This document shows, piece after piece, positions 1-64,000 of a stretch of 64,000 nucleotides of DNA (positions are counted from its first letter, which is position 1; each line of letters starts with the position of its first letter). The notes under the pieces are model-generated. The model was not told the origin of the DNA, did not search any database, and was given only the letters and a program-made list of their open reading frames with translations. The stretch comes from Hyphomonadaceae bacterium (GTDB taxonomy: Bacteria > Pseudomonadota > Alphaproteobacteria > Caulobacterales > Aquidulcibacteraceae). Position numbers and translations under genes: made by a program. The DNA is taken from positions 62,001 through 126,000 of the forward strand of contig JAKFWO010000008.1 of the NCBI GenBank assembly GCA_021731815.1. Reading direction: 5' to 3'.

Positions 1-551
1 CGCTCGATCCCGCCTTCACCTTGCCGGGCGAAATGGGCTTTGATGCCGTCGCCATCCAGCGTTACCCGGAAGTGGAGGCTGTCAACCATGTCCACCATGC
101 CGGCAATTCCTCGGGCATTGTCGATGGCGCGGCCGGGATTCTGATCGGATCGCGGGAAATGGGCGAGCGGCTGGGCCTCACGCCGCGCGCCCGCATCCGG
201 GCGGCGGCCTCGATCGGGTCCGAGCCCTCGATCATGCTCACCGGGCCGGAATTTGTGGCGCGCAAGGTGCTGGCCAAGGCCGGGATGGCGGTGGGTGATA
301 TCGATTTGTATGAACTCAACGAAGCCTTTGCGGCGGTGGTTCTGCGCTTCATGCAGGCGCTCGACATCGATCACGGCAAGATCAACGTCAATGGCGGGGC
401 GATCGCCATGGGCCATCCGCTGGGCGCGACCGGGGCGATGATTCTGGGAACCGTGCTCGATGAACTCGAGCGCAGCGGGAAGGCAACGGCCCTTGCAACC
501 CTGTGCGTCGGTGCCGGCATGGGTACGGCCACGATCATCGAGCGGGTCTAG
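1..551 (+). CDS. Acetyl-CoA C-acyltransferase (thiolase), C-terminal part
   Basis: Partial gene cut by the left edge; the frame is open from base 3 to the TAG at 549-551. About 180 residues of the C-terminal thiolase half remain. Thiolase signatures are clear: [12 protein letters not shown], then NEAFA, then [18 protein letters not shown] carrying the catalytic His, and CVGAGMG with the second catalytic Cys near the C-terminus. The enzyme class cleaves or condenses 3-ketoacyl-CoA with CoA. The nucleophilic Cys of the N-terminal half is outside the window, so intactness cannot be judged. An SDR resembling 3-hydroxyacyl-CoA dehydrogenases lies 0.8 kb downstream, which suggests but does not prove a fatty-acid or branched-chain acyl-CoA degradation role rather than PHB synthesis. 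Confidence 0.93.
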
Positions 552-555
552 TGGA

Positions 556-705
556 TCCTCTTTGACATTTGCATCCCGTTCGACATCAGACTAGCAAGCG
601 AATGTCAAATTCAATAGATCCTCTGGAATCAAAAGTTTGTTAGTGGTTCTCATGATTCCGACATTTGCTCGCCGGGAGGTATCAATGGGATGCAAATGTC
701 GGAAT
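556..705. repeat. Extragenic palindromic element, family C
   Basis: This stretch directly follows the thiolase stop and is built of nested inverted repeats. TTTGACATT (561-569) pairs with AATGTCAAA (601-609), TTCCGACATTTGC (656-668) pairs with GCAAATGTCGGAA (693-705), and GACATTTGCATCCC (564-577) is matched by GGGATGCAAATGTC further right. GATCCTCT occurs twice, near 554 and 617. No convincing reading frame is present. It looks like a REP-type element; only one copy lies in the window. Confidence 0.6.
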
Positions 706-870
706 TGAAAATGCCCGGATTCAATTACCGGGAGCATCGTCAACGAAATCCCGCCCGGAATTTTCTGAAGATGCGCCAGAATACAGGCCCCGCTGCGAGG
801 GCGCTTGGCGGATGGATCGCGGCCGCGTAAGAGAGCGGAAATTACGCTATTCATCTTCAGGAGCCCGATC
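706..870. other. Non-coding leader before the peroxiredoxin gene
   Basis: No supported gene. The frame of the peroxiredoxin stays open upstream to 805, but residues before the ATG at 871 show no family similarity and AGGAG at 859-863 places the start at 871. The promoter must lie here or in the palindromic element to the left. I see no unambiguous -35/-10 pair. Confidence 0.4.
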
Positions 871-1356
871 ATGACCATCGCCATCGGCGACCGACTGCCC
901 GATTCGACGCTTGTTGCCGCGAGTGCGTCGGGCACCCGCCCAATCACCATTTCGGAAATTTTCGACAGCGGGCGCGTCGCATTTTTTGCCGTGCCGGGTG
1001 CCTTTACGCCGACCTGTTCGGTGCGCCATCTGCCCGGCTTCCGGGATCGCGCGGCGGAATTGCGGGCCAAGGGCGTGGACAGGATTGTCGGCCTTTCCGT
1101 CAATGACCCCTTTGTGATGACCGCCTGGGCCAAGGACCAGAATATCGGCGAGGAAATCCTGCTGCTCTCGGACGGCAATGGCGATTTCACCAAGGCGATC
1201 GGCCTGGTCATGGATGGCACAAAATTCGGAATGGGCCTGCGGTCGCAACGTTACGCCATGCTGGTCAATGACCGCGTGGTGGAAAAATTGTTCGTGGAAC
1301 AGGGTGGTGAATTCGGGGTGTCCAGCGCCGAGCATCTGCTCGCCGAACTGGGTTAG
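871..1356 (+). CDS. Peroxiredoxin, Prx5/hybrid type
   Basis: Thiol-dependent peroxidase of 161 residues, predicted cytosolic. It carries the Prx5 active-site motif PGAFTPTCS with the peroxidatic Cys at about residue 49 and the typical pattern of a GDRLP start, a GVDRIVGLSVNDPFVM segment and a C-terminal GGEFGVSSAE. The family reduces H2O2 and alkyl hydroperoxides using glutaredoxin or thioredoxin; no fused glutaredoxin domain is present. The start is set by AGGAG seven bases upstream of the ATG. The next gene starts six bases after the stop, so the SDR is probably co-transcribed. Confidence 0.92.
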   Translation: MTIAIGDRLPDSTLVAASASGTRPITISEIFDSGRVAFFAVPGAFTPTCSVRHLPGFRDRAAELRAKGVDRIVGLSVNDPFVMTAWAKDQNIGEEILLLSDGNGDFTKAIGLVMDGTKFGMGLRSQRYAMLVNDRVVEKLFVEQGGEFGVSSAEHLLAELG

Positions 1357-1361
1357 GTCCG

Positions 1362-2144
1362 ATGAGGCTCGACAGCTCTGTTTCCGCCATCGTGACGGGT
1401 GCGGCCTCCGGCCTCGGCGCGGCTGTTGCCCGCGTTTTGCGCGCCGAGGGCGTGAGGGTCGCGATCTTCGACCTCAACCCGCAGGCCGGGGCGGCGCTGG
1501 CGGCCGAAATCGGCGCGCATTTCCAGCCCGTGGATGTGACTTCGGATGAGAGCGTGGCCGAGGGCCTTGCGCAGACGCGGGCACGCCACGGGCAGGAGCG
1601 GGTGCTGGTCAATTGCGCAGGCATCGCACCGGCCGCCAGGACCGCCGGGCGGGACAGATCCACCGGGGAAGCGAAGCCTTTCCCGATGCCGTTGTTCGAA
1701 AAGACCATTGCGGTCAATCTGATCGGCACCTTCCGGATGATCGCCCAAAGCGCGGCTGGCATGTTGTCGCTGCCCGCTCTCGACAATGGCGAGCGGGGGG
1801 TGATCGTCAACACTGCCTCGATCGCGGCCATGGATGGCCAGATCGGCCAGGCGGCCTATGCGGCCTCCAAGGGCGGGATCGTGGGAATGACGCTGCCGAT
1901 CGCCCGCGACCTTGCGGCCGAGGGCATTCGCATCAACACCATTCTGCCGGGGATTTTCAACACGCCGCTGATGCAGGCCGCACCCGAGCCCGTGCGGGCG
2001 GCCCTGGCCGCGAGCGTGCCCTTTCCCCCGCGTCTGGGCGAGCCACCGGAATTTGCGGGCCTCGTATGCGAGATCCTGCGCAATTCCTATCTCAATGGCG
2101 AGACGATTCGCCTCGATGGTGCCATCCGCATGGCACCGCGCTGA
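1362..2144 (+). CDS. Short-chain dehydrogenase/reductase (HSD10-like)
   Basis: A 260-residue classical SDR. It has the Rossmann glycine motif TGAASGLG (12-19), NCAG (84-87), catalytic Ser about 153 and the YAASK pair Tyr166/Lys170. The insertion after NCAG and the C-terminal half (ILPGIFNTPL, LNGETIRLDG) resemble type-2 3-hydroxyacyl-CoA dehydrogenases (HSD17B10 type), which oxidise 3-hydroxyacyl-CoA with NAD+. A thiolase end lies upstream on the same strand, consistent with beta-oxidation or isoleucine breakdown, but substrate prediction within SDRs is weak and the peroxiredoxin in between is not part of that pathway. Confidence 0.85.
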   Translation: MRLDSSVSAIVTGAASGLGAAVARVLRAEGVRVAIFDLNPQAGAALAAEIGAHFQPVDVTSDESVAEGLAQTRARHGQERVLVNCAGIAPAARTAGRDRSTGEAKPFPMPLFEKTIAVNLIGTFRMIAQSAAGMLSLPALDNGERGVIVNTASIAAMDGQIGQAAYAASKGGIVGMTLPIARDLAAEGIRINTILPGIFNTPLMQAAPEPVRAALAASVPFPPRLGEPPEFAGLVCEILRNSYLNGETIRLDGAIRMAPR

Positions 2145-2168
2145 GGCCCGGCCAGCAGCGGAGCCAGA

Positions 2169-2459
2169 TCAGTTCATCCCGGCCTTGAGCCAGGCGCGCG
2201 CCTCGCGCTGGGCCTCGGCGATCTGCGCGCTGGTCATGAGTTCGGCCAGTTCCGTGCGTGCCAGACGGGCGTCCGGGTTGCCACGCGACGCTGCCAGATT
2301 CATCCATTTGTGGGCATGGACGAGATCGTAGGGCGCACCGTGACCGGTGGACCAGGCCAGACCCGCGCGATAGAGTTCCTCGGCATCGGCCGACGGCCCG
2401 GGCTGCGGAATCAGCAGAAACTCGGTTTCTGCGACGAACTTTGCTTCGATGAACGACAT
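2169..2459 (-). CDS. Small Sel1-like repeat protein
   Basis: A 96-residue protein with one Sel1/TPR-like motif: YRAGLAWSTGHG followed by DLVHAHKWMNLAA and a C-terminal helix ending in ARAWLKAGMN. Sel1 repeats mediate protein contacts; no enzymatic residues are present. The start at ATG 2459 is preferred over an upstream TTG because GGGGAAG lies just before it. It converges with the SDR gene and stands alone. Short alphaproteobacterial Sel1 proteins of this size are common but uncharacterised. Confidence 0.75.
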   Translation of the reverse strand: MSFIEAKFVAETEFLLIPQPGPSADAEELYRAGLAWSTGHGAPYDLVHAHKWMNLAASRGNPDARLARTELAELMTSAQIAEAQREARAWLKAGMN

Positions 2460-2802
2460 TGTCTTCCCCAAATTCTTTGAGCCAGCGGACCTTCAGGGCT
2501 CTCAGCCTGGCGACCACCATTTCGGCCTATTGCCGATGAGCACAGCATGAACGGCCCTGTTTGCGTTCTGGTTAACGTCGTGCGGTGTAACGCATTAAAC
2601 ATAGGCGGTTTTCTGCATTATTCTGCGTTTTTCGGGCTCACGGCTCCAACAGGGGGCTATATTGCGGGTGCAAAGCCCCTGGTCGCATCCCGGCGTCGCG
2701 AATTGCTTGCGCCATTGAGTGTGACCGGTTAATCGCGCAATACAGGATTTGCCGGTTGGCCGGACGCGTTTGCCGGTTTCGCCCTCAGTTCACGGAGAAT
2801 TC
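2460..2802. other. Divergent intergenic region before gatC
   Basis: About 340 bases between the Sel1-like gene (minus) and gatC (plus). It is locally richer in A and T than the flanking genes around 2575-2660. No gene could be supported: short open frames lack family similarity. It must hold promoters for both directions. Confidence 0.4.
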
Positions 2803-3090
2803 ATGGCAGTCGATGAGCAAACGGTGCGCCGGGTTGCGAAATTGTCGCGCATCGCCGTGCCCGAAGACCGGCTCGCCGCGCTGGCGGGGGAGCTTTCCGG
2901 CCTCATGGACTGGATCGAACAATTGCGCGAAGTGGATGTGACGGGTGTCGAGCCGATGACGACGACGGTTGCGATGGCGCTGCCCTTGCGCGAGGACCGC
3001 ATCACCGATGGCGGGAAATCCGAAGCCATTCTGCGCAACGCGCCGCGCGCGACGGACGGTTTTTTTGTGGTGCCGAAGGTGGTGGAGTAA
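2803..3090 (+). CDS. gatC: Asp-tRNA(Asn)/Glu-tRNA(Gln) amidotransferase subunit C
   Basis: Small 95-residue subunit of the GatCAB amidotransferase, which converts Glu-tRNA(Gln) (and Asp-tRNA(Asn)) to the cognate amidated tRNA. Family hallmarks are visible: an N-terminal VRRVAKLSRIAV helix, a LSGLMDWIEQLREVD helix, VEPM, LREDRITDGG and the terminal FFVVPKVVE. The start ATG at 2803 has GGAG nine bases upstream. The gene ends three bases before gatA, and the GGAG overlapping its stop probably serves as the gatA ribosome site, so the two are coupled. Confidence 0.97.
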   Translation: MAVDEQTVRRVAKLSRIAVPEDRLAALAGELSGLMDWIEQLREVDVTGVEPMTTTVAMALPLREDRITDGGKSEAILRNAPRATDGFFVVPKVVE

Positions 3091-3093
3091 AGC

Positions 3094-4599
3094 GTGACCG
3101 ATCAATCCCTCACCGGCCTCACCCTTGTCGACGCCCTTGCCGGCCTGCGAGCGCGGAATTTTTCGGCGCGCGAATTGACCGAGGCCCATCTCGCCGCGAT
3201 CGCGGATGCCAATCCCCATCTCAACGCCTTTGTTCACGTCACGGCGGACAAGGCGATCGCCGCCGCCGATGTTTCCGACGGCCGGCTCGCCCGGGGATCG
3301 GAAGAAGAAGTCCGCGCGCTCGAAGGGGCACCGCTCGGCATCAAGGATCTCTTTTGCACCGAGGGCGTTCCGGCCACCGCATGCTCGAAAATCCTCGGCA
3401 ATTTTACGCCACCTTATGAATCGGGTGTCACGGAAAAGCTGTTCGCGGCGGGAGCAATCCATCTGGGCAAGCTCAATATGGACGAATTCGCCATGGGCAG
3501 CTCGAATGAAACCAGTGCCTTCGGGCCGGTGACCTCCCCCTGGCGGCGTAACGGATCCAATGCCCCCATGGTGCCGGGCGGGTCTTCGGGCGGCTCGGCG
3601 GCGGCGGTTGCGGCCGAATTATGCCTTGCGGCAACCGCAACCGATACCGGCGGTTCGATCCGCCAGCCCGCCGCTTTTACCGGAACGGTGGGGATCAAGC
3701 CGACCTATGGCCGCTGTTCGCGCTGGGGCATTGTGGCGTTCGCCAGTTCACTCGACCAGGCCGGGCCGATCACCCGGACCGTGGCCGATTCAGCACTGAT
3801 GCTGCGGGTGATGGCCGGGCACGATCCGCGGGATTCCACCTCGCTGGCCGTCGAGACCCCGAATTTCGAAGCGGCCTGCCATGCCTCGCTCAAGGGCCTG
3901 ACTGTCGGCGTGCCGAAGGAATATCGGGTGGATGGCATGCCGAAGGCGATCGAGGATCTGTGGGAACGCGGGATCGCCTGGCTCAGGGATGCCGGCGCGA
4001 AAATCAGGACCGTTTCTCTCCCCCATACAAAATATGCCCTGCCCTGCTATTATATCGTGGCACCGGCCGAGGCTTCGTCCAATCTCGCGCGGTTTGATGG
4101 CATGCGCTATGGCGCGCGGGTCGAGGGCAGAGATCTCACGGACACCTATGAAAAGAGCCGCGGCGCGGGTTTCGGGGCGGAGGTTCAGCGGCGCATCCTG
4201 ATCGGCACCTATGTGCTGTCGGCGGGATATTACGACGCGTTTTATTTGCGCGCCCAGCGGGTGAGGCGGCGGATTTCCGACGATTTCACCCATGTCTTCC
4301 GCGAGGTCGATTGCCTGCTCACGCCGACCTGCCCGTCAGCGACCTTCGAGCTGGGGGGGAAATCCGTGGATCCGATCGAGATGTATCTCAATGACGTATT
4401 CACGGTGACCGCCAATCTGGCGGGATTGCCGGCGATTTCGGTGCCGGCTGCGCTCGATGCCAATGGTCTGCCACTGGGGCTTCAGATCATCGGCCGGGCG
4501 CTTGACGAGGAATCCTGCTTCACCGCCGCCGCCGCTATCGAAAAGGCCGCCGCCTTCAATGCCAAGCCCGGATCATGGTTTCGTGGGCCCCGTTCCTGA
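3094..4599 (+). CDS. gatA: Asp-tRNA(Asn)/Glu-tRNA(Gln) amidotransferase subunit A
   Basis: Amidase-signature subunit (501 residues) that releases ammonia from glutamine for the GatB transamidation site. The catalytic triad is visible with the standard spacing: Lys84 in GIKDLF, cis-Ser164 in PGGSSGGS and nucleophile Ser188 in DTGGSIRQP. The start is GTG at 3094, preceded by GGAG at the gatC stop. gatB is not next to it: an extragenic palindrome follows the stop by about 20 bases, so gatB must be further away or outside the window. Confidence 0.98.
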
Positions 4600-4620
4600 G
4601 TGAAGTGCGTGGGTGGAATG

Positions 4621-4726
4621 ATAGAGCAAAATGCCCATGATATGAATAATCTGATTTGCTCTATTTCCTTGTTGTCGCATCGCTTTTGCCGAAAACCGGT
4701 GCCCACTTTTCGGCGCGATGCTCTAG
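4621..4726. repeat. Extragenic palindromic element, family A, copy 1
   Basis: Two-hairpin element 21 bases behind the gatA stop. Hairpin 1 has arms AGAGCAAA and TTTGCTCT; hairpin 2 has outer arms GCATCGC and GCGATGC and inner arms CCGAAAA and TTTTCGG. It is nearly identical to 49522-49620. The CCGAAAA...TTTTCGG core resembles repeats widespread in Hyphomicrobiales genomes. Position suggests a role at transcript 3' ends for gatA and the converging phosphatase-epimerase gene. Confidence 0.85.
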
Positions 4727-4735
4727 CCACGCCGG

Positions 4736-6547
4736 CTATTGGGGGTCCAACACCGCGCCGCCCGTGGCCATCAGCGCTTCGAACGCCGTCATGATGTGAT
4801 AAAGGCTCGAAGCCGGCGCGTCATCGGGAATGAATTGGCCCTCCGGGTCGCGGCGATCGATCCATGATCCCGGTGCTGCATCCGAAAAAAAACCGGATAA
4901 ACCGTCAAATGCCTCGATCGAATTGCGGATCGCCCAGGGCGCGCGCGTCCGCGCGAACCAGGCCAGATTGGCCTTGAGCCTTTCGCCCTGCGGCCACAAG
5001 CGGAAGCCGGAATCGACGGGCCCGCCATTCGGTCCGATCGCGTTGATCGCGAGGCCGAAACCCGGCCGGATTCCCCATGCTTCTCCGTTCAGCCGGAGGA
5101 TGTTGGCCACTTCGCAATGATCCCCGAAGCCGAGGCGGGTGGCTTCCTCGAGCAGCCAGGCCCATTCAAACAAATGGCCGGGCTCGGCGAGAAAACCCGC
5201 ATCCCCCTTTTCCTCCGCTGCCTGCGGGCGGCCGTGATCATTGCCAAAATATTCGGGGACAAGCCCCGAGGAACGATCGAATATTTTGCCGAGAAACAAA
5301 TCCAGCAAAAGCGTGATCCGTTCATGTAATCCGGCCTGCGATCGCGGATCGGCCTGCAATCGCGGATCGGTCTGCGCCTCATGGAGTGCCAGCAGCGCTT
5401 CCAGATAATGCATAAGGGGGTTCTGGCGCCGTGGCGGCACGGGATCGATATCGCCCTCGAAGAAGCCGCCATCGGGATGCGCCCAATGGGTTTCAACCCA
5501 ATCGGACAGTGCCCGGGCAGCGGCGAGATGCCCGGCACCGTCATCAGACCTTCCGGCCGCGCGGGCGAGCGCAAAGATCACAAAGGCGGAATCATAGAGA
5601 TCGCGCCGTGAATCGGGCGGCGCCTCCCCCTCGGCCAGCCGGTGCCGGGTACCACCGTCCGGGCGCAGGCCCGCATTCCGCAAAACTGCAAGCCCCGCTT
5701 CCATGCGGCTCCGCCACGGACCCTGCCATCCCAGGGCATTGGCCGCCGAAAAGACATAGGTCTGGCGCGCCTGAACCCGGATCCGGTGAAAAGGTGAGAC
5801 CGGCCTGAGATCGGGGCCGAGCCGCTCGTGAAAGCATTGGTGCCGGGGATCGAAGCCCGCCCCGGCCCATAATGGCAGGCAATGGGCGAACAGCCATTCG
5901 CGGCCGCGCGCCGCACGCGCGCGCAATTCTGTGGACAGCTTCCGGTTCCGTTCGGGCCGGCGGGGTTGCGCTGCGATTTGTGCCCGCACCAGGCCGGGAA
6001 GATCGTCATCCGGGCCGAGGAGAAATCCGGCGATGCCGGCGGCTTTGGCGGCAGCCATATCGGTCGTTCGATCGCCGATCAAAAAGGCTGAATCGGGATC
6101 GATCGCCCAATCCATCATGGCGCGCCGCACCATGCCGGGATTTGGCTTGCGATCAGGGTGATCGGTGGCGCGAAACTGCGGGAGCGCGGCTTCCGGATGA
6201 ACGGGGCAGAGGTAAAATGCGTCGATCTGCGCGCCATGGCCCGCGAGATCGGCTTGCATGGCGGCGTGAAAGGCATCCGCATCGGCGCGGGAGAAAAGCC
6301 CGCGTCCAATTCCCGATTGATTGGTAACCACGATCACCCGCCGCCCCGCTGAATGGGCGAGGGCAATGGCTTCCCTTGCCCCCTTGCGCCACACCAGCCT
6401 GGCGGGGTCAGAGACATAGCCATGGTCTTCATTGAGAACGCCATCGCGATCAAAAAACACCGCCTCATGCTCAGGGGCAAGCGCGTCTGCTGCGCCTGCG
6501 AGCGGCTCGACCTCTCCCGGGAAATCGGGCGGAGAAGACGGATTCAT
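4736..6547 (-). CDS. Fusion: GmhB-like HAD phosphatase plus AGE-family epimerase/isomerase
   Basis: A 603-residue two-domain protein. Residues about 25-195 are a HAD-IIIA phosphatase of the heptose-bisphosphate phosphatase (GmhB) type: DRDGVLNEDHGYV with the nucleophilic Asp, TNQSGIGRG, RKPNPGM and GDRTTDM. Residues about 210-600 are an N-acylglucosamine 2-epimerase-type (alpha/alpha)6 barrel with NPLMHYLEALLALHEA, EPGHLFEWAWLLEEA and LWPQGERLKA, motifs shared with AGE and mannose-6-phosphate isomerases. The GmhB zinc loop is altered: CPVHP is kept but the usual CxCRKP reads DHPDRKP. The start overlaps the hldE stop by ATGA, so it is coupled to ADP-heptose synthesis. The epimerase substrate is unknown. 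Two 18-bp tandem units at 5333-5368 lie in frame. Confidence 0.85.
   Translation of the reverse strand: MNPSSPPDFPGEVEPLAGAADALAPEHEAVFFDRDGVLNEDHGYVSDPARLVWRKGAREAIALAHSAGRRVIVVTNQSGIGRGLFSRADADAFHAAMQADLAGHGAQIDAFYLCPVHPEAALPQFRATDHPDRKPNPGMVRRAMMDWAIDPDSAFLIGDRTTDMAAAKAAGIAGFLLGPDDDLPGLVRAQIAAQPRRPERNRKLSTELRARAARGREWLFAHCLPLWAGAGFDPRHQCFHERLGPDLRPVSPFHRIRVQARQTYVFSAANALGWQGPWRSRMEAGLAVLRNAGLRPDGGTRHRLAEGEAPPDSRRDLYDSAFVIFALARAAGRSDDGAGHLAAARALSDWVETHWAHPDGGFFEGDIDPVPPRRQNPLMHYLEALLALHEAQTDPRLQADPRSQAGLHERITLLLDLFLGKIFDRSSGLVPEYFGNDHGRPQAAEEKGDAGFLAEPGHLFEWAWLLEEATRLGFGDHCEVANILRLNGEAWGIRPGFGLAINAIGPNGGPVDSGFRLWPQGERLKANLAWFARTRAPWAIRNSIEAFDGLSGFFSDAAPGSWIDRRDPEGQFIPDDAPASSLYHIMTAFEALMATGGAVLDPQ
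5333..5368. repeat. In-frame tandem repeat, 18 bp x 2
   Basis: Two copies of an 18-bp unit (GGCCTGCGATCGCGGATC with one difference) plus a partial third inside the epimerase domain. It codes for alternating DPR(S/L)QA residues on the minus strand. Unit length is a multiple of three. Confidence 0.7.
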
Positions 6548-8229
6548 TCGGCCCCGGATACGGGCTTGAGTTGCGAGCGGGCGATGAGCGCGCTCGAGGA
6601 ATGCCCGGCTGCGAGCGCCGCCAGCAAGACCCGTCCGCCGCGCGCCTTGACGAAAGCAGCCCCCACGACATTCTCTTCGCGGTAATCGGCCCCCTTGACC
6701 AGCAGGTCGGGTTCCAGCGCCTCGATGGCGCGCAAAGGCGTGTCCTCGTCAAACACGATCACACCATCGACACAGCCGAGGGCGGCGAGCACCGTCGCAC
6801 GCGCGGCCTCGGCCTGCACCGGCCGGGAGGAACCCTTGAGACGCGCTACCGAGGCATCGCTGTTGATGGCGACGATCAGACGATCGCAGGCATTGGCGGC
6901 TTCGATCAGCAGGGAGATGTGTCCGGGATGGAGGAGATCGAAACAGCCATTGGCAAAGCCGATCGTCAGTCCCTCCGCACGCCAGGCGCGGCATCTGGTT
7001 CGGGCCTCATCCCAGGACAGGGGCTGTTCCAGCGAATGAATACGCGTATGCGGTGCGTCCGACCGCGAGAGGCTGCGGGCCATGTCGGCCAGCTCATGAG
7101 CCGAGCAGGTCGCAACGCCGGATTTTTCGACGACGATCCCGGCCGCCAGATTGGCGAGGACCATGGCACTTTCCGGAGGGGCCCCCGAAGCGAGCGCCAG
7201 CGCAAAACAGGCCGCCGCTGTGTCGCCGGCCCCTGCCACGTCGAACACTTCGCGGGCAGAGGCGCACGCATGAACCGGGGCCTTGCCCGGCACGAACAGG
7301 CTCATGCCCTGTTCCGAGCGGGTGAGAACGATCGCCGCCCCGGTCATCTGCTGCGCCTTCAGTGCCGCGATTTCGGCATGTTCATCCGTATCGCAGGCCA
7401 GACCCATGGCGGCCCGTAATTCGGCGCGGTTGGGTGTCAGGAAATCGGCCCCTGCATAGGCCGAAAAATCGGTTCGCTTGGGATCGACGACGATGCGAAG
7501 CCCGCGGGCCTGCGCGATCCTGATGGCAGCGGCCAGAACGGAATCCGACAATACCCCCTTGCCATAATCGGAGAGCACGACGATCTCGCATTCCTCGGCC
7601 GCACGGCGGAAGCGGTCGACAAGGCTTTCGGCATCTTCGGCGGTCAGGGCCCCGTCTTCCTCGCGATCCACCCGCACGATATGCTGGGGCCCGGCCATGA
7701 TCCGGGTCTTGCGAATTGTGGGAGCCATGAGCGTCGCCACCAGCCGCGCCCTGACCCCGGGCAAGGCGGCAAGCGCTGCCGACAGGCGCTCGCCATCATC
7801 ATCCATGCCGATCAGGCCGATAATGGTCGCCTCTCCGCCGAGGGCTGCGATATTGGCTGCGAGATTGGCCGCCCCACCCGGCCGCCAGCTTTCGGTGGCA
7901 GCGCGCAGCACCGGCACGGGTGCTTCCGGCGACAACCTCTCGGCCCGCCCATGGACATAATGGTCGAGAATGAGGTCGCCAAGAACCAAGATCTTGCGCC
8001 CCGCGAATGCCGCGATGAAATCTTCCGGCCGGGAGCGGACCTGCACTCCGGACTTGATGATTTGCCCTTCTTCCGCATGCGTTAGATCATCTGCCCAGAC
8101 AGAACCGGCATTGGCCCGTGCGGCAGGCAGATGAACCACATCTGCTCCCGCGGCCCCCTCCCCCGTTCCTGTCACGGCAGGCACGGTCTCGCGTTCTCCG
8201 AGAGTTTTGCTCACGCTTTGGCTCCACAC
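6544..8229 (-). CDS. hldE: Bifunctional heptose-7-phosphate kinase / heptose-1-phosphate adenylyltransferase
   Basis: Makes ADP-D-glycero-beta-D-manno-heptose: an N-terminal PfkB/ribokinase domain phosphorylates heptose-7-phosphate and a C-terminal nucleotidyltransferase adenylates the 1-phosphate. Visible are GGAANLAANIAALGG, VDPKRTDF, DVAGAGDTAAACF (catalytic Asp), then FANGCFDLLHPGHI with the HPGH nucleotide motif and LLVKGADYREENVVG. The first 65 residues or so, from GTG 8229, have no family similarity and no clear ribosome site; the family core begins near FIAAFAGRKILVLGD, and a GTG about 8043 is an alternative start. It is followed by the coupled phosphatase-epimerase and faces the heptosyltransferase gene across 160 bases. 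Confidence 0.95.
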   Translation of the reverse strand: MWSQSVSKTLGERETVPAVTGTGEGAAGADVVHLPAARANAGSVWADDLTHAEEGQIIKSGVQVRSRPEDFIAAFAGRKILVLGDLILDHYVHGRAERLSPEAPVPVLRAATESWRPGGAANLAANIAALGGEATIIGLIGMDDDGERLSAALAALPGVRARLVATLMAPTIRKTRIMAGPQHIVRVDREEDGALTAEDAESLVDRFRRAAEECEIVVLSDYGKGVLSDSVLAAAIRIAQARGLRIVVDPKRTDFSAYAGADFLTPNRAELRAAMGLACDTDEHAEIAALKAQQMTGAAIVLTRSEQGMSLFVPGKAPVHACASAREVFDVAGAGDTAAACFALALASGAPPESAMVLANLAAGIVVEKSGVATCSAHELADMARSLSRSDAPHTRIHSLEQPLSWDEARTRCRAWRAEGLTIGFANGCFDLLHPGHISLLIEAANACDRLIVAINSDASVARLKGSSRPVQAEAARATVLAALGCVDGVIVFDEDTPLRAIEALEPDLLVKGADYREENVVGAAFVKARGGRVLLAALAAGHSSSALIARSQLKPVSGAE

Positions 8230-8389
8230 CCAATTTCACGGCTTCCTTGCGCAGGGCCTGAGCGTAGGTTCCGCCCCGATCCATGTAAATTAATTCCCCC
8301 TCACGATCGCACTCATCCATATGACGTTAGTGTGACTGGAAAAATCGGCTGTAAGCGAGTGAAATCATGCGAGTTGAGGGAACTTTGCC
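8230..8389. promoter_or_regulatory. Divergent promoter region, hldE versus heptosyltransferase
   Basis: 160 bases between two outward-facing operons of the polysaccharide island. On the minus strand a well-placed GAGGGGG precedes an ATG at 8294 that opens a short frame overlapping the hldE 5' end (see findings). On the plus strand GAGGG precedes ATG 8390. Promoters for both directions must be here; no motif is certain. Confidence 0.5.
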
Positions 8390-10213
8390 ATGGCCGATGC
8401 TTCACGAGGATTCCCACCCCATGACGGAACGAATGGCGTTCCTTTGCCCAAGGGACAGGCGCAACAGACGCCGAAGCTCTTGAACAGGGATCCATCATCC
8501 GCGGAGCGGATACTCGATGCCCTCGACCGGCCGGATTTTCGGTCGCTGGACGTGCGGCTTGCAGCCTTCCTGGCGCTCGGGGAGACAGCATCGGGTCATC
8601 CGCTGGCGCGCCCGGGCGATTGCTCTCTTGTCACTACGGGCCTCGAAGAAATTCTTGTCCGCTGGCGGCGGCGCTTCGAAACCGGCGATCAGGCCACGAC
8701 CGATCCGTTTTTCGCCGCGGTCGACCGCTTTCGGGCCAGTGCAATCAAAAATTATGGCGGGGAGTTTCTCCGGCTGGAAATCCTGCGCGCCCGCGCCTTC
8801 TGGTATACGGGGCAGCCCGCCGCCTGTCTCGCCGCCATCGCGCCGTGGTCGGAGCATCCCTGTCGGATCGAGGGCGGGTTCTTCCAGACGCTCGATGTGT
8901 TCGAGCTCGATCTGCTGGCCCGCACGGCGCTGGGTCAGGTCGACGAGGTCGCAAGCCTTGCCTTGGGTCGCGCCCATCTCGTGACACATATGCGTCCCCA
9001 CATGGCGCGAACGGTCTTTCGCCGGATGGGGCGGTTTTTGGGAGTGATCGCGGCCGATCAATCGCTACTCGGGGACGCTATTCGCCATTGCGCGCGGTTC
9101 GAGTTGCGCGCCAAACGTGGCCGTCGCGGATGGGTGCAGACCCGCATCCTGAAAATCGCCGGGTGGGCAGCCGGCCTTGCGGGGAGCGCAGCGCTCCTCC
9201 TGCTCGCCCGACAGCGACGGCTGCTTCGCGTCCAATTGGCAAGCGCCATTGCGCGTCAGCCGCGCGCGCAAAAACCTGGCGAAGCGATCCGGGCCGGACC
9301 CGAGGGGCCGCCGCTCATTCTGGTCAGCCGGCCGATGGGCGGGCTCGGCGATATCGCGATGATGCTGCCGGGGCTTGTTGCGCTCAGCCAAAAATTTGGC
9401 CGCCGCACTGCTTTTGCCATTCCGAAAAAGTTCCACGCCTTGTTCGATGCCGAGCCCGCCATCGAGTTATTGGACAGCGATTCCTTCATTGACCTCGGAA
9501 ATTACCAGGCATGGTACCATCTGGGCGATTGCCCGGCGGCAAGATATGAATCCAGGGTCACGCCGAATATCAGGAAAGGGCGGGTCGAGCTTTTCGCGCG
9601 CGGCATGGGGTTGAGGGCCAGCGCCATCGGGCTCGGCCGCTTGCCCCCGGAGATCCGGCTCAATGCGGACCAGGAAAAATCGCGCGCAGCCTTTCGCGCC
9701 GAATGGGAACAAGATGGCCGCAAGCGCATCGCGATCGGCTTGCATTCGCGCGAAACCTATCGCGATTATCCGCATATGGCGGAATTGATGCTGAGACTTG
9801 CCGAGGACTATTCCGTCCTCGCCATCCATCATCGCCCGGTGACCCTGCCGGTGCATCCCCATATTCACGGATTTTTCGGCCGACCCTTGTCGGAACTGAC
9901 GCCCGCGCTCGCCGCTTGCGATGCTCTGGTGAGCGTGGACACCGCCCTCCTGCATTTTTGCGGTTCGTTCGGCCTGCCGACCATTGCCATAACAGGGCCG
10001 ACCTCGGGCCGGATACGGACGCTCCATCTGCCGCTGGCGACCTGTGTCGAGGCCGATGATTTCGCCTGCCGCCCGTGCTGGCGCAATGAAGATCAGCCCT
10101 GCCTCGTGACCGGCGATTACACATCAGCCTGCTTGCAGGCGCTGGCGCCAGAGGTCATTGTCGCCCGGCTCAAATTGCGTCTTGCCGCGCCGAATCCCGG
10201 GACTGCCGTATGA
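8390..10213 (+). CDS. Glycosyltransferase family 9 (heptosyltransferase-like) with helical N-terminal extension
   Basis: A 607-residue protein. Residues about 300-600 are a GT9 ADP-heptosyltransferase fold: RPMGGLGDIAMMLPGLVAL near the start, then IGLHSRETYRDYP, VSVDTALLHFCGSFGLP and a C-rich tail DDFACRPCWRNEDQPCL. Residues 1-280 are helical and TPR-like without recognised family, and a hydrophobic stretch (AGWAAGLAGSAALLLLA, about residues 262-278) could anchor it to the membrane. With hldE opposite and capsule export genes downstream, transfer of heptose to a surface glycan is the simplest role. GAGGG precedes the ATG. It overlaps the methyltransferase gene by ATGA. Confidence 0.85.
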   Translation: MADASRGFPPHDGTNGVPLPKGQAQQTPKLLNRDPSSAERILDALDRPDFRSLDVRLAAFLALGETASGHPLARPGDCSLVTTGLEEILVRWRRRFETGDQATTDPFFAAVDRFRASAIKNYGGEFLRLEILRARAFWYTGQPAACLAAIAPWSEHPCRIEGGFFQTLDVFELDLLARTALGQVDEVASLALGRAHLVTHMRPHMARTVFRRMGRFLGVIAADQSLLGDAIRHCARFELRAKRGRRGWVQTRILKIAGWAAGLAGSAALLLLARQRRLLRVQLASAIARQPRAQKPGEAIRAGPEGPPLILVSRPMGGLGDIAMMLPGLVALSQKFGRRTAFAIPKKFHALFDAEPAIELLDSDSFIDLGNYQAWYHLGDCPAARYESRVTPNIRKGRVELFARGMGLRASAIGLGRLPPEIRLNADQEKSRAAFRAEWEQDGRKRIAIGLHSRETYRDYPHMAELMLRLAEDYSVLAIHHRPVTLPVHPHIHGFFGRPLSELTPALAACDALVSVDTALLHFCGSFGLPTIAITGPTSGRIRTLHLPLATCVEADDFACRPCWRNEDQPCLVTGDYTSACLQALAPEVIVARLKLRLAAPNPGTAV

Positions 10214-11235
10214 CCGACGACGAAAAACTCAAGGAATTGCTGGCGCTCACCCGCGAGAACGGGCAGCCCAATATCAATCTGCTGTGGCGGCTCGCCAAGG
10301 ACCTGGACGCGGTCAAACTCAATCTGAAATTTTTCGGCTATGAGCTGGCCCGACAATTGGCTGCCGCCTTGCCTCCGCGCGATGGCCTCGGCTTTCGCCC
10401 GATCGAGCTGCGCTCCAAACCCTCGACCCAGGCCGATCTCGAAGCCGATTGGTCGCGATTCTGGTCGTCAGAGCTACACATCGGTCACGTCTTTCACCGG
10501 AAGGTCTGGGAATTTGCCTTTGTATTGCAGGTCTTGCAGCAGACGGGCGCGCTCGCGGAAGGCAAGCGCGGGCTCGGATTCGGTTGCGGCGAGGAACCGC
10601 TTCCATCCTATTTCGCCTCGCGCAACTGCCATGTCACCATGACCGAATTGCCGCCCGAAGATGCCCGGGCCGCCGTGTGGGCGGGCTCGGGGGAATATGG
10701 CAATCTGGAAAAGTCGTGGCGTCCGGAACTGGTCGACCGCGCGCGTTACGACCGCCTCGTCTCATTCCGCCATGTCGACATGAACGCCATCCCGTCCGAA
10801 TTGACAGGGTTCGATTTCTGCTGGTCGGTATGCGCCTTCGAGCATCTGGGTTCGATCCGCCAGGGAATGGATTTCATCGACAATACGATGAACACCCTGA
10901 AGCCGGGCGGCGTGTCGGTTCACACCACCGAGTTCAATTTCATGAACGATGCCGAAACCATCGACAATTGGGTGACGATCCTGTTCCAGCGTCGCCATTT
11001 CGAGGAAATGGCCCGGCGCCTGACCGCGGCGGGGCATCTGGTGCTGCCGCTCGATTTCGATGTCGGCAACAAGCCGCTCGACAAATTCATCGACCTCCCG
11101 CCCTTTAATCACGACTGGAAATTCGATCAGGCGGAAGCCTGGCGGGGGGGAAACGAGCATATCAAGCTGCTCTGCGACGGCTTTGCCGTAACGTGCTTCG
11201 GGATCGCCGCGATCAAGGACGGGCTTGGTCGATAA
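10210..11235 (+). CDS. SAM-dependent methyltransferase of the polysaccharide island
   Basis: A 341-residue class I methyltransferase. The SAM-binding glycine motif is GLGFGCGEEPLPSYFA (about residue 121), followed by an acidic strand end (MTELPPED) and FDFCWSVCAFEHLGS, then the post-motif LKPGGVSVHTTEFNF. The N-terminal 100 residues are helical. It begins inside the stop of the GT9 gene (ATGA overlap), so the two products are made together. It probably methylates a sugar of the surface glycan; the acceptor cannot be told from sequence. Confidence 0.82.
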   Translation: MTDDEKLKELLALTRENGQPNINLLWRLAKDLDAVKLNLKFFGYELARQLAAALPPRDGLGFRPIELRSKPSTQADLEADWSRFWSSELHIGHVFHRKVWEFAFVLQVLQQTGALAEGKRGLGFGCGEEPLPSYFASRNCHVTMTELPPEDARAAVWAGSGEYGNLEKSWRPELVDRARYDRLVSFRHVDMNAIPSELTGFDFCWSVCAFEHLGSIRQGMDFIDNTMNTLKPGGVSVHTTEFNFMNDAETIDNWVTILFQRRHFEEMARRLTAAGHLVLPLDFDVGNKPLDKFIDLPPFNHDWKFDQAEAWRGGNEHIKLLCDGFAVTCFGIAAIKDGLGR

Positions 11236-11267
11236 CAAGGTCGGGTCTAACGCGGTTCAGGCCTCAA

Positions 11268-12371
11268 TTACCTGCGCGCGTCATGTCGCTTGGCTCCATA
11301 CCGGCGGCCCCAGGCGATCAGCCGCCCCAGCCACAGATGATCGTTACGGCGCAAATGTTTCCTGCTTTCGGTCAATGCCCGGATGGCGGTCAGGCCGTCG
11401 CAGGGCCGGAGCGTTTCGGGATGGAGATATAAGGGATAGGCCAGCAGCGCGCCGGCCGCCAATTGCGCGAGTTCGAGCCGCCGGCTCCGCCGCGGCAGTG
11501 GCGCGCGATCCCCGGTCAGCCCCCAGCCGGCATAAAAGGGCTGACCATGCGTCACCACCCGTTTTTCGCGCAACAGCGCCTCGAACCCGGCCAACGAGCT
11601 GACGACGTGCACTGCGTCCGCCGCTTCGATCAGCGCAAGGGAATCCGCCTGCGTTTCAATCCGGTCGGCAAATCTCAGTGCCTGCGCCGGTGACAACGCG
11701 CCCGCCCGCAGGCCGGCCGAGACATCGGGATGGGGTTTGTAGATGAGAAAGGCCCCGGGCTCGGCCGCCCGCACGGCGCCCAGGAAATCGAGCGGGTCGG
11801 AAAGACCCGCCCCGGCCAATTGCATCGACCGATCATCCGACACCTGACCAAAGGCCACTACCATTCGCTGGTTCCCCGCCGGGCGGACAAAGGCCTCCCC
11901 GCCGAGATTATATTTGCTCAGCCCGGCCGTTCGGATGAGCGCGATCGCGGCGCGCGCATCTTCCAGCATGTCGTCGGAGAAATCCGCCGCCTGCAACAGG
12001 GTTTCGAGGTCCGAGGGCCGGCGGGGGTCGAAATGCGCGCATTCCCGGTCAATCGTGATCGACCACGGTAGAGAAAGCCCTGCGCCGAGCCCCACCGAGC
12101 GGATGAAACCGTCCTCGATCTGCGCAATGGAAACGCCCATCTCAGCGGCTTTTGCGCTGAGTTCGGGCGTGAGCCGGCTCGCCCACACGCCCAGCGTCCC
12201 GCCACGCGCGGCCGCAAATCGCAGGGCCCGGCCGGAATCACTGAAATGCGGGAGGGGGCCCAGAAAGGCGCGGATCCGGGCGCGCTTCCACCCCGCGATC
12301 CCGTGCAGGCAAGCGAGCCCCGCATCGCGCGCGCCCTGGGATTCACGCCCCCCGGATCCGGCCGGTTTCAC
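11268..12371 (-). CDS. kpsC: Capsule beta-Kdo transferase, single-module KpsC
   Basis: Retaining Kdo transferase that helps build the poly-Kdo linker on the phospholipid anchor of ABC-exported capsules. Signatures: EDGFIRSVGLG, FDPRRPSDLE, LSKYNLG, FGQVSDDRS, IYKPHPDV, HVVSSLAGFEALLR and PFYAGWGLTGDR. Typical KpsC has two such modules in about 675 residues; this protein has one in 367. The gene overlaps the stop side of the upstream export lipoprotein gene by ATGA and converges with the methyltransferase gene 32 bases away. It is the last gene of a minus-strand capsule run. Confidence 0.93.
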   Translation of the reverse strand: MKPAGSGGRESQGARDAGLACLHGIAGWKRARIRAFLGPLPHFSDSGRALRFAAARGGTLGVWASRLTPELSAKAAEMGVSIAQIEDGFIRSVGLGAGLSLPWSITIDRECAHFDPRRPSDLETLLQAADFSDDMLEDARAAIALIRTAGLSKYNLGGEAFVRPAGNQRMVVAFGQVSDDRSMQLAGAGLSDPLDFLGAVRAAEPGAFLIYKPHPDVSAGLRAGALSPAQALRFADRIETQADSLALIEAADAVHVVSSLAGFEALLREKRVVTHGQPFYAGWGLTGDRAPLPRRSRRLELAQLAAGALLAYPLYLHPETLRPCDGLTAIRALTESRKHLRRNDHLWLGRLIAWGRRYGAKRHDARR

Positions 12372-13522
12372 CTTGCGAGCACGCGGGCCGACACCGCCGG
12401 CGTCACCAGCAGATTCAGCAATTGGATGAATTTGAACAGCTGATTGGACCCCGCCGAGGCAATGAACACCACATCGCCCTCGCGGATCGCGAAACGCTGG
12501 CCGATGAAATACGCGCGGGGATCGAGCAGGTTCAGGCGGTAAATGGTGGGAATCTCGCCGCCATCCGCCCCCGGCTCGAAGCGAAACAGGAACACGCCGC
12601 GGGGGTCGGCCTCGGAATCAAGCGGCCCGCCCGCCCGGCCGATCGCTTCGATCAGGCTCATGCTGCGCCCCTCGATGGGCAAGGTCGCCACCGCCCGCGC
12701 CGCACCAAGCGCCGTGAAATTCCGCTTCTGGCGCAGAATTTCCACCCGGTCGCCGCCCGCGAGGCGGAGATTGCCGCCCGCCCCGGCGGTCAGATCGCCA
12801 AGCCCCAGAACGCAATGCCCATCCCCGCGCGTCACCCGCGCCGAATAATCGGAAGGATCACCGACAAGGCCGCCGGACAGGGCGATGACATCGAGCAGCC
12901 GCTCGCCCGCCAGCGTCAAAGGCGCGCGACCGGGGGCGCGAATTTCGCCCGACATGATGACTCCATTGAGCGGGCCGGGTTCGATCGTCACCAGCACATC
13001 GGGCGATTGCGAGCGGGTTCTCAGCCGCGCGGTCAGGGCGGCCCGGGCCTCCTCGGCATTCATCCCGGCGACTTTCATCCGCCCGAGATAGGGCGTGGCG
13101 ATGGTGCCATCGGCATCGACCGGCAGACGCAATTCGGCCCGCGCCGCCCCCGGAGCATCGCCGGAACCGCCGCCACCATTGTCCCCATTCGTCCCCGCGC
13201 CGCCGGCATCGCCCGGCGAAAACAGGGCCACACCGATTTCAAAGGCAGAGATCCGGAGCACATCCCCGGCTTCGATCCGCCCGGCGGCCCATCGGCTTTC
13301 CGGCAGCACACAATCGGGTGCAGGTCCCGACCGGCTGACTTCGGCAATGCGCTCGCGGTCCTGCAAAGCGAGATCGACCACGCTGAGCGGCGCACCGAAT
13401 TGACCGCTCGCGCCTTCGAGCACTTCCTTCACATTCGGTGCCGCCCGGGGCAGGCTGGCGCAGCCGGAAGCAAGGCCCCCCGCCAGGATCAATCCAATTC
13501 CCGCCCAATTGTGCATCCTCAT
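12368..13522 (-). CDS. Capsule polysaccharide export outer-membrane lipoprotein (BexD/CtrA/KpsD type)
   Basis: A 384-residue OPX-family protein forming the outer-membrane conduit. A signal peptide ends in the lipobox LASGC (Cys about 21). A polysaccharide-export domain follows (AGRIEAGDVLRIS, then PVDADGTIATPYLGRMKVAG), then two SLBB-type repeats (GVIMSGEIRAPGRAPL and a second near RQKRNFTALG), ending with GDVVFIASAGSNQLFKFIQ. Size fits BexD/CtrA (about 390) rather than KpsD (about 560). A Gly/Asp-rich insert near residues 105-125 is unusual. The next gene, kpsC, overlaps by four bases. Confidence 0.92.
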   Translation of the reverse strand: MRMHNWAGIGLILAGGLASGCASLPRAAPNVKEVLEGASGQFGAPLSVVDLALQDRERIAEVSRSGPAPDCVLPESRWAAGRIEAGDVLRISAFEIGVALFSPGDAGGAGTNGDNGGGGSGDAPGAARAELRLPVDADGTIATPYLGRMKVAGMNAEEARAALTARLRTRSQSPDVLVTIEPGPLNGVIMSGEIRAPGRAPLTLAGERLLDVIALSGGLVGDPSDYSARVTRGDGHCVLGLGDLTAGAGGNLRLAGGDRVEILRQKRNFTALGAARAVATLPIEGRSMSLIEAIGRAGGPLDSEADPRGVFLFRFEPGADGGEIPTIYRLNLLDPRAYFIGQRFAIREGDVVFIASAGSNQLFKFIQLLNLLVTPAVSARVLAR

Positions 13523-13659
13523 CGTCAGCCTCTCCCAAACGTGACAGGGCCCATTGCGCGAAATGCTCGCCAGCGCCCCGTTTTTGCGCTTTTCTTCCTT
13601 TGGTATCGAGCGGGACCTGAAATCCGCGAGACGCCCCGGATTCGAAAGGAATTCGCCCC
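13523..13659. promoter_or_regulatory. Divergent promoter region, export lipoprotein versus kpsT
   Basis: Only 137 bases separate the start of the minus-strand export lipoprotein gene and the start of plus-strand kpsT, so the two promoters must be packed here or overlap. No operator-like palindrome stands out. Confidence 0.45.
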
Positions 13660-14322
13660 ATGATCCGCTTCGACCGCGTGACCAAGACCTATCCCCTGCA
13701 CAATGGCGTCAATCGCGTGCTCGATTCCCAAAGCTTTACCTTGCGCCGTGGCGAGGCGCTGGCGATTTGCGGCCATAATGGGGCAGGGAAATCGACGCTT
13801 CTGCGCCTCATCGCGGGTGTCGAGCATCCCGATGCCGGCGAGATCCGCCGCGAGATGAGCGTGTCCTGGCCGATCGGCTATGCCAGCGCCTTTCAAAGCA
13901 GCCTGACCGGCGCGGACAATACGCGCTTCATTGCCCGGATCCACGAACGCGATGTCGCCGGGACGCTTGATTTCGTCGAAAATTTCGCCGAACTCGGCCG
14001 CTATTTCCGCATGCCGGTGCGCACCTATTCCTCGGGCATGATGGCGCGGCTGGCCTTCGCCGTCTCGTTGTCCGTGGATTTCGACTGCTATCTCATCGAC
14101 GAAATCACCGCCGCCGGCGATTCGCGCTTTCGCGACCGCTGCCATGAGGCGCTGATGGCCCGAAGGGCCAATGGAACGCTGGTCATGGTCTCGCATGATC
14201 CCGGCATCCTGCGCGATTATTGCGACCGCGGTGCGGTGCTGCGCAATGGGCGCATGCAATTTTTCGACGATGTGGAGGAAGCGGTCGCCCTGCATTTCGA
14301 GCAGCAAATGGGTGCTGCCTGA
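13660..14322 (+). CDS. kpsT: Capsule exporter ATP-binding subunit
   Basis: ATPase of the KpsMT ABC-2 exporter, 220 residues. Walker A is GHNGAGKST (38-46), the signature is YSSGM (123-127), Walker B is CYLIDEIT followed by AAGD, and the switch His lies in MVSHDPG. The short form without a C-terminal carbohydrate-binding domain matches group 2 capsule ATPases. AAAGGAA lies just before the ATG. It is the only capsule export gene on the plus strand, placed between the outer-membrane lipoprotein gene and kpsE, so it must have its own promoter. Confidence 0.96.
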
Positions 14323-14428
14323 CAGGCCCAGCCGGCCAAGGGGTTGCTTGGGGTCAAAAGCGTCCCGGTTTTCCACATTCTGGCGAAAGACCGGGCACAA
14401 TAATTTTCGAATGCGCCCCTGAACCGGC

Positions 14429-15598
14429 TCAGGCCTCATGCTCACGCACCCCCGCCAGCAGCAGCCAGCCAATGCCATAGGTCAGGAACAGGCCGAATGT
14501 GATCGTCGCCCACAGGCTCAGCCGTTTCGGTGCCGTGGATTTCACAGGCAGATTGGGTTCGACCACCGACACCACGAATAATTGCTGCTTGAGCGCCTGT
14601 TTATGGGCGAGCTCGAGCGCGAGGCGCGCGGCCTCATAACGGTTGGCGGCGAATTGCTGCTGGAGTTTCAGCTCCTCGAAATCAGCAAGCCGCGGGGCCA
14701 CCGCATTGCTTCGCCCGGTAAGTTTGCTGCGCTCGCCATCGATCTGCCGTTGCAGGGCGGAGATGCGCCCCTCCATGGCCGCGATCTGGGGAGAGCCCCT
14801 GGGCAATACCCCGCTCATATTGCGCAGATCCGTGCGCAGGACCGACATCTCGGCCTCGAGCCGCCCCACAAGAATCTGCTGGGCCGCCGAAGTGGATGCC
14901 GGATCGATATCCCGGTTGCGATCCCGGAACCCGGTCAGCCGGCGCTGGATATCCCCGAGCTCGGCTTCGGCCTCCGTGATCCCCTGCCGCGCCGCCGCGA
15001 GCGCCGCATCATTGGCGCGCGTATTGAAGCGATTGATGCGCGCCTCGCCCAATCGCAGCAGCGAGCGGGCGATCAGCACGGCATCGCGCGGGGCAAAGGC
15101 ATGCGCCTCGAGGGAGGTCACGCCCGAATTCGTGTCATAAATGACCTTCACCTTGCCGCGGAAATAACGCCGCAGGGTTTCAGGGCTGGGTTTGGCCACG
15201 CCGAGCCTGGACAGCGGATCCACCCCTTCCCGCCGAAACATGGCAAGAAGGTCGACCCCCGCGCCGGGCAGGGCGCTGATGGCATCGAAGGACAGGAGAT
15301 ATTCATTGACCGCGCGCGCTTCAGTCTCCGCCGCCCCGAGCGCGGGGCCAACGCCGAGGATCTCGGCGATCCCCCCCGCCCGGATTCCGGGGCTCTCGGC
15401 CCCGCGCACAAGGAATTTGGCCTCTGAAACATATTGGTTGCTCGCCACAAAAAACAGATAGATCGCAGCAAAAGCGGATGGGACCGCCACCAGCAGCAAT
15501 ATGGGCAAACGCCGGCGCAAAGCGCGCTTGCGCAGATCGGGTGCCGGGAGCGTGAGGCGGTGACGTTGCGGCATCTCGGTGGTCGCTGAATCGGGCAT
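14429..15598 (-). CDS. kpsE: Capsule export inner-membrane protein, KpsE/BexC/CtrB family
   Basis: Polysaccharide co-polymerase/export protein (389 residues) linking the inner-membrane exporter with the outer-membrane channel. It has a cytoplasmic N-terminus with basic residues, a membrane segment (ILLLVAVPSAFAAIYLFF, about 34-51), the family motif NQYVSEAKFLVRG, a long periplasmic coiled-coil region and a C-terminal membrane segment (LFLTYGIGWLLLAGV). It starts three bases after the kpsM stop, consistent with coupled expression. It converges with kpsT across about 106 bases in which I see no clear terminator. Confidence 0.94.
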   Translation of the reverse strand: MPDSATTEMPQRHRLTLPAPDLRKRALRRRLPILLLVAVPSAFAAIYLFFVASNQYVSEAKFLVRGAESPGIRAGGIAEILGVGPALGAAETEARAVNEYLLSFDAISALPGAGVDLLAMFRREGVDPLSRLGVAKPSPETLRRYFRGKVKVIYDTNSGVTSLEAHAFAPRDAVLIARSLLRLGEARINRFNTRANDAALAAARQGITEAEAELGDIQRRLTGFRDRNRDIDPASTSAAQQILVGRLEAEMSVLRTDLRNMSGVLPRGSPQIAAMEGRISALQRQIDGERSKLTGRSNAVAPRLADFEELKLQQQFAANRYEAARLALELAHKQALKQQLFVVSVVEPNLPVKSTAPKRLSLWATITFGLFLTYGIGWLLLAGVREHEA

Positions 15599-15601
15599 GG
15601 C

Positions 15602-16441
15602 TCAACTCACATGAATATTTCGGCGCGCGCGGCGCAACAGGATCAGCCCCGCATAGGTCAAGCCCATGCACCAGAAGGTCAGATAGCCCAAATCAATATG
15701 AGGCGATCGGAATTCGCCGAACAGACCCAGCCGGGACAGTTCGAAAATATGCGCGGTCGGCAGCGTCACCGCGATCTCGCGCAGGGCAGGGGGCAGCCAG
15801 GCCATGACATAAAACGCCCCTGACAAAGGCAGCGACAGATAGAGCACCGGGTGCAGGATCCGGGCAAATAAATGGCTGCGCGCGGCGATCGCGGCCACCA
15901 CCATGGACAGGGCAAACGAGAACCAGACCAGATAGCCCATGGAAGCCAGCAGAACCAGCGGACGCCCCGGCGGGTCGGCGAGGCCGAAGATTCCGGCCGC
16001 AACCAGAAGCACCGCAAACACCACGATGATGGCTGCACCTTCGAGGATCGCGCGGGCCAGCAACATGTCAAACAGGGTGACCCTTGGGAAATGCAACAAT
16101 GTGCGATTGGCCTCGATCACCGATTCGGCACGCGACGCGATCGAGCGGAAGGCCATGAAATAGCAATAGCCCCCGATCACGAAGGGGATGGTGGGCAATC
16201 CCCCCGCATGGCCGAGTTTCGCCCCCGCATGCATGATCGCCACCGCGAATGCGAGCAGAAGGGGTTCGCCAAACAGCCAGAGATAGCCGATATTCTCCCG
16301 CCCGAACCGCGTATGCAATTCGCGCATGATCAGCGCACCCACAACCACGCCCTGAAGGCGCAGCGCTTTCCCAAAGCGCGCCACGGCTCCATCGGCGCGG
16401 CCAGGTTCAGAGCCCGGATATGAAATTGTTGAACGCGTCAA
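15602..16441 (-). CDS. kpsM: Capsule exporter permease subunit
   Basis: ABC-2 type permease forming the inner-membrane pore with KpsT. About six hydrophobic segments are visible after MRELHTRFGRENIGYLWLF, with the typical IPFVIGGYCYFMAFRS and LFARILHPVLYLSLPLSG regions. I place the start at TTG 16441 because GGAGGAG lies seven bases upstream, giving 279 residues, a normal KpsM length; the frame is open further to 16582, but that part lies deep inside the upstream glycosyltransferase gene and lacks family similarity. It overlaps the end of that gene by 35 bases. A GTG at 16384 is an alternative. Confidence 0.92.
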   Translation of the reverse strand: MTRSTISYPGSEPGRADGAVARFGKALRLQGVVVGALIMRELHTRFGRENIGYLWLFGEPLLLAFAVAIMHAGAKLGHAGGLPTIPFVIGGYCYFMAFRSIASRAESVIEANRTLLHFPRVTLFDMLLARAILEGAAIIVVFAVLLVAAGIFGLADPPGRPLVLLASMGYLVWFSFALSMVVAAIAARSHLFARILHPVLYLSLPLSGAFYVMAWLPPALREIAVTLPTAHIFELSRLGLFGEFRSPHIDLGYLTFWCMGLTYAGLILLRRARRNIHVS

Positions 16442-17735
16442 AATGCTCCTCCCATGCCGGTCGGTGCCAGGATCTGATTCGCCGGATCTGTTCATCGCGC
16501 CGTGTCGAACCGGAGTGCGAGAAATCGAGGATCGCCTCCCGCCATTGTGTCCGGTCATCGGCCGGCAGCAATTCGGGGACACCCATGCCGATTTCGCGAT
16601 GGGCCGGCAGATCGCTCGCGATCACCGGAACCCCGAGCGCCAGGGCTTCCGCCACCGGCAGGGAAAATCCCTCGGCAAAGGACGGAACGAGAACCGCCCG
16701 CGCGCCCGCCATGAGCTGCCAGAGTTGCTGGTCCGACACATCATTGCGCTCGATGATCCCGGCCGGGCGGGCGCGGGGATCATCGAGTTCAGCAAACAAT
16801 TCCGCATTCATCCAGCCGCGACGCCCGACAAACAGAAGGGCCGGCGATCCTGACCCTCTCCATTGCGCGTTCAGATCTTCAGAAGTGGCAAAGTCCCGCC
16901 ACAGATCGAGCAGCAGCCGATGGTTCTTGCGGGGCTCGATCGTGCCCGCGCACAGGAAATACGGTGCTTCCGCCGCGCGCCCGGGCAGGGCCACGGATTG
17001 GGCCACGGATTGGACCACGGATTGGGCCAAGGAATGGGGGCGCGCTATTTTTTTCGGAAGCGAAAGCCCGAGGGGCGCGGCGAGGACGGGCGGGCGTGGC
17101 CCCGGTCCCGCCCACAAATTTTCGAGAACCGCCTTCGTCGCCTGCGAATTGACGATGACGGCGGCCGCACGGTTTCGCACCGTCGCGAGGCGCGCCCGGT
17201 GTTTGTCTGCGCCGCCTTGCTGCACGAACTGCGGAAATTCGATCGGGATCGCGTCATGGACAAAGGCGATGAGCCCGAACCCGCTCTGATCCAGAAAGCG
17301 GGCAAGGCCAGCGGAGCGCATCAGATGCAAATGCGATACGACCAGAAACAGGGTTTGCTTCTGTCCCGTTTGTTTCGCCGGGCGAAAAGGCCGCAAACCC
17401 GCAACAAAACGCGCGCTGGCCGCACCCATGGTCATCCGGCCGATTTCGCCCCGCCAGAATGCCGCAACCTTTCCGATGAAACGGCGCGCGGCTTCGGGTC
17501 GCGCCTCGCAAAAGCCGAGCCCGGGCAACCGGACGAAAAACCGCGCGGATGGTTTTTCCCCGCCATGCCTGCGGGTCAGCCAATCCGCATAGGCCCATTC
17601 GACCCGGTCGATACCGGTGGGTGCGCGATAAAGCTGGCGCTTCAGAAGCCGCGTGAGATCGATCGCCAAAGACGGAGTGGCGCGATCCTCACGAGGCCGT
17701 CTGTCCTGGTCGAGGATTAGCGCAGGCGATTGCAT
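16407..17735 (-). CDS. Glycosyltransferase family 4 of the capsule cluster
   Basis: GT-B glycosyltransferase (442 residues). N-terminal part: IDLTRLLKRQLYRAPTGIDR, a pattern seen in GT4 enzymes of capsule and O-antigen loci, and FVHDAIPIEFPQ. C-terminal donor site: LCAGTIEPRKNH, then LVPSFAEGFSLPVAEALALGVPVIASD with the catalytic Glu. The ATG at 17735 follows the kpsS stop by six bases with GAGG upstream. It probably adds a repeat-unit or linker sugar; donor unknown. A low-complexity insert (QSVVQSVAQSVA) coded by four 12-bp tandem units at 16990-17037 lies between the two lobes. Confidence 0.88.
   Translation of the reverse strand: MQSPALILDQDRRPREDRATPSLAIDLTRLLKRQLYRAPTGIDRVEWAYADWLTRRHGGEKPSARFFVRLPGLGFCEARPEAARRFIGKVAAFWRGEIGRMTMGAASARFVAGLRPFRPAKQTGQKQTLFLVVSHLHLMRSAGLARFLDQSGFGLIAFVHDAIPIEFPQFVQQGGADKHRARLATVRNRAAAVIVNSQATKAVLENLWAGPGPRPPVLAAPLGLSLPKKIARPHSLAQSVVQSVAQSVALPGRAAEAPYFLCAGTIEPRKNHRLLLDLWRDFATSEDLNAQWRGSGSPALLFVGRRGWMNAELFAELDDPRARPAGIIERNDVSDQQLWQLMAGARAVLVPSFAEGFSLPVAEALALGVPVIASDLPAHREIGMGVPELLPADDRTQWREAILDFSHSGSTRRDEQIRRIRSWHRPAWEEHFDAFNNFISGL
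16990..17037. repeat. In-frame tandem repeat, 12 bp x 4
   Basis: Unit GCCACGGATTGG, two perfect and two degenerate copies, inside the GT4 gene. It codes for repeated QSVA/QSVV on the minus strand in the linker between the lobes. Length is a multiple of three. Confidence 0.85.
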
Positions 17736-17741
17736 GGACAA

Positions 17742-19094
17742 TTACCTCGCCGGCCGGGGTGGAGATTCGCGCAGGCGGCGCAAGGCTCCTTTGACCAGCA
17801 TGCGCAGCCCGCGCGCGCTGTGAAAGCCGCCATTGACCAGATGCCGCTCGATCAGCACCCGGCGCAGCAGGGCGAAATTTCCGGGATCCCCATTTTGCGG
17901 TGCGCGGAGGAATTCGTCAGGCGTCTGGGCCGAAACAATGCCCGGAATTCTGTAATAAGCGCGGCCCAAAGCCAGAAGCGGTGTGCCGGCCGCCAGTGCC
18001 AATGCCCCCACCGTGGAATTCACCGTGACCACCCCGCGGGCGCGGTGGACGAGATCCCCGATATCGCCGCCATCAAGAAACACGCAGCGCGCGCCGATCC
18101 CCAGATGCTCCGCCTGCTGCCGCACGAAACGGGCCCAGTCGCGCAATCCCGGATCAAGCGGATGCAGTTTGACCACGAGCTGCACGTCCTCCGGCGCGGA
18201 TGCCGCAAAACGCGTCAGGACCTTCCGGATGGCGTTGGCCATGTCGCCGAAATCCGAATGGATACGAATCTGGAAATCATTGTCCAATTGCAGCGGAAAC
18301 AGGAAAAAGGGCCGGTTTTCGAGGCCTTCGAGTACCCGCACGGCCTCGGCCCGTCTCACGCGGGAGCGGGCAAAACGCCGCAGCCAGAGCAGGCCCTCAT
18401 GAACAGGCGATGCATTACGATGGGTTTGGTAGCGGGGGAAAAGCCACGCGCCGAAATAGGTCGCAGCGTAATAGAAAAAGGTTTCCCATCCCCGGCGATG
18501 AAAATGGTTCTCGATCGGGACGGCCAGCGGAAGCGGCACCCCGTCGAGTTCGGCCCCCGCAATGCGCAATTCAGCCAGATTCGCCGGAACTGCGCCCTCA
18601 GCGTGAATACCTCCGCGCGAAAACGCCGCGAAATCAGGCCGCAAATAGCCTTCCTCAACGACAAAAACGGAAATGTCGCGTGCCGCCCCGATCCCGATCG
18701 CGACCCGATGCAAAGGGCGCTGATCGCCGAACAAGATGATATCGGTCACGGGAGTCTGAAGGGCCTCGCGATCGAGGAAACGTTCGAGGAAAGCAGGCCA
18801 GTCCTCGCCTCGGCCGCGAAAGGCACAAGCGCCGGGCAGATGCCAGTCCGACCAGTCGCCGGCATAGAAGTGGATCCGCCGGATTTCGCCACCCTGTGGG
18901 ACGATTGCGCGCGCCAGATCCCGGAAAAATGGCCCCGGCATGCCCTGCAAAAACAGAACCTTGCGGCCGGCAAGGCGTGATTCCCCGGTGCGATCCTGCC
19001 CGGCAGTTTGTAATTCCCTTACGCGGTTCGAATCTTCAGGTAAATCTGAATCAATGATCCGAAAACCGGCAACCGTCTCTTGAGTGGACATCAT
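17742..19094 (-). CDS. kpsS: Capsule beta-Kdo transferase KpsS
   Basis: Transfers the first Kdo to the lysophosphatidylglycerol anchor of ABC-exported capsules (known role of the family). 450 residues with KVLFLQGMPGPFFRDLA, IHFYAGDWSDWHLPG, FVVEEGYLRPDF, FFLFPLQLDNDFQI, VVKLHPLDPG and GVVTVNSTVGALALAAGTP, all family signatures. The first 40 residues are not conserved and no strong ribosome site precedes ATG 19094, so the start is uncertain. It is the first gene of the minus-strand run kpsS, GT4, kpsM, kpsE. Confidence 0.94.
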   Translation of the reverse strand: MMSTQETVAGFRIIDSDLPEDSNRVRELQTAGQDRTGESRLAGRKVLFLQGMPGPFFRDLARAIVPQGGEIRRIHFYAGDWSDWHLPGACAFRGRGEDWPAFLERFLDREALQTPVTDIILFGDQRPLHRVAIGIGAARDISVFVVEEGYLRPDFAAFSRGGIHAEGAVPANLAELRIAGAELDGVPLPLAVPIENHFHRRGWETFFYYAATYFGAWLFPRYQTHRNASPVHEGLLWLRRFARSRVRRAEAVRVLEGLENRPFFLFPLQLDNDFQIRIHSDFGDMANAIRKVLTRFAASAPEDVQLVVKLHPLDPGLRDWARFVRQQAEHLGIGARCVFLDGGDIGDLVHRARGVVTVNSTVGALALAAGTPLLALGRAYYRIPGIVSAQTPDEFLRAPQNGDPGNFALLRRVLIERHLVNGGFHSARGLRMLVKGALRRLRESPPRPAR

Positions 19095-19675
19095 GGCAGG
19101 ATTTACCGGGCAGGAGCAATTAAATCTCTGGCAATGTCAATCATTTGCCAACATTTTGTGCGTCGATTGAATTATACGAGAAAGATGATGGGTGACACGA
19201 ACCCGTTTTCTTGAATTTGTTACGGATCAATCCCTTGAAGTTCTCGCCGGACCCGTGAAGACCCGGACCCGTGAAGACCCGGACCCGTGAAGATATCGCG
19301 CTAATCCCTACGCAAATACGCCGGTCACCGTCGGTCGCAAGATGCGGCAATCTTCGATGAACGGAATCTGAACGCTATTCCGCTCCCGACCGACAATGAT
19401 GCGCTATCTTGTCCCGGACACTCTGGAAACAGGGGCTTCGGCTATCCCCCCTGCGACATTGACTGCCAATCGGCGCAAAAAGTCTCGCCGGCAAACCCGA
19501 AAAGCCGCCCTGGGCAAGCAAATTCTGCTCAGGCCTGACGCACCGTAACAAGAGCATCACGTTTTGGTGTCTGCGGCCCCTGGAATCGGCTCACATTCGC
19601 ACGATGTGGCTGTGCGCCCGTCCAAATTGCGCTACATGGACGGTTGCGGCCGGCCATTGACGGCCGATAATGTGA
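19095..19675. other. Long intergenic region upstream of kpsS and the DsbD-like gene
   Basis: About 580 bases between divergent genes without a supported reading frame. It contains a 16-bp tandem repeat (19248-19295). The stretch 19100-19230 is comparatively rich in A and T and is the best place for the kpsS promoter. Nothing else recognised. Confidence 0.45.
19248..19295. repeat. Intergenic tandem repeat, 16 bp x 3
   Basis: Three copies of CGGACCCGTGAAGACC, the last diverging at its final bases, about 155 bases upstream of the kpsS start. Confidence 0.9.
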
Positions 19676-19705
19676 TTGGCGAAGAAATTGCGCGCAACAT
19701 CGGCG

Positions 19706-22042
19706 ATGAACGCATGTTTGGTCCGGACAGGCCAGGGCCCCGGCTCTCTGGCGAGCCGGTTCGTGGCATGGATATGGGCCGCTTTGGTGATTTCGGTCGC
19801 GGCGGGGGGTCTCGCGCAGGCCGAAATTCCGAGATCTGCTGGCTCGGCAATGGTCGCAACCGCCCAAGGTGCGGGCGCGAAATCGCCTTATTCCGAAGTC
19901 ACGCTGCTCAGCGACCACGCGAGCCTCGCGCCCGGTCAGAAATTCACACTGGCGTTTCGCCAGAAGCTCGAATCCGGCTGGCACAGCTATTGGCGCAATC
20001 CCGGCGATTCGGGCGAGGCCACGCGGATCGAATGGACATTACCTCCCGGGCCTCCCGGCTTTGTGGTCGGCCCGATTCAATGGCCATTGCCTGATGTTCA
20101 GCCGGTCGCGGAACTCGTCAATTACGGATATTCCGATCGCGCAACCCTGCTGATGAGCGGCGAGGTTCCCGCCGCTGCCCGGCCGGGCACGCGCATGAGA
20201 CTGCGCGCGACAGCGGCCTGGCTGGTCTGTTCGGACATCTGCATCCCTGAATCGGCGGAATTGCGGCTCGAATTTCCGATTACGGCGGCCCCCCTCATCG
20301 ACCCCGCCGGAGCCGCCGCCATCGCCGCCGCCCGCGCCAGCCTGCCCGGCCCGGCCGAAGGCATCAAGGCGGCCATCGCGAAGACCCGAACCGGCGCGCG
20401 CCTGAGCGTGACCGCACCGGAACTCGCCATTGCGGCTCAGTCCGGCAGCCTGAAACGCCTGCACTTCTTTTCTTTCGACAATGAAGTCATGGCCCATGCC
20501 GCCCCCCAGCCTGCGTTTTATGGGCCGCGCGGGATCAGCCTCGATCTCGTGCCCGGACTTGCGCCTGAGCGCATCGGAGCCGAAGCCTTGGCCGGGCTTC
20601 TGGTGTTTGAGATCAATGGTGCGCGCAAGGGCATCGAAATCAATGCCGACCGCGCCGCCGGGCCCCGCGATCCGGAATTCACGGGCACTGCCGACCGGCC
20701 ATTGCAGCTCGCTGGCAGCACGCCGGCCCATGATTCCGGATCAGGACCCGATACGGGTTCAGGAAATTCCCCGGAGGGCGGCACAGCCGCGATCGGCCTG
20801 CTGGCAGCGCTCGGTTTCGCGTTTCTCGCCGGGCTGATCCTCAATCTCATGCCCTGCGTCTTCCCGGTGCTGTTCATCAAGGCATTGTCCTTCGCCCGCG
20901 CCGGAAACGACAATGCGAGCCAGATCCGGCGCAATGGCATTTTCTACGCGCTGGGCGTGATGGCGACCTTTGCTGCACTCGGCCTGGCGCTCGCGGCGCT
21001 GAACGGCAGCGGGCAGGTCGTGGGCTGGGGCTATCAATTGCAATCGCCGCTGCTGATCGCGCTGCTGGCGCTGCTGATGACGGCGATCGGGCTCAATCTC
21101 TTCGGCTTTTTCGAGATTGCCGGCCGCTTCCAGAATTTCGGCTCGGGGCTCGCGGGCAAGGAAGGGGCGATGGGGGCCTTTTTCACCGGCGCGCTGACGG
21201 TCGTGGTCGCATCCCCCTGCCTTGCGCCGGGAATGGGGGCAGCGCTCGGCTTTGCGCTGACCAGCCCACCCCTGGAAGCGCTGCTGGTCTTTCTGGTGCT
21301 GGGATTTGGACTGGCGCTGCCTTTCACAGCGCTGAGCTTATATCCGAGGCTCGGCACGCTGCTGCCAAAGCCTGGACCGTGGATGGAGCGGCTGAAGCAA
21401 TTCTTCGCCTTCCCCATGTTTCTGACCGCCATCTGGCTGTTATGGGTTTTGGCCCAGCAGACCGGGGCTGACGGCCTTGCGGGCGCATTGACGGCCATCG
21501 TGGCGCTGGTCTTTGCCATCTGGCTCCTGAAAACGCCGCTGAAGGGTGCAGGCGTCTGGGTGAGCGGGGGACTTGCGGCGCTCGTACTGATCGCGGGCGG
21601 CATCCTGCTCGCCCCGCTGGCGCGGAACGGAGCCGATCCCGCCTCCGGAAATCTGGCAGGTGGGGCCCCATCCTCCCCAATGCTGCGCACGGGCCATCTC
21701 CCGGCCGAGGCATGGAGCCCCGCGCGCGTGGCCGCACTCATGGCCGAGGGCCGCCCCGTCTTTGTCGATTTCACCGCCGCCTGGTGTGTCACATGCCGGG
21801 TCAATACCGCCAATTCGCTCGACCGGCCGGAAGTCGCGCGCGCCTTCGACCGGACGAGGGCCGTGCTGCTGGTGGCGGACTGGACCAATCGCGACCCAGC
21901 GATTGCCGCGGAACTCGCACGCTTCAACCGCCCGGGCGTGCCGTTATATCTGGTCTATCGGCCTGAGGCCCCCGACAGCCCCAGAGTGCTGCCGCAATTG
22001 CTGAGCACGAAAATGGTGATCGCGGCGATCGAGGGACGCTGA
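19706..22042 (+). CDS. DsbD/ScsB-family thiol:disulfide reductase
   Basis: Membrane electron transporter of about 778 residues, predicted to carry reducing power from cytosolic thioredoxin to periplasmic proteins. Order: signal peptide (WAALVISVAAGGLAQA), a periplasmic DsbD-N type domain with WLVCSDICIPESAELRL, a CcdA-like membrane domain of about eight segments starting at LILNLMPCVFPVL and containing SPCLAPGMG with the paired Cys, and a C-terminal thioredoxin domain with AWCVTCRVN. All three Cys pairs are present. The start is uncertain: ATG 19706 gives a good signal peptide; TTG 19676 is also in frame. Confidence 0.9.
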   Translation: MNACLVRTGQGPGSLASRFVAWIWAALVISVAAGGLAQAEIPRSAGSAMVATAQGAGAKSPYSEVTLLSDHASLAPGQKFTLAFRQKLESGWHSYWRNPGDSGEATRIEWTLPPGPPGFVVGPIQWPLPDVQPVAELVNYGYSDRATLLMSGEVPAAARPGTRMRLRATAAWLVCSDICIPESAELRLEFPITAAPLIDPAGAAAIAAARASLPGPAEGIKAAIAKTRTGARLSVTAPELAIAAQSGSLKRLHFFSFDNEVMAHAAPQPAFYGPRGISLDLVPGLAPERIGAEALAGLLVFEINGARKGIEINADRAAGPRDPEFTGTADRPLQLAGSTPAHDSGSGPDTGSGNSPEGGTAAIGLLAALGFAFLAGLILNLMPCVFPVLFIKALSFARAGNDNASQIRRNGIFYALGVMATFAALGLALAALNGSGQVVGWGYQLQSPLLIALLALLMTAIGLNLFGFFEIAGRFQNFGSGLAGKEGAMGAFFTGALTVVVASPCLAPGMGAALGFALTSPPLEALLVFLVLGFGLALPFTALSLYPRLGTLLPKPGPWMERLKQFFAFPMFLTAIWLLWVLAQQTGADGLAGALTAIVALVFAIWLLKTPLKGAGVWVSGGLAALVLIAGGILLAPLARNGADPASGNLAGGAPSSPMLRTGHLPAEAWSPARVAALMAEGRPVFVDFTAAWCVTCRVNTANSLDRPEVARAFDRTRAVLLVADWTNRDPAIAAELARFNRPGVPLYLVYRPEAPDSPRVLPQLLSTKMVIAAIEGR

Positions 22043-22117
22043 GCGACAGCGATAATTATTCCAGGGTCGAATGCTTTCGACTTGCCGTGTCGGCAGGTCG
22101 GCGATAGGTTTGCCTGC

Positions 22118-23566
22118 ATGTCCGCTCTTCCAACGCCTGCCAATTCCCCTTCCCCCAACCGCTGGACGCATGCCCGCGCGCTTCTGCCGCGCTTTCGCGA
22201 TCTGCTTGGCCCCGCGGGTGTTATCGACGCCCCTGCCGATCTTGCGCCCTTCTGCGCAGATTGGCGCGGCCGCGAGCCGGGATCAGCCCCCTTCGCGCTG
22301 TTGCCGGCCACCACCGCCGAATGTGCGGCGATCGTCGGGCTCTGCGCGGAAGCGCGCCTGCCGCTCTGCCCGCAGGGAGGGAATACCGGGCTGGTGCTGG
22401 GGGCGGTGCCGGATGGCGAGATCGTGCTGTCGCTGCGGCGCATGAACCGCATCCGGGCGCTGGATCCCGTCAATGATACGCTGGTGGTCGAGGCCGGAAT
22501 GGTGCTGGCCAATGTCCAGACCACGGCAGCGGAGGCCGGGCGGCTGTTTCCTCTCAGTCTCGCGGCCGAAGGCAGCGCCCAGATCGGCGGCCTGTGCTCG
22601 ACCAATGCCGGCGGCGTCGGGGTTCTGCATTACGGGATGATGCGCGACCTGGTGCTGGGGCTCGAAGTCGTGCTGCCGGACGGGCGCGTGCTCGATGCGC
22701 TCACCGGCCTGCGCAAGGACAATACCGGCTATGACCTCAAGCAGCTCTTTCTCGGGGCGGAGGGGACGCTTGGCATCATCACCGCGGCGAGCCTGAAGCT
22801 CTTTGCCCGGCCAAAGGGCTTTGCCACCGCGATGGTCGGGGTTCCGGATCTCGCCACTGCGCTGGCATTGCTGGCTTTCCTCAAAAACGAGGGGGAAGAT
22901 GCGCTGACCATGTTCGAGGCGATGCCGGATGCCGGTGTGCGTATCACACTCGAACAATTCCCCAATCTGCGCCCGCCGCTCGATGGATCGAGTGCCTGGC
23001 ATATCCTTGTCGAACAAAGCCTGTTCGCGCATGCCGCCAGCCCGGAAGCGCTCGAAACCCTGCTGGCCGAGGCGATGGAACGCGGGCTTGCGGAGGATGC
23101 GGTGATTGCCCGGACCGAGGCCCAGCGTCAGGCTTTCCGCGCCATTCGCGAACATCTGCCGCTGGCGGAAAAGGCGTTCGGCCAGGCGGTGAAGCATGAC
23201 GTGTCGGTGCCGATCTCGGCGATTGCGCAATTCCATGACGCCGCCTGCGCCGCCATTGCGCGGATCGCCCCCGAGGCCCTGATCATCGCCTTCGGCCATC
23301 TGGGCGACGGCAATCTGCATTTCAATGCCGCGCTCGCCCCGGGGGCTGATGCCTCAATCCTTGCGGCAAAGGCCGCCGAAATCACCCGGGTCACGCATGA
23401 TTGCGTCGCCAGTTTCGGGGGCTCGTTTTCCGCCGAACATGGGATCGGGCGCCAGAAGCGCGCCGAACTCGCCGCGCGCAAGAGTCCCGAGGCCCTTGCA
23501 CTGATGCGCGCACTCAAAACCGCCATCGACCCGCTGGGCATCATGAATCCGGGGCGGATCGTGTGA
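22118..23566 (+). CDS. FAD-linked 2-hydroxyacid dehydrogenase (D-lactate/D-2-hydroxyglutarate type)
   Basis: A 482-residue flavoenzyme of the PCMH/GlcD family. The FAD-binding half has PQGGNTGLVLGAVPDG, GMVLANVQ, AQIGGLCSTNAGGVGVLHYG and LFLGAEGTLGIIT; the cap half ends with AFGHLGDGNLHFN (metal-site His) and SAEHGIGRQKR, followed by DPLGIMNPGRIV. These oxidise D-2-hydroxyacids and pass electrons to a quinone or carrier; whether the substrate is D-2-hydroxyglutarate, D-lactate or glycolate is not decidable here. ATG 22118 is chosen because upstream residues are not conserved. Confidence 0.92.
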   Translation: MSALPTPANSPSPNRWTHARALLPRFRDLLGPAGVIDAPADLAPFCADWRGREPGSAPFALLPATTAECAAIVGLCAEARLPLCPQGGNTGLVLGAVPDGEIVLSLRRMNRIRALDPVNDTLVVEAGMVLANVQTTAAEAGRLFPLSLAAEGSAQIGGLCSTNAGGVGVLHYGMMRDLVLGLEVVLPDGRVLDALTGLRKDNTGYDLKQLFLGAEGTLGIITAASLKLFARPKGFATAMVGVPDLATALALLAFLKNEGEDALTMFEAMPDAGVRITLEQFPNLRPPLDGSSAWHILVEQSLFAHAASPEALETLLAEAMERGLAEDAVIARTEAQRQAFRAIREHLPLAEKAFGQAVKHDVSVPISAIAQFHDAACAAIARIAPEALIIAFGHLGDGNLHFNAALAPGADASILAAKAAEITRVTHDCVASFGGSFSAEHGIGRQKRAELAARKSPEALALMRALKTAIDPLGIMNPGRIV

Positions 23567-23676
23567 TCGCAGGGATTCCATGTCCTTCAGAAGCTGTCGG
23601 TCCCGGAACCCGCCCGCGAAAAGTAACCGGGCCGGGTATCGCTGCCCCACCCGAAAAAGCGGGAAAAGCCCTCAAT
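23567..23676. other. Short intergenic stretch
   Basis: No gene. It contains CCCGAAAAAGCGGGAAAAG near 23650, a small GC hairpin that might end the dehydrogenase transcript. Confidence 0.3.
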
Positions 23677-23820
23677 TCACGCGTGGATATCCACATCCCT
23701 GGTTTCGCGGATGAACGACATCCCGATGACAAAGGTAATTCCCGCCACGACGATCGGCCCATAGACCATGGTCAAACAGATGACGAGCGGCGTCGGAATA
23801 CCGATCACCACCGGGGAATT
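23677..23820 (-). pseudogene. Remnant of an MFS (MHS-type) transporter, C-terminus only
   Basis: The minus strand here encodes about 44 residues ending at a natural stop: a hydrophobic stretch (GPIVVAGITFVIGMSF) followed by IRETRDVDIHA. This resembles the last membrane helix and tail of metabolite:H+ symporters of the MHS group, which often end in ETRDVDI. Residues upstream in the frame do not look like a transporter, so the rest is gone or scrambled. Assignment is from pattern memory alone. Confidence 0.5.
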
Positions 23821-23937
23821 TAACTGTCGCCGGATCGGCCCTGATGAACCGGAAACCCTCCCTTCGCGAAACGGCCAGGAATGTCGCATGGGCTCTGACC
23901 GGGCACACCAAAGACCGGAAGAGGTTTACGTCGCTTT

Positions 23938-25038
23938 TCAGCGCTGCGCCCAGGGGCTGCGGAACCGGCGGACCGGCGGTGCATTGGCGGCGGGAAAGGC
24001 GGACATCGTGCCGTTCTGGTCAAGTCCTCCCGGGTCAAAGCCGGCCGGGTCAAAGCCGCCCGGGCCCAAGCCGGCCTGGACCGCCCGCGCGCCGGCATAA
24101 AGCTGAAGCGCCTCGATCCGTTCCTCGATCGAGGGATGGGTGGCGAGCAGCGCATCGAGGCCGCGCGGCCGATGGTCGAGGAACAATTCCGAAATACCCG
24201 ATGGCACGCCCTCGATCTCCGACCGGCCGGAAACCTTGAGCAAGGCCGAGGCCATGGCGTCCGGGTTCTTGGTCAGCTCGACCGCCCCCGCATCGGCCAG
24301 ATATTCCCGCCGGCGCGACAAGGCAAAGCGCGCCCAGACGGACAAGGCATAAGCGATCACGGCGAGCGCGAGACCCAGCACGATGAGCAGAGCAGCCTCG
24401 CCCCCGCCCGAACGGCGGCTGCGATCGCTGCGTGGCAGATTGACATGGCTGATCGATCGGAACAGCAATTCGGCAACCAGCGCCGCCACCCCGACAAACA
24501 CCGCCGCAATCACCACCAGCCGCACATCGCGGTTGCGGATATGGGTGAGTTCATGGGCGAGCACGGCCTCGAGCTCGTCACGGTCGAGCGCGTCGAGCAA
24601 ACCGCGGGTCAGCGTGATGTTCATCGCGCGGTCGGACAATCCGCTCGCAAAGGCGTTGAGGGCCGGCGTGTCGATCACCCGCAATGTGGGCGTGGTCATT
24701 CCCCGCGAAATGCAGAGATTTTCCAGCAGGCGAAAAGCTTCTCCCGTTTCGACCGGATCGGCCCCGCGCGCGCCGGTCGCCGCATCGATCAGGGCCTGGT
24801 GGCCGAACCACGCGATCGCAAACCAGATCGCGGTGGCGATCCCGGCCAGCGGCAGAAACACCAGCAGGAAGCGTTGCAAGGCGGCGACATCCGTGCCCGT
24901 GCCCGACAGGCCGGCGACCACCAGCCCCGCGCCCAATACCGAAAGCCCGACCAGCAGCGGAAACAGCGCAAGCAGCAGCACGGATTTGCGGTTATTGGAC
25001 GCGATATGGGTGTATAATCCGAAGGCTTGCATCGCCAT
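23938..25038 (-). CDS. M48-family zinc metalloprotease
   Basis: Integral-membrane peptidase related to HtpX (366 residues). It has two hydrophobic segments at about 18-40 and 60-80, the zinc site HELTH (about 161-165), further hydrophobic segments, and RREYLADAGAVELTKNPDAM with the third-ligand Glu. THPSIEERI is also typical. The family degrades misfolded membrane proteins. It follows lemA on the same strand by 48 bases, a recurrent pairing. The C-terminus carries a tandem-repeat-coded tail (GGFDPAGFDPGGLDQ), coded at 24019-24078 and not part of the family core. Confidence 0.93.
   Translation of the reverse strand: MAMQAFGLYTHIASNNRKSVLLLALFPLLVGLSVLGAGLVVAGLSGTGTDVAALQRFLLVFLPLAGIATAIWFAIAWFGHQALIDAATGARGADPVETGEAFRLLENLCISRGMTTPTLRVIDTPALNAFASGLSDRAMNITLTRGLLDALDRDELEAVLAHELTHIRNRDVRLVVIAAVFVGVAALVAELLFRSISHVNLPRSDRSRRSGGGEAALLIVLGLALAVIAYALSVWARFALSRRREYLADAGAVELTKNPDAMASALLKVSGRSEIEGVPSGISELFLDHRPRGLDALLATHPSIEERIEALQLYAGARAVQAGLGPGGFDPAGFDPGGLDQNGTMSAFPAANAPPVRRFRSPWAQR
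24019..24078. repeat. In-frame tandem repeat, 15 bp x 4
   Basis: Unit GTCAAAGCCGGCCGG in four copies (outer two degenerate), coding for repeated five-residue GFDPA/G blocks in the protease tail. Confidence 0.85.
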
Positions 25039-25086
25039 TCACCGGCAAAGACGCATCAGTCGTGCAACAGGGGAGGTCACAGGGCT

Positions 25087-25644
25087 TCAGCTGAGCTTGA
25101 TCTGCGGTGCTTCGTCGAGCCGCAGGCGCTCCCCATCATCGAGATCAAAGGGGCTTGCGGCCGCAAAGCCGAGCGCAGGCGCAAAAAACGCCGCCGGCAC
25201 ACGCTCGCGCGCGGTGTTATATTCGGTGACCGTGAGATTGAAGAACCGCCGCGCGGCTGCCAGCTTGTCCTCCACATGCTGCAATTGATCCTGAAGCCGC
25301 ACATAATTGGTATTGGCCTTGAGGTCGGGATAGTTTTCCGACAGCGCAAAAAGCTGGCGCAGCGCCCCCGAAAGCTGCCCCTCGGCGGCCACCTGCGCCT
25401 GGGGCCCGGAGGCTGCCACGGCGCTGTTGCGCGCGGCAATCACGGCATCGAGCGTCTCGCGCTCATGCCTGGCATAGCCCTTCACCACCTCGACCAGATT
25501 GGGGATGAGATCGTGGCGCTGCTTCAATTGCACGTCGATATCGGCAAAGGCCTGATGGGTTTTCTGGCGCAGCCCCACCAGCCCGTTATAGCTCATGAAG
25601 CCGAATACGGCGACAACACCCAATGCGATCAGCAAAAACAGCAT
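25087..25644 (-). CDS. lemA: LemA family protein
   Basis: A 185-residue protein with an N-terminal membrane anchor (LIALGVVAVFGFMSYNG) and the LemA coiled-coil domain: FADIDVQLKQRHDLIPNLVE, YARHERETLDAVIAAR, LSENYPDLKANTNY, LQDQLQHVEDKLAAARRFFN and TEYNTARERVPA. Function is not established; it commonly travels with M48 proteases, as here. A 34-bp direct repeat ends only 11 bases upstream of the ATG, so the untranslated leader lies in or next to it. Confidence 0.96.
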   Translation of the reverse strand: MLFLLIALGVVAVFGFMSYNGLVGLRQKTHQAFADIDVQLKQRHDLIPNLVEVVKGYARHERETLDAVIAARNSAVAASGPQAQVAAEGQLSGALRQLFALSENYPDLKANTNYVRLQDQLQHVEDKLAAARRFFNLTVTEYNTARERVPAAFFAPALGFAAASPFDLDDGERLRLDEAPQIKLS

Positions 25645-25655
25645 TTTCCCCTCCC

Positions 25656-25723
25656 ATTGGCATTTTCAAACCGAAAATGCCTCGACCCAATTGGCATTTT
25701 CAAACCGAAAATACCCGGTTCCA
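25656..25723. repeat. Intergenic direct repeat, 34 bp x 2, each with a hairpin
   Basis: Two tandem 34-bp copies. Each contains GCATTTTC-AAACC-GAAAATGC, an 8-bp-arm palindrome (second copy with one arm mismatch). It lies immediately upstream of lemA and could act as a paired operator or leader structure. Confidence 0.88.
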
Positions 25724-25772
25724 ATCAATCAGCGCGCATACCTGTCCCGACACGGGCCATTTCCGCGAATCT

Positions 25773-25814
25773 GGCTCACCGAGTCTGGCTCACCGAGTCT
25801 GGCTCACCGAGTCT
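25773..25814. repeat. Intergenic tandem repeat, 14 bp x 3
   Basis: Three perfect copies of GGCTCACCGAGTCT plus four bases of a fourth, in the 300-base gap between divergent lemA and the M61 peptidase gene. Confidence 0.93.
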
Positions 25815-25945
25815 GGCAGAATTTTCACTGCTTCACCAGCATTCTGGCGGGAACCCGCGCGAAGAAGCGAATTTGCCACTTGACGCCAGCCCGGGAAGCG
25901 GGTGATCTCCCTGTGCCCTTTCATCGAAAAGCGATGAGGGAACAC

Positions 25946-27952
25946 ATGGCAAGCCGGGGCGGAAAATCAATGGCATCGACAAACAGAAGATATGGAAGTG
26001 TCTCGGCACTCACGGCGACGGCAATCGGCGCGCTGGCGCTCGGCCTCGTCCCGTTGACTTTCCCAACCGCGGCTTCCGCCGCGCCCCAGACCTTTGACGC
26101 GAAGCCCGCCGCCGCCAATCCGGCTTTGCCGGCCGCGAGGGACGTGCAATATCCGGGCGTGATCGGCCTCAAGATCGACGCCAGCGATGTGACGCGCGCC
26201 ATTTTCCGGGTCGAACAGACCATCCCGGTCGCCAAAGCCGGGCGCCTGACCCTGCTTTATCCCAAATGGCTGCCCGGCAATCATGCCCCGCGCGGGCCGA
26301 TCGAATCGCTCGCCGGGCTCGCTTTCACCGCCAATGGCAAGCCTTTGAAATGGATCCGTGACTCAGCGGATGTCTACGCCTTCCATGTCGAGGTTCCGAA
26401 GGGCGTGACGGAGATCAGGGCCGAGTTCCAATATCTTTCGGCGACTGCGGGTGCCCAGGGACGGATCGTCGCCGCGCCCGAAATGCTCAATCTGCAATGG
26501 AACGCCACCCTGCTTTATCCCGCCGGCCATTATGCCAGCCGCATCGCCTTCCGGCCGGAAGTGAAGCTGCCCGCCGGCTGGTCGATTGCCGCCGCACTCG
26601 ATGGCGCGGTCAAGGAGGGCGATGTCACCCGCTATGGTGTCACCGATCTCGAAACCCTGGTCGACAGCCCGGCCTTTGCCGGTCTCCATTACCGGCGGGT
26701 CGATCTCGATCCCGGTGCAAAAATTCCCTTCACCCTCAATCTGTTCGGCGACAAGGCGGCTCAAATCGCGGCGAGTGACAGCCAGATCGACGCGCATAAG
26801 CGCCTTGTGCAACAGGCCCACACCCTGTTCGGGCCCGGCCATTTCGACCGCTATGATTTTCTGCTCGCCATGAGCGAACGCATGGGCGGGATCGGGCTTG
26901 AACATCACCGCTCCTCGGAAAATGCGCGCGGGGAAGGCTATTTCACCGAATGGGACAGGACCCCGGCCGGCCGCGATCTGCTCGGCCATGAGCTCACCCA
27001 TTCCTGGGATGGCAAATGGCGCCGCCCATCGGATCTGTGGACGCCCGAATATTCAACGCCGATGCGCGACAGCCTGTTATGGGTCTATGAGGGCCAGACG
27101 CAATTCTGGGGACAGGTGCTCACGGCGCGTTCGGGCCTGTGGACGAAGGAGCAGGCGCTCGATGCGCTGGCCAACACCGCAGCGCTCTATGATCTACGAC
27201 CGGGCCGTGCCTGGCGGCCGGTGGCCGACACCACCAATGACCCGATCATTTCGGCGCGTCGCCCGCAGCCCTGGCGGTCCTGGCAGCGCGGCGAGGATTA
27301 TTATTCCGAGGGCTTGCTGGTCTGGCTGGATGCCGACCAGCTCATCCGCGAGAAGACCAATAACGCAAAATCGCTCGACGATTTCGCCAGGAGCTTTTTC
27401 GGTGGCGGAAAGCCCGGCGATCGCACGCCGGCGCTCTATGATTTCGGCACGGTCGTCGCCCATCTCGAAAAGGTGGTCGCCCATGATTGGGCCGCTTTCC
27501 TGAATGAGCGCATTTCCGGGACGCCGGCGCGCGCGCCACTCGACGGATTGACCCGTGGCGGCTGGCGGCTCGTCTATAGCGAGACCGAAAACGAGCTGGC
27601 CAGGGCCGCCGCCACACGCGGCCGCTTCTCCGATTTTCTCTATTCGATGGGCTTCGTGGTCGGGGCGGGCAATCTGCTCACCGAAGTGATGTGGGACAGC
27701 CCCGCGTTCCGGGAAGGATTGACGGTGGGGACCGAAATCCTCGCCGTCAATGGCCGCGCCTTCAAGCCGGAAGATCTGAAGGAAGCGATCAAGGCCGCGA
27801 AGGGCAAGGAATTTGCCATCGAACTCATCGTGCGCAAGGACGATCGCTGGCGGACGATCGCCGTGCATTACCATGACGGCCTGCGCTATCCGAAACTGGA
27901 ACGGATCGAGGGCACACCCGACCGGCTGGGCGATCTTCTCAAGGCGCGGTAG
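25946..27952 (+). CDS. M61-family glycyl aminopeptidase-like protease with PDZ domain
   Basis: Exported zinc peptidase of about 668 residues. A signal peptide ends near PTAASA. An N-terminal beta domain (LYPKWLPGNHAPRG) precedes the catalytic domain with GIGLEHHRSS, the zinc motif HELTHSWDGK (about residue 348) and YEGQTQFWGQVL. A C-terminal PDZ domain (DSPAFREGLTVGTEILAVNG) completes the M61 architecture. The start at ATG 25946 is supported by GAGGG five bases upstream; the frame is open further through the tandem repeats, but that part looks like non-coding DNA. It converges with sdhA. Confidence 0.93.
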   Translation: MASRGGKSMASTNRRYGSVSALTATAIGALALGLVPLTFPTAASAAPQTFDAKPAAANPALPAARDVQYPGVIGLKIDASDVTRAIFRVEQTIPVAKAGRLTLLYPKWLPGNHAPRGPIESLAGLAFTANGKPLKWIRDSADVYAFHVEVPKGVTEIRAEFQYLSATAGAQGRIVAAPEMLNLQWNATLLYPAGHYASRIAFRPEVKLPAGWSIAAALDGAVKEGDVTRYGVTDLETLVDSPAFAGLHYRRVDLDPGAKIPFTLNLFGDKAAQIAASDSQIDAHKRLVQQAHTLFGPGHFDRYDFLLAMSERMGGIGLEHHRSSENARGEGYFTEWDRTPAGRDLLGHELTHSWDGKWRRPSDLWTPEYSTPMRDSLLWVYEGQTQFWGQVLTARSGLWTKEQALDALANTAALYDLRPGRAWRPVADTTNDPIISARRPQPWRSWQRGEDYYSEGLLVWLDADQLIREKTNNAKSLDDFARSFFGGGKPGDRTPALYDFGTVVAHLEKVVAHDWAAFLNERISGTPARAPLDGLTRGGWRLVYSETENELARAAATRGRFSDFLYSMGFVVGAGNLLTEVMWDSPAFREGLTVGTEILAVNGRAFKPEDLKEAIKAAKGKEFAIELIVRKDDRWRTIAVHYHDGLRYPKLERIEGTPDRLGDLLKAR

Positions 27953-28429
27953 AGGTTGATCCCGCCCCGCTTCCCGACCCAACGCGCCAGGAGCGTGAAA
28001 AGTCGCGCGCCCGGAAACATTGATCCATCAAGCGTGGGGAAAAGAAGCGAATGTGAACCTGGGGCGAACAGGTTTCGCGCGCCCGTTGGGGCAACAAGGC
28101 TCTGTTTTCATGGTGGAGCGATAGCGCTTTCACCGGGGCGTCAAGGATTTACCGCAAAGCGGCGCGTCCTTGACACCCCGGGCGAAACACCCCGAGCAAA
28201 AGCGCAAAAAGTTTCCATGAGAACAATGGATTATCCCGTCCGTTGGACGATATATCCAGATACCCGGCCGTCAGGGCGCTCCCGCAATAAGGGGCGATCT
28301 GTCCGTGTGCCAAATGCGTCCGCCGGGACCTCGCGCGGCGGAATATCCCGCGATGATTCTGCCCGGACCGCACCATTCCGGTGAGGCAGGCTTACCACCA
28401 CATGAAACGCCCGGTACCGGTGGTCGAGC
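27953..28429. other. Convergent intergenic region, M61 peptidase / sdhA
   Basis: About 480 bases between two gene ends, with no supported gene. A strong inverted repeat at 28136-28180 is the only clear structure. sdhB, which normally follows sdhA, is absent. Confidence 0.5.
28136..28180. terminator. Inverted repeat, possible bidirectional terminator
   Basis: GGGGCGTCAAGGA (left arm) and TCCTTGACACCCC (right arm) form a 13-bp stem with one G-U pair around a loop of about 19 bases. It has no T-run, so if it ends transcripts it is not a classical intrinsic terminator. It sits between converging genes. Confidence 0.5.
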
Positions 28430-30235
28430 TCAGTAGACCCGCTTTTTCGGCGGAATGCTCTGGATCTCATTGGTCATGGTGTTGGAATGCACCGGGCGGT
28501 AATCGATGGTGACCGCGCCGGTCTTGCCGTCGAACCAGGCCAGGGTGTGCTTCATCCATTCGGCATCGTTCCGATCGGGAAAATCCTCGCGCGCATGGGC
28601 CCCGCGGCTTTCGGTGCGGTTGGCGGCCGAATGGGCCGTGACCACCGCCTGGGCAACGAGATTGTCATATTCCAGCGCCTCCACGAGGTCGGAATTCCAG
28701 ATCATCGACCGGTCCGAGGTCCGGATCCCCGCAGAATCGGCATAGAGCCGATCGATCCGCACGCGGCCTTCCTCAAGGACCGGGCCCGTCCGATAGACCG
28801 CGCAGGTTTCCTGCATGGTCCGCTGCATGGACAGACGCAGCTCTGCGGTCGAATGCGGGCCCGAGGCATGGCGCAGCCGATCGAGCCGCGCAAGCCCCTC
28901 CGCCCCCGCATCCTTCGGCAGATCCCGCTGGCGGGCACCCTTTTCCAACGTGGCACCACAGCGCAGCCCGACCGCACGGCCAAACACCACGAGATCGATC
29001 AGCGAATTCGACCCCAGCCGGTTGGCCCCGTGCACGGAAACGCAGGCCGCTTCGCCCACCGCCATCAGGCCGGGGACGATCGCATCCGGGTCAGCACCCT
29101 TTTTGGTCAGCACCTCGCCATGAAAATTGGTCGGAATGCCCCCCATATTGTAATGGACGGTCGGCAGAACCGGAATCGGGGCCTTGTGGACATCGACCCC
29201 GGCAAAAATGCGCGCGCTCTCGGAAATGCCGGGCAGCCGCTTGTCGACCAGCTCTGCGTCGAGATGGTCGAGATGCAGGAAAATATGGTCCTTGCCCGGC
29301 CCCACGCCGCGGCCCTCGCGGATTTCGATGGTCATGGCGCGGCTGACCATGTCGCGCGGGGCGAGATCCTTCACGGTCGGGGCATAACGTTCCATGAAGC
29401 GTTCGCCGGCCGAATTGGTGAGATAGCCCCCTTCACCGCGCACGCCTTCGGTGATCAGGCAGCCCGCACCATAAATGCCGGTGGGGTGGAATTGCACGAA
29501 TTCCATGTCCTGGAGCGGCAGACCGGCGCGCAGGGCCATGGCATTGCCATCGCCCGTGCAGGTGTGGGCGCTGGTGCAGCTGAAATAAGCCCGGCCATAA
29601 CCGCCGGTCGCGAGGATGACCCTGCTCGCCTTGAAACGATGGAGCGTTCCATCTTCCAGCCGCCAGGCGGTGACACCCCGGCAGGTGCCCTCGTCATCCA
29701 TGATCAGGTCGAGCGCGAAATATTCGATGAAGAACCCGACTTCCCGACGCAGCGACTGGCCATAGAGCGTATGCAGGATGGCATGGCCGGTGCGGTCGGC
29801 GGCCGCACAGGTCCGCTGGACCGGGGCTTCGCCGAAATTGCGGGTCATGCCGCCAAAGGCGCGCTGATAGATCTTGCCCTCGTCAGTGCGCGAGAACGGC
29901 ACGCCCCAATGTTCGAGTTCATAAACCGCGGCCGGCGCGTTGCGGCAGAGATATTCGATGGCATCCTGGTCGCCCAGCCAGTCCGACCCCTTGACGGTGT
30001 CATACATGTGCCAGCGCCAATCATCCTCGCCCATATTGCCGAGTGCGGCCGAGATCCCGCCTTGCGCTGCAACCGTGTGGCTGCGGGTAGGAAACACCTT
30101 GGAAATACAGGCGGTTTTCAGCCCGGCCTCGGCGCAGCCAAGGGCTGCGCGCAGGCCCGATCCGCCGGCACCAACCACTACCACGTCGTAAACATGATCG
30201 ATCCATTGGTAAGCGGGGGTGTGAGATGCGGTCAT
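28430..30235 (-). CDS. sdhA: Succinate dehydrogenase flavoprotein subunit
   Basis: Catalytic subunit of respiratory complex II, 601 residues. FAD-binding [14 protein letters not shown], covalent-FAD His about 53 in [45 protein letters not shown] and the active-site Arg in [19 protein letters not shown] are all present. ATG 30235 is chosen over an in-frame GTG 12 bases upstream. Upstream on the same strand are sdhD and sdhC, but sdhB does not follow the stop: a gap and an opposing peptidase gene come instead, so the iron-sulfur subunit must be encoded elsewhere. Confidence 0.98.
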
Positions 30236-30336
30236 TGGGCGTTCCACAGGTCTGGCAGGAAATCAGGCAGGGAATTGGGCGGAAAATCGTCCTGAAATCA
30301 GGCGATCGACCGGAAACATGCATTCAGCTCTCTCCG

Positions 30337-30444
30337 GAATTTTTTCCGATCGAATGGAATCATTCGGTGGGAAAAAACTCTCGTTCCAAATAGTCAGGGC
30401 ATCGAACCCCGATCAAACTGAACCTGTTTGATCGGACGATGCTC
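30337..30444 (-). repeat. Extragenic palindromic element, family B, copy 1
   Basis: Reading on the minus strand: AGCATCG, CCGATCAAACAGG, TTTGATCGGGGT, CGATGC, then a tail with AGTTTTTTCCC and CGATCGG. It is homologous, in opposite orientation, to 38242-38361. Nested arms (GCATCG/CGATGC and CCGATCAAAC/GTTTGATCGG) form a hairpin. It covers the last codons and stop of sdhD and lies between sdhD and sdhA. Confidence 0.82.
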
Positions 30445-30877
30445 TGTCGGATGCGGGCGGGGGGATTTCGGCCGTATGCGCCCGATCCTCACGCGCGGCG
30501 ACAAGAAACAGCGCCAGCGCCGCCACCAGGCTCAGCCCCAGCCACAGAAACTGGTTGAGCCCGAGCAGCAGCATGCGCGCGGCTTTGCCGGAGATATAAT
30601 CCTCCACCACCACCTGCACCCCCAGCCGGAGATGAAAAAACGCGGCCGCCAGAAAGGCGAAGAGCAGCCCTGCATTGACCGGCTGGCCGACCCATGCCTG
30701 GGCACGGGAATGGTCCATCCCCACCGCACTCGCCAATACGTAGCCCGCAAAGGGCGCGAGCAGCAGCACGGCGATCGCCGACACGCGCTGCTTCAGGAAA
30801 TGATCCGACCCGTGGCCGGCGGCACCAAGACCACGAACCCGGCCCAGATTGGTGCGCAAACTGCCATGCATGTCCAT
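30413..30877 (-). CDS. sdhD: Succinate dehydrogenase membrane anchor subunit D
   Basis: Small cytochrome-b anchor of complex II, 154 residues, three membrane helices. HFLKQRVSAIAVLLLAPFAGYV and FFHLRLGVQVVVEDYI, with the heme/quinone-side His and the VEDY motif, are typical SdhD features. It starts 16 bases after sdhC. The last 15-20 residues (AHTAEIPPPASDRASSDQTGSV) are not family-like, and the final seven plus the stop codon lie inside the family B palindromic element, so the element appears to have replaced the original 3' end. Confidence 0.92.
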   Translation of the reverse strand: MDMHGSLRTNLGRVRGLGAAGHGSDHFLKQRVSAIAVLLLAPFAGYVLASAVGMDHSRAQAWVGQPVNAGLLFAFLAAAFFHLRLGVQVVVEDYISGKAARMLLLGLNQFLWLGLSLVAALALFLVAAREDRAHTAEIPPPASDRASSDQTGSV

Positions 30878-30893
30878 TCGCAGCTCCCCGGTC

Positions 30894-31322
30894 TCAGTAA
30901 AAGAACCAGTCGCGCCACAAGACGAGATTGGCGCAGACGGCGATGATCATCACGAACCAGGCGCTGCCATTGGCCGTCTTTGGCGCAAAGCCGAAGCCCA
31001 TATCCCACACGAGATGGCGGATTCCGTTGGCAGCATGGAAGAAGAAGGCAAGTGTGGCCAGAAACAAAATCACCTTGCCAGCGATTCCACCGATAAGCTC
31101 ATTGACGATCGAATAATGGGGATCTCCCGCCAGCACGGCGATGATCCAGACGAGCAGCCCGATCAGCGCCCCCGCCAATGCCATTCCCGAAGCGCGGTGG
31201 AAGATCGAGACCGCCATGGTCGGATGCCAGCGCCAGATCTCGAGATGCGGCGATGTCGGCCGGTGAGCCGCCTGTTTCGCCTGTTTCGCCTGTTTTTTTC
31301 CGGAGGCAACCGATTGCGACAT
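30894..31322 (-). CDS. sdhC: Succinate dehydrogenase cytochrome b556 subunit C
   Basis: Membrane anchor subunit, 142 residues, three helices. RPTSPHLEIWRW, SIFHRASGMAL (quinone site Ser/Arg region) and FFFHAANGIRHLVWDMG with the heme ligand His are diagnostic. ATG 31322 has GAGGAG seven bases upstream; the open frame extends further into the tandem repeat but is not coding there. The N-terminus has a KKQAKQAKQAA tract coded by a 9-bp tandem repeat (31269-31295). First gene of sdhCDA. Confidence 0.95.
   Translation of the reverse strand: MSQSVASGKKQAKQAKQAAHRPTSPHLEIWRWHPTMAVSIFHRASGMALAGALIGLLVWIIAVLAGDPHYSIVNELIGGIAGKVILFLATLAFFFHAANGIRHLVWDMGFGFAPKTANGSAWFVMIIAVCANLVLWRDWFFY
31269..31295. 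repeat. In-frame tandem repeat, 9 bp x 3
   Basis: CGCCTGTTT three times, coding for KQA blocks near the SdhC N-terminus. Confidence 0.85.
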
Positions 31323-31352
31323 GAAGTCTCCTCTTCCCGCCTGGCGATCTTG

Positions 31353-31422
31353 CCGAAATTCCCCGGCCGAAATTCCCCGGCCCAAACTCCCCGGCCGAAA
31401 TTCCCCGGCCCAAACTCCCCGG
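31353..31422. repeat. Intergenic tandem repeat, 14 bp x 5
   Basis: Five units alternating between CCGAAATTCCCCGG and CCCAAACTCCCCGG, beginning 30 bases upstream of the sdhC start and filling its leader or promoter region. Confidence 0.93.
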
Positions 31423-31493
31423 CCCGGAATCATCGTCACTACCGGCAGGCTGCTTTCGGGATTATAGTTCGCGCCACCATCCGGGCAATCGGA

Positions 31494-32834
31494 TTAAACC
31501 GGCCGCGGCCATAAATCCACGCCGCGCATCAGCGCGGGAGCGCAGGAACTATCGCCGGCGGCCTCGCGCATGAAAAATTGGCGCGCCGGGCGAAACGCTC
31601 CCGCCAGCGCCAGCCCAGGTCCGCGGATCATCTGAAGCGGCCGGAAATCATTTGAAAACAGAGTATTGATCCCATGTGTCACCGCTGCATGTCGCATGAT
31701 ATCGGCGCGGCGCGCCCGCTGATAGGCCCGCAAATTCACGGCAAAACCGATATCGAGGCCCAGCCGATCGTTCCCGATCACATTTTCAAGCAGAAAGGCA
31801 GCGTCCCGCAGCCCGAGATTGAGACCCTGCCCCGCCAGCGGATGCAGAACATGGGCACAATCGCCGGCGAGGGCGAGCCGCGGCCGCACCAGTTCGGCGG
31901 CAATCTGCAAGCCGACCGGAAAGCCGGCACGCGCGCCTTCGATTTCTGTCACGCCGAGGCAGTCCCCGATCCGCGCACCGAGCTCTGCCAGGAATTCGGA
32001 ATCCGACAATTTTATCATCGCATCCGCTGCGTCGGCGCGCAGGGTCCAGACGAGACCCGAACGGTCGTCGGCCAACGGCAGCAGCGCCAGCGGGCCAGCA
32101 GGCAGGAAGATCTGGCGCGCGATTCCCTGATGGGGCTTTGAATGGCGCAGCGTCGCCACCAATGCCGTCTGGCGATAATCGCCGCCATAGATCCGAATGC
32201 CGGCCGCATCGCGCAAGGGGGAACGCCGCCCATCGGCCGCGATCGCGAGAGGTGCCGACAATCTGCGCCCCTCGGCGAGGGTGATTTCGGCCGCAGCCGT
32301 GGAAAAACTGGCCCCGGTGAGACGCGCGGGGGCAAAAAATGTCAGATTGGCTTCCGCGTGCGCCGCCGCCAGCAAGGCTTTGCGCAAAACGCGGTCCTCG
32401 ACGATAAAGCCGAGCGGGCCGGGGCCTCCGCTTTGTTCGTCTCCGTCAAATCCCAGAAAGCCCGGGCCGTCGCCGGTCCAGCCGGGGCGTGCCGACCGGG
32501 TCGGGCCGCCGGACCCCGCCCGGAGGCGCCGCCCCTCGCACACCGCCATGCCGAGAATGGGCGTGACCGGGCGAAGCTGGTCGGGGGCGAGGTCGAGGGC
32601 TTCGATGATCCGCCAGGTGGCGGCCCCAACGGCATAGGCCCGGGAATCACCGATGGCACCCGCATCAATGGTCGCGCCCTTCGGGGCCAGATCCTCCGGC
32701 GCGATGATGGCCACCGTCATCCCCGCACGCGCGAGGCCAAGGCCGAGCGCCAGCCCCACTGGTCCTGCCCCTGCAACCAGGACATCGAACCGCGCTGGCA
32801 CCTCCTGTTGAGGGGCTGGAGAATCTGTCGTCAT
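31494..32834 (-). CDS. UbiH/UbiF/COQ6-family FAD-dependent hydroxylase
   Basis: Flavin monooxygenase of ubiquinone ring hydroxylation, 446 residues. Features: N-terminal dinucleotide fold VLVAGAGPVGLALGLGLARAG, middle IAADGRRSPLRDAAGI (DG motif), and C-terminal LALAGDCAHVLHPLAGQGLNLGLRDA with the GD and UbiH-type HPxAGQG motifs. Which ring position it hydroxylates is not decidable. ATG 32834 has GGGAG six bases upstream. A short insert of about 30 residues near 110-140 (GGPTRSARPGWTGDG) looks unusual for the family. Confidence 0.92.
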   Translation of the reverse strand: MTTDSPAPQQEVPARFDVLVAGAGPVGLALGLGLARAGMTVAIIAPEDLAPKGATIDAGAIGDSRAYAVGAATWRIIEALDLAPDQLRPVTPILGMAVCEGRRLRAGSGGPTRSARPGWTGDGPGFLGFDGDEQSGGPGPLGFIVEDRVLRKALLAAAHAEANLTFFAPARLTGASFSTAAAEITLAEGRRLSAPLAIAADGRRSPLRDAAGIRIYGGDYRQTALVATLRHSKPHQGIARQIFLPAGPLALLPLADDRSGLVWTLRADAADAMIKLSDSEFLAELGARIGDCLGVTEIEGARAGFPVGLQIAAELVRPRLALAGDCAHVLHPLAGQGLNLGLRDAAFLLENVIGNDRLGLDIGFAVNLRAYQRARRADIMRHAAVTHGINTLFSNDFRPLQMIRGPGLALAGAFRPARQFFMREAAGDSSCAPALMRGVDLWPRPV

Positions 32835-33064
32835 CAGAACTCCCGAAATCTCTGCCGCACGCCGCATGGGCTCATTTCAGCCAGGGGCATCGACATGAAG
32901 CTCTGGCATCTTGCGGAACAATCGGCAAGCCGGGAGGGGTTCCGGGCGCATGGCTGCGCGGGTCGCGTGGATCTTTGCCGGATCTTAACCCTTTCTCAAT
33001 GATAAGATCAGGCTCGATCACATCCGCCTTTGGCGGAGACTGCCTGACAAATCGGGAGGGGTTC

Positions 33065-35818
33065 ATGGCGCGCGCAAGCTTCCCGGCGGGAGACGGTCAC
33101 TCGCACTCGGGCATCGAAGGAAAAGCTGCGAAGCAATCCGCCCCGTCGGGCGGTAGCCGGCCGATCATTCCCACCCGACCCAGTTTCGGCCCGGCACCAT
33201 CGCCCGCGCCGACACCTGACCGAATCGGCCGGCCCGAAGACGAGCCCCCGATCCGCCGGCCACATCTGCGCCGGCCCGAAGCCGAGCCACTTGCGCCGGA
33301 GGCATTTGACGAGGACGAGGATCTGCCCCCCGTTCCGTTCTGGTCGGGCCTGCGCCAAAAAGTCCAGGGCGTTGTTCTGGCCTTTATTGGGCTTTACGGC
33401 TTTCTTGCCCTGATTTTCCATGATTTCGCAGCCAATAGCTGGAACACGGCCGGCTTTGGCCCGGCCAATGATATGCCGCAATGGCAGCCTTTGGGTGCTT
33501 TTGGTGCCAATATCGGCGACGGGCTGGTGCAAATGTTCGGGGCAAGCGCCTGGGCGCTGACTTTGCTGATGTTGGCCGGTGGAATCTGGCGCGTCATTCG
33601 CGGCTATATTCCACAGGCATTCACGTCGGGCACGGCCGTTCTTGCGGTGCTCGGGGCGTTGTCCATGTCCTCGGCATTTTCGGCTTTGCCCAGTCCGGCG
33701 AGCTGGATCCCGGCCGCCGGCCTCGGCGGTGTGTTCGGCGACATCACGATTGCGGGGCTGGCCTTTCCGCTCGCACTGGTTGGTGTGCCGGGGGCTGGCC
33801 TCGTCATGGGTCTGCTGGCCTTTGCCTTTGCATTATGGAGTCTCGGCCGCGCCTTCGGGATCAGCGCCAATGAGCTGTCGCACGCCGCGGCGGCCGCTGG
33901 CGGTGCGGCAGCCCAGGGCGGCGAGGTGCTGGGGAATGCCCTCGAGCGGCTCGGCTCGTGGAGCGAGCAGCAATTGCGCCGGGCCGAGCCCTTGCGCGAT
34001 TCGCCCGCAGATCACCTTCGCCCCGACCCCATGCATCCGGGAGCCGGCCCCCGACGACCCGTCCGGCCGGAGCGGCCGTCCTTTGGGCCGATGGCAGGTC
34101 CCTCGCCGCGATCAATGCCTGACGACGACGGATATGATCGCCTTGAAGGCGAGGATGGAGACGAGGGAGACGAGGGGGACGAGGGGGATGAACTGTGGCC
34201 GACTGGTCCGGGCCCCGCCCTGCCGGGTTCGCAAAGCCGCGCGCCCCTGGGTTCCGCGGCAAATGCCGCCGCCGCCGCGCCCGCGCAAAAGCCCGCCAAA
34301 CCGCCATCCCGCGCGCGCAAGACGACCGGTTACACCCTGCCGGGGCTCGATCTGCTGACGGCACCAAAGCCGCGCCAGGCCTTTTTTGACGAGGCCGCCC
34401 TGCTGGCCCGCGCCGATCGGCTGAAATCGGCCTTTGACGAATTTCGGGTGCGCGGCGAGATCACCGAGATCCGCCCCGGCCCGGTGGTGACATTGTTCGA
34501 ATTCGAGCCGGGTCCCGGCGTGCGCACCGCCCAGGTGACGGGCGTGGCCGACGACATTGCCCGCTCGATGGGGGTGGCATCGGCGCGCATCGCGGTAGTT
34601 CCGGGCAAAAACGCGCTCGGCGTGGAATTGCCCAATGACGAGCGCGAGACCGTTTCCTTCCACGAATTGCTGGCATCCGACGCCTTTCGCAAGAGCGAGG
34701 CCGGGCTGCCTTTGGCGCTCGGCCAGACCATTGGCGGCGAGCCCTTTGTGGCCGATCTCTCGCGCATGCCCCATCTGCTGATCGCGGGCACCACGGGTTC
34801 GGGAAAATCGGTCGGGATCAATTCCATGATCCTGTCGCTGCTCTATCGGCTGACGCCCGATCAATGCCGCTTCATCATGGTCGATCCGAAAAAGCTTGAA
34901 TTGTCGGTGTATGAAGGAATTCCGCATCTGCTCTCGCCGGTGGTCACCGATCCCAAAAAGGCGGTGGCCGCCCTCAAATGGGTCGCGCGCGAGATGGAAG
35001 ACCGCTACCAGAAAATGTCCTGGCTCGAGGTGCGCAATCTCGCCGGCTATAACCAGAAAGCGGCCGAAGCCCGGGCCAAGGGTATCGACCTGATCGGCCA
35101 GCGCCAATCGGGGATCGACGAAGAGGGCGCGCCGATGGTGGAGACCGTCACCATCCCGGCGGATCTGTTGCCCTTCATCGTCGTGGTGATCGATGAAATG
35201 GCCGATCTGATGCTGGTGGCAGGCAAGGATATCGAGATGCTGGTCCAGCGTCTGGCCCAGATGGCACGCGCAGCAGGCATCCATGTCATCATGGCCACCC
35301 AGCGCCCGTCGGTCGATGTCATCACCGGCACGATCAAGGCCAATTTCCCGAGCCGGGTGAGCTTTCAGGTCGCCTCGAAGATCGACAGCCGCACCATCAT
35401 CAATGATATGGGGGCCGAACAATTGCTCGGTCAGGGGGACATGCTGTTCCTTCCGGGCTCGACCCGGATGCGGCGCCTGCACGCGCCCTTCGTTTCCGAC
35501 AGCGAAGTCCGGGACGTCGCGAGCTTTCTGCGCGCCCAGGGAACGCCGCGTTATGTCGAGGCAGTAACCGCCGATCCCGGCGACGAGGACAATCCCTCCG
35601 GAGGCCTTGACGATGGCGACGAGGGAGAAGGCAAGCTCTATCGCCAGGCGGTCGAGATCATCCTGCGCGACCGCAAGCCCTCGGCGAGCTATTTGCAGCG
35701 CCGGCTCGGCGTCGGTTTCAACCGCGCCTCGACCCTGATCGAGCGCATGGAGGCCGAGGGGATCGTCAGCCCGGCCAATTCATCCAACCGTCGGGAAATC
35801 CTGATCTCGCGCGACTGA
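33065..35818 (+). CDS. ftsK: DNA translocase FtsK
   Basis: Septal DNA pump that resolves chromosome termini at division, 917 residues. N-terminal region: Pro-rich cytosolic head, then four hydrophobic segments (residues about 95-265). A disordered linker includes an acidic GDEGDEGDEGDE tract. Alpha/beta motor: Walker A GTTGSGKS (about 573-580), VDPKKLELSVYEGIPHLL, Walker B IVVVIDEMADLM and IMATQRPSVDVITG. C-terminal gamma winged helix (LQRRLGVGFNRASTLIERME) binds KOPS. The ATG at 33065 is preceded by GGGAGGGG. Confidence 0.97.
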   Translation: MARASFPAGDGHSHSGIEGKAAKQSAPSGGSRPIIPTRPSFGPAPSPAPTPDRIGRPEDEPPIRRPHLRRPEAEPLAPEAFDEDEDLPPVPFWSGLRQKVQGVVLAFIGLYGFLALIFHDFAANSWNTAGFGPANDMPQWQPLGAFGANIGDGLVQMFGASAWALTLLMLAGGIWRVIRGYIPQAFTSGTAVLAVLGALSMSSAFSALPSPASWIPAAGLGGVFGDITIAGLAFPLALVGVPGAGLVMGLLAFAFALWSLGRAFGISANELSHAAAAAGGAAAQGGEVLGNALERLGSWSEQQLRRAEPLRDSPADHLRPDPMHPGAGPRRPVRPERPSFGPMAGPSPRSMPDDDGYDRLEGEDGDEGDEGDEGDELWPTGPGPALPGSQSRAPLGSAANAAAAAPAQKPAKPPSRARKTTGYTLPGLDLLTAPKPRQAFFDEAALLARADRLKSAFDEFRVRGEITEIRPGPVVTLFEFEPGPGVRTAQVTGVADDIARSMGVASARIAVVPGKNALGVELPNDERETVSFHELLASDAFRKSEAGLPLALGQTIGGEPFVADLSRMPHLLIAGTTGSGKSVGINSMILSLLYRLTPDQCRFIMVDPKKLELSVYEGIPHLLSPVVTDPKKAVAALKWVAREMEDRYQKMSWLEVRNLAGYNQKAAEARAKGIDLIGQRQSGIDEEGAPMVETVTIPADLLPFIVVVIDEMADLMLVAGKDIEMLVQRLAQMARAAGIHVIMATQRPSVDVITGTIKANFPSRVSFQVASKIDSRTIINDMGAEQLLGQGDMLFLPGSTRMRRLHAPFVSDSEVRDVASFLRAQGTPRYVEAVTADPGDEDNPSGGLDDGDEGEGKLYRQAVEIILRDRKPSASYLQRRLGVGFNRASTLIERMEAEGIVSPANSSNRREILISRD
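34157..34192. repeat. In-frame tandem repeat, 9 bp x 4
   Basis: GGAGACGAG-type units coding for GDE repeats in the FtsK linker; last unit degenerate. Confidence 0.85.
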
Positions 35819-36336
35819 GCGTATGGCAAGCGCCTTCGAGAACCTGTTTGGGGTGATCACTTTTGCGCGCGCGCGCGTCCACGGGGCTGGAAGGTGAACC
35901 GGAAATTTGCCACCGATGATTTCACGCGGTATGGACGCGCGGATCGACCGCAATACCCAAAGCGGAAGCGCGGTGGATCAGGAAAGCCCGTTCCGGGGCA
36001 AATCGTTGAAATAACACGATCGTCGGCGGGGGCCGGTCGTGAATCGCAGGAATTTCGGGAATGAGGGGATTTCGGGAATGAGGGGATTTCGGGAATCCGG
36101 GGATTTCGGGAATCCGGGGATTTCGCGAAACTCCAGGGCCGGGCGGGCGTTGTGACGGTTTCACGGCGTTGGCTCTCCGGTGCCGGCCAGCTCGATCTTC
36201 CCTTGGCGCCAGAGCCCCGATCCCGGGCTCCTGCCGCCGTAAATTTCATCGCATCCCTGTACCGGGCGCTGCGGATGACAATTGAGACCAATCAATCGGG
36301 TGGCCTGCGGCCGCCCCTTTATCAAAGGCGACGCGT
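35819..36336. other. Intergenic region between ftsK and dxs
   Basis: About 520 bases. It contains a GC dinucleotide tract (GCGCGCGCGCG near 35866), a 17-bp tandem repeat at 36058-36125, and otherwise nothing recognisable; open frames through it are repeat-derived. The dxs promoter should be between 36130 and 36330. Confidence 0.45.
36058..36125. repeat. Intergenic tandem repeat, 17 bp x 4
   Basis: Two copies of GGGAATGAGGGGATTTC followed by two of GGGAATCCGGGGATTTC, about 210 bases upstream of dxs. Confidence 0.93.
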
Positions 36337-38241
36337 ATGGCGATCCCCACCCCGCTTCTGGACCAGGTGAAATCACCGGCCGATCTGAAAAACCGTTCGC
36401 TTGCCGAACTCAAACAGATTGCCGACGAATTGCGCGCCGAAACCATCGACGCCGTCTCGGTGACCGGCGGGCATCTCGGCGCGGGGCTCGGGGTTATCGA
36501 ACTGACGACGGCACTGCATCATGTCTTTGATGCGCCAAAGGACATCCTGATCTGGGATGTCGGCCACCAGGCCTATCCCCACAAGATCCTGACCGGACGC
36601 CGCGACCGCATCCGCACCCTGCGCCAGGGCGGGGGATTGTCAGGCTTCACCAAACGGTCGGAAAGCGATTACGATCCTTTCGGGGCCGCCCATGCCTCGA
36701 CCTCGATTTCCGCCGGTCTGGGCTTTTCGGTCGCCCGCGACCTGTCGGGCGGATCGAACCACGTGATCGCGGTGATCGGCGACGGCTCGATGAGCGCGGG
36801 CATGGCCTATGAGGCCATGAACAATGCCGGTGCGATGGACAGCCGGCTCATCGTCATCCTCAATGACAATGACATGTCGATCGCCCGCCCGGTCGGGGCG
36901 ATGAGCGCCTATCTGTCGCGGCTGGTGTCCGGGAAAACCTATCGCTCCTTCCGCAAGATGGCGAGCCGCTTCCTGCCCGAGGGCCTGCGCGAAAAAGCCC
37001 GCCAGGCCGAGGAATATGCCAAGGGAATCACCTTGGGTGGCGCGCTGTTCGAGGAACTGGGCTTTTATTATATCGGCCCGATCGACGGGCATAATCTCGA
37101 CCATCTGGTGCCGATCCTGAAAAATGTCCGCGATCAGGACGACGGGCCCGTACTGATCCATGTCGTCACCAAAAAGGGCCGCGGCTATCCACCGGCCGAA
37201 GCCGCCGACGACAAATATCACGGCGTCACCAAATTCGACGTGGAGACCGGCAAGCAGGTCAAGGCCAAGTCCAATGCGCCGCAATATACGCGGGTCTTCG
37301 CTGAATCGCTGACCAAACTGGCGGAGAAGGACGACAAGATCGTGGCGATCACGGCGGCCATGCCTTCAGGCACCGGGCTTGACTTGTTCGAGGAAAAATT
37401 TCCGAAACGCATTTTTGATGTCGGGATCGCCGAGCAACATGCCGTGACTTTTGCGGCGGGGCTTGCCGCCGGCGGCTATAAGCCGTTTTGCGCGATCTAT
37501 TCCACCTTCCTGCAACGCGGCTATGACCAGGTCGTGCATGATGTCGCATTGCAAGGCCTGCCGGTGCGCTTCCCGATCGACCGGGCGGGGCTGGTCGGTG
37601 CCGATGGTGCAACCCATGCCGGCAGTTTCGATGTCGGCTATCTCGGGCAATTGCCCGGCATGGTGGTCATGGCCTGTTCCGATGAAGCGGAGCTTGCGCG
37701 TATGGTGGCCACCGCACTCGCCATTGATGACCGGCCCTCGGCCTTCCGTTATCCGCGGGGCGAGGGCGTGGGTGTGGAAATTCCGGCGGTGCTCGAGCCG
37801 TTTGAAATCGGCAAGGGCCGCATGGTGAAAGAGGGTACCCGCATCGCACTTTTGTCCTTCGGGACGCGCCTTGCGGAAGCCATGAAGGCGGCAGACCAGC
37901 TCGACATGATGGGGCTGTCCACGAGCGTTGCCGATGCGCGCTTTGCCAAGCCGCTCGACCACGAGCTCATCCTGCGCCTCGCGCGCGAGCATGAAGTGCT
38001 GATCACGATCGAGGAAGGGGCCATTGGCGGCTTCGGTGCCTTCGTGCTGCATTTCCTTGCCGGAGCCGGCGCGCTCGACCGCGGCCTGAAAATCCGCACC
38101 ATGACGCTGCCCGATATCTTCCAGGATCACGACAGCCCGCTGAAAATGTATGATGAGGCCGGCCTCAATGCCCAGCATATCGTCGCAACCGCGATGACCG
38201 CTTTGGGCCATTCGGCGGGGATGTCGATCGTGCGGGCGTAA
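36337..38241 (+). CDS. dxs: 1-deoxy-D-xylulose-5-phosphate synthase
   Basis: First enzyme of the MEP isoprenoid pathway (pyruvate + glyceraldehyde-3-phosphate, thiamine diphosphate). 634 residues, normal length. [31 protein letters not shown], the ThDP/Mg motif [18 protein letters not shown], the catalytic-Glu region [17 protein letters not shown] and [18 protein letters not shown] are all intact. ATG 36337 follows a weak AAAGGCG. It stands alone; a family B palindrome begins at the base after the stop codon. It supplies precursors for ubiquinone and undecaprenyl phosphate. Confidence 0.98.
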
Positions 38242-38361
38242 AGCATCGCCCGATCAAACAGGTGCGGTTCAGACAGGTTCCGTTTGATCGGGGTCCGATG
38301 CGCTGAATATCTATATCCCGGGTATTTTCCGATCGAATGATGCGATTGAAAAAAACTCTGG
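38242..38361 (+). repeat. Extragenic palindromic element, family B, copy 2
   Basis: Starts at the first base after the dxs stop. Arms AGCATCG/CGATGC and CCGATCAAAC/GTTTGATCGG form a hairpin; a tail GAATATCTATATCCCGGG leads to CCGATCGAATGATGCG and AAAAAAACTCTGG. It aligns with the reverse complement of 30337-30444. Confidence 0.85.
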
Positions 38362-38495
38362 TCACGGGGCCAGAGCTTGCACCCGATGGCGCGAAAGTAT
38401 AAATCGGGGGCGTGAGTCGGACGAAAGCCCGACCCTCCCGGGACCCGAAAAGATCTCCCCTCGGACGCATATGAATTCCCGCGACAGGAGCCGCG

Positions 38496-38825
38496 ATGAA
38501 CGCCCATGCACATGACGAATCCGGCTATACCCACGGCCAGATGGAAATCGCCGAGCAGAGCCGGACCTGGAAAGGCTTCATGCAGATCGTGTGGTGGGGC
38601 GCGGGACTGGTGGTTCTGACCTTGGCCTATATCACGCTGGTCTTTGCGGTTGGCCTGCCGTGGTTCGGGGTGCTGATCGGCACTTTCGTGCTCGCATTGG
38701 TAATGGGCGCAGTTCTGAAGCTGGGCGGCGCCTGGATCGTGGTCTCTGTGATCCTTGCCGTGATTGTCGGCATTGGCGGCGTGATTGCCGAGCTCACCAA
38801 AGCAGCGATCGCCGGCGGCGGCTGA
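38496..38825 (+). CDS. aa3-type cytochrome c oxidase subunit IV-like protein
   Basis: A 109-residue membrane protein. The N-terminal part HGQMEIAEQSRTWKGFMQIVWW matches the alphaproteobacterial aa3 oxidase subunit IV pattern (HGxMDIxEQxRTWxGF). The usual protein has one helix; this one continues with two more hydrophobic segments (PWFGVLIGTFVLALVMGAV and WIVVSVILAVIVGIGGVIAEL), so it is an extended variant. AGGAG seven bases before the ATG. No other oxidase genes are nearby. Confidence 0.82.
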   Translation: MNAHAHDESGYTHGQMEIAEQSRTWKGFMQIVWWGAGLVVLTLAYITLVFAVGLPWFGVLIGTFVLALVMGAVLKLGGAWIVVSVILAVIVGIGGVIAELTKAAIAGGG

Positions 38826-38862
38826 TTTCAGCGCCCACGCGCGCCGGGGGACAGATCTCGCC

Positions 38863-39489
38863 TCACGAGAATCCGGCGGCGCGCGCCACATAACGGGCAA
38901 TGAGGTCGATCTCGAGATTGACCCGATCACCCATTTGCAGCGCCCCCAAAGTGGTGTTCATCGCCGTATGCGGGATGACGGTGACTGAAAACGTGCAACC
39001 ATCCTCTGCCGACGGCGCGACGTCTTCGACCGAATTGACCGTCAGCGAAACGCCATCAACCGCAATCGATCCCTTTTCGGCGATGAAACGCGCCAGTGAT
39101 CCCGGAGCGGCAAAGCCAAGGAGCGTCCATTCTCCTTCCTCGCGGCGCGCGATTACCCGGCCGGTGGCGTCGATATGGCCGGTCACGAAATGGCCGCCAA
39201 ATTCGTCGCCGGCTTTGAGCGAGCGCTCGAGATTGGTCCTCCCGCCAACCCGCCATGCGCCGAGTGTGGTGCGGGCCAGCGTCTCGGGCGAGATCTCCAC
39301 AACATAATGCACGCCCCCGGGCATGGGCGCGATTTCCGTCACCGTCAGACAGACGCCCGAATGCAGGATGGAGGCCCCGAGCGCGATGCCGGCAGCTGCC
39401 ATGTCGGCCGCGATCCGCACCCGCCGTCCGCCGGAAAAGGGCTCGACCGCCCGAATTTCACCATTATGGGTGACGATGCCGGTAAACAT
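38863..39489 (-). CDS. ribE: Riboflavin synthase alpha subunit
   Basis: Dismutates two 6,7-dimethyl-8-ribityllumazine molecules to riboflavin. 208 residues with two lumazine-binding repeats: MFTGIVTHNGEI, SILHSGVCLTVTEI, GGHFVTGHIDATG in the first and second halves, and KGSIAVDGVSLTVNSV, VIPHTAMNTTLG. GAGGA precedes ATG 39489. It lies 76 bases downstream of ribD on the same strand, the last gene of the SRAP-to-ribE run. Confidence 0.96.
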   Translation of the reverse strand: MFTGIVTHNGEIRAVEPFSGGRRVRIAADMAAAGIALGASILHSGVCLTVTEIAPMPGGVHYVVEISPETLARTTLGAWRVGGRTNLERSLKAGDEFGGHFVTGHIDATGRVIARREEGEWTLLGFAAPGSLARFIAEKGSIAVDGVSLTVNSVEDVAPSAEDGCTFSVTVIPHTAMNTTLGALQMGDRVNLEIDLIARYVARAAGFS

Positions 39490-39565
39490 GATTTTTCCTC
39501 GAAAATGATTGTCCGGAGGACTTTCGATCCAACAAGAGAGAGCGGAAAGCCGGGCTGCCCGCGCC

Positions 39566-40300
39566 TCAGCCCGGTTCCGAACCCAGCCGCCGATAGCGCT
39601 CCCAGCGATCCTGTCCCAGCGCAATATGGTCCCATAGCGTAAAGCGCAAGGCAGCCGACAGGTCAGGCAACGCCAGAAAATCAACGCAGGGATGGCTCTC
39701 CCCCCCGATCAGCACCGGTGCGCGGAACCATTCGATCGCATCGACCAGTCCCGCGCGCAGAAACGCGCCCGCAAGCGTTCCTCCGGCTTCGACCAGTACG
39801 GAATTCAGCGCAAATTCCGCAGCCAGAGCGGCCATCGCCGCTGGTAACCCGATTTTTCCGTCGTGATCCATGGCCGCTTCATGGAGATGCACCCCGGCCT
39901 TTTGCAGTGCCACCCGCCGTTCATATGAAACTGCCGGACCATGCACGTCCACGACCGGCCCGGAGCCAAGCGTTCCGATCAGCCGCGAAGCGAGGGGAAG
40001 GCGCGCCGCGCCATCAAGGATGATCCTGAGATCTGGCCCGGATTGCTTGTCTCCCCCCGAACCGCCGCGAGCGGTCAGCAGGGGATCATCGGCCAGCACC
40101 GTGCCGATCCCGGTAATGACCGCATCTGCCTGCCCGCGCAGCTCCCGCCCCATGGCGCGCGCGGCGGGTCCGGTGATCCAGTGCGAGCGCCCGTCGGCCA
40201 ACGCGATCCGGCCGTCAAGCGAGGTCGCGAGCTTTAATGTGATCCGCGGAATTCCGCCCGATGGGTGAGCGTTGTTCTGCTGTTCGCCTTCCAAACTCAT
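39566..40300 (-). CDS. ribD: RibD-type pyrimidine reductase without the deaminase domain
   Basis: A 244-residue protein matching only the C-terminal reductase half of Rib[45 protein letters not shown], then [19 protein letters not shown]. It reduces the ribose of the aminouracil intermediate using NADPH. The N-terminal zinc deaminase (about 145 residues with HAE and PCxxxGxTPPC) is completely absent, although the gene sits in the normal ribD place between nrdR and ribE and overlaps nrdR by four bases. It may have lost that half or be a RibD2/RED-like stand-alone reductase. Confidence 0.88.
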
Positions 40301-40788
40301 TCCGAATCGATCGGCGCGCGGTGGGGTGGTGGCGGATGGGGAAACAATTCGTCACCGATGAATTTCTGAAAATCCCTGGTCTCGCGGAAATCCTTATAGA
40401 CCGAGGCATAGCGCACATAGCCCACTTCATCGAGCGCGCGCAGGGCTTCCATCAACATCTGGCCGACCACATCGGAATGGATTTCGGCCTCGCCCATGCT
40501 TTCGAGGCGCCGCACCACGCCAGAAATCATCTGATCGACCCGATCGGGGCTGACCGGCCGCTTGCGCAACGCGATGCTCACCGAGCGCATCAGCTTGTCG
40601 CGGTCGAAAATTTCGCGCCGCCCGGATTTTTTGACGACCGTCAATTCCCGCAATTGCACGCGCTCGAAGGTCGTGAACCGGCCGCCGCACTGGCCGCAGA
40701 TCCGCCGCCGGCGCACCGAATTACTTTCCTCCGCGGGGCGGCTGTCGCGCACCTGGGTGTCGTGATGGCCACAAAACGGACAGCGCAA
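40297..40788 (-). CDS. nrdR: Transcriptional repressor NrdR
   Basis: Represses ribonucleotide reductase genes at NrdR boxes in response to (d)ATP. 163 residues: zinc ribbon with Cys3, Cys6, Cys31 and Cys34 ([30 protein letters not shown]) and an ATP-cone ([44 protein letters not shown]). The 14-residue tail ([14 protein letters not shown]) is extra. It starts 15 bases after the glyA stop, the usual glyA-nrdR arrangement. Confidence 0.98.
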
Positions 40789-40803
40789 GGTGCCTCCTGC
40801 TGG

Positions 40804-42135
40804 TCAATCGCGGCGATAGATGGGGAAAAGCCGGGTCAAGGCTGCGACTTCACCGGCGACTTTCGCCTCGATGCGCCCGGCCCCCGCACCGTCAGTGCCC
40901 GGCGCGGAGGATTCCGCGCATGATTCGACGACCTCGGCAATCCAGCGTCCGATCTGGCGGAATTCCGCTTCGCCAAAGCCGCGGCTGGTCGAGGCCGCCG
41001 AGCCGATCCGAATGCCGGACGTGACGCTCGGCTTTGCATCGTCAAACGGGATCCCGTTTTTGTTGCAGGTGATGAGCGCCCGGCCGAGCGCATCCTGCAC
41101 CGCAGCACCCGTCACGCCCTTTGGTCGCAGATCGACGAGCGCCAGATGGGTATCGGTCCCGCCTGACACGATATCGAGCCCGGCGCGGGTGATTTCCTCG
41201 GCCATCACGCGGCAATTATCAATCACCGCCTGGGCATAATCCCGGAATTCGGGCCGCAAAGCCTCGCCAAACGCCACCGCCTTGGCGGCGATCACATGCA
41301 TCAGCGGCCCGCCCTGAAGGCCGGGAAAGACAGCTGAATTAATCTTCTTTGCCAGCGCCGGATCATTGGTCAGTACCAGCCCGCCGCGCGGCCCGCGCAG
41401 GGTCTTGTGGGTGGTCGTGGTCACCACATGGGCATGGTCGAGCGGATTGGGGTAGAGACCCGCCGCGACCAGCCCGGCAAAATGGGCCATGTCGACCATC
41501 AGATACGCACCGATTTCGTCGGCGATCTCCCGGAAAGCGGCAAAATCAATGATCCGCGAATAGCCCGACCCGCCGGCGATGATGATTTTCGGCCGCTCGA
41601 CCTTTGCCCTGGCGCGGACATCGTCGTAATCGATGCGGCAATCCTCCCGCCGCACCCCGTAATGACGCGCCGTGAACCATTTGCCCGATTGATTGACCGG
41701 CGAACCATGGGTGAGATGCCCGCCTTCGGCAAGACTCATCCCCAAAAAGACATCGCCCGGCTGCATCAGCGCCATGAACACGGCCTGATTGGCCTGGCTG
41801 CCGGAATGCGGCTGGACATTGGCAAAGCCGGCAGAGAATAATTGCTTCGCCCGTTCGATCGCCAGTCGCTCGGCGACATCCACCCAATGGCAGCCGCCAT
41901 AATAGCGCAGACCGGGAAAGCCTTCGGCATATTTATTGGTCAGCACCGAGCCCTGGGCCTCAAGCACCGCGCGCGAGACAATGTTCTCCGAGGCGATGAG
42001 CTCGATCTCGAGATCCTGGCGCGAGAATTCACCCGCCACCGCGGCCGCGAGTTCAGGATCGGCCTCCGACAGCGAACGCACGAAATCAGCTTCATGCTTC
42101 CGGGGCCTGTTCTCAATGATTGCGTCTGCCGACAT
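40804..42135 (-). CDS. glyA: Serine hydroxymethyltransferase
   Basis: PLP enzyme interconverting serine + THF with glycine + methylene-THF; 443 residues. Motifs: [62 protein letters not shown] and [14 protein letters not shown] with the PLP Lys. The true start is ATG 42135 (AGGAA upstream); the frame runs on through a 14-bp minisatellite that starts 11 bases further upstream, so the ribosome site abuts, and its AGG is the continuation of, the repeat. Followed by nrdR and ribD. Confidence 0.98.
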
Positions 42136-42146
42136 GTCAAATTCCT

Positions 42147-42283
42147 GATTCCACGGCCCTGATTCCACGGCCCTGATTCCACGGCCCTGATTCCACGGCC
42201 CTGATTCCACGGCCCTGATTCCACGGCCCTGATTCCACGGCCCTGATTCCACGGCCCTGATTCCACGGCCCTGATTCCACGGC
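42147..42283. repeat. Minisatellite, 14 bp x 9.8, in the glyA leader
   Basis: Nine perfect copies of GATTCCACGGCCCT and eleven bases of a tenth, without a single substitution. On the glyA strand the unit is AGGGCCGTGGAATC. It lies between the moaE stop and the glyA start and ends 11 bases before the glyA ATG. There are no spacers, so it is not a CRISPR. Perfect identity points to recent or ongoing expansion. Confidence 0.97.
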
Positions 42284-42351
42284 ATGGTGATTGCCCAAGG
42301 ACCATAGCCGATCCCCGGCGACCGCGCAGCACATTTGGCACCATCCAATCC

Positions 42352-42783
42352 TCAGAAAGACACGCGATCACCGGCCGGATCGGTGCTGCCTGGCTCGATC
42401 CAGCGGCGAATATTACCGGTTTCCTCGAGTTTCCAGAACGGGGCCTCCAATTTCAGCCAGTCCATCAGCCGGTCCAGTGCAGCGATCGCCGCCTTGCGAT
42501 GGACGCTTGCCGCCGCCGCGAGCACGATGGCTTCCCCCGGCAGCATCCGCCCGACGCGGTGGATCACCATGGCCGATTCGAGGCCGAATTCGGTCCGGAG
42601 ATTATCCGCGAAAGCAGCGATCATGGCTTCCGTTACGCCGGGAAAATGCTCGAGCAGCAGCGCATCGCTTTCGGGCCGCACGATGCCCGTCATCGCCACG
42701 ACCGCCCCGGACACGCGAAGCCCGTGACGGAACGCAGCAAGTTCGGCTTCCGGATCAAAAGCGCGGTCAGTTATCCGGATCAT
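42352..42783 (-). CDS. moaE: Molybdopterin synthase catalytic subunit
   Basis: Large subunit of molybdopterin synthase, which with thiocarboxylated MoaD inserts the dithiolene sulfurs into cyclic pyranopterin monophosphate. 143 residues. VAMTGIVRP, IHRVGRMLPGEAIVLAAAAS, HRKAAIAALDRLMDWLKLE and APFWKLEE with the catalytic Lys are visible. The start overlaps the upstream transporter gene by ATGA. Confidence 0.96.
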   Translation of the reverse strand: MIRITDRAFDPEAELAAFRHGLRVSGAVVAMTGIVRPESDALLLEHFPGVTEAMIAAFADNLRTEFGLESAMVIHRVGRMLPGEAIVLAAAASVHRKAAIAALDRLMDWLKLEAPFWKLEETGNIRRWIEPGSTDPAGDRVSF

Positions 42784-43496
42784 GTCAGCACCAGTTTGAG
42801 GCCTGCAATCAGCATGACCACGGCCAGCGCCCGGCGCAAGATCGCGGGGTCGTAAAACCGGAGGCCGAGTTTCGTCCCGAGCAGCGCGCCCGCCGCCGCC
42901 GCTGCGAGCATCCATGGCAGGCCCGGCGGCAAATGAAGCAGGACGAGATGATTGCCCGCGAGCCCGGCTGCCGAATTGACGAGGATGAACAGGCTGGCAA
43001 TCCCGGTGGTGGTTTCGGCGCGCGTCCAGCGCAGGAAGATCATCAGCGGCGAAAGAAAGATCCCGCCGCCCGTGCCCGTCAGCCCGGCGAGCAGGCCGAT
43101 CCCGGCCCCCGCCGCCATGGCCACTGGCGGAGCGGGGCGCCTCGTTGCCTGCGCGTCCGGCCCGGTGCCGGACCGAAATGCCAGCCGCACTGCCGAAAGC
43201 AGCAGGACGACACCCAAAAGGATCCGGTAATATTCCTCCGGCAGGCGGATCGCGCCACCCAGAAAGGCCAAAGGCATGGCCCCAAGCGCCAATGGCCAGA
43301 ACAATTTGCCGTCAAACCGTCCGGCACCAATGAAACGCCAGGCGGCAAAACCCGCCACCAGCAGATTGAGCGTCAGCGCAGCGGGCCGCATCTGATCGGA
43401 TGCCAGTCCCATCAGGGCCATGATGGCGAGGAAAGCGGATGCGCCACCATGCCCGACCGAGGAATAAAGCGCCGCCGCCGCGAAAAACGCAGCCAT
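42780..43496 (-). CDS. TSUP-family (TauE/SafE) membrane transporter
   Basis: A 238-residue protein with about eight hydrophobic segments. The two family repeats start GHGGASAFLAIMALMG and GLTGTGGGIFLSPLMIF. TSUP proteins move sulfur-containing anions such as sulfite, sulfonates or thiosulfate. It lies between moaD and moaE, overlapping moaE by four bases, so a supply of sulfur or removal of sulfite for cofactor chemistry is conceivable but unproven. The exact start is uncertain because the frame begins just after the moaD stop. Confidence 0.88.
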   Translation of the reverse strand: MAAFFAAAALYSSVGHGGASAFLAIMALMGLASDQMRPAALTLNLLVAGFAAWRFIGAGRFDGKLFWPLALGAMPLAFLGGAIRLPEEYYRILLGVVLLLSAVRLAFRSGTGPDAQATRRPAPPVAMAAGAGIGLLAGLTGTGGGIFLSPLMIFLRWTRAETTTGIASLFILVNSAAGLAGNHLVLLHLPPGLPWMLAAAAAGALLGTKLGLRFYDPAILRRALAVVMLIAGLKLVLT

Positions 43497-43532
43497 CAGC
43501 AGGCCAAAACCGGGATCGCCGGGGGCCAGGGC

Positions 43533-43787
43533 TCAGCCCCCCGAAAATGGCGGCAGGAAAGCCACTTCATCGCCCGGGCGGATAACCGGATTGGCTCCGC
43601 GCGGCAGGACAGTCCCGTTCACCGCCACCCGAATGACCGGCGCGGACAAGGCGGCGAGCAGGCCGGAATCACTCCCTGCCACCTGTTCCCGAAATTCGGC
43701 GAGGCCCAGCGGCACCGCAAGCGGGACCGGATGCCCGGACATGCCGGCCTGGTCGCGCAGCCGCCCGAAGAACAGCACGCGGCTCAT
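43533..43787 (-). CDS. moaD: Molybdopterin synthase sulfur-carrier subunit
   Basis: Ubiquitin-like 84-residue protein ending in the required diglycine (PPFSGG). VLFFGRLRDQAG at the start and VNGTVLPRG...IRPGDEVAFLPP before the tail match MoaD. Adenylated and thiocarboxylated at the terminal Gly, it donates sulfur to MoaE. The start overlaps the stop of the SRAP gene by ATGA, so translation of MoaD is coupled to a DNA-damage protein. Confidence 0.95.
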   Translation of the reverse strand: MSRVLFFGRLRDQAGMSGHPVPLAVPLGLAEFREQVAGSDSGLLAALSAPVIRVAVNGTVLPRGANPVIRPGDEVAFLPPFSGG

Positions 43788-44455
43788 GCGGCCCTCTGCA
43801 GCACACCGTCGGCGAGCGGAACCGCCAAAGCCGGGACAAGGCTGACCGGTGCCGAGAGCCAGGCCAATTGCGCTTCGGCATCCTTCAGGATGACCGGCAT
43901 GGCCTTGGCATGAATTGGTTTGACGTCATTGTTCGGCGCGCAGGTGAGAATTGCAAACACAAGGTGATCGCCCGAAACCGGAGCCGATTTCGTCCCGCGA
44001 TCGCCGCGCCATGGCCGCCAGATCCCCGCAAAACATGCATTGCGATCTCCCGCCAGGGCAAACCATGCCTCCCGGCGCGGGGATGAATCGGTATATTCGG
44101 CGAAGGTGGTGAACGGAACGAGGCAACGCTGGGCGGGAACCAGCCAGGGTCGCCAAAAGGGGCTGTCGGTATTGCGAAGATTGGTGACCACGCGGCCATG
44201 GCTGGCCGAGGGCGGCGGCGGAAATCCCCAGCGCATGGCTTTTGCACGCAGGGGCGCACGCAGGGGCGCGCTCTGGGGCGCGCGCAGGGGGGATTGGGTC
44301 GCCCGATCATCGGGCATTCCTTGCCGGTCCTCGCACAGAACCGGGGCCACGCGGTCTGGAAAAAGATCGATCCGGGTTTCGGAGAATTCCTCATAACCGA
44401 GGATTTCCAGTTCGAGCCCCGCTTTGCGCCGCTCATGGGAATAATGATTGCACAT
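43784..44455 (-). CDS. SRAP-domain (HMCES/YedK) abasic-site DNA-protein crosslinker
   Basis: 223 residues. Cys2, exposed after Met removal, is the nucleophile that forms a thiazolidine with abasic sites in single-stranded DNA. The family pattern is clear: MCNHYSH at the start, AKAMRWGF, NLRNTDSPFWR, RCLVPFTTFAEY with the Glu, and IHAKAMPVIL with the His. ATG 44455 fixes Cys2 and excludes longer frames. A proline/alanine/arginine-rich insert coded by a 12-bp repeat (44244-44291) precedes AKAMRWGF. First gene of a minus-strand run into moaD. Confidence 0.93.
   Translation of the reverse strand: MCNHYSHERRKAGLELEILGYEEFSETRIDLFPDRVAPVLCEDRQGMPDDRATQSPLRAPQSAPLRAPLRAKAMRWGFPPPPSASHGRVVTNLRNTDSPFWRPWLVPAQRCLVPFTTFAEYTDSSPRREAWFALAGDRNACFAGIWRPWRGDRGTKSAPVSGDHLVFAILTCAPNNDVKPIHAKAMPVILKDAEAQLAWLSAPVSLVPALAVPLADGVLQRAA
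44244..44291. repeat. In-frame tandem repeat, 12 bp x 4
   Basis: Unit GCACGCAGGGGC, two perfect and two degenerate copies inside the SRAP gene, coding for RAPL/RAPQ-like blocks. Confidence 0.85.
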
Positions 44456-44529
44456 TGCCGTGAAATGCCCTTCGCCACCCATGCCAAAAGCGCTTATCCT
44501 GAGCGCAAGACCCGATTGAGGAGATTCAC

Positions 44530-45483
44530 ATGACCCCGGAAACCGAAAAACCTCAAGCCGAATTGGCAAATTTGTCGGGAATGGTCGCCGCCTTTGTCGG
44601 CCTCGGCAATATGGGCGGGCCGATGGCCGCCAATCTCGCCAGGGCGGGGCTTCAGCTACGCGCTTTCGATCCCTCCCCCGCCGCCCGGGACAAGGCCGCC
44701 GCTGCCGGCTGTATTCCCTGCGACAGCCTTGCTGACGCGCTTATGGGTGCCGGCATCGTGCTGACCATGTTGCCGGCCGGGGCGCAAGCGCGGCTCGTGT
44801 ATCTCGGCAACGAAGGATCTGGCGAAGACGGGGTTCTGGGCCTGTGCGCAGCCGATGCGCTGCTGGTCGATTGCTCCACCATCGATGTGGCCAGCGCCCG
44901 CGCCATCCACGCCGCCGCTGCCGCGCGCGGACTGGCCATGCTCGACGCCCCGGTCTCGGGCGGGGTCGGTGGGGCCATTGCCGGCACGCTGACCTTTATG
45001 GCCGGCGGAAGCGAAGCGGCATTCCACCGTGCCAAACCCGTTCTCGCGCGGATGGGCCGCAATATTTTCCATGCGGGTGGGGCCGGCAATGGCCAGGCCG
45101 CAAAGATCGCCAACAATATGCTGCTGGGGGTGAGCATGATTGGCACATGCGAGGCCTTCAACCTCGCTGAAAAGCTCGGGCTCGATGCGGAAACCTTCTT
45201 CGCGATTTCGTCGGTATCATCAGGGCAGAACTGGTCGATGACCTCTTATTGCCCGGCACCGGGCCCGGTGCCCGCCGCGCCCTCCAACCGCGATTACCAA
45301 CCCGGCTTCACGGCGGCCATGATGCTCAAGGATCTGCGCCTTGCGGCGGAAGCGGCCGCCCAAAGCCATGCTGCGACCCCGCTTGGTGCCCAGGCACTGG
45401 CGCTTTATGCGCTGATGGAGGCAGCCGGCGAGGACGGGCTCGATTTCTCCGGCGTGATGAAGCTGATCAACGGGAAGCTTTAG
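44530..45483 (+). CDS. 3-hydroxyisobutyrate dehydrogenase-family oxidoreductase
   Basis: NAD(P)-dependent beta-hydroxyacid dehydrogenase, 317 residues. VAAFVGLGNMGGPMAANLARAG (cofactor loop), LVDCSTIDVASA, the substrate motif DAPVSGGVGGAIAGTL and the catalytic-Lys segment GNGQAAKIANNMLLG match MmsB of valine catabolism, including the C-terminal MLKDLRLA. GAGGAG precedes ATG 44530. It diverges from the SRAP gene with a 74-base gap. Valine breakdown is the best guess, but tartronate semialdehyde reductase or succinic semialdehyde reductase activity is possible in this family. Confidence 0.9.
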   Translation: MTPETEKPQAELANLSGMVAAFVGLGNMGGPMAANLARAGLQLRAFDPSPAARDKAAAAGCIPCDSLADALMGAGIVLTMLPAGAQARLVYLGNEGSGEDGVLGLCAADALLVDCSTIDVASARAIHAAAAARGLAMLDAPVSGGVGGAIAGTLTFMAGGSEAAFHRAKPVLARMGRNIFHAGGAGNGQAAKIANNMLLGVSMIGTCEAFNLAEKLGLDAETFFAISSVSSGQNWSMTSYCPAPGPVPAAPSNRDYQPGFTAAMMLKDLRLAAEAAAQSHAATPLGAQALALYALMEAAGEDGLDFSGVMKLINGKL

Positions 45484-45539
45484 ATCTCGCTTCCGGACAG
45501 AGCCCCGGGCTTCATGGCGGCCCGAACTCAGGCCGTCGT

Positions 45540-46013
45540 TTACTTCCGCATCAACGCCCATCGGGTAATCAGGGCAGCGACAATCATCTCCAGCAATGCC
45601 AGCGGCAACGCAACAGCGACGATTTTCAGCGTTGCGAGATTCATGTTGAGCATGGCCAGCCAGAAGATGCCGAACACCCCTGCCCAGATCGAGGCCCCGG
45701 CCAGAATCGCCTCTTTGACGCTGTGCCCCCGCAGTGTCAGCCAGAGTGCGGAGACGGAGGTGGCAAAGAACAGGAGAATAATATCCCAAATGCCCCAGGC
45801 GAGAAAGACCGCCACATTCATGGGCGCTATATCGACAATGCCGGGAAACTCCGCCCGCATCATGGGCATGACGAAGACGAAATAGCGAAAAATCTCCGAT
45901 GCGTTGATCCAGACCGCGTTGATAACCAATGCAAACACGAATGCACGCGTGAGAAAAACATTCTCACCAGCCAAAACTTTTTTCGATTGCGTGGCGTCAG
46001 GCTTTGCAGTCAC
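45540..46013 (-). CDS. Membrane protein of unknown function, about four helices
   Basis: A 157-residue protein with four hydrophobic segments (RAFVFALVINAVWINA, VAVFLAWGIWDIILLFFA, SIWAGVFGIFWLAML and VALPLALLEMIVAALI). No family recognised. The N-terminus is polar and Lys-rich. It starts 27 bases after the rpmB stop on the same strand, so it may be transcribed with it. Proline and charged residues between helices 1 and 2 (MMRAEFPGIVDIAPMN) suggest an outward loop. Confidence 0.75.
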   Translation of the reverse strand: MTAKPDATQSKKVLAGENVFLTRAFVFALVINAVWINASEIFRYFVFVMPMMRAEFPGIVDIAPMNVAVFLAWGIWDIILLFFATSVSALWLTLRGHSVKEAILAGASIWAGVFGIFWLAMLNMNLATLKIVAVALPLALLEMIVAALITRWALMRK

Positions 46014-46040
46014 GACCTTCGCTTTGGCGGCACAAAACGT

Positions 46041-46346
46041 TCAGGCGGCCGCTTCGGCCGGGATCTCTGCCAGCTTCTTCTTGAGCGCCCGCCTGATGGC
46101 GCGTGCGCGCAGGGACAATTCGTCCTCGCTGGCCTTGAGCAGATAGGCATCCAGACCGCCGCGGTGATCGACCGTGCGCAGCGCCGCTGCACTGACCCGA
46201 AGGCGGAAGCCTTGCGCCAATGTGTCCGAGCGGATGGTCACCTGGACCAGGTTGGGCCGGAACTCGCGCTTGGATTTCTTGTTGGAATGACAGACCTTGT
46301 GGCCGATCTGGCGATGGATTCCGGAAAGTTCACAGACGCGCGACAT
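46041..46346 (-). CDS. rpmB: Ribosomal protein bL28
   Basis: Large-subunit ribosomal protein, 101 residues, in the longer alphaproteobacterial form. [29 protein letters not shown] and [21 protein letters not shown] are diagnostic. ATG 46346 is fixed by the conserved MSR start; the open frame reaches back to 46493 but is not conserved there. Confidence 0.98.
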
Positions 46347-46520
46347 GGATGACGACCTGAATGATGCACCGGGGATACGCGCGCATAAAATACCCGCAGA
46401 AGGTGCCTGGCGGCCCCACCCACGGCTTTGCCGCCACCCGTGCCGGTGCGAAAAGCGAGCGGAGTGGGTAGCCGAAGCGCATTGCCCGGTCAAGCGGGCG
46501 ATTGCAATCGGAGGCCGGCG

Positions 46521-47516
46521 TCAGCCGTTTTTCCGCTCGCGCTGCCTGCCTGGAACCACGGAGGCCCCCACAAATACAACGAAATGGGCGATTTGGGTCA
46601 GGATGGCATTGGCCAGCAGCATGGCCGCCATGCGGGCTTCGGGCACGTCGAGCACGCCCAGAAGGCTGACGCCGACCCCCAGCACCACCAGATCCTGTTT
46701 CGGCAGAAGCGGAATGCGGGTGATCAGCAATTCGGCCCCGATGAACAGCACCCAGACATATAGCGGTGCCTCGGGTATGATCACCGCCCATTGCGCGATC
46801 TGGAGAACATAATTGACCGCGAGCCGTCCGCCATGCAGGCCGGTTATGGCGCGCAGATCGGAAGCTGGCAGGCTCAGCACCCAGTGTCGCATTGCCAGCA
46901 GCGCAATGACCAGAAGCGCGGACAAGCTGGCCGCCAGCCCGATCTGCCAGCCCAGCGCACCGGCCGCGTCGCCTTCAGCCGCGCCCCCGAATCCGAAGCG
47001 CCGCAATTGGCCGCTCGCCAGCGCCCAGACAAAGAACAAGACCGTCGCGCCGGTCGACACCGCCGCCGAGAGGATGTTGACATCCTTGAGCGCATTCAGC
47101 ACGGCTCCCGTATCGGCAAGGCCCCGCTGCCGCGCCCAGAGCGCGAAATAGGCCTCGCCCGACATCCCGAGCACGCCAAAATTCAAAACGCTCTTTTTCA
47201 GCAGAACCGGAAAATCGGCCAATGGACGCAGCGACCACAGCCGGTGATAGATCAGCGCCTCGCTGATCGGCAGCGTCAGATAACGCAATGCGAACAATAT
47301 ATAGAACCACAGATCGAGCGGCAGCGAGCGCCAGATCCTGTCCCAGCCAATCGCCTCGACCCGGATGAACAGCCATAGCGCAATCCCGGCCATGGCAAGG
47401 ATGCGCAGAACCTGCCCCGCCCGCCGCCAGACCGGGGTCGCGAGCACGGCGCGCAATTTTTCCCAATGCGGTTTCATTGCCTGCAGCCAGGCCGCCATTG
47501 ACGCCAATCCCTTCAC
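46521..47516 (-). CDS. Multi-pass membrane protein, flippase-like
   Basis: A 331-residue protein with about eight hydrophobic segments, for example RILAMAGIALWLFI, WFYILFALRYLTLP, LNFGVLGMSGEAYFALWA and WAVIIPEAPLYVWVLFIGAE. The layout and the GEAYFALWA and LGVGVSLLGV segments are reminiscent of the lysylphosphatidylglycerol-synthase membrane domain/UPF0104 superfamily, but no diagnostic motif is certain. No catalytic soluble domain is attached. Neighbours give no hint. Function unknown. Confidence 0.7.
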   Translation of the reverse strand: MKGLASMAAWLQAMKPHWEKLRAVLATPVWRRAGQVLRILAMAGIALWLFIRVEAIGWDRIWRSLPLDLWFYILFALRYLTLPISEALIYHRLWSLRPLADFPVLLKKSVLNFGVLGMSGEAYFALWARQRGLADTGAVLNALKDVNILSAAVSTGATVLFFVWALASGQLRRFGFGGAAEGDAAGALGWQIGLAASLSALLVIALLAMRHWVLSLPASDLRAITGLHGGRLAVNYVLQIAQWAVIIPEAPLYVWVLFIGAELLITRIPLLPKQDLVVLGVGVSLLGVLDVPEARMAAMLLANAILTQIAHFVVFVGASVVPGRQRERKNG

Positions 47517-47628
47517 CCCCGATCACGCCGCGCATGAACCATTCTCCCGGCGGATGCAAGCGCCGGGGGCCATCTCCCCTCCCCCCCGGTCCGATGCTTG
47601 ACAGGGCGGGCCAGCGCGGGTTCCAGTC

Positions 47629-48393
47629 ATGGCATTGCCCGCCGCGGAGCCGCTGCCCATGACTGCCATGCACGATCAGGCCCCCGGACCCGCCGGTAAC
47701 GCATCCGTGTCGACACATGCCGGGCGCAAATTTGTGCAGGTTGATTTCGTCGCCGATGTGGTTTGCCCATGGTGCTATATCGGCAAAAGGCATCTGGAAC
47801 TGGCGGCGGCGCTGGTGGTCGACGAAATCGATGTCGGTTTCACCTGGCGTGCTTTCGAGCTCGATCCCGGAGTGCCACAAGAAGGGTATGACCGGCGCGA
47901 CTATCTCGCGGCCAAATTCGGTTCCGATCCCGCACGTCTGAAGGCCATGGCAGCGACAATCGAACACGCGGGCGCGCAGGTCGGCCTGAATTTGCGGCTC
48001 GACCGGATCCGCAGGCGCCCCAACACGGCCGATGCCCATCGCATCATCCATTGGGCAAAGCCCGGCAGGGGAGGCGAAAAGGGCCAATGGATGGCCTCGG
48101 AATTACTGTTTGCCGCCTATTGGCAGGCGGGCGCGGATCTGGGCGATCGGGTTCTGCTCGCAGCCATTGCGGGAGAGGCCGGGATCGAACCGGAATTCGC
48201 GCTCGCGCGGATGGAACAAGGGACCGATCTCGATGTCATCCGCGCAGAGCATGATCAGGCCAGTGCCATGGGTGTTCAGGGCGTGCCGGCCTTCATCTTC
48301 AACCGCAAGGCCATCATCACCGGCGCGCATCCGCCGGAAACCCTCGCCCGCGCCTTGCGCCAAACCGCGGAACAGAGGCACCATCCCGCCTGA
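47629..48393 (+). CDS. DsbA-family oxidoreductase (FrnE-like)
   Basis: A 254-residue thioredoxin-fold protein. DFVADVVCPWCYIGKRHLE has the CPWC active site; ETNxA-like NTADAHRIIHWAK, a helical insertion and MGVQGVPAFIFNRKAIITGAHPP with the cis-Pro loop are typical of FrnE (2-hydroxychromene-2-carboxylate isomerase-like DsbA). No signal peptide, so likely cytosolic. Start uncertain: ATG 47629 gives about 30 unconserved residues before the fold, and in-frame ATGs at about 47659 and 47668 are alternatives. Confidence 0.88.
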   Translation: MALPAAEPLPMTAMHDQAPGPAGNASVSTHAGRKFVQVDFVADVVCPWCYIGKRHLELAAALVVDEIDVGFTWRAFELDPGVPQEGYDRRDYLAAKFGSDPARLKAMAATIEHAGAQVGLNLRLDRIRRRPNTADAHRIIHWAKPGRGGEKGQWMASELLFAAYWQAGADLGDRVLLAAIAGEAGIEPEFALARMEQGTDLDVIRAEHDQASAMGVQGVPAFIFNRKAIITGAHPPETLARALRQTAEQRHHPA

Positions 48394-48573
48394 AAAGATC
48401 CTGCATTCCGGACATCGAGGCCTGATCCCGGAATTTTTAAGTGCTTCGACTCCAACAAGTGGAGCATGTTCAAACGAAAACCGGCCTCGCCTTTTTCTGT
48501 ACGCGCCTGGTCAACGAATTCTTTCAGAATTTGCGCTAAACTTGCGCTGTTATGAACAAATGGCGGAAGTGAA

Positions 48574-49494
48574 GTGGCAGACCGGCAGCGGATTTCTGAT
48601 TTGCATCTGTTGAAGCGGCGCTTCGCCGCCTGGTGGGAGGGCGAGCCCTTCGATCTCGACAGCGTGCGCGCGGAAATGGACACCCACGCCCCAATGGAGA
48701 CTGCGCCGATGCCGATGCAGGTGGAACGCGTGCTTTCGCCGCGGCTCTCGGCGCTGGAGCTTGTCTGGGGTCCGGGGCGGCTCTTTCCCGGCGATGAATT
48801 GGACGAAAGCATGCTTGCGGCCGAAATTCTCGCGGCAGGAACCGAAGGGCCGCTGCTGCTGCTGGGCCCCGGCCTCGATGCACCGGTTCGTGGCTTCGCC
48901 AGTGCAGAGCGCGAAATCCATGTCCTGGAATGGCGGAGCGAGGCGATCGAAATCCTCGCCTCCCGAATGATCGGCAGCGGCTTTTCGGTGGAAGCCTTCG
49001 ATCTCGAGCGCCTGCGGCTGGATCGCAGCTATGGCGGCGCCATCAGCATGGATTGCCTGATCCATACCGATGACAAGGTTCGCTTCTTCGCCCGATTGGC
49101 GCGGGCGCTGCCGGCCAATGCCATCTATGTCGCCAATGATTATGTCGGCGCGCCGGGAAAAAATATCGAGACGGCCTTCGCCTCGGCCTTTGCCGAGCCG
49201 CAGCCAGGCTCCGAAAGCGATATTCGCCAGATCGCGGAATCCGCAGGCTTTGAGACCGAGCGTGTCGAGGATGTCGGCGCTACGGTCATGCAGGCGGCGC
49301 GCTCGGGCTTCATCCGGGTGTCGGAAAATATGGAATCCCTGTCGGGTGCGCTCGCCGGGCCCATCGGTGTCGCGCGGACCCATGAAGTGGCGTGGGAAGT
49401 GGAAGCCTGGCGCGCCCGGCTCGAATTGCTGGGCAGCGGCCGCATTCAGGCCCGGCGCTTCTTTTTTCGGCGAACGGCGACCACTTCTGCCTGA
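48574..49494 (+). CDS. Methyltransferase-like protein of unknown specificity
   Basis: A 306-residue protein. The GPLLLLGPGLDAPVRGFA stretch can be read as a SAM-binding loop, followed by an acidic residue in IHVLEWRSEA and a DCLIHTDDKVRFFARLARALPANAIYVANDY segment like the post-motif region of class I methyltransferases. The glycine motif is weak, so activity is uncertain. The start is GTG 48574 with GGAAG upstream. A family A palindrome follows the stop by 27 bases. Confidence 0.65.
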   Translation: MADRQRISDLHLLKRRFAAWWEGEPFDLDSVRAEMDTHAPMETAPMPMQVERVLSPRLSALELVWGPGRLFPGDELDESMLAAEILAAGTEGPLLLLGPGLDAPVRGFASAEREIHVLEWRSEAIEILASRMIGSGFSVEAFDLERLRLDRSYGGAISMDCLIHTDDKVRFFARLARALPANAIYVANDYVGAPGKNIETAFASAFAEPQPGSESDIRQIAESAGFETERVEDVGATVMQAARSGFIRVSENMESLSGALAGPIGVARTHEVAWEVEAWRARLELLGSGRIQARRFFFRRTATTSA

Positions 49495-49521
49495 GCTGAC
49501 CCCCAATATTTCCGTTCCGTC

Positions 49522-49620
49522 AGAGCAAAATGCCGATGATATGAATCATCTGATTTGCTCTATTTCTCTGTTGTCGCATCGCTTTTGCCGAAAATCGGTT
49601 CCCGCTTTTCGGCGCGATGG
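49522..49620. repeat. Extragenic palindromic element, family A, copy 2
   Basis: Near-identical, same-orientation copy of 4621-4726: AGAGCAAAATGCC...ATTTGCTCT then TTGTCGCATCGCTTTTGCCGAAAAT...CTTTTCGGCGCGATG. It lacks the last bases of the outer stem. It lies 27 bases behind the methyltransferase-like gene. Confidence 0.88.
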
Positions 49621-49753
49621 GCTGGTGTCTTCACCGCATCGTGTGCGCTGCTGCGCAGCAAGCGAATTGCGACGCGCCGGGATTTGTCGTCCAACGGGGT
49701 GAGATATTTCGCGGGGTGGGCTTCGCCCCGTCCTTTCGCCATCCGGATTTCAA

Positions 49754-51301
49754 GTGTTGCGTGAAACGCCCCAGAACGCGCGCGAAGCGCCCGACATTTT
49801 GCGCGAAGCGCCAGCGACCGTAAGCGGGACAATTCGTGCCGCACCGGATCCGGCCCCTGAACCCGCATTGCTTCCCATCGAAACGCGCGCGGCAATGCTC
49901 GCCCGCAATTTTGCTGCCGCCTCCTCCCGGGTCACTCCGCGCCGCGCGACCGGCACCGGTTACGTCATCCATCTGGGTCTTATCGGGCTGTGGACCGGCC
50001 TGCTGGCGCTCGGTCTGGTGCTCGACGGGCCCTTCGCATGGTCGACCGGCCTGGTTTATCTGACCTATGACACGGCGTTGCTGGTCATCACCGGGATGCT
50101 GACCATCAATCTGTGGAAACCGCGCGCCGCACCGGCAATCGCAGCCTCGGCCACCCGGGATGCGTCCGCCCGACCCGGCCTCGCCGTCATTGTCGCCGCC
50201 CATAATGAGGCGGGGATACTGGCTGCCAGCCTGCGCGCCCTCGCCGGTCAGAGCGACCCGCCCGAATGCATCCTGCTCGCCGATGATGGTTCGAGTGACG
50301 ACACCGCCGCCGTTCTGTTGCGCGAGTTCGGCCTGCGCCAACCTGAACCGGGCGCGATTTCAGGTCCGGCACCTGGACTGCCCGCCTTGCGCTGGCTGCG
50401 TCTTCCGCATGGTGGAAAGGCGCGCGCGCTCAACGCTGCCCTGGCTCTGATGAATGAGGAGGTCATTCTCACCGTCGATGCCGACACGGCCCTTGCCCCC
50501 AATTCGCTGGGCGAGATCCGCGCCGCCTTTACTGCCGATCCGCAATTGGCGGCGGCGACCGGGGTTCTGATCCCCGTCTGCGGAAAGGGGGTGGTGAGCA
50601 CATTGTTCCAGCATCTGCAAACCTATGAATATATACGTAATTATGTCTCGCGTTACGCCTATATGCAGATCGGGAGCCTGTTATTGGTCTCGGGTGCCTT
50701 CGCGGCTTTTCGGCGCGCACCTTTGCTGGCGGTCGGTGGCTTCGACCCTGAATGCCTGGTCGAGGATTACGAGCTGATCCACCGGATGCACCGTTATTCG
50801 GTCGACCATGGTCAGGACTGGCGCATCGCGGCCATCGGCTCCGCCCATGCACATACGGATGTCCCGGACCGCCCGCTGAAATTCCTGCGGCAGCGGCGAC
50901 GCTGGTTTGCCGGCTTTCTGGAAACCCAATATTGGCACCGCGACATGATCGGCAATCCACGCTTTGGAATGCTCGGCCGCCTCATCCTGCCCATCAAGGC
51001 CTTCGATACGATGCAGCCGATTTTCGGGCTGACAGCTTTTCTGTTGCTGGGCTATTTTCTGCTGGTCGGGCAATTGAAGGCCGTGGCCTTCGTGCTGATC
51101 GCCATGCTGGTCAAGATCCTGATCGATCTCGCCTTTCATGCATATTCGATCCTGCTTTATCGCCGCTGGACGGGGATGCGGGTGGCGATCGCACCGGCAC
51201 TGGCGTCGTCCTTTATCGAGCCCTTCACCTTCCAATTGCTGCGCCATTCAGGTGCAGCATGGGGCTGGCTCGCTTTCATCCGTGGCCGACGCAATTGGTG
51301 A
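49754..51301 (+). CDS. Processive family 2 glycosyltransferase, membrane-bound
   Basis: A 515-residue GT2 of the PgaC/cellulose-synthase-like type. Two helices (LIGLWTGLLALGLVLDG and a second near TALLVITGMLTINLW) precede the catalytic domain: AVIVAAHNEAG, DDGSSDDT, the TVDADTALA DxD motif, VSGAFAAFRR, EDYELIHR and QRRRWFAGF (QxxRW). At least two more helices follow. It should polymerise a beta-linked polysaccharide or glycolipid from a UDP-sugar; the substrate is not evident. The GTG start and a repetitive REAP-rich N-terminus are uncertain; about 40-50 residues may not be translated. Confidence 0.88.
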   Translation: MLRETPQNAREAPDILREAPATVSGTIRAAPDPAPEPALLPIETRAAMLARNFAAASSRVTPRRATGTGYVIHLGLIGLWTGLLALGLVLDGPFAWSTGLVYLTYDTALLVITGMLTINLWKPRAAPAIAASATRDASARPGLAVIVAAHNEAGILAASLRALAGQSDPPECILLADDGSSDDTAAVLLREFGLRQPEPGAISGPAPGLPALRWLRLPHGGKARALNAALALMNEEVILTVDADTALAPNSLGEIRAAFTADPQLAAATGVLIPVCGKGVVSTLFQHLQTYEYIRNYVSRYAYMQIGSLLLVSGAFAAFRRAPLLAVGGFDPECLVEDYELIHRMHRYSVDHGQDWRIAAIGSAHAHTDVPDRPLKFLRQRRRWFAGFLETQYWHRDMIGNPRFGMLGRLILPIKAFDTMQPIFGLTAFLLLGYFLLVGQLKAVAFVLIAMLVKILIDLAFHAYSILLYRRWTGMRVAIAPALASSFIEPFTFQLLRHSGAAWGWLAFIRGRRNW

Positions 51302-51311
51302 GCGCGTCCCC

Positions 51312-51911
51312 TTACATCCGGGTAAGCCAGATCTCGGTTTCGCGTTCGACATAGGTCCATTCTTCCGTGGCCCGCAAGCGCCGGACCAAATCGCGAAACG
51401 CATCACTCTCACTGGCGGCGAACTCAAACCAGGTAAGGAAGTCATATTCCGCCCCCAGATCCCGGCCGTGATGGAGCTGGCGGGCAATACCCGGCAAATA
51501 ATCGAGGCCGATTGGCGTATGGTCGGAGCGCTGATAAATGGCGCGGCGTTCGTCCTGGGCCAGTCCCCACCATTTGGCGGATTTGGTGATCGGGATCAGC
51601 ACCGCAATATGGCTGTCCTCACGCCCGAGGCCCGCCTGCCGGGCCTGCATGCTCTGGCGTTCGGTCGCGATCGTGTAGCGCAGATTGCTGACAACGGCAT
51701 TGAGCGACCATTGGCAGGTGGAATCAGGCCCCGAATCGTCGATCCGCAGGAATTGCGCGGGCGCGAGCGACGGCCCCATAATGCCGGTCATCGAATCGAT
51801 GCGCCATTGCCCGGAATCCCCGGCCCCGTGAAACCACACGGGCTTGCCGATCGGCGCGCCCGCCGGCAGCGACGAACGGACGGGATTTGACGTCACGGGA
51901 TTCTCCGGCAT
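51312..51911 (-). CDS. Chlorite-dismutase-family heme-binding protein
   Basis: A 199-residue member of the Cld superfamily. WSLNAVVSNLRYTIATERQ, IAVLIPITKSAKWWGLAQDERRAIYQ, HGRDLGAEYDFLTWFEFA and the closing RATEEWTYVERETEIWLTR are the recognisable blocks. Family members include chlorite dismutases, coproheme decarboxylases and peroxidase-like proteins; nothing here points to chlorite use. GGAA precedes ATG 51911. It converges with the GT2 gene with ten bases between and follows the RodZ-like gene. Confidence 0.82.
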   Translation of the reverse strand: MPENPVTSNPVRSSLPAGAPIGKPVWFHGAGDSGQWRIDSMTGIMGPSLAPAQFLRIDDSGPDSTCQWSLNAVVSNLRYTIATERQSMQARQAGLGREDSHIAVLIPITKSAKWWGLAQDERRAIYQRSDHTPIGLDYLPGIARQLHHGRDLGAEYDFLTWFEFAASESDAFRDLVRRLRATEEWTYVERETEIWLTRM

Positions 51912-51945
51912 AAAGTTCCAAACTCTCCGGTATCGGGCGAAAATT

Positions 51946-53013
51946 CTAATTCGTCCCCAGAGCCGGCGCATTCGGGACCGTCGTCGCAGGTTCCGGCGTT
52001 CCCGCCAAAGCGGTCTCTTCCACGGGCGCGGGCGCATTGAGTGCGTCATCGATTCGCCACCCGATCACCGCCGCACCGTCTGTCCCCAGCGGCACGACAG
52101 GAAGGTCATCAATACGCACGCCAAATGCCCCGCCATCGGGTGACGTCAGCCGCCAACCCGCGCCCAATTGCGGGGTCAGCGTTTCGCCGGGCCGCATCAC
52201 GCGTGCGAGATAGACCACGCCATCGGGCCCGCGCGCTTCGAGAAAGGCCGGCCGCAATACCGAGATTTCCAGCACCCGCCGCGAATAATCCGCTCCGGCC
52301 GACACCACTTTCGGCGCAACCGGGGCAAGGATTGTCGTCTCATTCCCGTTGTTGGGGCTTCCGTCATCGACCACAACAGAATAGCCGACAAAGCCCACGA
52401 CCCCCAGAAAGGCTGCGACCGCCAGCAGCGCCTGCGCAGGCGCGCCCTTGCGGCTGCCCTCCGTTCGCGCTTCCGGCGTCACTTCGCGCGCCAGAGCGAG
52501 CAGGCCCGATTCCGAGCGCAGGCGATTGACCACGATATCAGGCTGAAGCCCCAGAAATTCCGCATAGGCCTTGGCATAGCCTGTCCCGAATCCGCGCGGG
52601 ATGGCCTTGATATTCATTTTTTCGAGCGCATCCAGATGATCGGATGGGATCCGCGTCCGCTCGGTGGCCTGATCGAGCGAGATCCCCAATTGCTCCCGCC
52701 TTTGCCTGAGCATTGGTCCGATTCGCACTTCATCCTCCCGGCCTGGCTCGACGACCACCAGCAGCGGCAGCGAACCCGATACAGGGGCTGAAGGCGATGG
52801 CGTTGACGCGGACCGTGCAAATTCCGCGCCGCCGGCTGAAGATTCCATGCCGATCCTCGAAGGAAGATGGGCAGGAACATGATCGGGTGAAGGAGTGCGG
52901 GGCGCGTCAAATTTGCCGGCCGCGATCGCTTCCGAAAGGCTGTGCAGCGCGGATTGCGGGCCCGCGGCACGCGCTTCATCTGTCGGATATACTTCTTCGA
53001 TCGCGCCGCTCAT
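51946..53013 (-). CDS. RodZ-like membrane protein with cytosolic helix-turn-helix
   Basis: A 355-residue protein. After a disordered N-terminus comes a Cro/CI-type HTH_25 domain (IGPMLRQRREQLGISLDQATERTRI, IPRGFGTGYAKAYAEFLGL), a linker, one membrane helix (LLAVAAFLGVVGFVGYSVVV) and a periplasmic beta domain of the DUF4115 type. RodZ links MreB to the envelope. The 90-residue Ser/Pro-rich head before the HTH is longer than usual. ATG 53013 is chosen as the first plausible start. Confidence 0.85.
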   Translation of the reverse strand: MSGAIEEVYPTDEARAAGPQSALHSLSEAIAAGKFDAPRTPSPDHVPAHLPSRIGMESSAGGAEFARSASTPSPSAPVSGSLPLLVVVEPGREDEVRIGPMLRQRREQLGISLDQATERTRIPSDHLDALEKMNIKAIPRGFGTGYAKAYAEFLGLQPDIVVNRLRSESGLLALAREVTPEARTEGSRKGAPAQALLAVAAFLGVVGFVGYSVVVDDGSPNNGNETTILAPVAPKVVSAGADYSRRVLEISVLRPAFLEARGPDGVVYLARVMRPGETLTPQLGAGWRLTSPDGGAFGVRIDDLPVVPLGTDGAAVIGWRIDDALNAPAPVEETALAGTPEPATTVPNAPALGTN

Positions 53014-53307
53014 AGCGACATCGCCTTTCCGCGAAAACGTTCCGACATGGGACGAGGGCATCAATCGGAGGAACACAGGACGATTGGCACCACTTTACCA
53101 AACTGAAGCTTCACCAAACCAACATTTCCGGAGAAAAACGCCTCAATTCACTGACCAATCCGGGCCCTGACCATTCCGGTTTCCGCTTGTTCCGGATTCC
53201 GGTCAATTCTGGTCCCGAAAATTCTGCCCGCCCGGTGCCTCGCCATTTTCGTGCAAGATTCACGCCCCTGCGAAAATTCTAGCGAATGCCGCGCGGTTAT
53301 CAACCAA
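53014..53307. other. Intergenic region between ptsP and the RodZ-like gene
   Basis: About 290 bases following the ptsP stop and leading to the RodZ-like gene. It contains several copies of a TTCCGG(T/A) motif around 53170-53210 but no array of fixed period and no supported gene. Confidence 0.4.
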
Positions 53308-55578
53308 TTAAATCATCGCTCCAAACTCTTTCGCGAGATTTAACAGAATGGGTCGAAGGGATGCTTCCGGCGAGGACAGAAGTGGCAGAATCGCGCCCGC
53401 TGCGCACCCGGCATCGAGGGAGCGTGTCAGCCGCTTCACAGGACCGATGCTCGACGCCGGCATCGAGAGATTGGAAAATCCCAATGCAATAAAGGCCATG
53501 GCTTCAAGCGGATGACCGGCGGCCTCGCCACAGATGGAAATCGTGATCCCGGCTGATTCGGCCGCAAGCCGGGTCGCCCGCAGAAACGACAATGCGCCAG
53601 GCGACAGGATGTCGTAGCGGTCGGCCACGCGCGGATTGGCCCGGTCGGCTGCAAAAAGATATTGCATGAGATCGTTCGTGCCGACCGACAAAAACTGGGC
53701 GCGGTCTTTCAGCGCCGGGATCTGCCAGAGAAAGGCGGGTGCCTCCACCATCGCGCCGACCCGCAGGGCCGAGGGACGGGGCTTGCCCATTCTTTCCGCC
53801 CAATCCGCCTCCTTTTCGAGCAGCGCGCGCGCAGCATCGAATTCGGCAAAATTGGCCACCAGCGGAAACATCACGGACAATTCCCGCCCCGCCGCTGCCG
53901 CGACCAGTGCCCGCAACTGGCGCCGGAACAAACCAGGCCGGTCGAGCGTGATGCGAATCGCCCGCCAGCCCAAAGCCGGGTTTTCCTCGCGCTCGCCATG
54001 GAGATAAGGCAGGACCTTGTCGCCCCCGAGATCGAGGGTGCGGAACTGCACGGGCTTGCCCTCGGCCTTGTCGATCGCCTGTGAATAAAGCGCAATCTGG
54101 TCTGAAAGCCGCGGCAGGGAATCGGCGATCAGGAACTGAAACTCGGTGCGGAACAGCCCGATCCCTTCGGCCCCCGAATCCGCCAATTGATCGAGATCCA
54201 TCGAGAGCCCGGCATTGAGCATCAAATGGATCCGCCGGCCATCGAGCGTCACGGCAGGCTCGTTGCGAATCAGCGCGAATTCGGCCCGGGCGGCCTGTTT
54301 CATCGCCACACGTTCACGGAAAGACGCGACAATTTCGATATTCGGGCGCATATGCACCCGGCCTTGTTCAGCGTCCACGAGCACGAGATCGCCTGGCTCA
54401 ACATGGCGCAGTAAATCCGGCAGCCGCCCGATAAATGGCCCGCCCAAAGCCCGCGCCACGATCGCGGCATGGGAGGTTGGTCCCCCCTCCTCCGTCAGCA
54501 CCGCGAGAAACGCGCCCTGCCCGTAATCGAGCAATTCGGCCGCCGAGAGGTCGCGTGCGACGAGAATGGCATCTTCGGGCAGGGAGTTGCGGTCGATCAC
54601 CGCCCCCGACAGAATGCGCAACAGCCGGTTGTCGATCGATTCCAGATCCTGCAACCGGTCGCGCAGATAGGGGTCGCGTGCATTTTGAAGCCGGGCGCGG
54701 TGTTCGTTGCGTACCCGCTCGACCGCAGCTTCCGCCGCAAGGCCGGCACGGGCGGCCTCGATCAGGCGCCGCGCCCAGGACGTATCCTCGGCCAGCAATT
54801 TCTGGGTTTCCATCACATCGCGCACAATTCCGGGTGCGCGCGGCCCGACATCGGTCAGGATGGCATCGAAATCGGCCGACAATGCCGCCAGCGCATCGAC
54901 GAGCCTTTGCTCCTCCCGCACCGGGTCATCGGAAAACAGGGCCTGGGGTGGCGCGATCGGGGCATGCATCACCACGCGCCCGATTGCCAGCCCCTCCACA
55001 AAGACGCGGCCATCCAGCTGTTCGGGCCGCGACAATCGGGTTTCAATGTCACCAAAACGCGCCTCGGCCAGCAGATTTCCCGCCGACACCACTTCGGCGA
55101 GCACGGTGGCGGTCGTCTGAAGCGCTTCGACCTCGTCCTCGGCATAATGGCGCTGCGCGCGGTTCTGGACGACCAGCACCCCGAGCGGGCGCCCGCCACG
55201 CAGAATCGGCACGCCGAGAAAGCTCTGATAGGGATCTTCACCGGTTTCGGGCCGATAGCTGAAGGCCGGGTGATGACGCGCATCCGACAGATTGACGGGC
55301 TTGGCCGAAGTCGAGGCAAGCCCCACCAGCCCCTCGCCCTTGCGCAGGCGCGTGGTGTGGACCGCGCTGCGATCGAGCCCCTCGGTCGCCGAGAGTTCCA
55401 TCTCCTCGGCCCCGGTGCGCAGATAGATCGAGCACACATCCGCCACCATGGTCGAAGCGATCATGGCCACGATGCGGTCGAGCCGCTCCTGTGCCCCGAT
55501 ATCCTCGGCCATCAGCCCGCGCAATTTGCGCAGCAAAAGCCGGGCACTTGCGGTGAAACTGGCAGGGGGCGGCCCCAT
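53308..55578 (-). CDS. ptsP: Nitrogen phosphotransferase enzyme I (GAF-EI)
   Basis: First enzyme of the regulatory PTS(Ntr) phosphorelay, PEP to EI(Ntr) to NPr to EIIA(Ntr); 756 residues. An N-terminal GAF domain (about 20-165) senses glutamine in studied homologues. Then come the EI swivel domain with the phosphorylated His about 367 in GGPTSHAAIVARALGG, GADGIGLFRTEF-like SGAEGIGLFRTEFQFL, and the PEP-binding FLSVGTNDLMQYLFAADR and ICGEAAGHP (catalytic Cys). The ATG at 55578 lies 30 bases from a 13-bp minisatellite. Confidence 0.97.
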   Translation of the reverse strand: MGPPPASFTASARLLLRKLRGLMAEDIGAQERLDRIVAMIASTMVADVCSIYLRTGAEEMELSATEGLDRSAVHTTRLRKGEGLVGLASTSAKPVNLSDARHHPAFSYRPETGEDPYQSFLGVPILRGGRPLGVLVVQNRAQRHYAEDEVEALQTTATVLAEVVSAGNLLAEARFGDIETRLSRPEQLDGRVFVEGLAIGRVVMHAPIAPPQALFSDDPVREEQRLVDALAALSADFDAILTDVGPRAPGIVRDVMETQKLLAEDTSWARRLIEAARAGLAAEAAVERVRNEHRARLQNARDPYLRDRLQDLESIDNRLLRILSGAVIDRNSLPEDAILVARDLSAAELLDYGQGAFLAVLTEEGGPTSHAAIVARALGGPFIGRLPDLLRHVEPGDLVLVDAEQGRVHMRPNIEIVASFRERVAMKQAARAEFALIRNEPAVTLDGRRIHLMLNAGLSMDLDQLADSGAEGIGLFRTEFQFLIADSLPRLSDQIALYSQAIDKAEGKPVQFRTLDLGGDKVLPYLHGEREENPALGWRAIRITLDRPGLFRRQLRALVAAAAGRELSVMFPLVANFAEFDAARALLEKEADWAERMGKPRPSALRVGAMVEAPAFLWQIPALKDRAQFLSVGTNDLMQYLFAADRANPRVADRYDILSPGALSFLRATRLAAESAGITISICGEAAGHPLEAMAFIALGFSNLSMPASSIGPVKRLTRSLDAGCAAGAILPLLSSPEASLRPILLNLAKEFGAMI

Positions 55579-55869
55579 AAGCGGACTTTCTTCGGGATCG
55601 GGTTGCAGGATGAGACTGCAGGATCAGACTGCGGGATCAGACTGCGGGATCAGACTGCGGGATCAGACTGCGGGATCAGACTGCGGGATCAGGACGGGAA
55701 ATATCTGGCGCGGGCGCGTGGAGGGCATCCGGGGCGCTCGCTTGCCCTTACCTTGCCCGATGCGGTTTCGATAGCGGAAAAGAATTTACTACTGCACCCC
55801 GGCGCGTGAGTGCCAAAAATCCGGGCACGGATGGACGAATGTCAACACGCCGAACAGGGATAATCCGGT
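55579..55869. other. Intergenic region between lysC and ptsP
   Basis: About 290 bases after the lysC stop, which precedes ptsP on the same strand. The half nearest ptsP is the 13-bp minisatellite. No gene seen. Confidence 0.5.
55608..55692. repeat. Minisatellite, 13 bp x about 6.5, upstream of ptsP
   Basis: One degenerate and five perfect copies of GGATCAGACTGCG plus a partial copy, starting 30 bases upstream of the ptsP ATG. Confidence 0.95.
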
Positions 55870-57132
55870 TCAGCCCCGGCCGGGATCGGACGCGTCGAGT
55901 TCGAACGCCGAATGGAGCGCGCGCACCGCAAGCTCGGTATATTCGGAGGCCACCAGCACGCTGATCTTGATTTCGGACGTCGCAATCGCCTGAATATTGA
56001 TATTGCGGGCCGCCAGCGCCTGAAACATCGTGCGCGCGACGCCCGTATGGCTGCGCATGCCGACCCCGACCACCGAAACTTTTGCTACATCAAGATCGGC
56101 TGTCACCTGCTCGAAATCGATCGCCTCCCGCCCGTCCTGCAAGGTGGCCAGCGCCAGTCTCACGTCCTTTTCAGGCAAGGTGAACAACAGATTCTGGCGG
56201 TTTTCGGTGCGGGCCTGGCTTTGCACGATCATGTCGACATTGATCCGCGCATCCGCCAGACGCCCGAAAATATCGGCCGCAATTCCGGGGCGATCGAGCA
56301 CGCCGAACAGTGAGATCCGCGCCTCGTCCCGGCTATAGGCGATGCCGCTGACCACACGTTGTTCCATCATGGGATCTTCCTCGCAGACCAGAGTGCCGGG
56401 ATTGGGTTGGCCCGGCTCGACAAAACTCGACAGGACCCGCACCGGAACCCGCCAGTTCATGGCCAGTTCCACCGAACGCGTCTGTAACACCCGCGCGCCC
56501 AGCGACGCCATTTCCAGCATTTCTTCATAGGAAATGCGGTCGAGCCGGCGGGCCCTCGCGACGATGCGCGGATCTGTCGTATAGATGCCATCGACATCGG
56601 TATAGATGTCGCAGCGTTCGGCCTTGAGGGCAGCGGCCAGCGCCACCGCCGAAGTGTCGGACCCGCCGCGGCCCAAAGTGGTTATCCGTCCTGTTCCCGT
56701 GACCCCCTGGAATCCCGGCAGGACGGCGATCTCGCCTTCATCCAAAGCGCGCAACAGGTCGGGGGCCTCGATCCGGTCGATGCGCGCACTGCCATGGGAA
56801 TCATCGGTGAGAACCGGCACCTGCCAGCCCTGCCAGGAACGCGCCGGCAGCGCGATCCGCCGCAAGGCGAGTGCAAGCAGCCCGCTCGTCACCTGCTCGC
56901 CGCTGGCGCAGACCACATCATATTCGTCGTCGAAGGCGGGGCCGATCAGAGCGCCGCCTGCCGCCTCGCGGGCAAATTCCACCAGCCGGTTGGTTTCCCC
57001 CGACATGGCCGATACCACAATGGCGAGGCCGGTCCCCGGTTGACGTTCGGCCGCAACGAGGCGTGCCGCGCGTGCCAGACGCGCCACATCGCCGACCGAA
57101 GTCCCGCCAAATTTCAACACGAGACGCGCCAT
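55870..57132 (-). CDS. lysC: Aspartate kinase
   Basis: Phosphorylates aspartate, the entry step for lysine, threonine and methionine. 420 residues. VLKFGGTSVGD (7-16), GRGGSDTSAVALAAAL, EMLEMASLGARVL and a C-terminal pair of ACT domains (ISLFGVLDRPGIAADIFGRL and VSVVGVGMRSHTGVARTMFQAL) identify it as the single-chain, feedback-regulated class. ATG 57132. It is upstream of ptsP on the same strand. Confidence 0.98.
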   Translation of the reverse strand: MARLVLKFGGTSVGDVARLARAARLVAAERQPGTGLAIVVSAMSGETNRLVEFAREAAGGALIGPAFDDEYDVVCASGEQVTSGLLALALRRIALPARSWQGWQVPVLTDDSHGSARIDRIEAPDLLRALDEGEIAVLPGFQGVTGTGRITTLGRGGSDTSAVALAAALKAERCDIYTDVDGIYTTDPRIVARARRLDRISYEEMLEMASLGARVLQTRSVELAMNWRVPVRVLSSFVEPGQPNPGTLVCEEDPMMEQRVVSGIAYSRDEARISLFGVLDRPGIAADIFGRLADARINVDMIVQSQARTENRQNLLFTLPEKDVRLALATLQDGREAIDFEQVTADLDVAKVSVVGVGMRSHTGVARTMFQALAARNINIQAIATSEIKISVLVASEYTELAVRALHSAFELDASDPGRG

Positions 57133-57377
57133 CGCCCGCCGCTCCGCCAGCTTTTCCTGACCCGGATTGAACCGAATCTCACCCGCTCAGGCCCGGGCGC
57201 GCAGAAGCGTGGGTGTTAGCGGTGGGCAGTCGCGAAAGCAATGAAGCCGTCAGGGAATTTTGGCAGCGAGACCGGGGCGCTGGATCATATGACCGCTTGC
57301 GGCATTGGTGCGCGGCTCCACAGGCGGCGAATTTACCCGCTATTCAGCCCGCACGGCTTCAGGGGCGGCGGGGCCAA
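57133..57377. other. Intergenic region upstream of lysC
   Basis: About 245 bases on the lysC side of the small membrane protein gene. No supported gene; probably the lysC promoter. No repeat array here. Confidence 0.4.
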
Positions 57378-57698
57378 TCAATCCCGGCGAAAGCGGGACT
57401 TTCCGGCCTTGTTCTGCCCTGCCTTGTTCTGCCCTGCCTTGTTCTGCCCGGCCTTGCTCCGCCCGTCGGGCGAAAAATCGCGCACTGCCGCGTCATGGCC
57501 CGAGCGCGCGGACGCGAAGCTCAGTGCCAGCAAGCCGCCACCCACCAATGCGGTCAGAAACGCGCCAGCCGCCACGGCGACATAAGCGTGCCCCGACAGA
57601 ATAACCCCGCTGCGGCGCGCAATCATCTCGACCAGCACCAGTGCGCCGAGTGTCAGGACAAAAGCGAGGATCAGCACGAAGCGCAATGGCCGCTTCAT
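57378..57698 (-). CDS. Small two-helix membrane protein with a repeat-coded tail
   Basis: A 106-residue protein with two membrane helices (FVLILAFVLTLGALVLVEMIA and a second near YVAVAAGAFLTALVGGGLLALSFA) and a basic tail of KAGQN pentapeptide repeats coded by 15-bp units at 57406-57465. No family recognised. GGGGAA precedes ATG 57698. It is the last gene of the ydbH-ynbE-ydbL run, 65 bases after ydbL, so it may belong to the same envelope system. Confidence 0.7.
   Translation of the reverse strand: MKRPLRFVLILAFVLTLGALVLVEMIARRSGVILSGHAYVAVAAGAFLTALVGGGLLALSFASARSGHDAAVRDFSPDGRSKAGQNKAGQNKAGQNKAGKSRFRRD
57406..57465. repeat. In-frame tandem repeat, 15 bp x 4
   Basis: GCCTTGTTCTGCCCT twice exactly, then two degenerate copies, coding for KAGQN blocks at the C-terminus of the small membrane protein. 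Confidence 0.9.
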
Positions 57699-57763
57699 GA
57701 TGCTGTTCCCCGCCCTTTCGCTTGCCCCGCTTCGGCCCTGTGCGGCTTGTGACGCATCAGGGT

Positions 57764-58153
57764 CTATTTCTGTTTCCACTGGCCGGTAGAATCTTTCACA
57801 AACACACCGGCCGGCAGCCTTTCGATGATGGATCGTGCCGCCACCTGGCCGGCATCATCCACACTTTGTCCATTGGCTTCGGCAATTCCGGTATAGGCGG
57901 ATCGACGCAAGGCATTGATCTCGTTAAGTACGCGCTTGAGTTCGACATCATTATTGGGCTTGACGAAAGCGGCATAGCCATCCGCTTGTTCGCCGATGAT
58001 CCCGGCCTCGCGCGCCGCCCTGAATTTCTGGCCCGTGACCTCATCAGCGGCGAAGGCAGACATGCCGAAACCCGAAAACGCCATGGAAAACCCGATCGCC
58101 AGTGCTGTGAAAACACGGCGCAGGGTGAATATATTTGAAGTCCGACTGGTCAT
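57764..58153 (-). CDS. ydbL: YdbL family periplasmic protein (DUF1318)
   Basis: A 129-residue exported protein: signal peptide ending near GMSAFA, then the DUF1318 pattern KFRAAREAGIIGEQADGYAAF and EINALRRSAYTGIAEANG. In Enterobacteria YdbL is encoded with YnbE and the AsmA-like YdbH, which helps maintain outer-membrane lipid balance. The same three-gene order is kept here. ATG 58153 has GGAG nine bases upstream. Confidence 0.93.
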   Translation of the reverse strand: MTSRTSNIFTLRRVFTALAIGFSMAFSGFGMSAFAADEVTGQKFRAAREAGIIGEQADGYAAFVKPNNDVELKRVLNEINALRRSAYTGIAEANGQSVDDAGQVAARSIIERLPAGVFVKDSTGQWKQK

Positions 58154-58171
58154 CGTGTTTTCTCCGATCAC

Positions 58172-58360
58172 TTAGAAGATATTGGGATTGGCGGCGATGG
58201 CCTTCTTTACATCTTCTTCCATTTTGACCAGAACTTCCTGGCTGATCCTGGCATTGATGTTCAGATTGATTTCGATCGGCTTGTCGCCGCCCGCCAGACG
58301 CACCGTCGGCGAGCACGCAATGAGCGCGGCACCGGCAGCAGCGATCATGATGATACGCAT
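58172..58360 (-). CDS. ynbE: YnbE family lipoprotein
   Basis: A 62-residue lipoprotein. A short signal peptide with lipobox LIAC (Cys about 16) is followed by the YnbE core: PIEINLNINARISQEVLVKM and a helical tail VKKAIAANPNIF. In E. coli YnbE is reported to stack on the C-terminus of YdbH. GAGGAG precedes ATG 58360. The stop is 18 bases before the ydbL start. Confidence 0.92.
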   Translation of the reverse strand: MRIIMIAAAGAALIACSPTVRLAGGDKPIEINLNINARISQEVLVKMEEDVKKAIAANPNIF

Positions 58361-58425
58361 TTCATTCTCCTCTTTCGCCGCCCCGGGCGACCGAACCACA
58401 TTCTTCCTTCTGTTCCATACCCCAT

Positions 58426-61400
58426 TCATGGCCCGGCGTTAACGCCTTTATCCGCCGGCTTTTTGCCCGCCTCTTCCTCGCGGAGCTGGCGGAGCAGGTC
58501 TTCGCCGATCGATTTGGCCGTTGTTCCGCGCGATATTTGCTCGGCTACCCTGAACCCTCTCTGAATGTCGCCGACATTGAAATTGCTGGTCATGCTATAT
58601 TTCAGCGGCAGATTATCGAACAGCGCATTGCCACGCCCCGACAAATTAAGGTTCAGCGTCAGATCGCCGGTGAGATCGCCATTGATTCCGACACTTATCT
58701 TTTTATAAGTGAAATCCTTGAGACCCTGAAAGGCCAGTTCGCGCTCGGTGGGCAGGCGCGGACCAAAAAAGCCATAGCGGCGGGGGCCCGTGGGCCCGAT
58801 CGTCCCGGCGGGGCGGCTGGATAACAGGTCGAGCGTGACCGGATCGCCCTGCAATATACCGTTTTCGGCGCTGACTACCCCATTGACGATCCGCGTTCGC
58901 GTACCCTGAATTTCCACGGGCAGCAGGCCCGAGATCGCCCCCGTGGCTTTCCAGTCCCTGATTTCGAGGAGATCGAGCAATTCCTGCAATTCCACGCCTT
59001 CGACGACCAAAGGAAAGCGCAGGATCGGCGCGGCATTTGGGTCCGCAGCCGCTTCACCCGCCGCCGGCGCAGCCAAGGGGGCGACCGCGTTTTGCAGCGT
59101 CAGCGCGCCGCTCGCCACCGGGATGCGGGCTGATTCGATCAACAGGAACGGCGTGGCAATGCCGGCTCCGGGATCGGCCGGCCGGATGGAATAGGCAATC
59201 TCCACACCCTCGATCGGCAGTCCGGGATTGAGGGTGCCGATGGTCAGCTTCTGGGCCGGCGCAGAGGTGAGCGTGAAAATGTCATCAAATTTCAGAATGG
59301 TACCGAGGCCGGTTACCGGCCCGGTCGCCAGATTGGCAAACGCGAAATCACGCAATGCGATCTGGCCTGCGCCGGTTACCGGGGCATCAGGCCCCCAGGT
59401 GAAAGTGAAATCGGCCTCGGCCTCGCCGGCGGCATCATTGATCTGACCGGCGAGAATCGGGGCAAGGGTCCGCGGTTGTGTTCCGCCGCGTTCGAAACGC
59501 AAGGCACCGCTGCGCAGATCGGCCCGGCCGGTTCCGGCGGCGAGATCCGAACGCACCACAAATTCTCCAAGCCCGATCCCCCCGGAGCGCGGGGCGAAAC
59601 TGGCTGAAAAATCGTCGCCAGCCAATTCGCCCGAGCCCGCTGCAAGAATGGGAGCGAAATTGGACGGCGCGGCGATGTCGTGAATGGTTCCGGAAAGCGC
59701 CGGCAATTGCACACGAATCTTGTTTTCGCGTGCTTCCCCCAAAGGCGACGCGTCGAATTTCACCGCGCCATCCGCCATGCGGAACGCCAGTTTTTCGCCC
59801 GCGAGGGCAATTTTCTCGCTCGCCCCAAAGGCGCGCCATTGCCCGTCCGGCGTGGCGAGCGCGTTGACCGTGCTGATGCCGGCGCGAATACGCGTTTGCG
59901 GATCCAGCAGCGAATTCCCCTCGCCAAAAACCTCCGGCGCGAGAATGACCGTGCGCACGCCATTTCCACCGGCCTCGAATCGCAGATCGAGCATCGGGAT
60001 CCGCATCGTCCCGGCAAACAGGGGGGCCCCGGACCGATCGTCTGCCGCATCGCCCTGTTCTTCGGCCGAACCCAATCGCAAAGGTGCCGAGAGACCGGAA
60101 ATACGAAATCCGCCGCCCGCGCCGCCCGCGCCGCCATGCACCAGCCCCGCGGGGTCGGCACATAATCGGGCGGCAAACGCACCGACATGGGCGATCGCGG
60201 CATCGGCCGCTTTTGCGGAAACCGGCAGGCAGCCATTTGCGGGCGTAAAGCGCCATGTGTTTTCGTCGAGCTGCACTTCGCCGTCCAGCAACAAGGAGGC
60301 CCCGTCGATCCGCACAGAATAGATTTCCCCGGAAAATTGCGCGGGGGCTGCGCTGATCCTTACTACGCCTCCGCCGGGACCTCCATTCTGCCCGTTGCCT
60401 TTCCAGGTGAACCGGATATCGCCCGATTGCAGCGCCAATTGATTGGCCGCATCGCCGCGCGAGTGATAGGTCAGGTCGAACACAGCCTCGGCCGCCCGCC
60501 GGTCGATGACGAGCGAATTGGCGACAAGATTCAGGAACGGCGCGCCGGGCCCTTCGACCCGCAAAGCATGGGCACCACCCAATGCCATTTCGCCGGAATT
60601 GAGGAGCAGATAAGGCTGGGAACCCTGGTCGCCGGAGGGCGCGAGCATCGCACGCAAGCCCGAACCGGAAGTGAACGTCAATAGCTCATCGAGGGTCAGC
60701 CGCCAGCCTGATTCCCGGCCATTGGTCCCGATTCCGACCTTCCCCTTTAAACGCGCGCCCGAGGCCAAAGCCGCAATACCTGCCGCACGCCATTCGCGCA
60801 ACTCGCCGGCCAGCGGTTCCGGCAATCCGATGGCGAGGGCTCGGTCGATCGCCGCCATCACCGGCGCGCTTTCGGAATGCGCCTCGGAATCGAGGGAAAA
60901 ATCCAGTTCCCCCCGCAGCCGGTCGGTACCGATCCCGTCCACGCCGAAACCGAGGCGACTGGCAAAGGCCGGAAGAATTCCTGCCTTCGCATCGGTGCCG
61001 GGCACGAAGGCCCCGAACCGTCCTTGCCACAGCCCATTGACGCCCTGAATGCCCTCTCCGCGCGGTGCGAGCGCCAGATTTCCGGTCAATCCCTGAAAAT
61101 ATGCACCATTGGCAAAGCGCAGGGTGCCTGCGGCGATATCGGCCGCCACCTTCCAGCCGGCAATCCCGGGCGGAGCCGAATCCGCGGCCGCACCGGCAGG
61201 CACGAATTGCGCGCCAAGATCGCGCAATTCCACCACGAGGTCACGCGCCTCGAGCCCGGCCTGTTCGATCCGGGCGAGCTTCAGGGCACCGGAACCATCA
61301 AATCCCTTGTCGTGCATGCGAAAGCGGCCGGATAATTGTCCCTTTTCGGCACGGAAACCGGGCGCGAATGCGCCGCCGAGCTCGATCGCGAAGGTTCCGC

Positions 61401-62043
61401 TGGTCAATTCCGAAGTCATCTCTGCGGTGAATGCGTAACCCGCCAGATCGCCGCGCCAGTCGCCGAGTGACAATGCGGTGCGTCCGCTCTTGCCGGAAAC
61501 GATCAAGGGCTTCGCCCCACCCCCATTGATTTCCACATCGAGCGCAACGACCCCTGCGGGGGTCGAAATCTCGATCCGCCCCTCGCGCAAGCGAATGGGC
61601 GGCGGTGGCTTTTTCTCGCCCGAGGGTTTGGGCTGCAATTTCTCGAGCCCGTTAAGATCAACCCCCCCCGCACCGATATCGAACCGGATCACCGGGCGGT
61701 CGAGTTCGATGGCCGCAATTTCCGGCGAAAAAGCGTCTCGCCAATTGAACAGAACGGTAGCGCCGGCCAGGCTGAGCGCTTCCTCGCCACCTTGCGACAG
61801 ACGCAGGCCTTCCACCTTCACGCCGGAGAAATCGAGCCGGCTGATTTCGAAATCACCCCTCAGGCCCTTGTCCTTCAGCCAATTGCGAACCAGTGTCTCA
61901 GCAATGGGCTGGCGCAGGGACGCGCCGAGCGCGACAAGGCCCGCCGCGGACACAAGCGTTATCGCTGCAAAGCGCCCACCACGACCCCGCATGCGCGGGG
62001 CCATTGAAATCTCGGAAGAGACCTCGGTCTCGCTGCGGGCCAA
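58426..62043 (-). CDS. ydbH: YdbH family AsmA-like intermembrane lipid transport protein
   Basis: A 1205-residue periplasmic protein with one N-terminal membrane helix (FAAITLVSAAGLVALGASL) and a very long beta-strand-rich body typical of AsmA-like bridge proteins that carry phospholipids between inner and outer membrane. The C-terminal block (VTLDLLSSRPAGT, FQGLKDFTYKKISVGINGDLTG, LKYSMTSNFNVG) is the most conserved YdbH part. It is followed 65 bases later by ynbE and then ydbL. It is longer than the E. coli protein (about 880), the extra being mid-body. Confidence 0.92.
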   Translation of the reverse strand: MARSETEVSSEISMAPRMRGRGGRFAAITLVSAAGLVALGASLRQPIAETLVRNWLKDKGLRGDFEISRLDFSGVKVEGLRLSQGGEEALSLAGATVLFNWRDAFSPEIAAIELDRPVIRFDIGAGGVDLNGLEKLQPKPSGEKKPPPPIRLREGRIEISTPAGVVALDVEINGGGAKPLIVSGKSGRTALSLGDWRGDLAGYAFTAEMTSELTSGTFAIELGGAFAPGFRAEKGQLSGRFRMHDKGFDGSGALKLARIEQAGLEARDLVVELRDLGAQFVPAGAAADSAPPGIAGWKVAADIAAGTLRFANGAYFQGLTGNLALAPRGEGIQGVNGLWQGRFGAFVPGTDAKAGILPAFASRLGFGVDGIGTDRLRGELDFSLDSEAHSESAPVMAAIDRALAIGLPEPLAGELREWRAAGIAALASGARLKGKVGIGTNGRESGWRLTLDELLTFTSGSGLRAMLAPSGDQGSQPYLLLNSGEMALGGAHALRVEGPGAPFLNLVANSLVIDRRAAEAVFDLTYHSRGDAANQLALQSGDIRFTWKGNGQNGGPGGGVVRISAAPAQFSGEIYSVRIDGASLLLDGEVQLDENTWRFTPANGCLPVSAKAADAAIAHVGAFAARLCADPAGLVHGGAGGAGGGFRISGLSAPLRLGSAEEQGDAADDRSGAPLFAGTMRIPMLDLRFEAGGNGVRTVILAPEVFGEGNSLLDPQTRIRAGISTVNALATPDGQWRAFGASEKIALAGEKLAFRMADGAVKFDASPLGEARENKIRVQLPALSGTIHDIAAPSNFAPILAAGSGELAGDDFSASFAPRSGGIGLGEFVVRSDLAAGTGRADLRSGALRFERGGTQPRTLAPILAGQINDAAGEAEADFTFTWGPDAPVTGAGQIALRDFAFANLATGPVTGLGTILKFDDIFTLTSAPAQKLTIGTLNPGLPIEGVEIAYSIRPADPGAGIATPFLLIESARIPVASGALTLQNAVAPLAAPAAGEAAADPNAAPILRFPLVVEGVELQELLDLLEIRDWKATGAISGLLPVEIQGTRTRIVNGVVSAENGILQGDPVTLDLLSSRPAGTIGPTGPRRYGFFGPRLPTERELAFQGLKDFTYKKISVGINGDLTGDLTLNLNLSGRGNALFDNLPLKYSMTSNFNVGDIQRGFRVAEQISRGTTAKSIGEDLLRQLREEEAGKKPADKGVNAGP

Positions 62044-62388
62044 GAAGATTCCTCCACGCGCGTTACAATTCTGTTCCGGACTTGTGTCCCAAACACATGA
62101 ACACCGGTTACACGGGCACCAATTACACGGGTACCGGTTACACGGGCACCAATTACACGGGTACGACAGCCCCTGACCTGCGCGTCAGAAGCCCGCGCCA
62201 CACATTTGCGTCTGCCCTTTCATCGCGACCAGGGCTATTCCAGCGAACTTGCGGCGCTTGTCTCGCAAGAGTCAAAACAACCTCCGCTGAATATGGCGAT
62301 CGGGGCTGCAATTTGCACGGCCAAATTCTGGCACATTTGCATGACGTTTTGCTAGAGCAGCAGCCGAACCGCACCCTTCGAGGCCATC
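62044..62388. promoter_or_regulatory. Divergent region ydbH / phosphomannomutase
   Basis: 345 bases between two outward-facing starts. The ydbH side holds a 15-bp tandem array (62106-62165); the other half must carry the phosphomannomutase promoter. No gene supported. Confidence 0.5.
62106..62165. repeat. Intergenic tandem repeat, 15 bp x 4 (30-bp higher-order unit)
   Basis: GGTTACACGGGCACC and AATTACACGGGTACC alternate twice, so both a 15-bp and a 30-bp period are visible. It starts about 63 bases upstream of the ydbH start. Confidence 0.93.
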
Positions 62389-63915
62389 ATGATCCCGCGC
62401 TCCGACATTGCCGAAAACTCCTTTGCCTTCGAAACCGAGTCATTGGTGAAGCCGACCGGCTTTCGCGAATATGATGCCCGCTGGGTGCTGATGCGCCATG
62501 AAACCAAGGGCAAGACCCATCTCGCGGAGATCAATCTGCTCGGCGTGCAGGCGCTGGGGCGCGGGCTCGGCGCGCTGATCCGCGAAAAAAACGTGCCGCC
62601 GCAGATCGTGGTCGCCCATGATTTCCGCGCATATTCCATGGCCGTAAAACAGGCGCTGGTGCTGGGGCTGATGGAAGCCGGGCTCGGGGTCACCGATATC
62701 GGCCTTGGCCTGTCGCCGATGGCCTATTTTGCGCAATTTGCGCTTGATATCCCGGCGGTGGCGATGGTGACCGCCAGCCATAATGACAATGGCTGGACCG
62801 GGGTCAAAATGGGAATCGACCGGCCCTTGACCTTTGGGCCGGAGGAAATGTCCCGGCTGCGCGACATCGTGCTTTCCGATGCTGCCCCCGCACCGGGCGG
62901 TGGCAGCTACCGCAGGATTTCGGGCTTTCGCGAGGATTATCTCGCCGAAATCACCCGGAATGTGAAACTCTCCCGCCCGATCCGGGTGGTGTGCGCCTGC
63001 GGCAATGGCGCGGCGGGGGCCTTTGCCCCCCAGGCCCTGCGCGCCATGGGTGCCGATGTCGTGGAGCTCGATACTGCACTCGACTGGAATTTCCCGCGAT
63101 ATAATCCCAATCCCGAAGATTCCGGAATGCTGCATGCCATGGCGGCAGCGGTCAGGGAATCGGGCGCGGAACTGGCGCTCGGATTCGATGGCGACGGCGA
63201 TCGCTGTGGTGTGGTCGATGACGAAGGCGAGGAGATTTTTGCCGACAAGATGGGCCTGTTGCTGGCCCGCGATCTCGCTCCGGTTCATCCGGGTGCGCTG
63301 TTTCTGGCCGATGTCAAATCCACCGGCCTTTATGCGACCGACCCGGTGCTGGCCGCCCATGGCTGCCGGGTGGAATATTGGAAGACCGGCCATTCTTATA
63401 TGAAGCGGCGTGCGCATGAGACCGGGGCGCTGGCCGCATTCGAAAAATCGGGCCATTATTTTCTCAACGCGCCCTTGGGAAGGGGCTATGACGACGCGCT
63501 GGTGGCAGCGGGTGCGATCCTCCGGATGCTCGACCGGGCGGGCGGGAAAAAGCTCTCCGAATTGCGCAAGGCGCTCGCGCCGGCCTTTACCTCGCTCACC
63601 ATGTCGCCCTTTTGCGCCGATGAGGTCAAATACGAGGTTCTTTCCCGTATTGAAGAGGAATATCAACAGCTTGCTGATGCAGGCGGCGAGATCCTCGGCC
63701 GGCGGATCGTGGCTGTCAACCGGGTCAATGGCGTGCGGCTCGGCCTGTCGGATGGCTCCTTCGTGCTGGTCCGGGCCTCGTCCAACAAGCCGGAACTCGT
63801 GGTGGTGGTCGAGAGCATGCAAAGCGCGGAGGACATGCGTGCATTGTTTCATGGCGAGGTGAAGCCGCGACTTGCCCGATATCCGGAGATCGGGTCCTAT
63901 AATCAGGAAATTTGA
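62389..63915 (+). CDS. Phosphomannomutase/phosphoglucomutase
   Basis: Alpha-D-phosphohexomutase of the ManB/AlgC type, 508 residues. Phospho-Ser130 in VTASHNDNGWTG, metal loop DGDGDR (Asp267, 269, 271), sugar-binding GHSYMKRR and EKSGHYF, and phosphate-binding RASSNKPELVVVVES are all intact. It makes mannose-1-phosphate or glucose-1-phosphate for nucleotide sugars. GAGG precedes ATG 62389. The product could feed the polysaccharide genes elsewhere in the window. Confidence 0.95.
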   Translation: MIPRSDIAENSFAFETESLVKPTGFREYDARWVLMRHETKGKTHLAEINLLGVQALGRGLGALIREKNVPPQIVVAHDFRAYSMAVKQALVLGLMEAGLGVTDIGLGLSPMAYFAQFALDIPAVAMVTASHNDNGWTGVKMGIDRPLTFGPEEMSRLRDIVLSDAAPAPGGGSYRRISGFREDYLAEITRNVKLSRPIRVVCACGNGAAGAFAPQALRAMGADVVELDTALDWNFPRYNPNPEDSGMLHAMAAAVRESGAELALGFDGDGDRCGVVDDEGEEIFADKMGLLLARDLAPVHPGALFLADVKSTGLYATDPVLAAHGCRVEYWKTGHSYMKRRAHETGALAAFEKSGHYFLNAPLGRGYDDALVAAGAILRMLDRAGGKKLSELRKALAPAFTSLTMSPFCADEVKYEVLSRIEEEYQQLADAGGEILGRRIVAVNRVNGVRLGLSDGSFVLVRASSNKPELVVVVESMQSAEDMRALFHGEVKPRLARYPEIGSYNQEI

Positions 63916-64000
63916 TCGAATTCGATTGCATATATCGAACATTTGTCGAACATAGCATGTCCGAATCAGCTTTACACTGTTCCTGATTCGGTCCAAATTC
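63916..64000. other. Sequence after the phosphomannomutase stop
   Basis: AT-rich tail to the window end with repeated TCGAAC/TTCGAT-like words. No gene or clear terminator. Confidence 0.3.

Follow-up and report, generated by a model that had tools for sequence, protein, structure and literature searches.

The gene for serine hydroxymethyltransferase, glyA, is preceded in this alphaproteobacterial genome by a tandem array of a 14-bp unit that runs directly into the ribosome site (SD) of the gene. This raises the question whether the array serves the expression of glyA or whether it was formed there by a process that has little to do with this particular gene. The genes and signals concerned are listed here as they lie in the window, the whole stretch of 64,000 nucleotides that was analysed:

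39566..40300, minus strand: protein with a RibD C-terminal reductase domain, overlapping the end of nrdR (Pfam RibD_C, 1.7e-35)
40297..40788, minus strand: nrdR, directly downstream of glyA (Pfam NrdR zinc ribbon and ATP-cone)
40804..42135, minus strand: glyA, serine hydroxymethyltransferase, 443 aa, ATG at 42135 (Pfam SHMT, 6e-166)
42143..42146, minus strand: SD-like AGGA, 7 nt before the ATG, its AGG being the last three bases of the array (from the sequence)
42144..42283, minus strand: tandem array, 10.0 perfect copies of GCCGTGGAATCAGG on the glyA strand (TRF)
42283..42285, minus strand: far-edge ATG, in frame with glyA via the array, 50 codons (from the sequence)
42284..42351, minus strand: non-repeat part of the moaE-glyA gap, 68 bp (from the sequence)
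42352..42783, minus strand: moaE, upstream neighbour of glyA (Pfam MoaE, 1.2e-22)
42780..43496, minus strand: membrane protein of the TauE/SafE family, upstream of moaE (Pfam TauE, 2.9e-33)

The array and the start of glyA

The 216-bp gap between moaE and glyA consists of the 68 bp of non-repeat DNA, the 140-bp array and AATTTGAC. Read on the glyA strand, ten GCCGTGGAATCAGG units (42283 down to 42144) are followed by AATTTGAC and then by the ATG at 42135; in this 48-contig draft assembly, a perfect array of 140 bp may have been given a copy number other than the real one. For 42144-42283, TRF reports 10.0 copies with 100% matches, 0 indels and a score of 280. The initial annotation had described a perfect array, and indeed every copy is identical. 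Its extent of 42147-42283 with 9.8 copies has to be enlarged, since it omitted the AGG that is common to the array and the SD. If this AGG is not counted, the array ends 11 bases before the glyA ATG, just as had been stated; otherwise the distance is 8 bases. The recurring AGGG was also seen correctly and is present at the unit junctions, and glyA, nrdR and the RibD_C gene do share one strand. The proposal that the SD is the broken end of the last unit captures the common AGG, but the relation is better reversed: the unit extends into the SD and covers its first bases. Thus, copies are added upstream and the spacing between SD and ATG is unchanged, i.e. it is independent of the copy number. 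Each unit contributes one TCAGG and one GAATC (GANTC) site, and AGGGCC is formed at the nine unit junctions. The repeat was found at this single place in the 2.53-Mb draft genome.

The hits of GlyA place the genome in the Alphaproteobacteria. The start of glyA at the ATG at 42135 fits the N-termini of the homologues, the first residues being in much the same place, and the glyA genes of relatives have purine-rich sites at a comparable distance from the start. No sigma-70 consensus promoter was found upstream of glyA; GGCTATGG at 42309-42302, which has no accompanying -35, resembles what we take to be an alphaproteobacterial -10 element. There is no sign of a riboswitch (for example for glycine or THF) or another known leader RNA: an Rfam search of positions 40000-44500 gave no match up to an E of 1. 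The ribD-like gene at 39566-40300 encodes only the RibD_C domain; the deaminase domain is absent here and must be encoded elsewhere or be replaced.

A genome-wide class of short arrays

The array is not a product of chance. When the window was simulated 20 times with an order-1 Markov model, the top array score was 83 as compared to 280 for the real array, and the simulations yielded 0-4 TRF rows each (mostly 0-1) versus 20 in the real window. With short head-to-tail units above chance level, the glyA array is a minisatellite. The upstream regions of 111 other alphaproteobacterial glyA genes were free of any comparable array, their best repeats having two to three copies, and in the literature on glyA repeats or such arrays we found nothing closer than the systems discussed below.

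The genome itself turned out to be rich in such arrays. We sampled 864 kb and then an independent 791 kb, together 1.66 of 2.53 Mb (about 65%), and used 120 loci (1.38 Mb) from relatives and named alphaproteobacteria as controls. Arrays with a period of 10-20 were counted, and those with a score of at least 90 were regarded as strong. The genome contains 256 such arrays in 1.66 Mb (15.5 per 100 kb) as opposed to 54 in the 1.38 Mb of the controls (3.9 per 100 kb). For strong arrays, the numbers are 60 and 1 in the same lengths of DNA. This burst therefore amounts to four times the density in the relatives, and to about fifty times for strong arrays. The second sample resembled the first one in density and motif bias. 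Extrapolated from the sampled density, the whole genome of 2.53 Mb is estimated to hold about 390 short arrays. The burst was absent from every other sampled relative, most of these samples being small. Typical units are 12-18 bp long, and their sequence differs between arrays. With gene boundaries from a simple home-made codon-usage gene caller, the period is divisible by three in 85 of 96 arrays in genes, but only in 57 of 147 between genes: the reading frame is preserved in coding DNA, where it counts, and not elsewhere. A tract of another kind, a 30-bp unit in 15.7 copies at L252:1174-1643, is probably a repeat protein or a low-complexity coding region.

Several possible causes of the burst were rejected. 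Loss of mismatch repair does not apply to this genome as MutS is present, and an origin by end joining was discarded in view of the absence of Ku; hence, the burst could not be traced to a defect in repair. Similarly, the idea that the units are driven by hairpins was discarded because DNA folding of array units was no better than that of random intergenic units.

The arrays have no preference for promoters or start codons. Their density per intergenic kb is 0.72 in tandem, 0.59 in divergent and 0.72 in convergent gaps. Of 109 arrays, 15 are separated from a start codon by no more than 15 bp, as compared to 15.1 expected if each array is moved randomly inside its own intergenic gap. Intergenic arrays are more frequent than expected at this distance from a stop codon (35 versus 21.1). 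Several other start-proximal arrays also include SD-like bases or even start codons. A 13-bp array with TCAGGAA lies directly before a coaD-like gene (L142:5079-5121) and is thus a second array that includes a ribosome site. At two further loci (L232:4840-4906 and L234:6585-6634) the gene's own start codon is part of the repeat (ATGTCTGGTCC... and GTGCGGGAAGCCGG..., respectively), resulting in several possible starts one after the other. Among all these arrays, the one at glyA is the longest perfect array in the sample, and its copy number is unequalled among the sampled arrays of period 10-20. Since it is the most perfect array and the one with the most copies, a process beyond the average, or selection, could have favoured it.

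Although each array has its own unit, the units share sequence features: they are enriched in TCAGG/CCTGA, GGCC and combinations of these words. TCAGG was present in 18 of 78 intergenic units of the first sample (3.7 expected) and in 9 of 69 of the held-out sample (2.9 expected). The degenerate word WCHGGSC occurs in 56 of 256 units versus 14.2 expected (controls: 1 of 54 versus 2.0 expected), an excess that is somewhat optimistic as this word was picked after both samples had been seen, whereas the simpler words were replicated. A motif derived from the first sample modestly separates held-out units from random windows, with an AUC of 0.65 and 31% versus 11.5% at score 6. The glyA unit, which belonged to the training half, is the top match of the motif among the 256 units. 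In an exploratory analysis of array boundaries, 34 of 117 had GG|CC junctions at phases 0/+1 as compared to about 16 expected. Two other sources of this bias were dismissed. The core words have an observed/expected ratio of about 1 in the genome, and the core is therefore not an over-represented Chi-like word. Moreover, in tandem gaps TCAGG is found seven times in sense and seven times in antisense orientation; this balance relative to the flanking genes indicates that the enrichment does not come from an SD signal. It is tempting to speculate that tandem duplication is directed by sequence in this lineage, so that a TCAGG(G/C)C / GG|CC core, lying in a segment of 12-18 bp or at its boundary, causes this segment to multiply in place across the whole genome, within genes as well as between them, with the glyA array as the strongest product and TCAGGGCC as the proposed core of the array units. 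We put this forward only tentatively and consider it rather doubtful. Eukaryotic minisatellites are said to share a recombination-prone core, to which the core of the arrays may be likened.

Expression, methylation, reading frame and assembly

Could the array nevertheless act on glyA? It might be a rheostat that resides in the 5' leader, where gain or loss of units alters RNA folding and thereby the translation of glyA and the downstream genes, giving rise to heritable variants. The array adjoins the SD, and on folding the leader is more stable than shuffled sequences (z -3.0). Moreover, base pairing between the units is predicted, and under many choices of the transcript start the energy needed to free the ribosome site is predicted to go up and down as the copy number switches between odd and even, with changes of up to about 2.7 kcal/mol. 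However, the size and even the sign of this effect vary with the assumed 5' end, and the alternation is a prediction of the folding model rather than evidence of regulation. The lack of start preference among the arrays, the absence of the array from all other glyA regions tested and the fact that glyA is a housekeeping gene rather than a gene for surface variation also argue against a rheostat, and we regard it as unlikely. Even less probable is a role of the ten GANTC sites within 140 bp as a cluster of CcrM sites at 14-bp spacing that would make glyA expression follow the methylation state and hence the cell cycle. Every unit does contain GAATC, and a few other arrays have GANTC at 14-bp spacing as well. 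The genome encodes a protein with a RAMA domain, as found in CcrM, and avoids GANTC (4307 sites outside the arrays versus 7865 expected); in the light of this avoidance and of the CcrM-like RAMA protein, ten sites in 140 bp are notable. Yet the sites arrive as part of the unit, most arrays are devoid of GANTC, and the enrichment in intergenic units is only mild, both for GANTC (8 of 78 versus 4.7 expected in the first sample) and for GAATC (14 of 147 versus 7.1 expected in both samples). As a theme of the array class GANTC was dropped, its enrichment not being significant in the first sample. An imperfect GANTC cluster with 14-bp steps but no tandem repeat is located at G000:C5:56055-56101.

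Two further explanations, both extremely unlikely in our view, concern the reading frame and the assembly. If translation started at the far-edge ATG (42285), glyA would carry an in-frame N-terminal extension and its reading frame would depend on the copy number, as it does in phase-variable genes: the unit length of 14 bp is not divisible by three, and ten copies keep the far-edge ATG in the frame of glyA. This frame runs from 42285 into and through glyA without a stop codon, and the gene caller chooses 42285; but all three frames are open through the array on the glyA strand, and openness is thus no evidence for an extension. Such a long extension is present in no homologue, and it is the proximal ATG that has a good SD while the far-edge ATG does not. 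We conclude from the lack of an SD and from the three open frames that the far-edge ATG is probably not used. As for the assembly, a real array that is shorter or longer would be conceivable in a 48-contig draft, since 140 bp of perfect repeat come close to what common short-read platforms cover in one read. Against an artefact stand the unique flanks on both sides, which are joined to normal genes, and the imperfect arrays elsewhere in the genome, which demonstrate that the class is real.

Origin of the array and its relation to known repeats

Taken together, we think that the glyA array is probably a recent minisatellite that arose by slippage or duplication, that it belongs to a genome-wide, core-biased class, and that any selected role of it at glyA is small or absent. 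The starting point would have been a 14-bp stretch whose last three bases were the first three of the glyA ribosome site; this stretch would have been duplicated and then multiplied, presumably by slippage or unequal recombination. This would reflect a duplication tendency of the lineage that favours segments with a TCAGG(G/C)C-like core, regardless of their location. The array would have grown against the ribosome site in such a way that the AGG was copied and the spacing between SD and ATG stayed fixed, and ribosomes would use this SD to begin translation at the proximal ATG. More copies mean longer DNA and, if the promoter lies upstream, a 5' leader that is extended by 14 nt per unit; any effect on the expression of glyA, nrdR and ribD would then be incidental tuning. 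The complete lack of substitutions suggests recent growth or continuing turnover. The presence of hundreds of similar arrays with no preference for starts or promoters, and the absence of an array from all 111 other glyA regions, count against a dedicated role at glyA, and a selected function there is accordingly small or lacking in our interpretation. The array has the appearance of a by-product of duplication throughout the genome rather than of a device built to switch glyA. The glyA locus is a genuine and extreme minisatellite, yet ordinary in kind.

In several respects, the glyA array resembles bacterial VNTR loci and minisatellites: it has short head-to-tail units, perfect copies and an intergenic position, and variation by slippage is expected. 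It differs from them in that the density of arrays is far above that of related genomes. Ehrlichia carries repeats that are probably longer than the units described here. In the alphaproteobacterium Ehrlichia ruminantium, as in this genome, tandem repeats have expanded genome-wide in non-coding DNA, and its intergenic tandem repeats undergo active expansion and contraction according to PMC10710844, citing Collins et al. 2005. In contrast to E. ruminantium, the present genome has 63% GC and is about 85% coding, and its arrays have units of 12-18 bp, occur in genes as well and share a core. The TAACTGA direct repeats of the Beggiatoaceae also form many short sets, often start-proximal, with a common sequence, but they consist of one fixed heptamer that is mostly located just before starts (PMC4679880). 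The arrays studied here each have their own unit and are not concentrated in that manner (15 of 109 no farther than 15 bp from a start versus 15.1 expected). Finally, the repeats of 1-4 bp that mediate phase variation of surface genes at nadA, porA and hifA/hifB alter promoter spacing or regulator sites (PMC3899988). Like them, the glyA array lies beside expression signals and its length could therefore affect expression; unlike them, it has a 14-bp unit, is placed outside the spacer between SD and ATG, and precedes a housekeeping gene.

The core-biased burst of arrays across the genome is more interesting than the glyA locus, which is a candidate VNTR that has grown up to the ribosome site of a housekeeping gene. 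A class of roughly 390 arrays (as extrapolated) that have a core in common and occur at a density absent from the sampled relatives provides a natural test system for two questions: why do some bacterial genomes gather minisatellites, and does a sequence motif direct tandem duplication?
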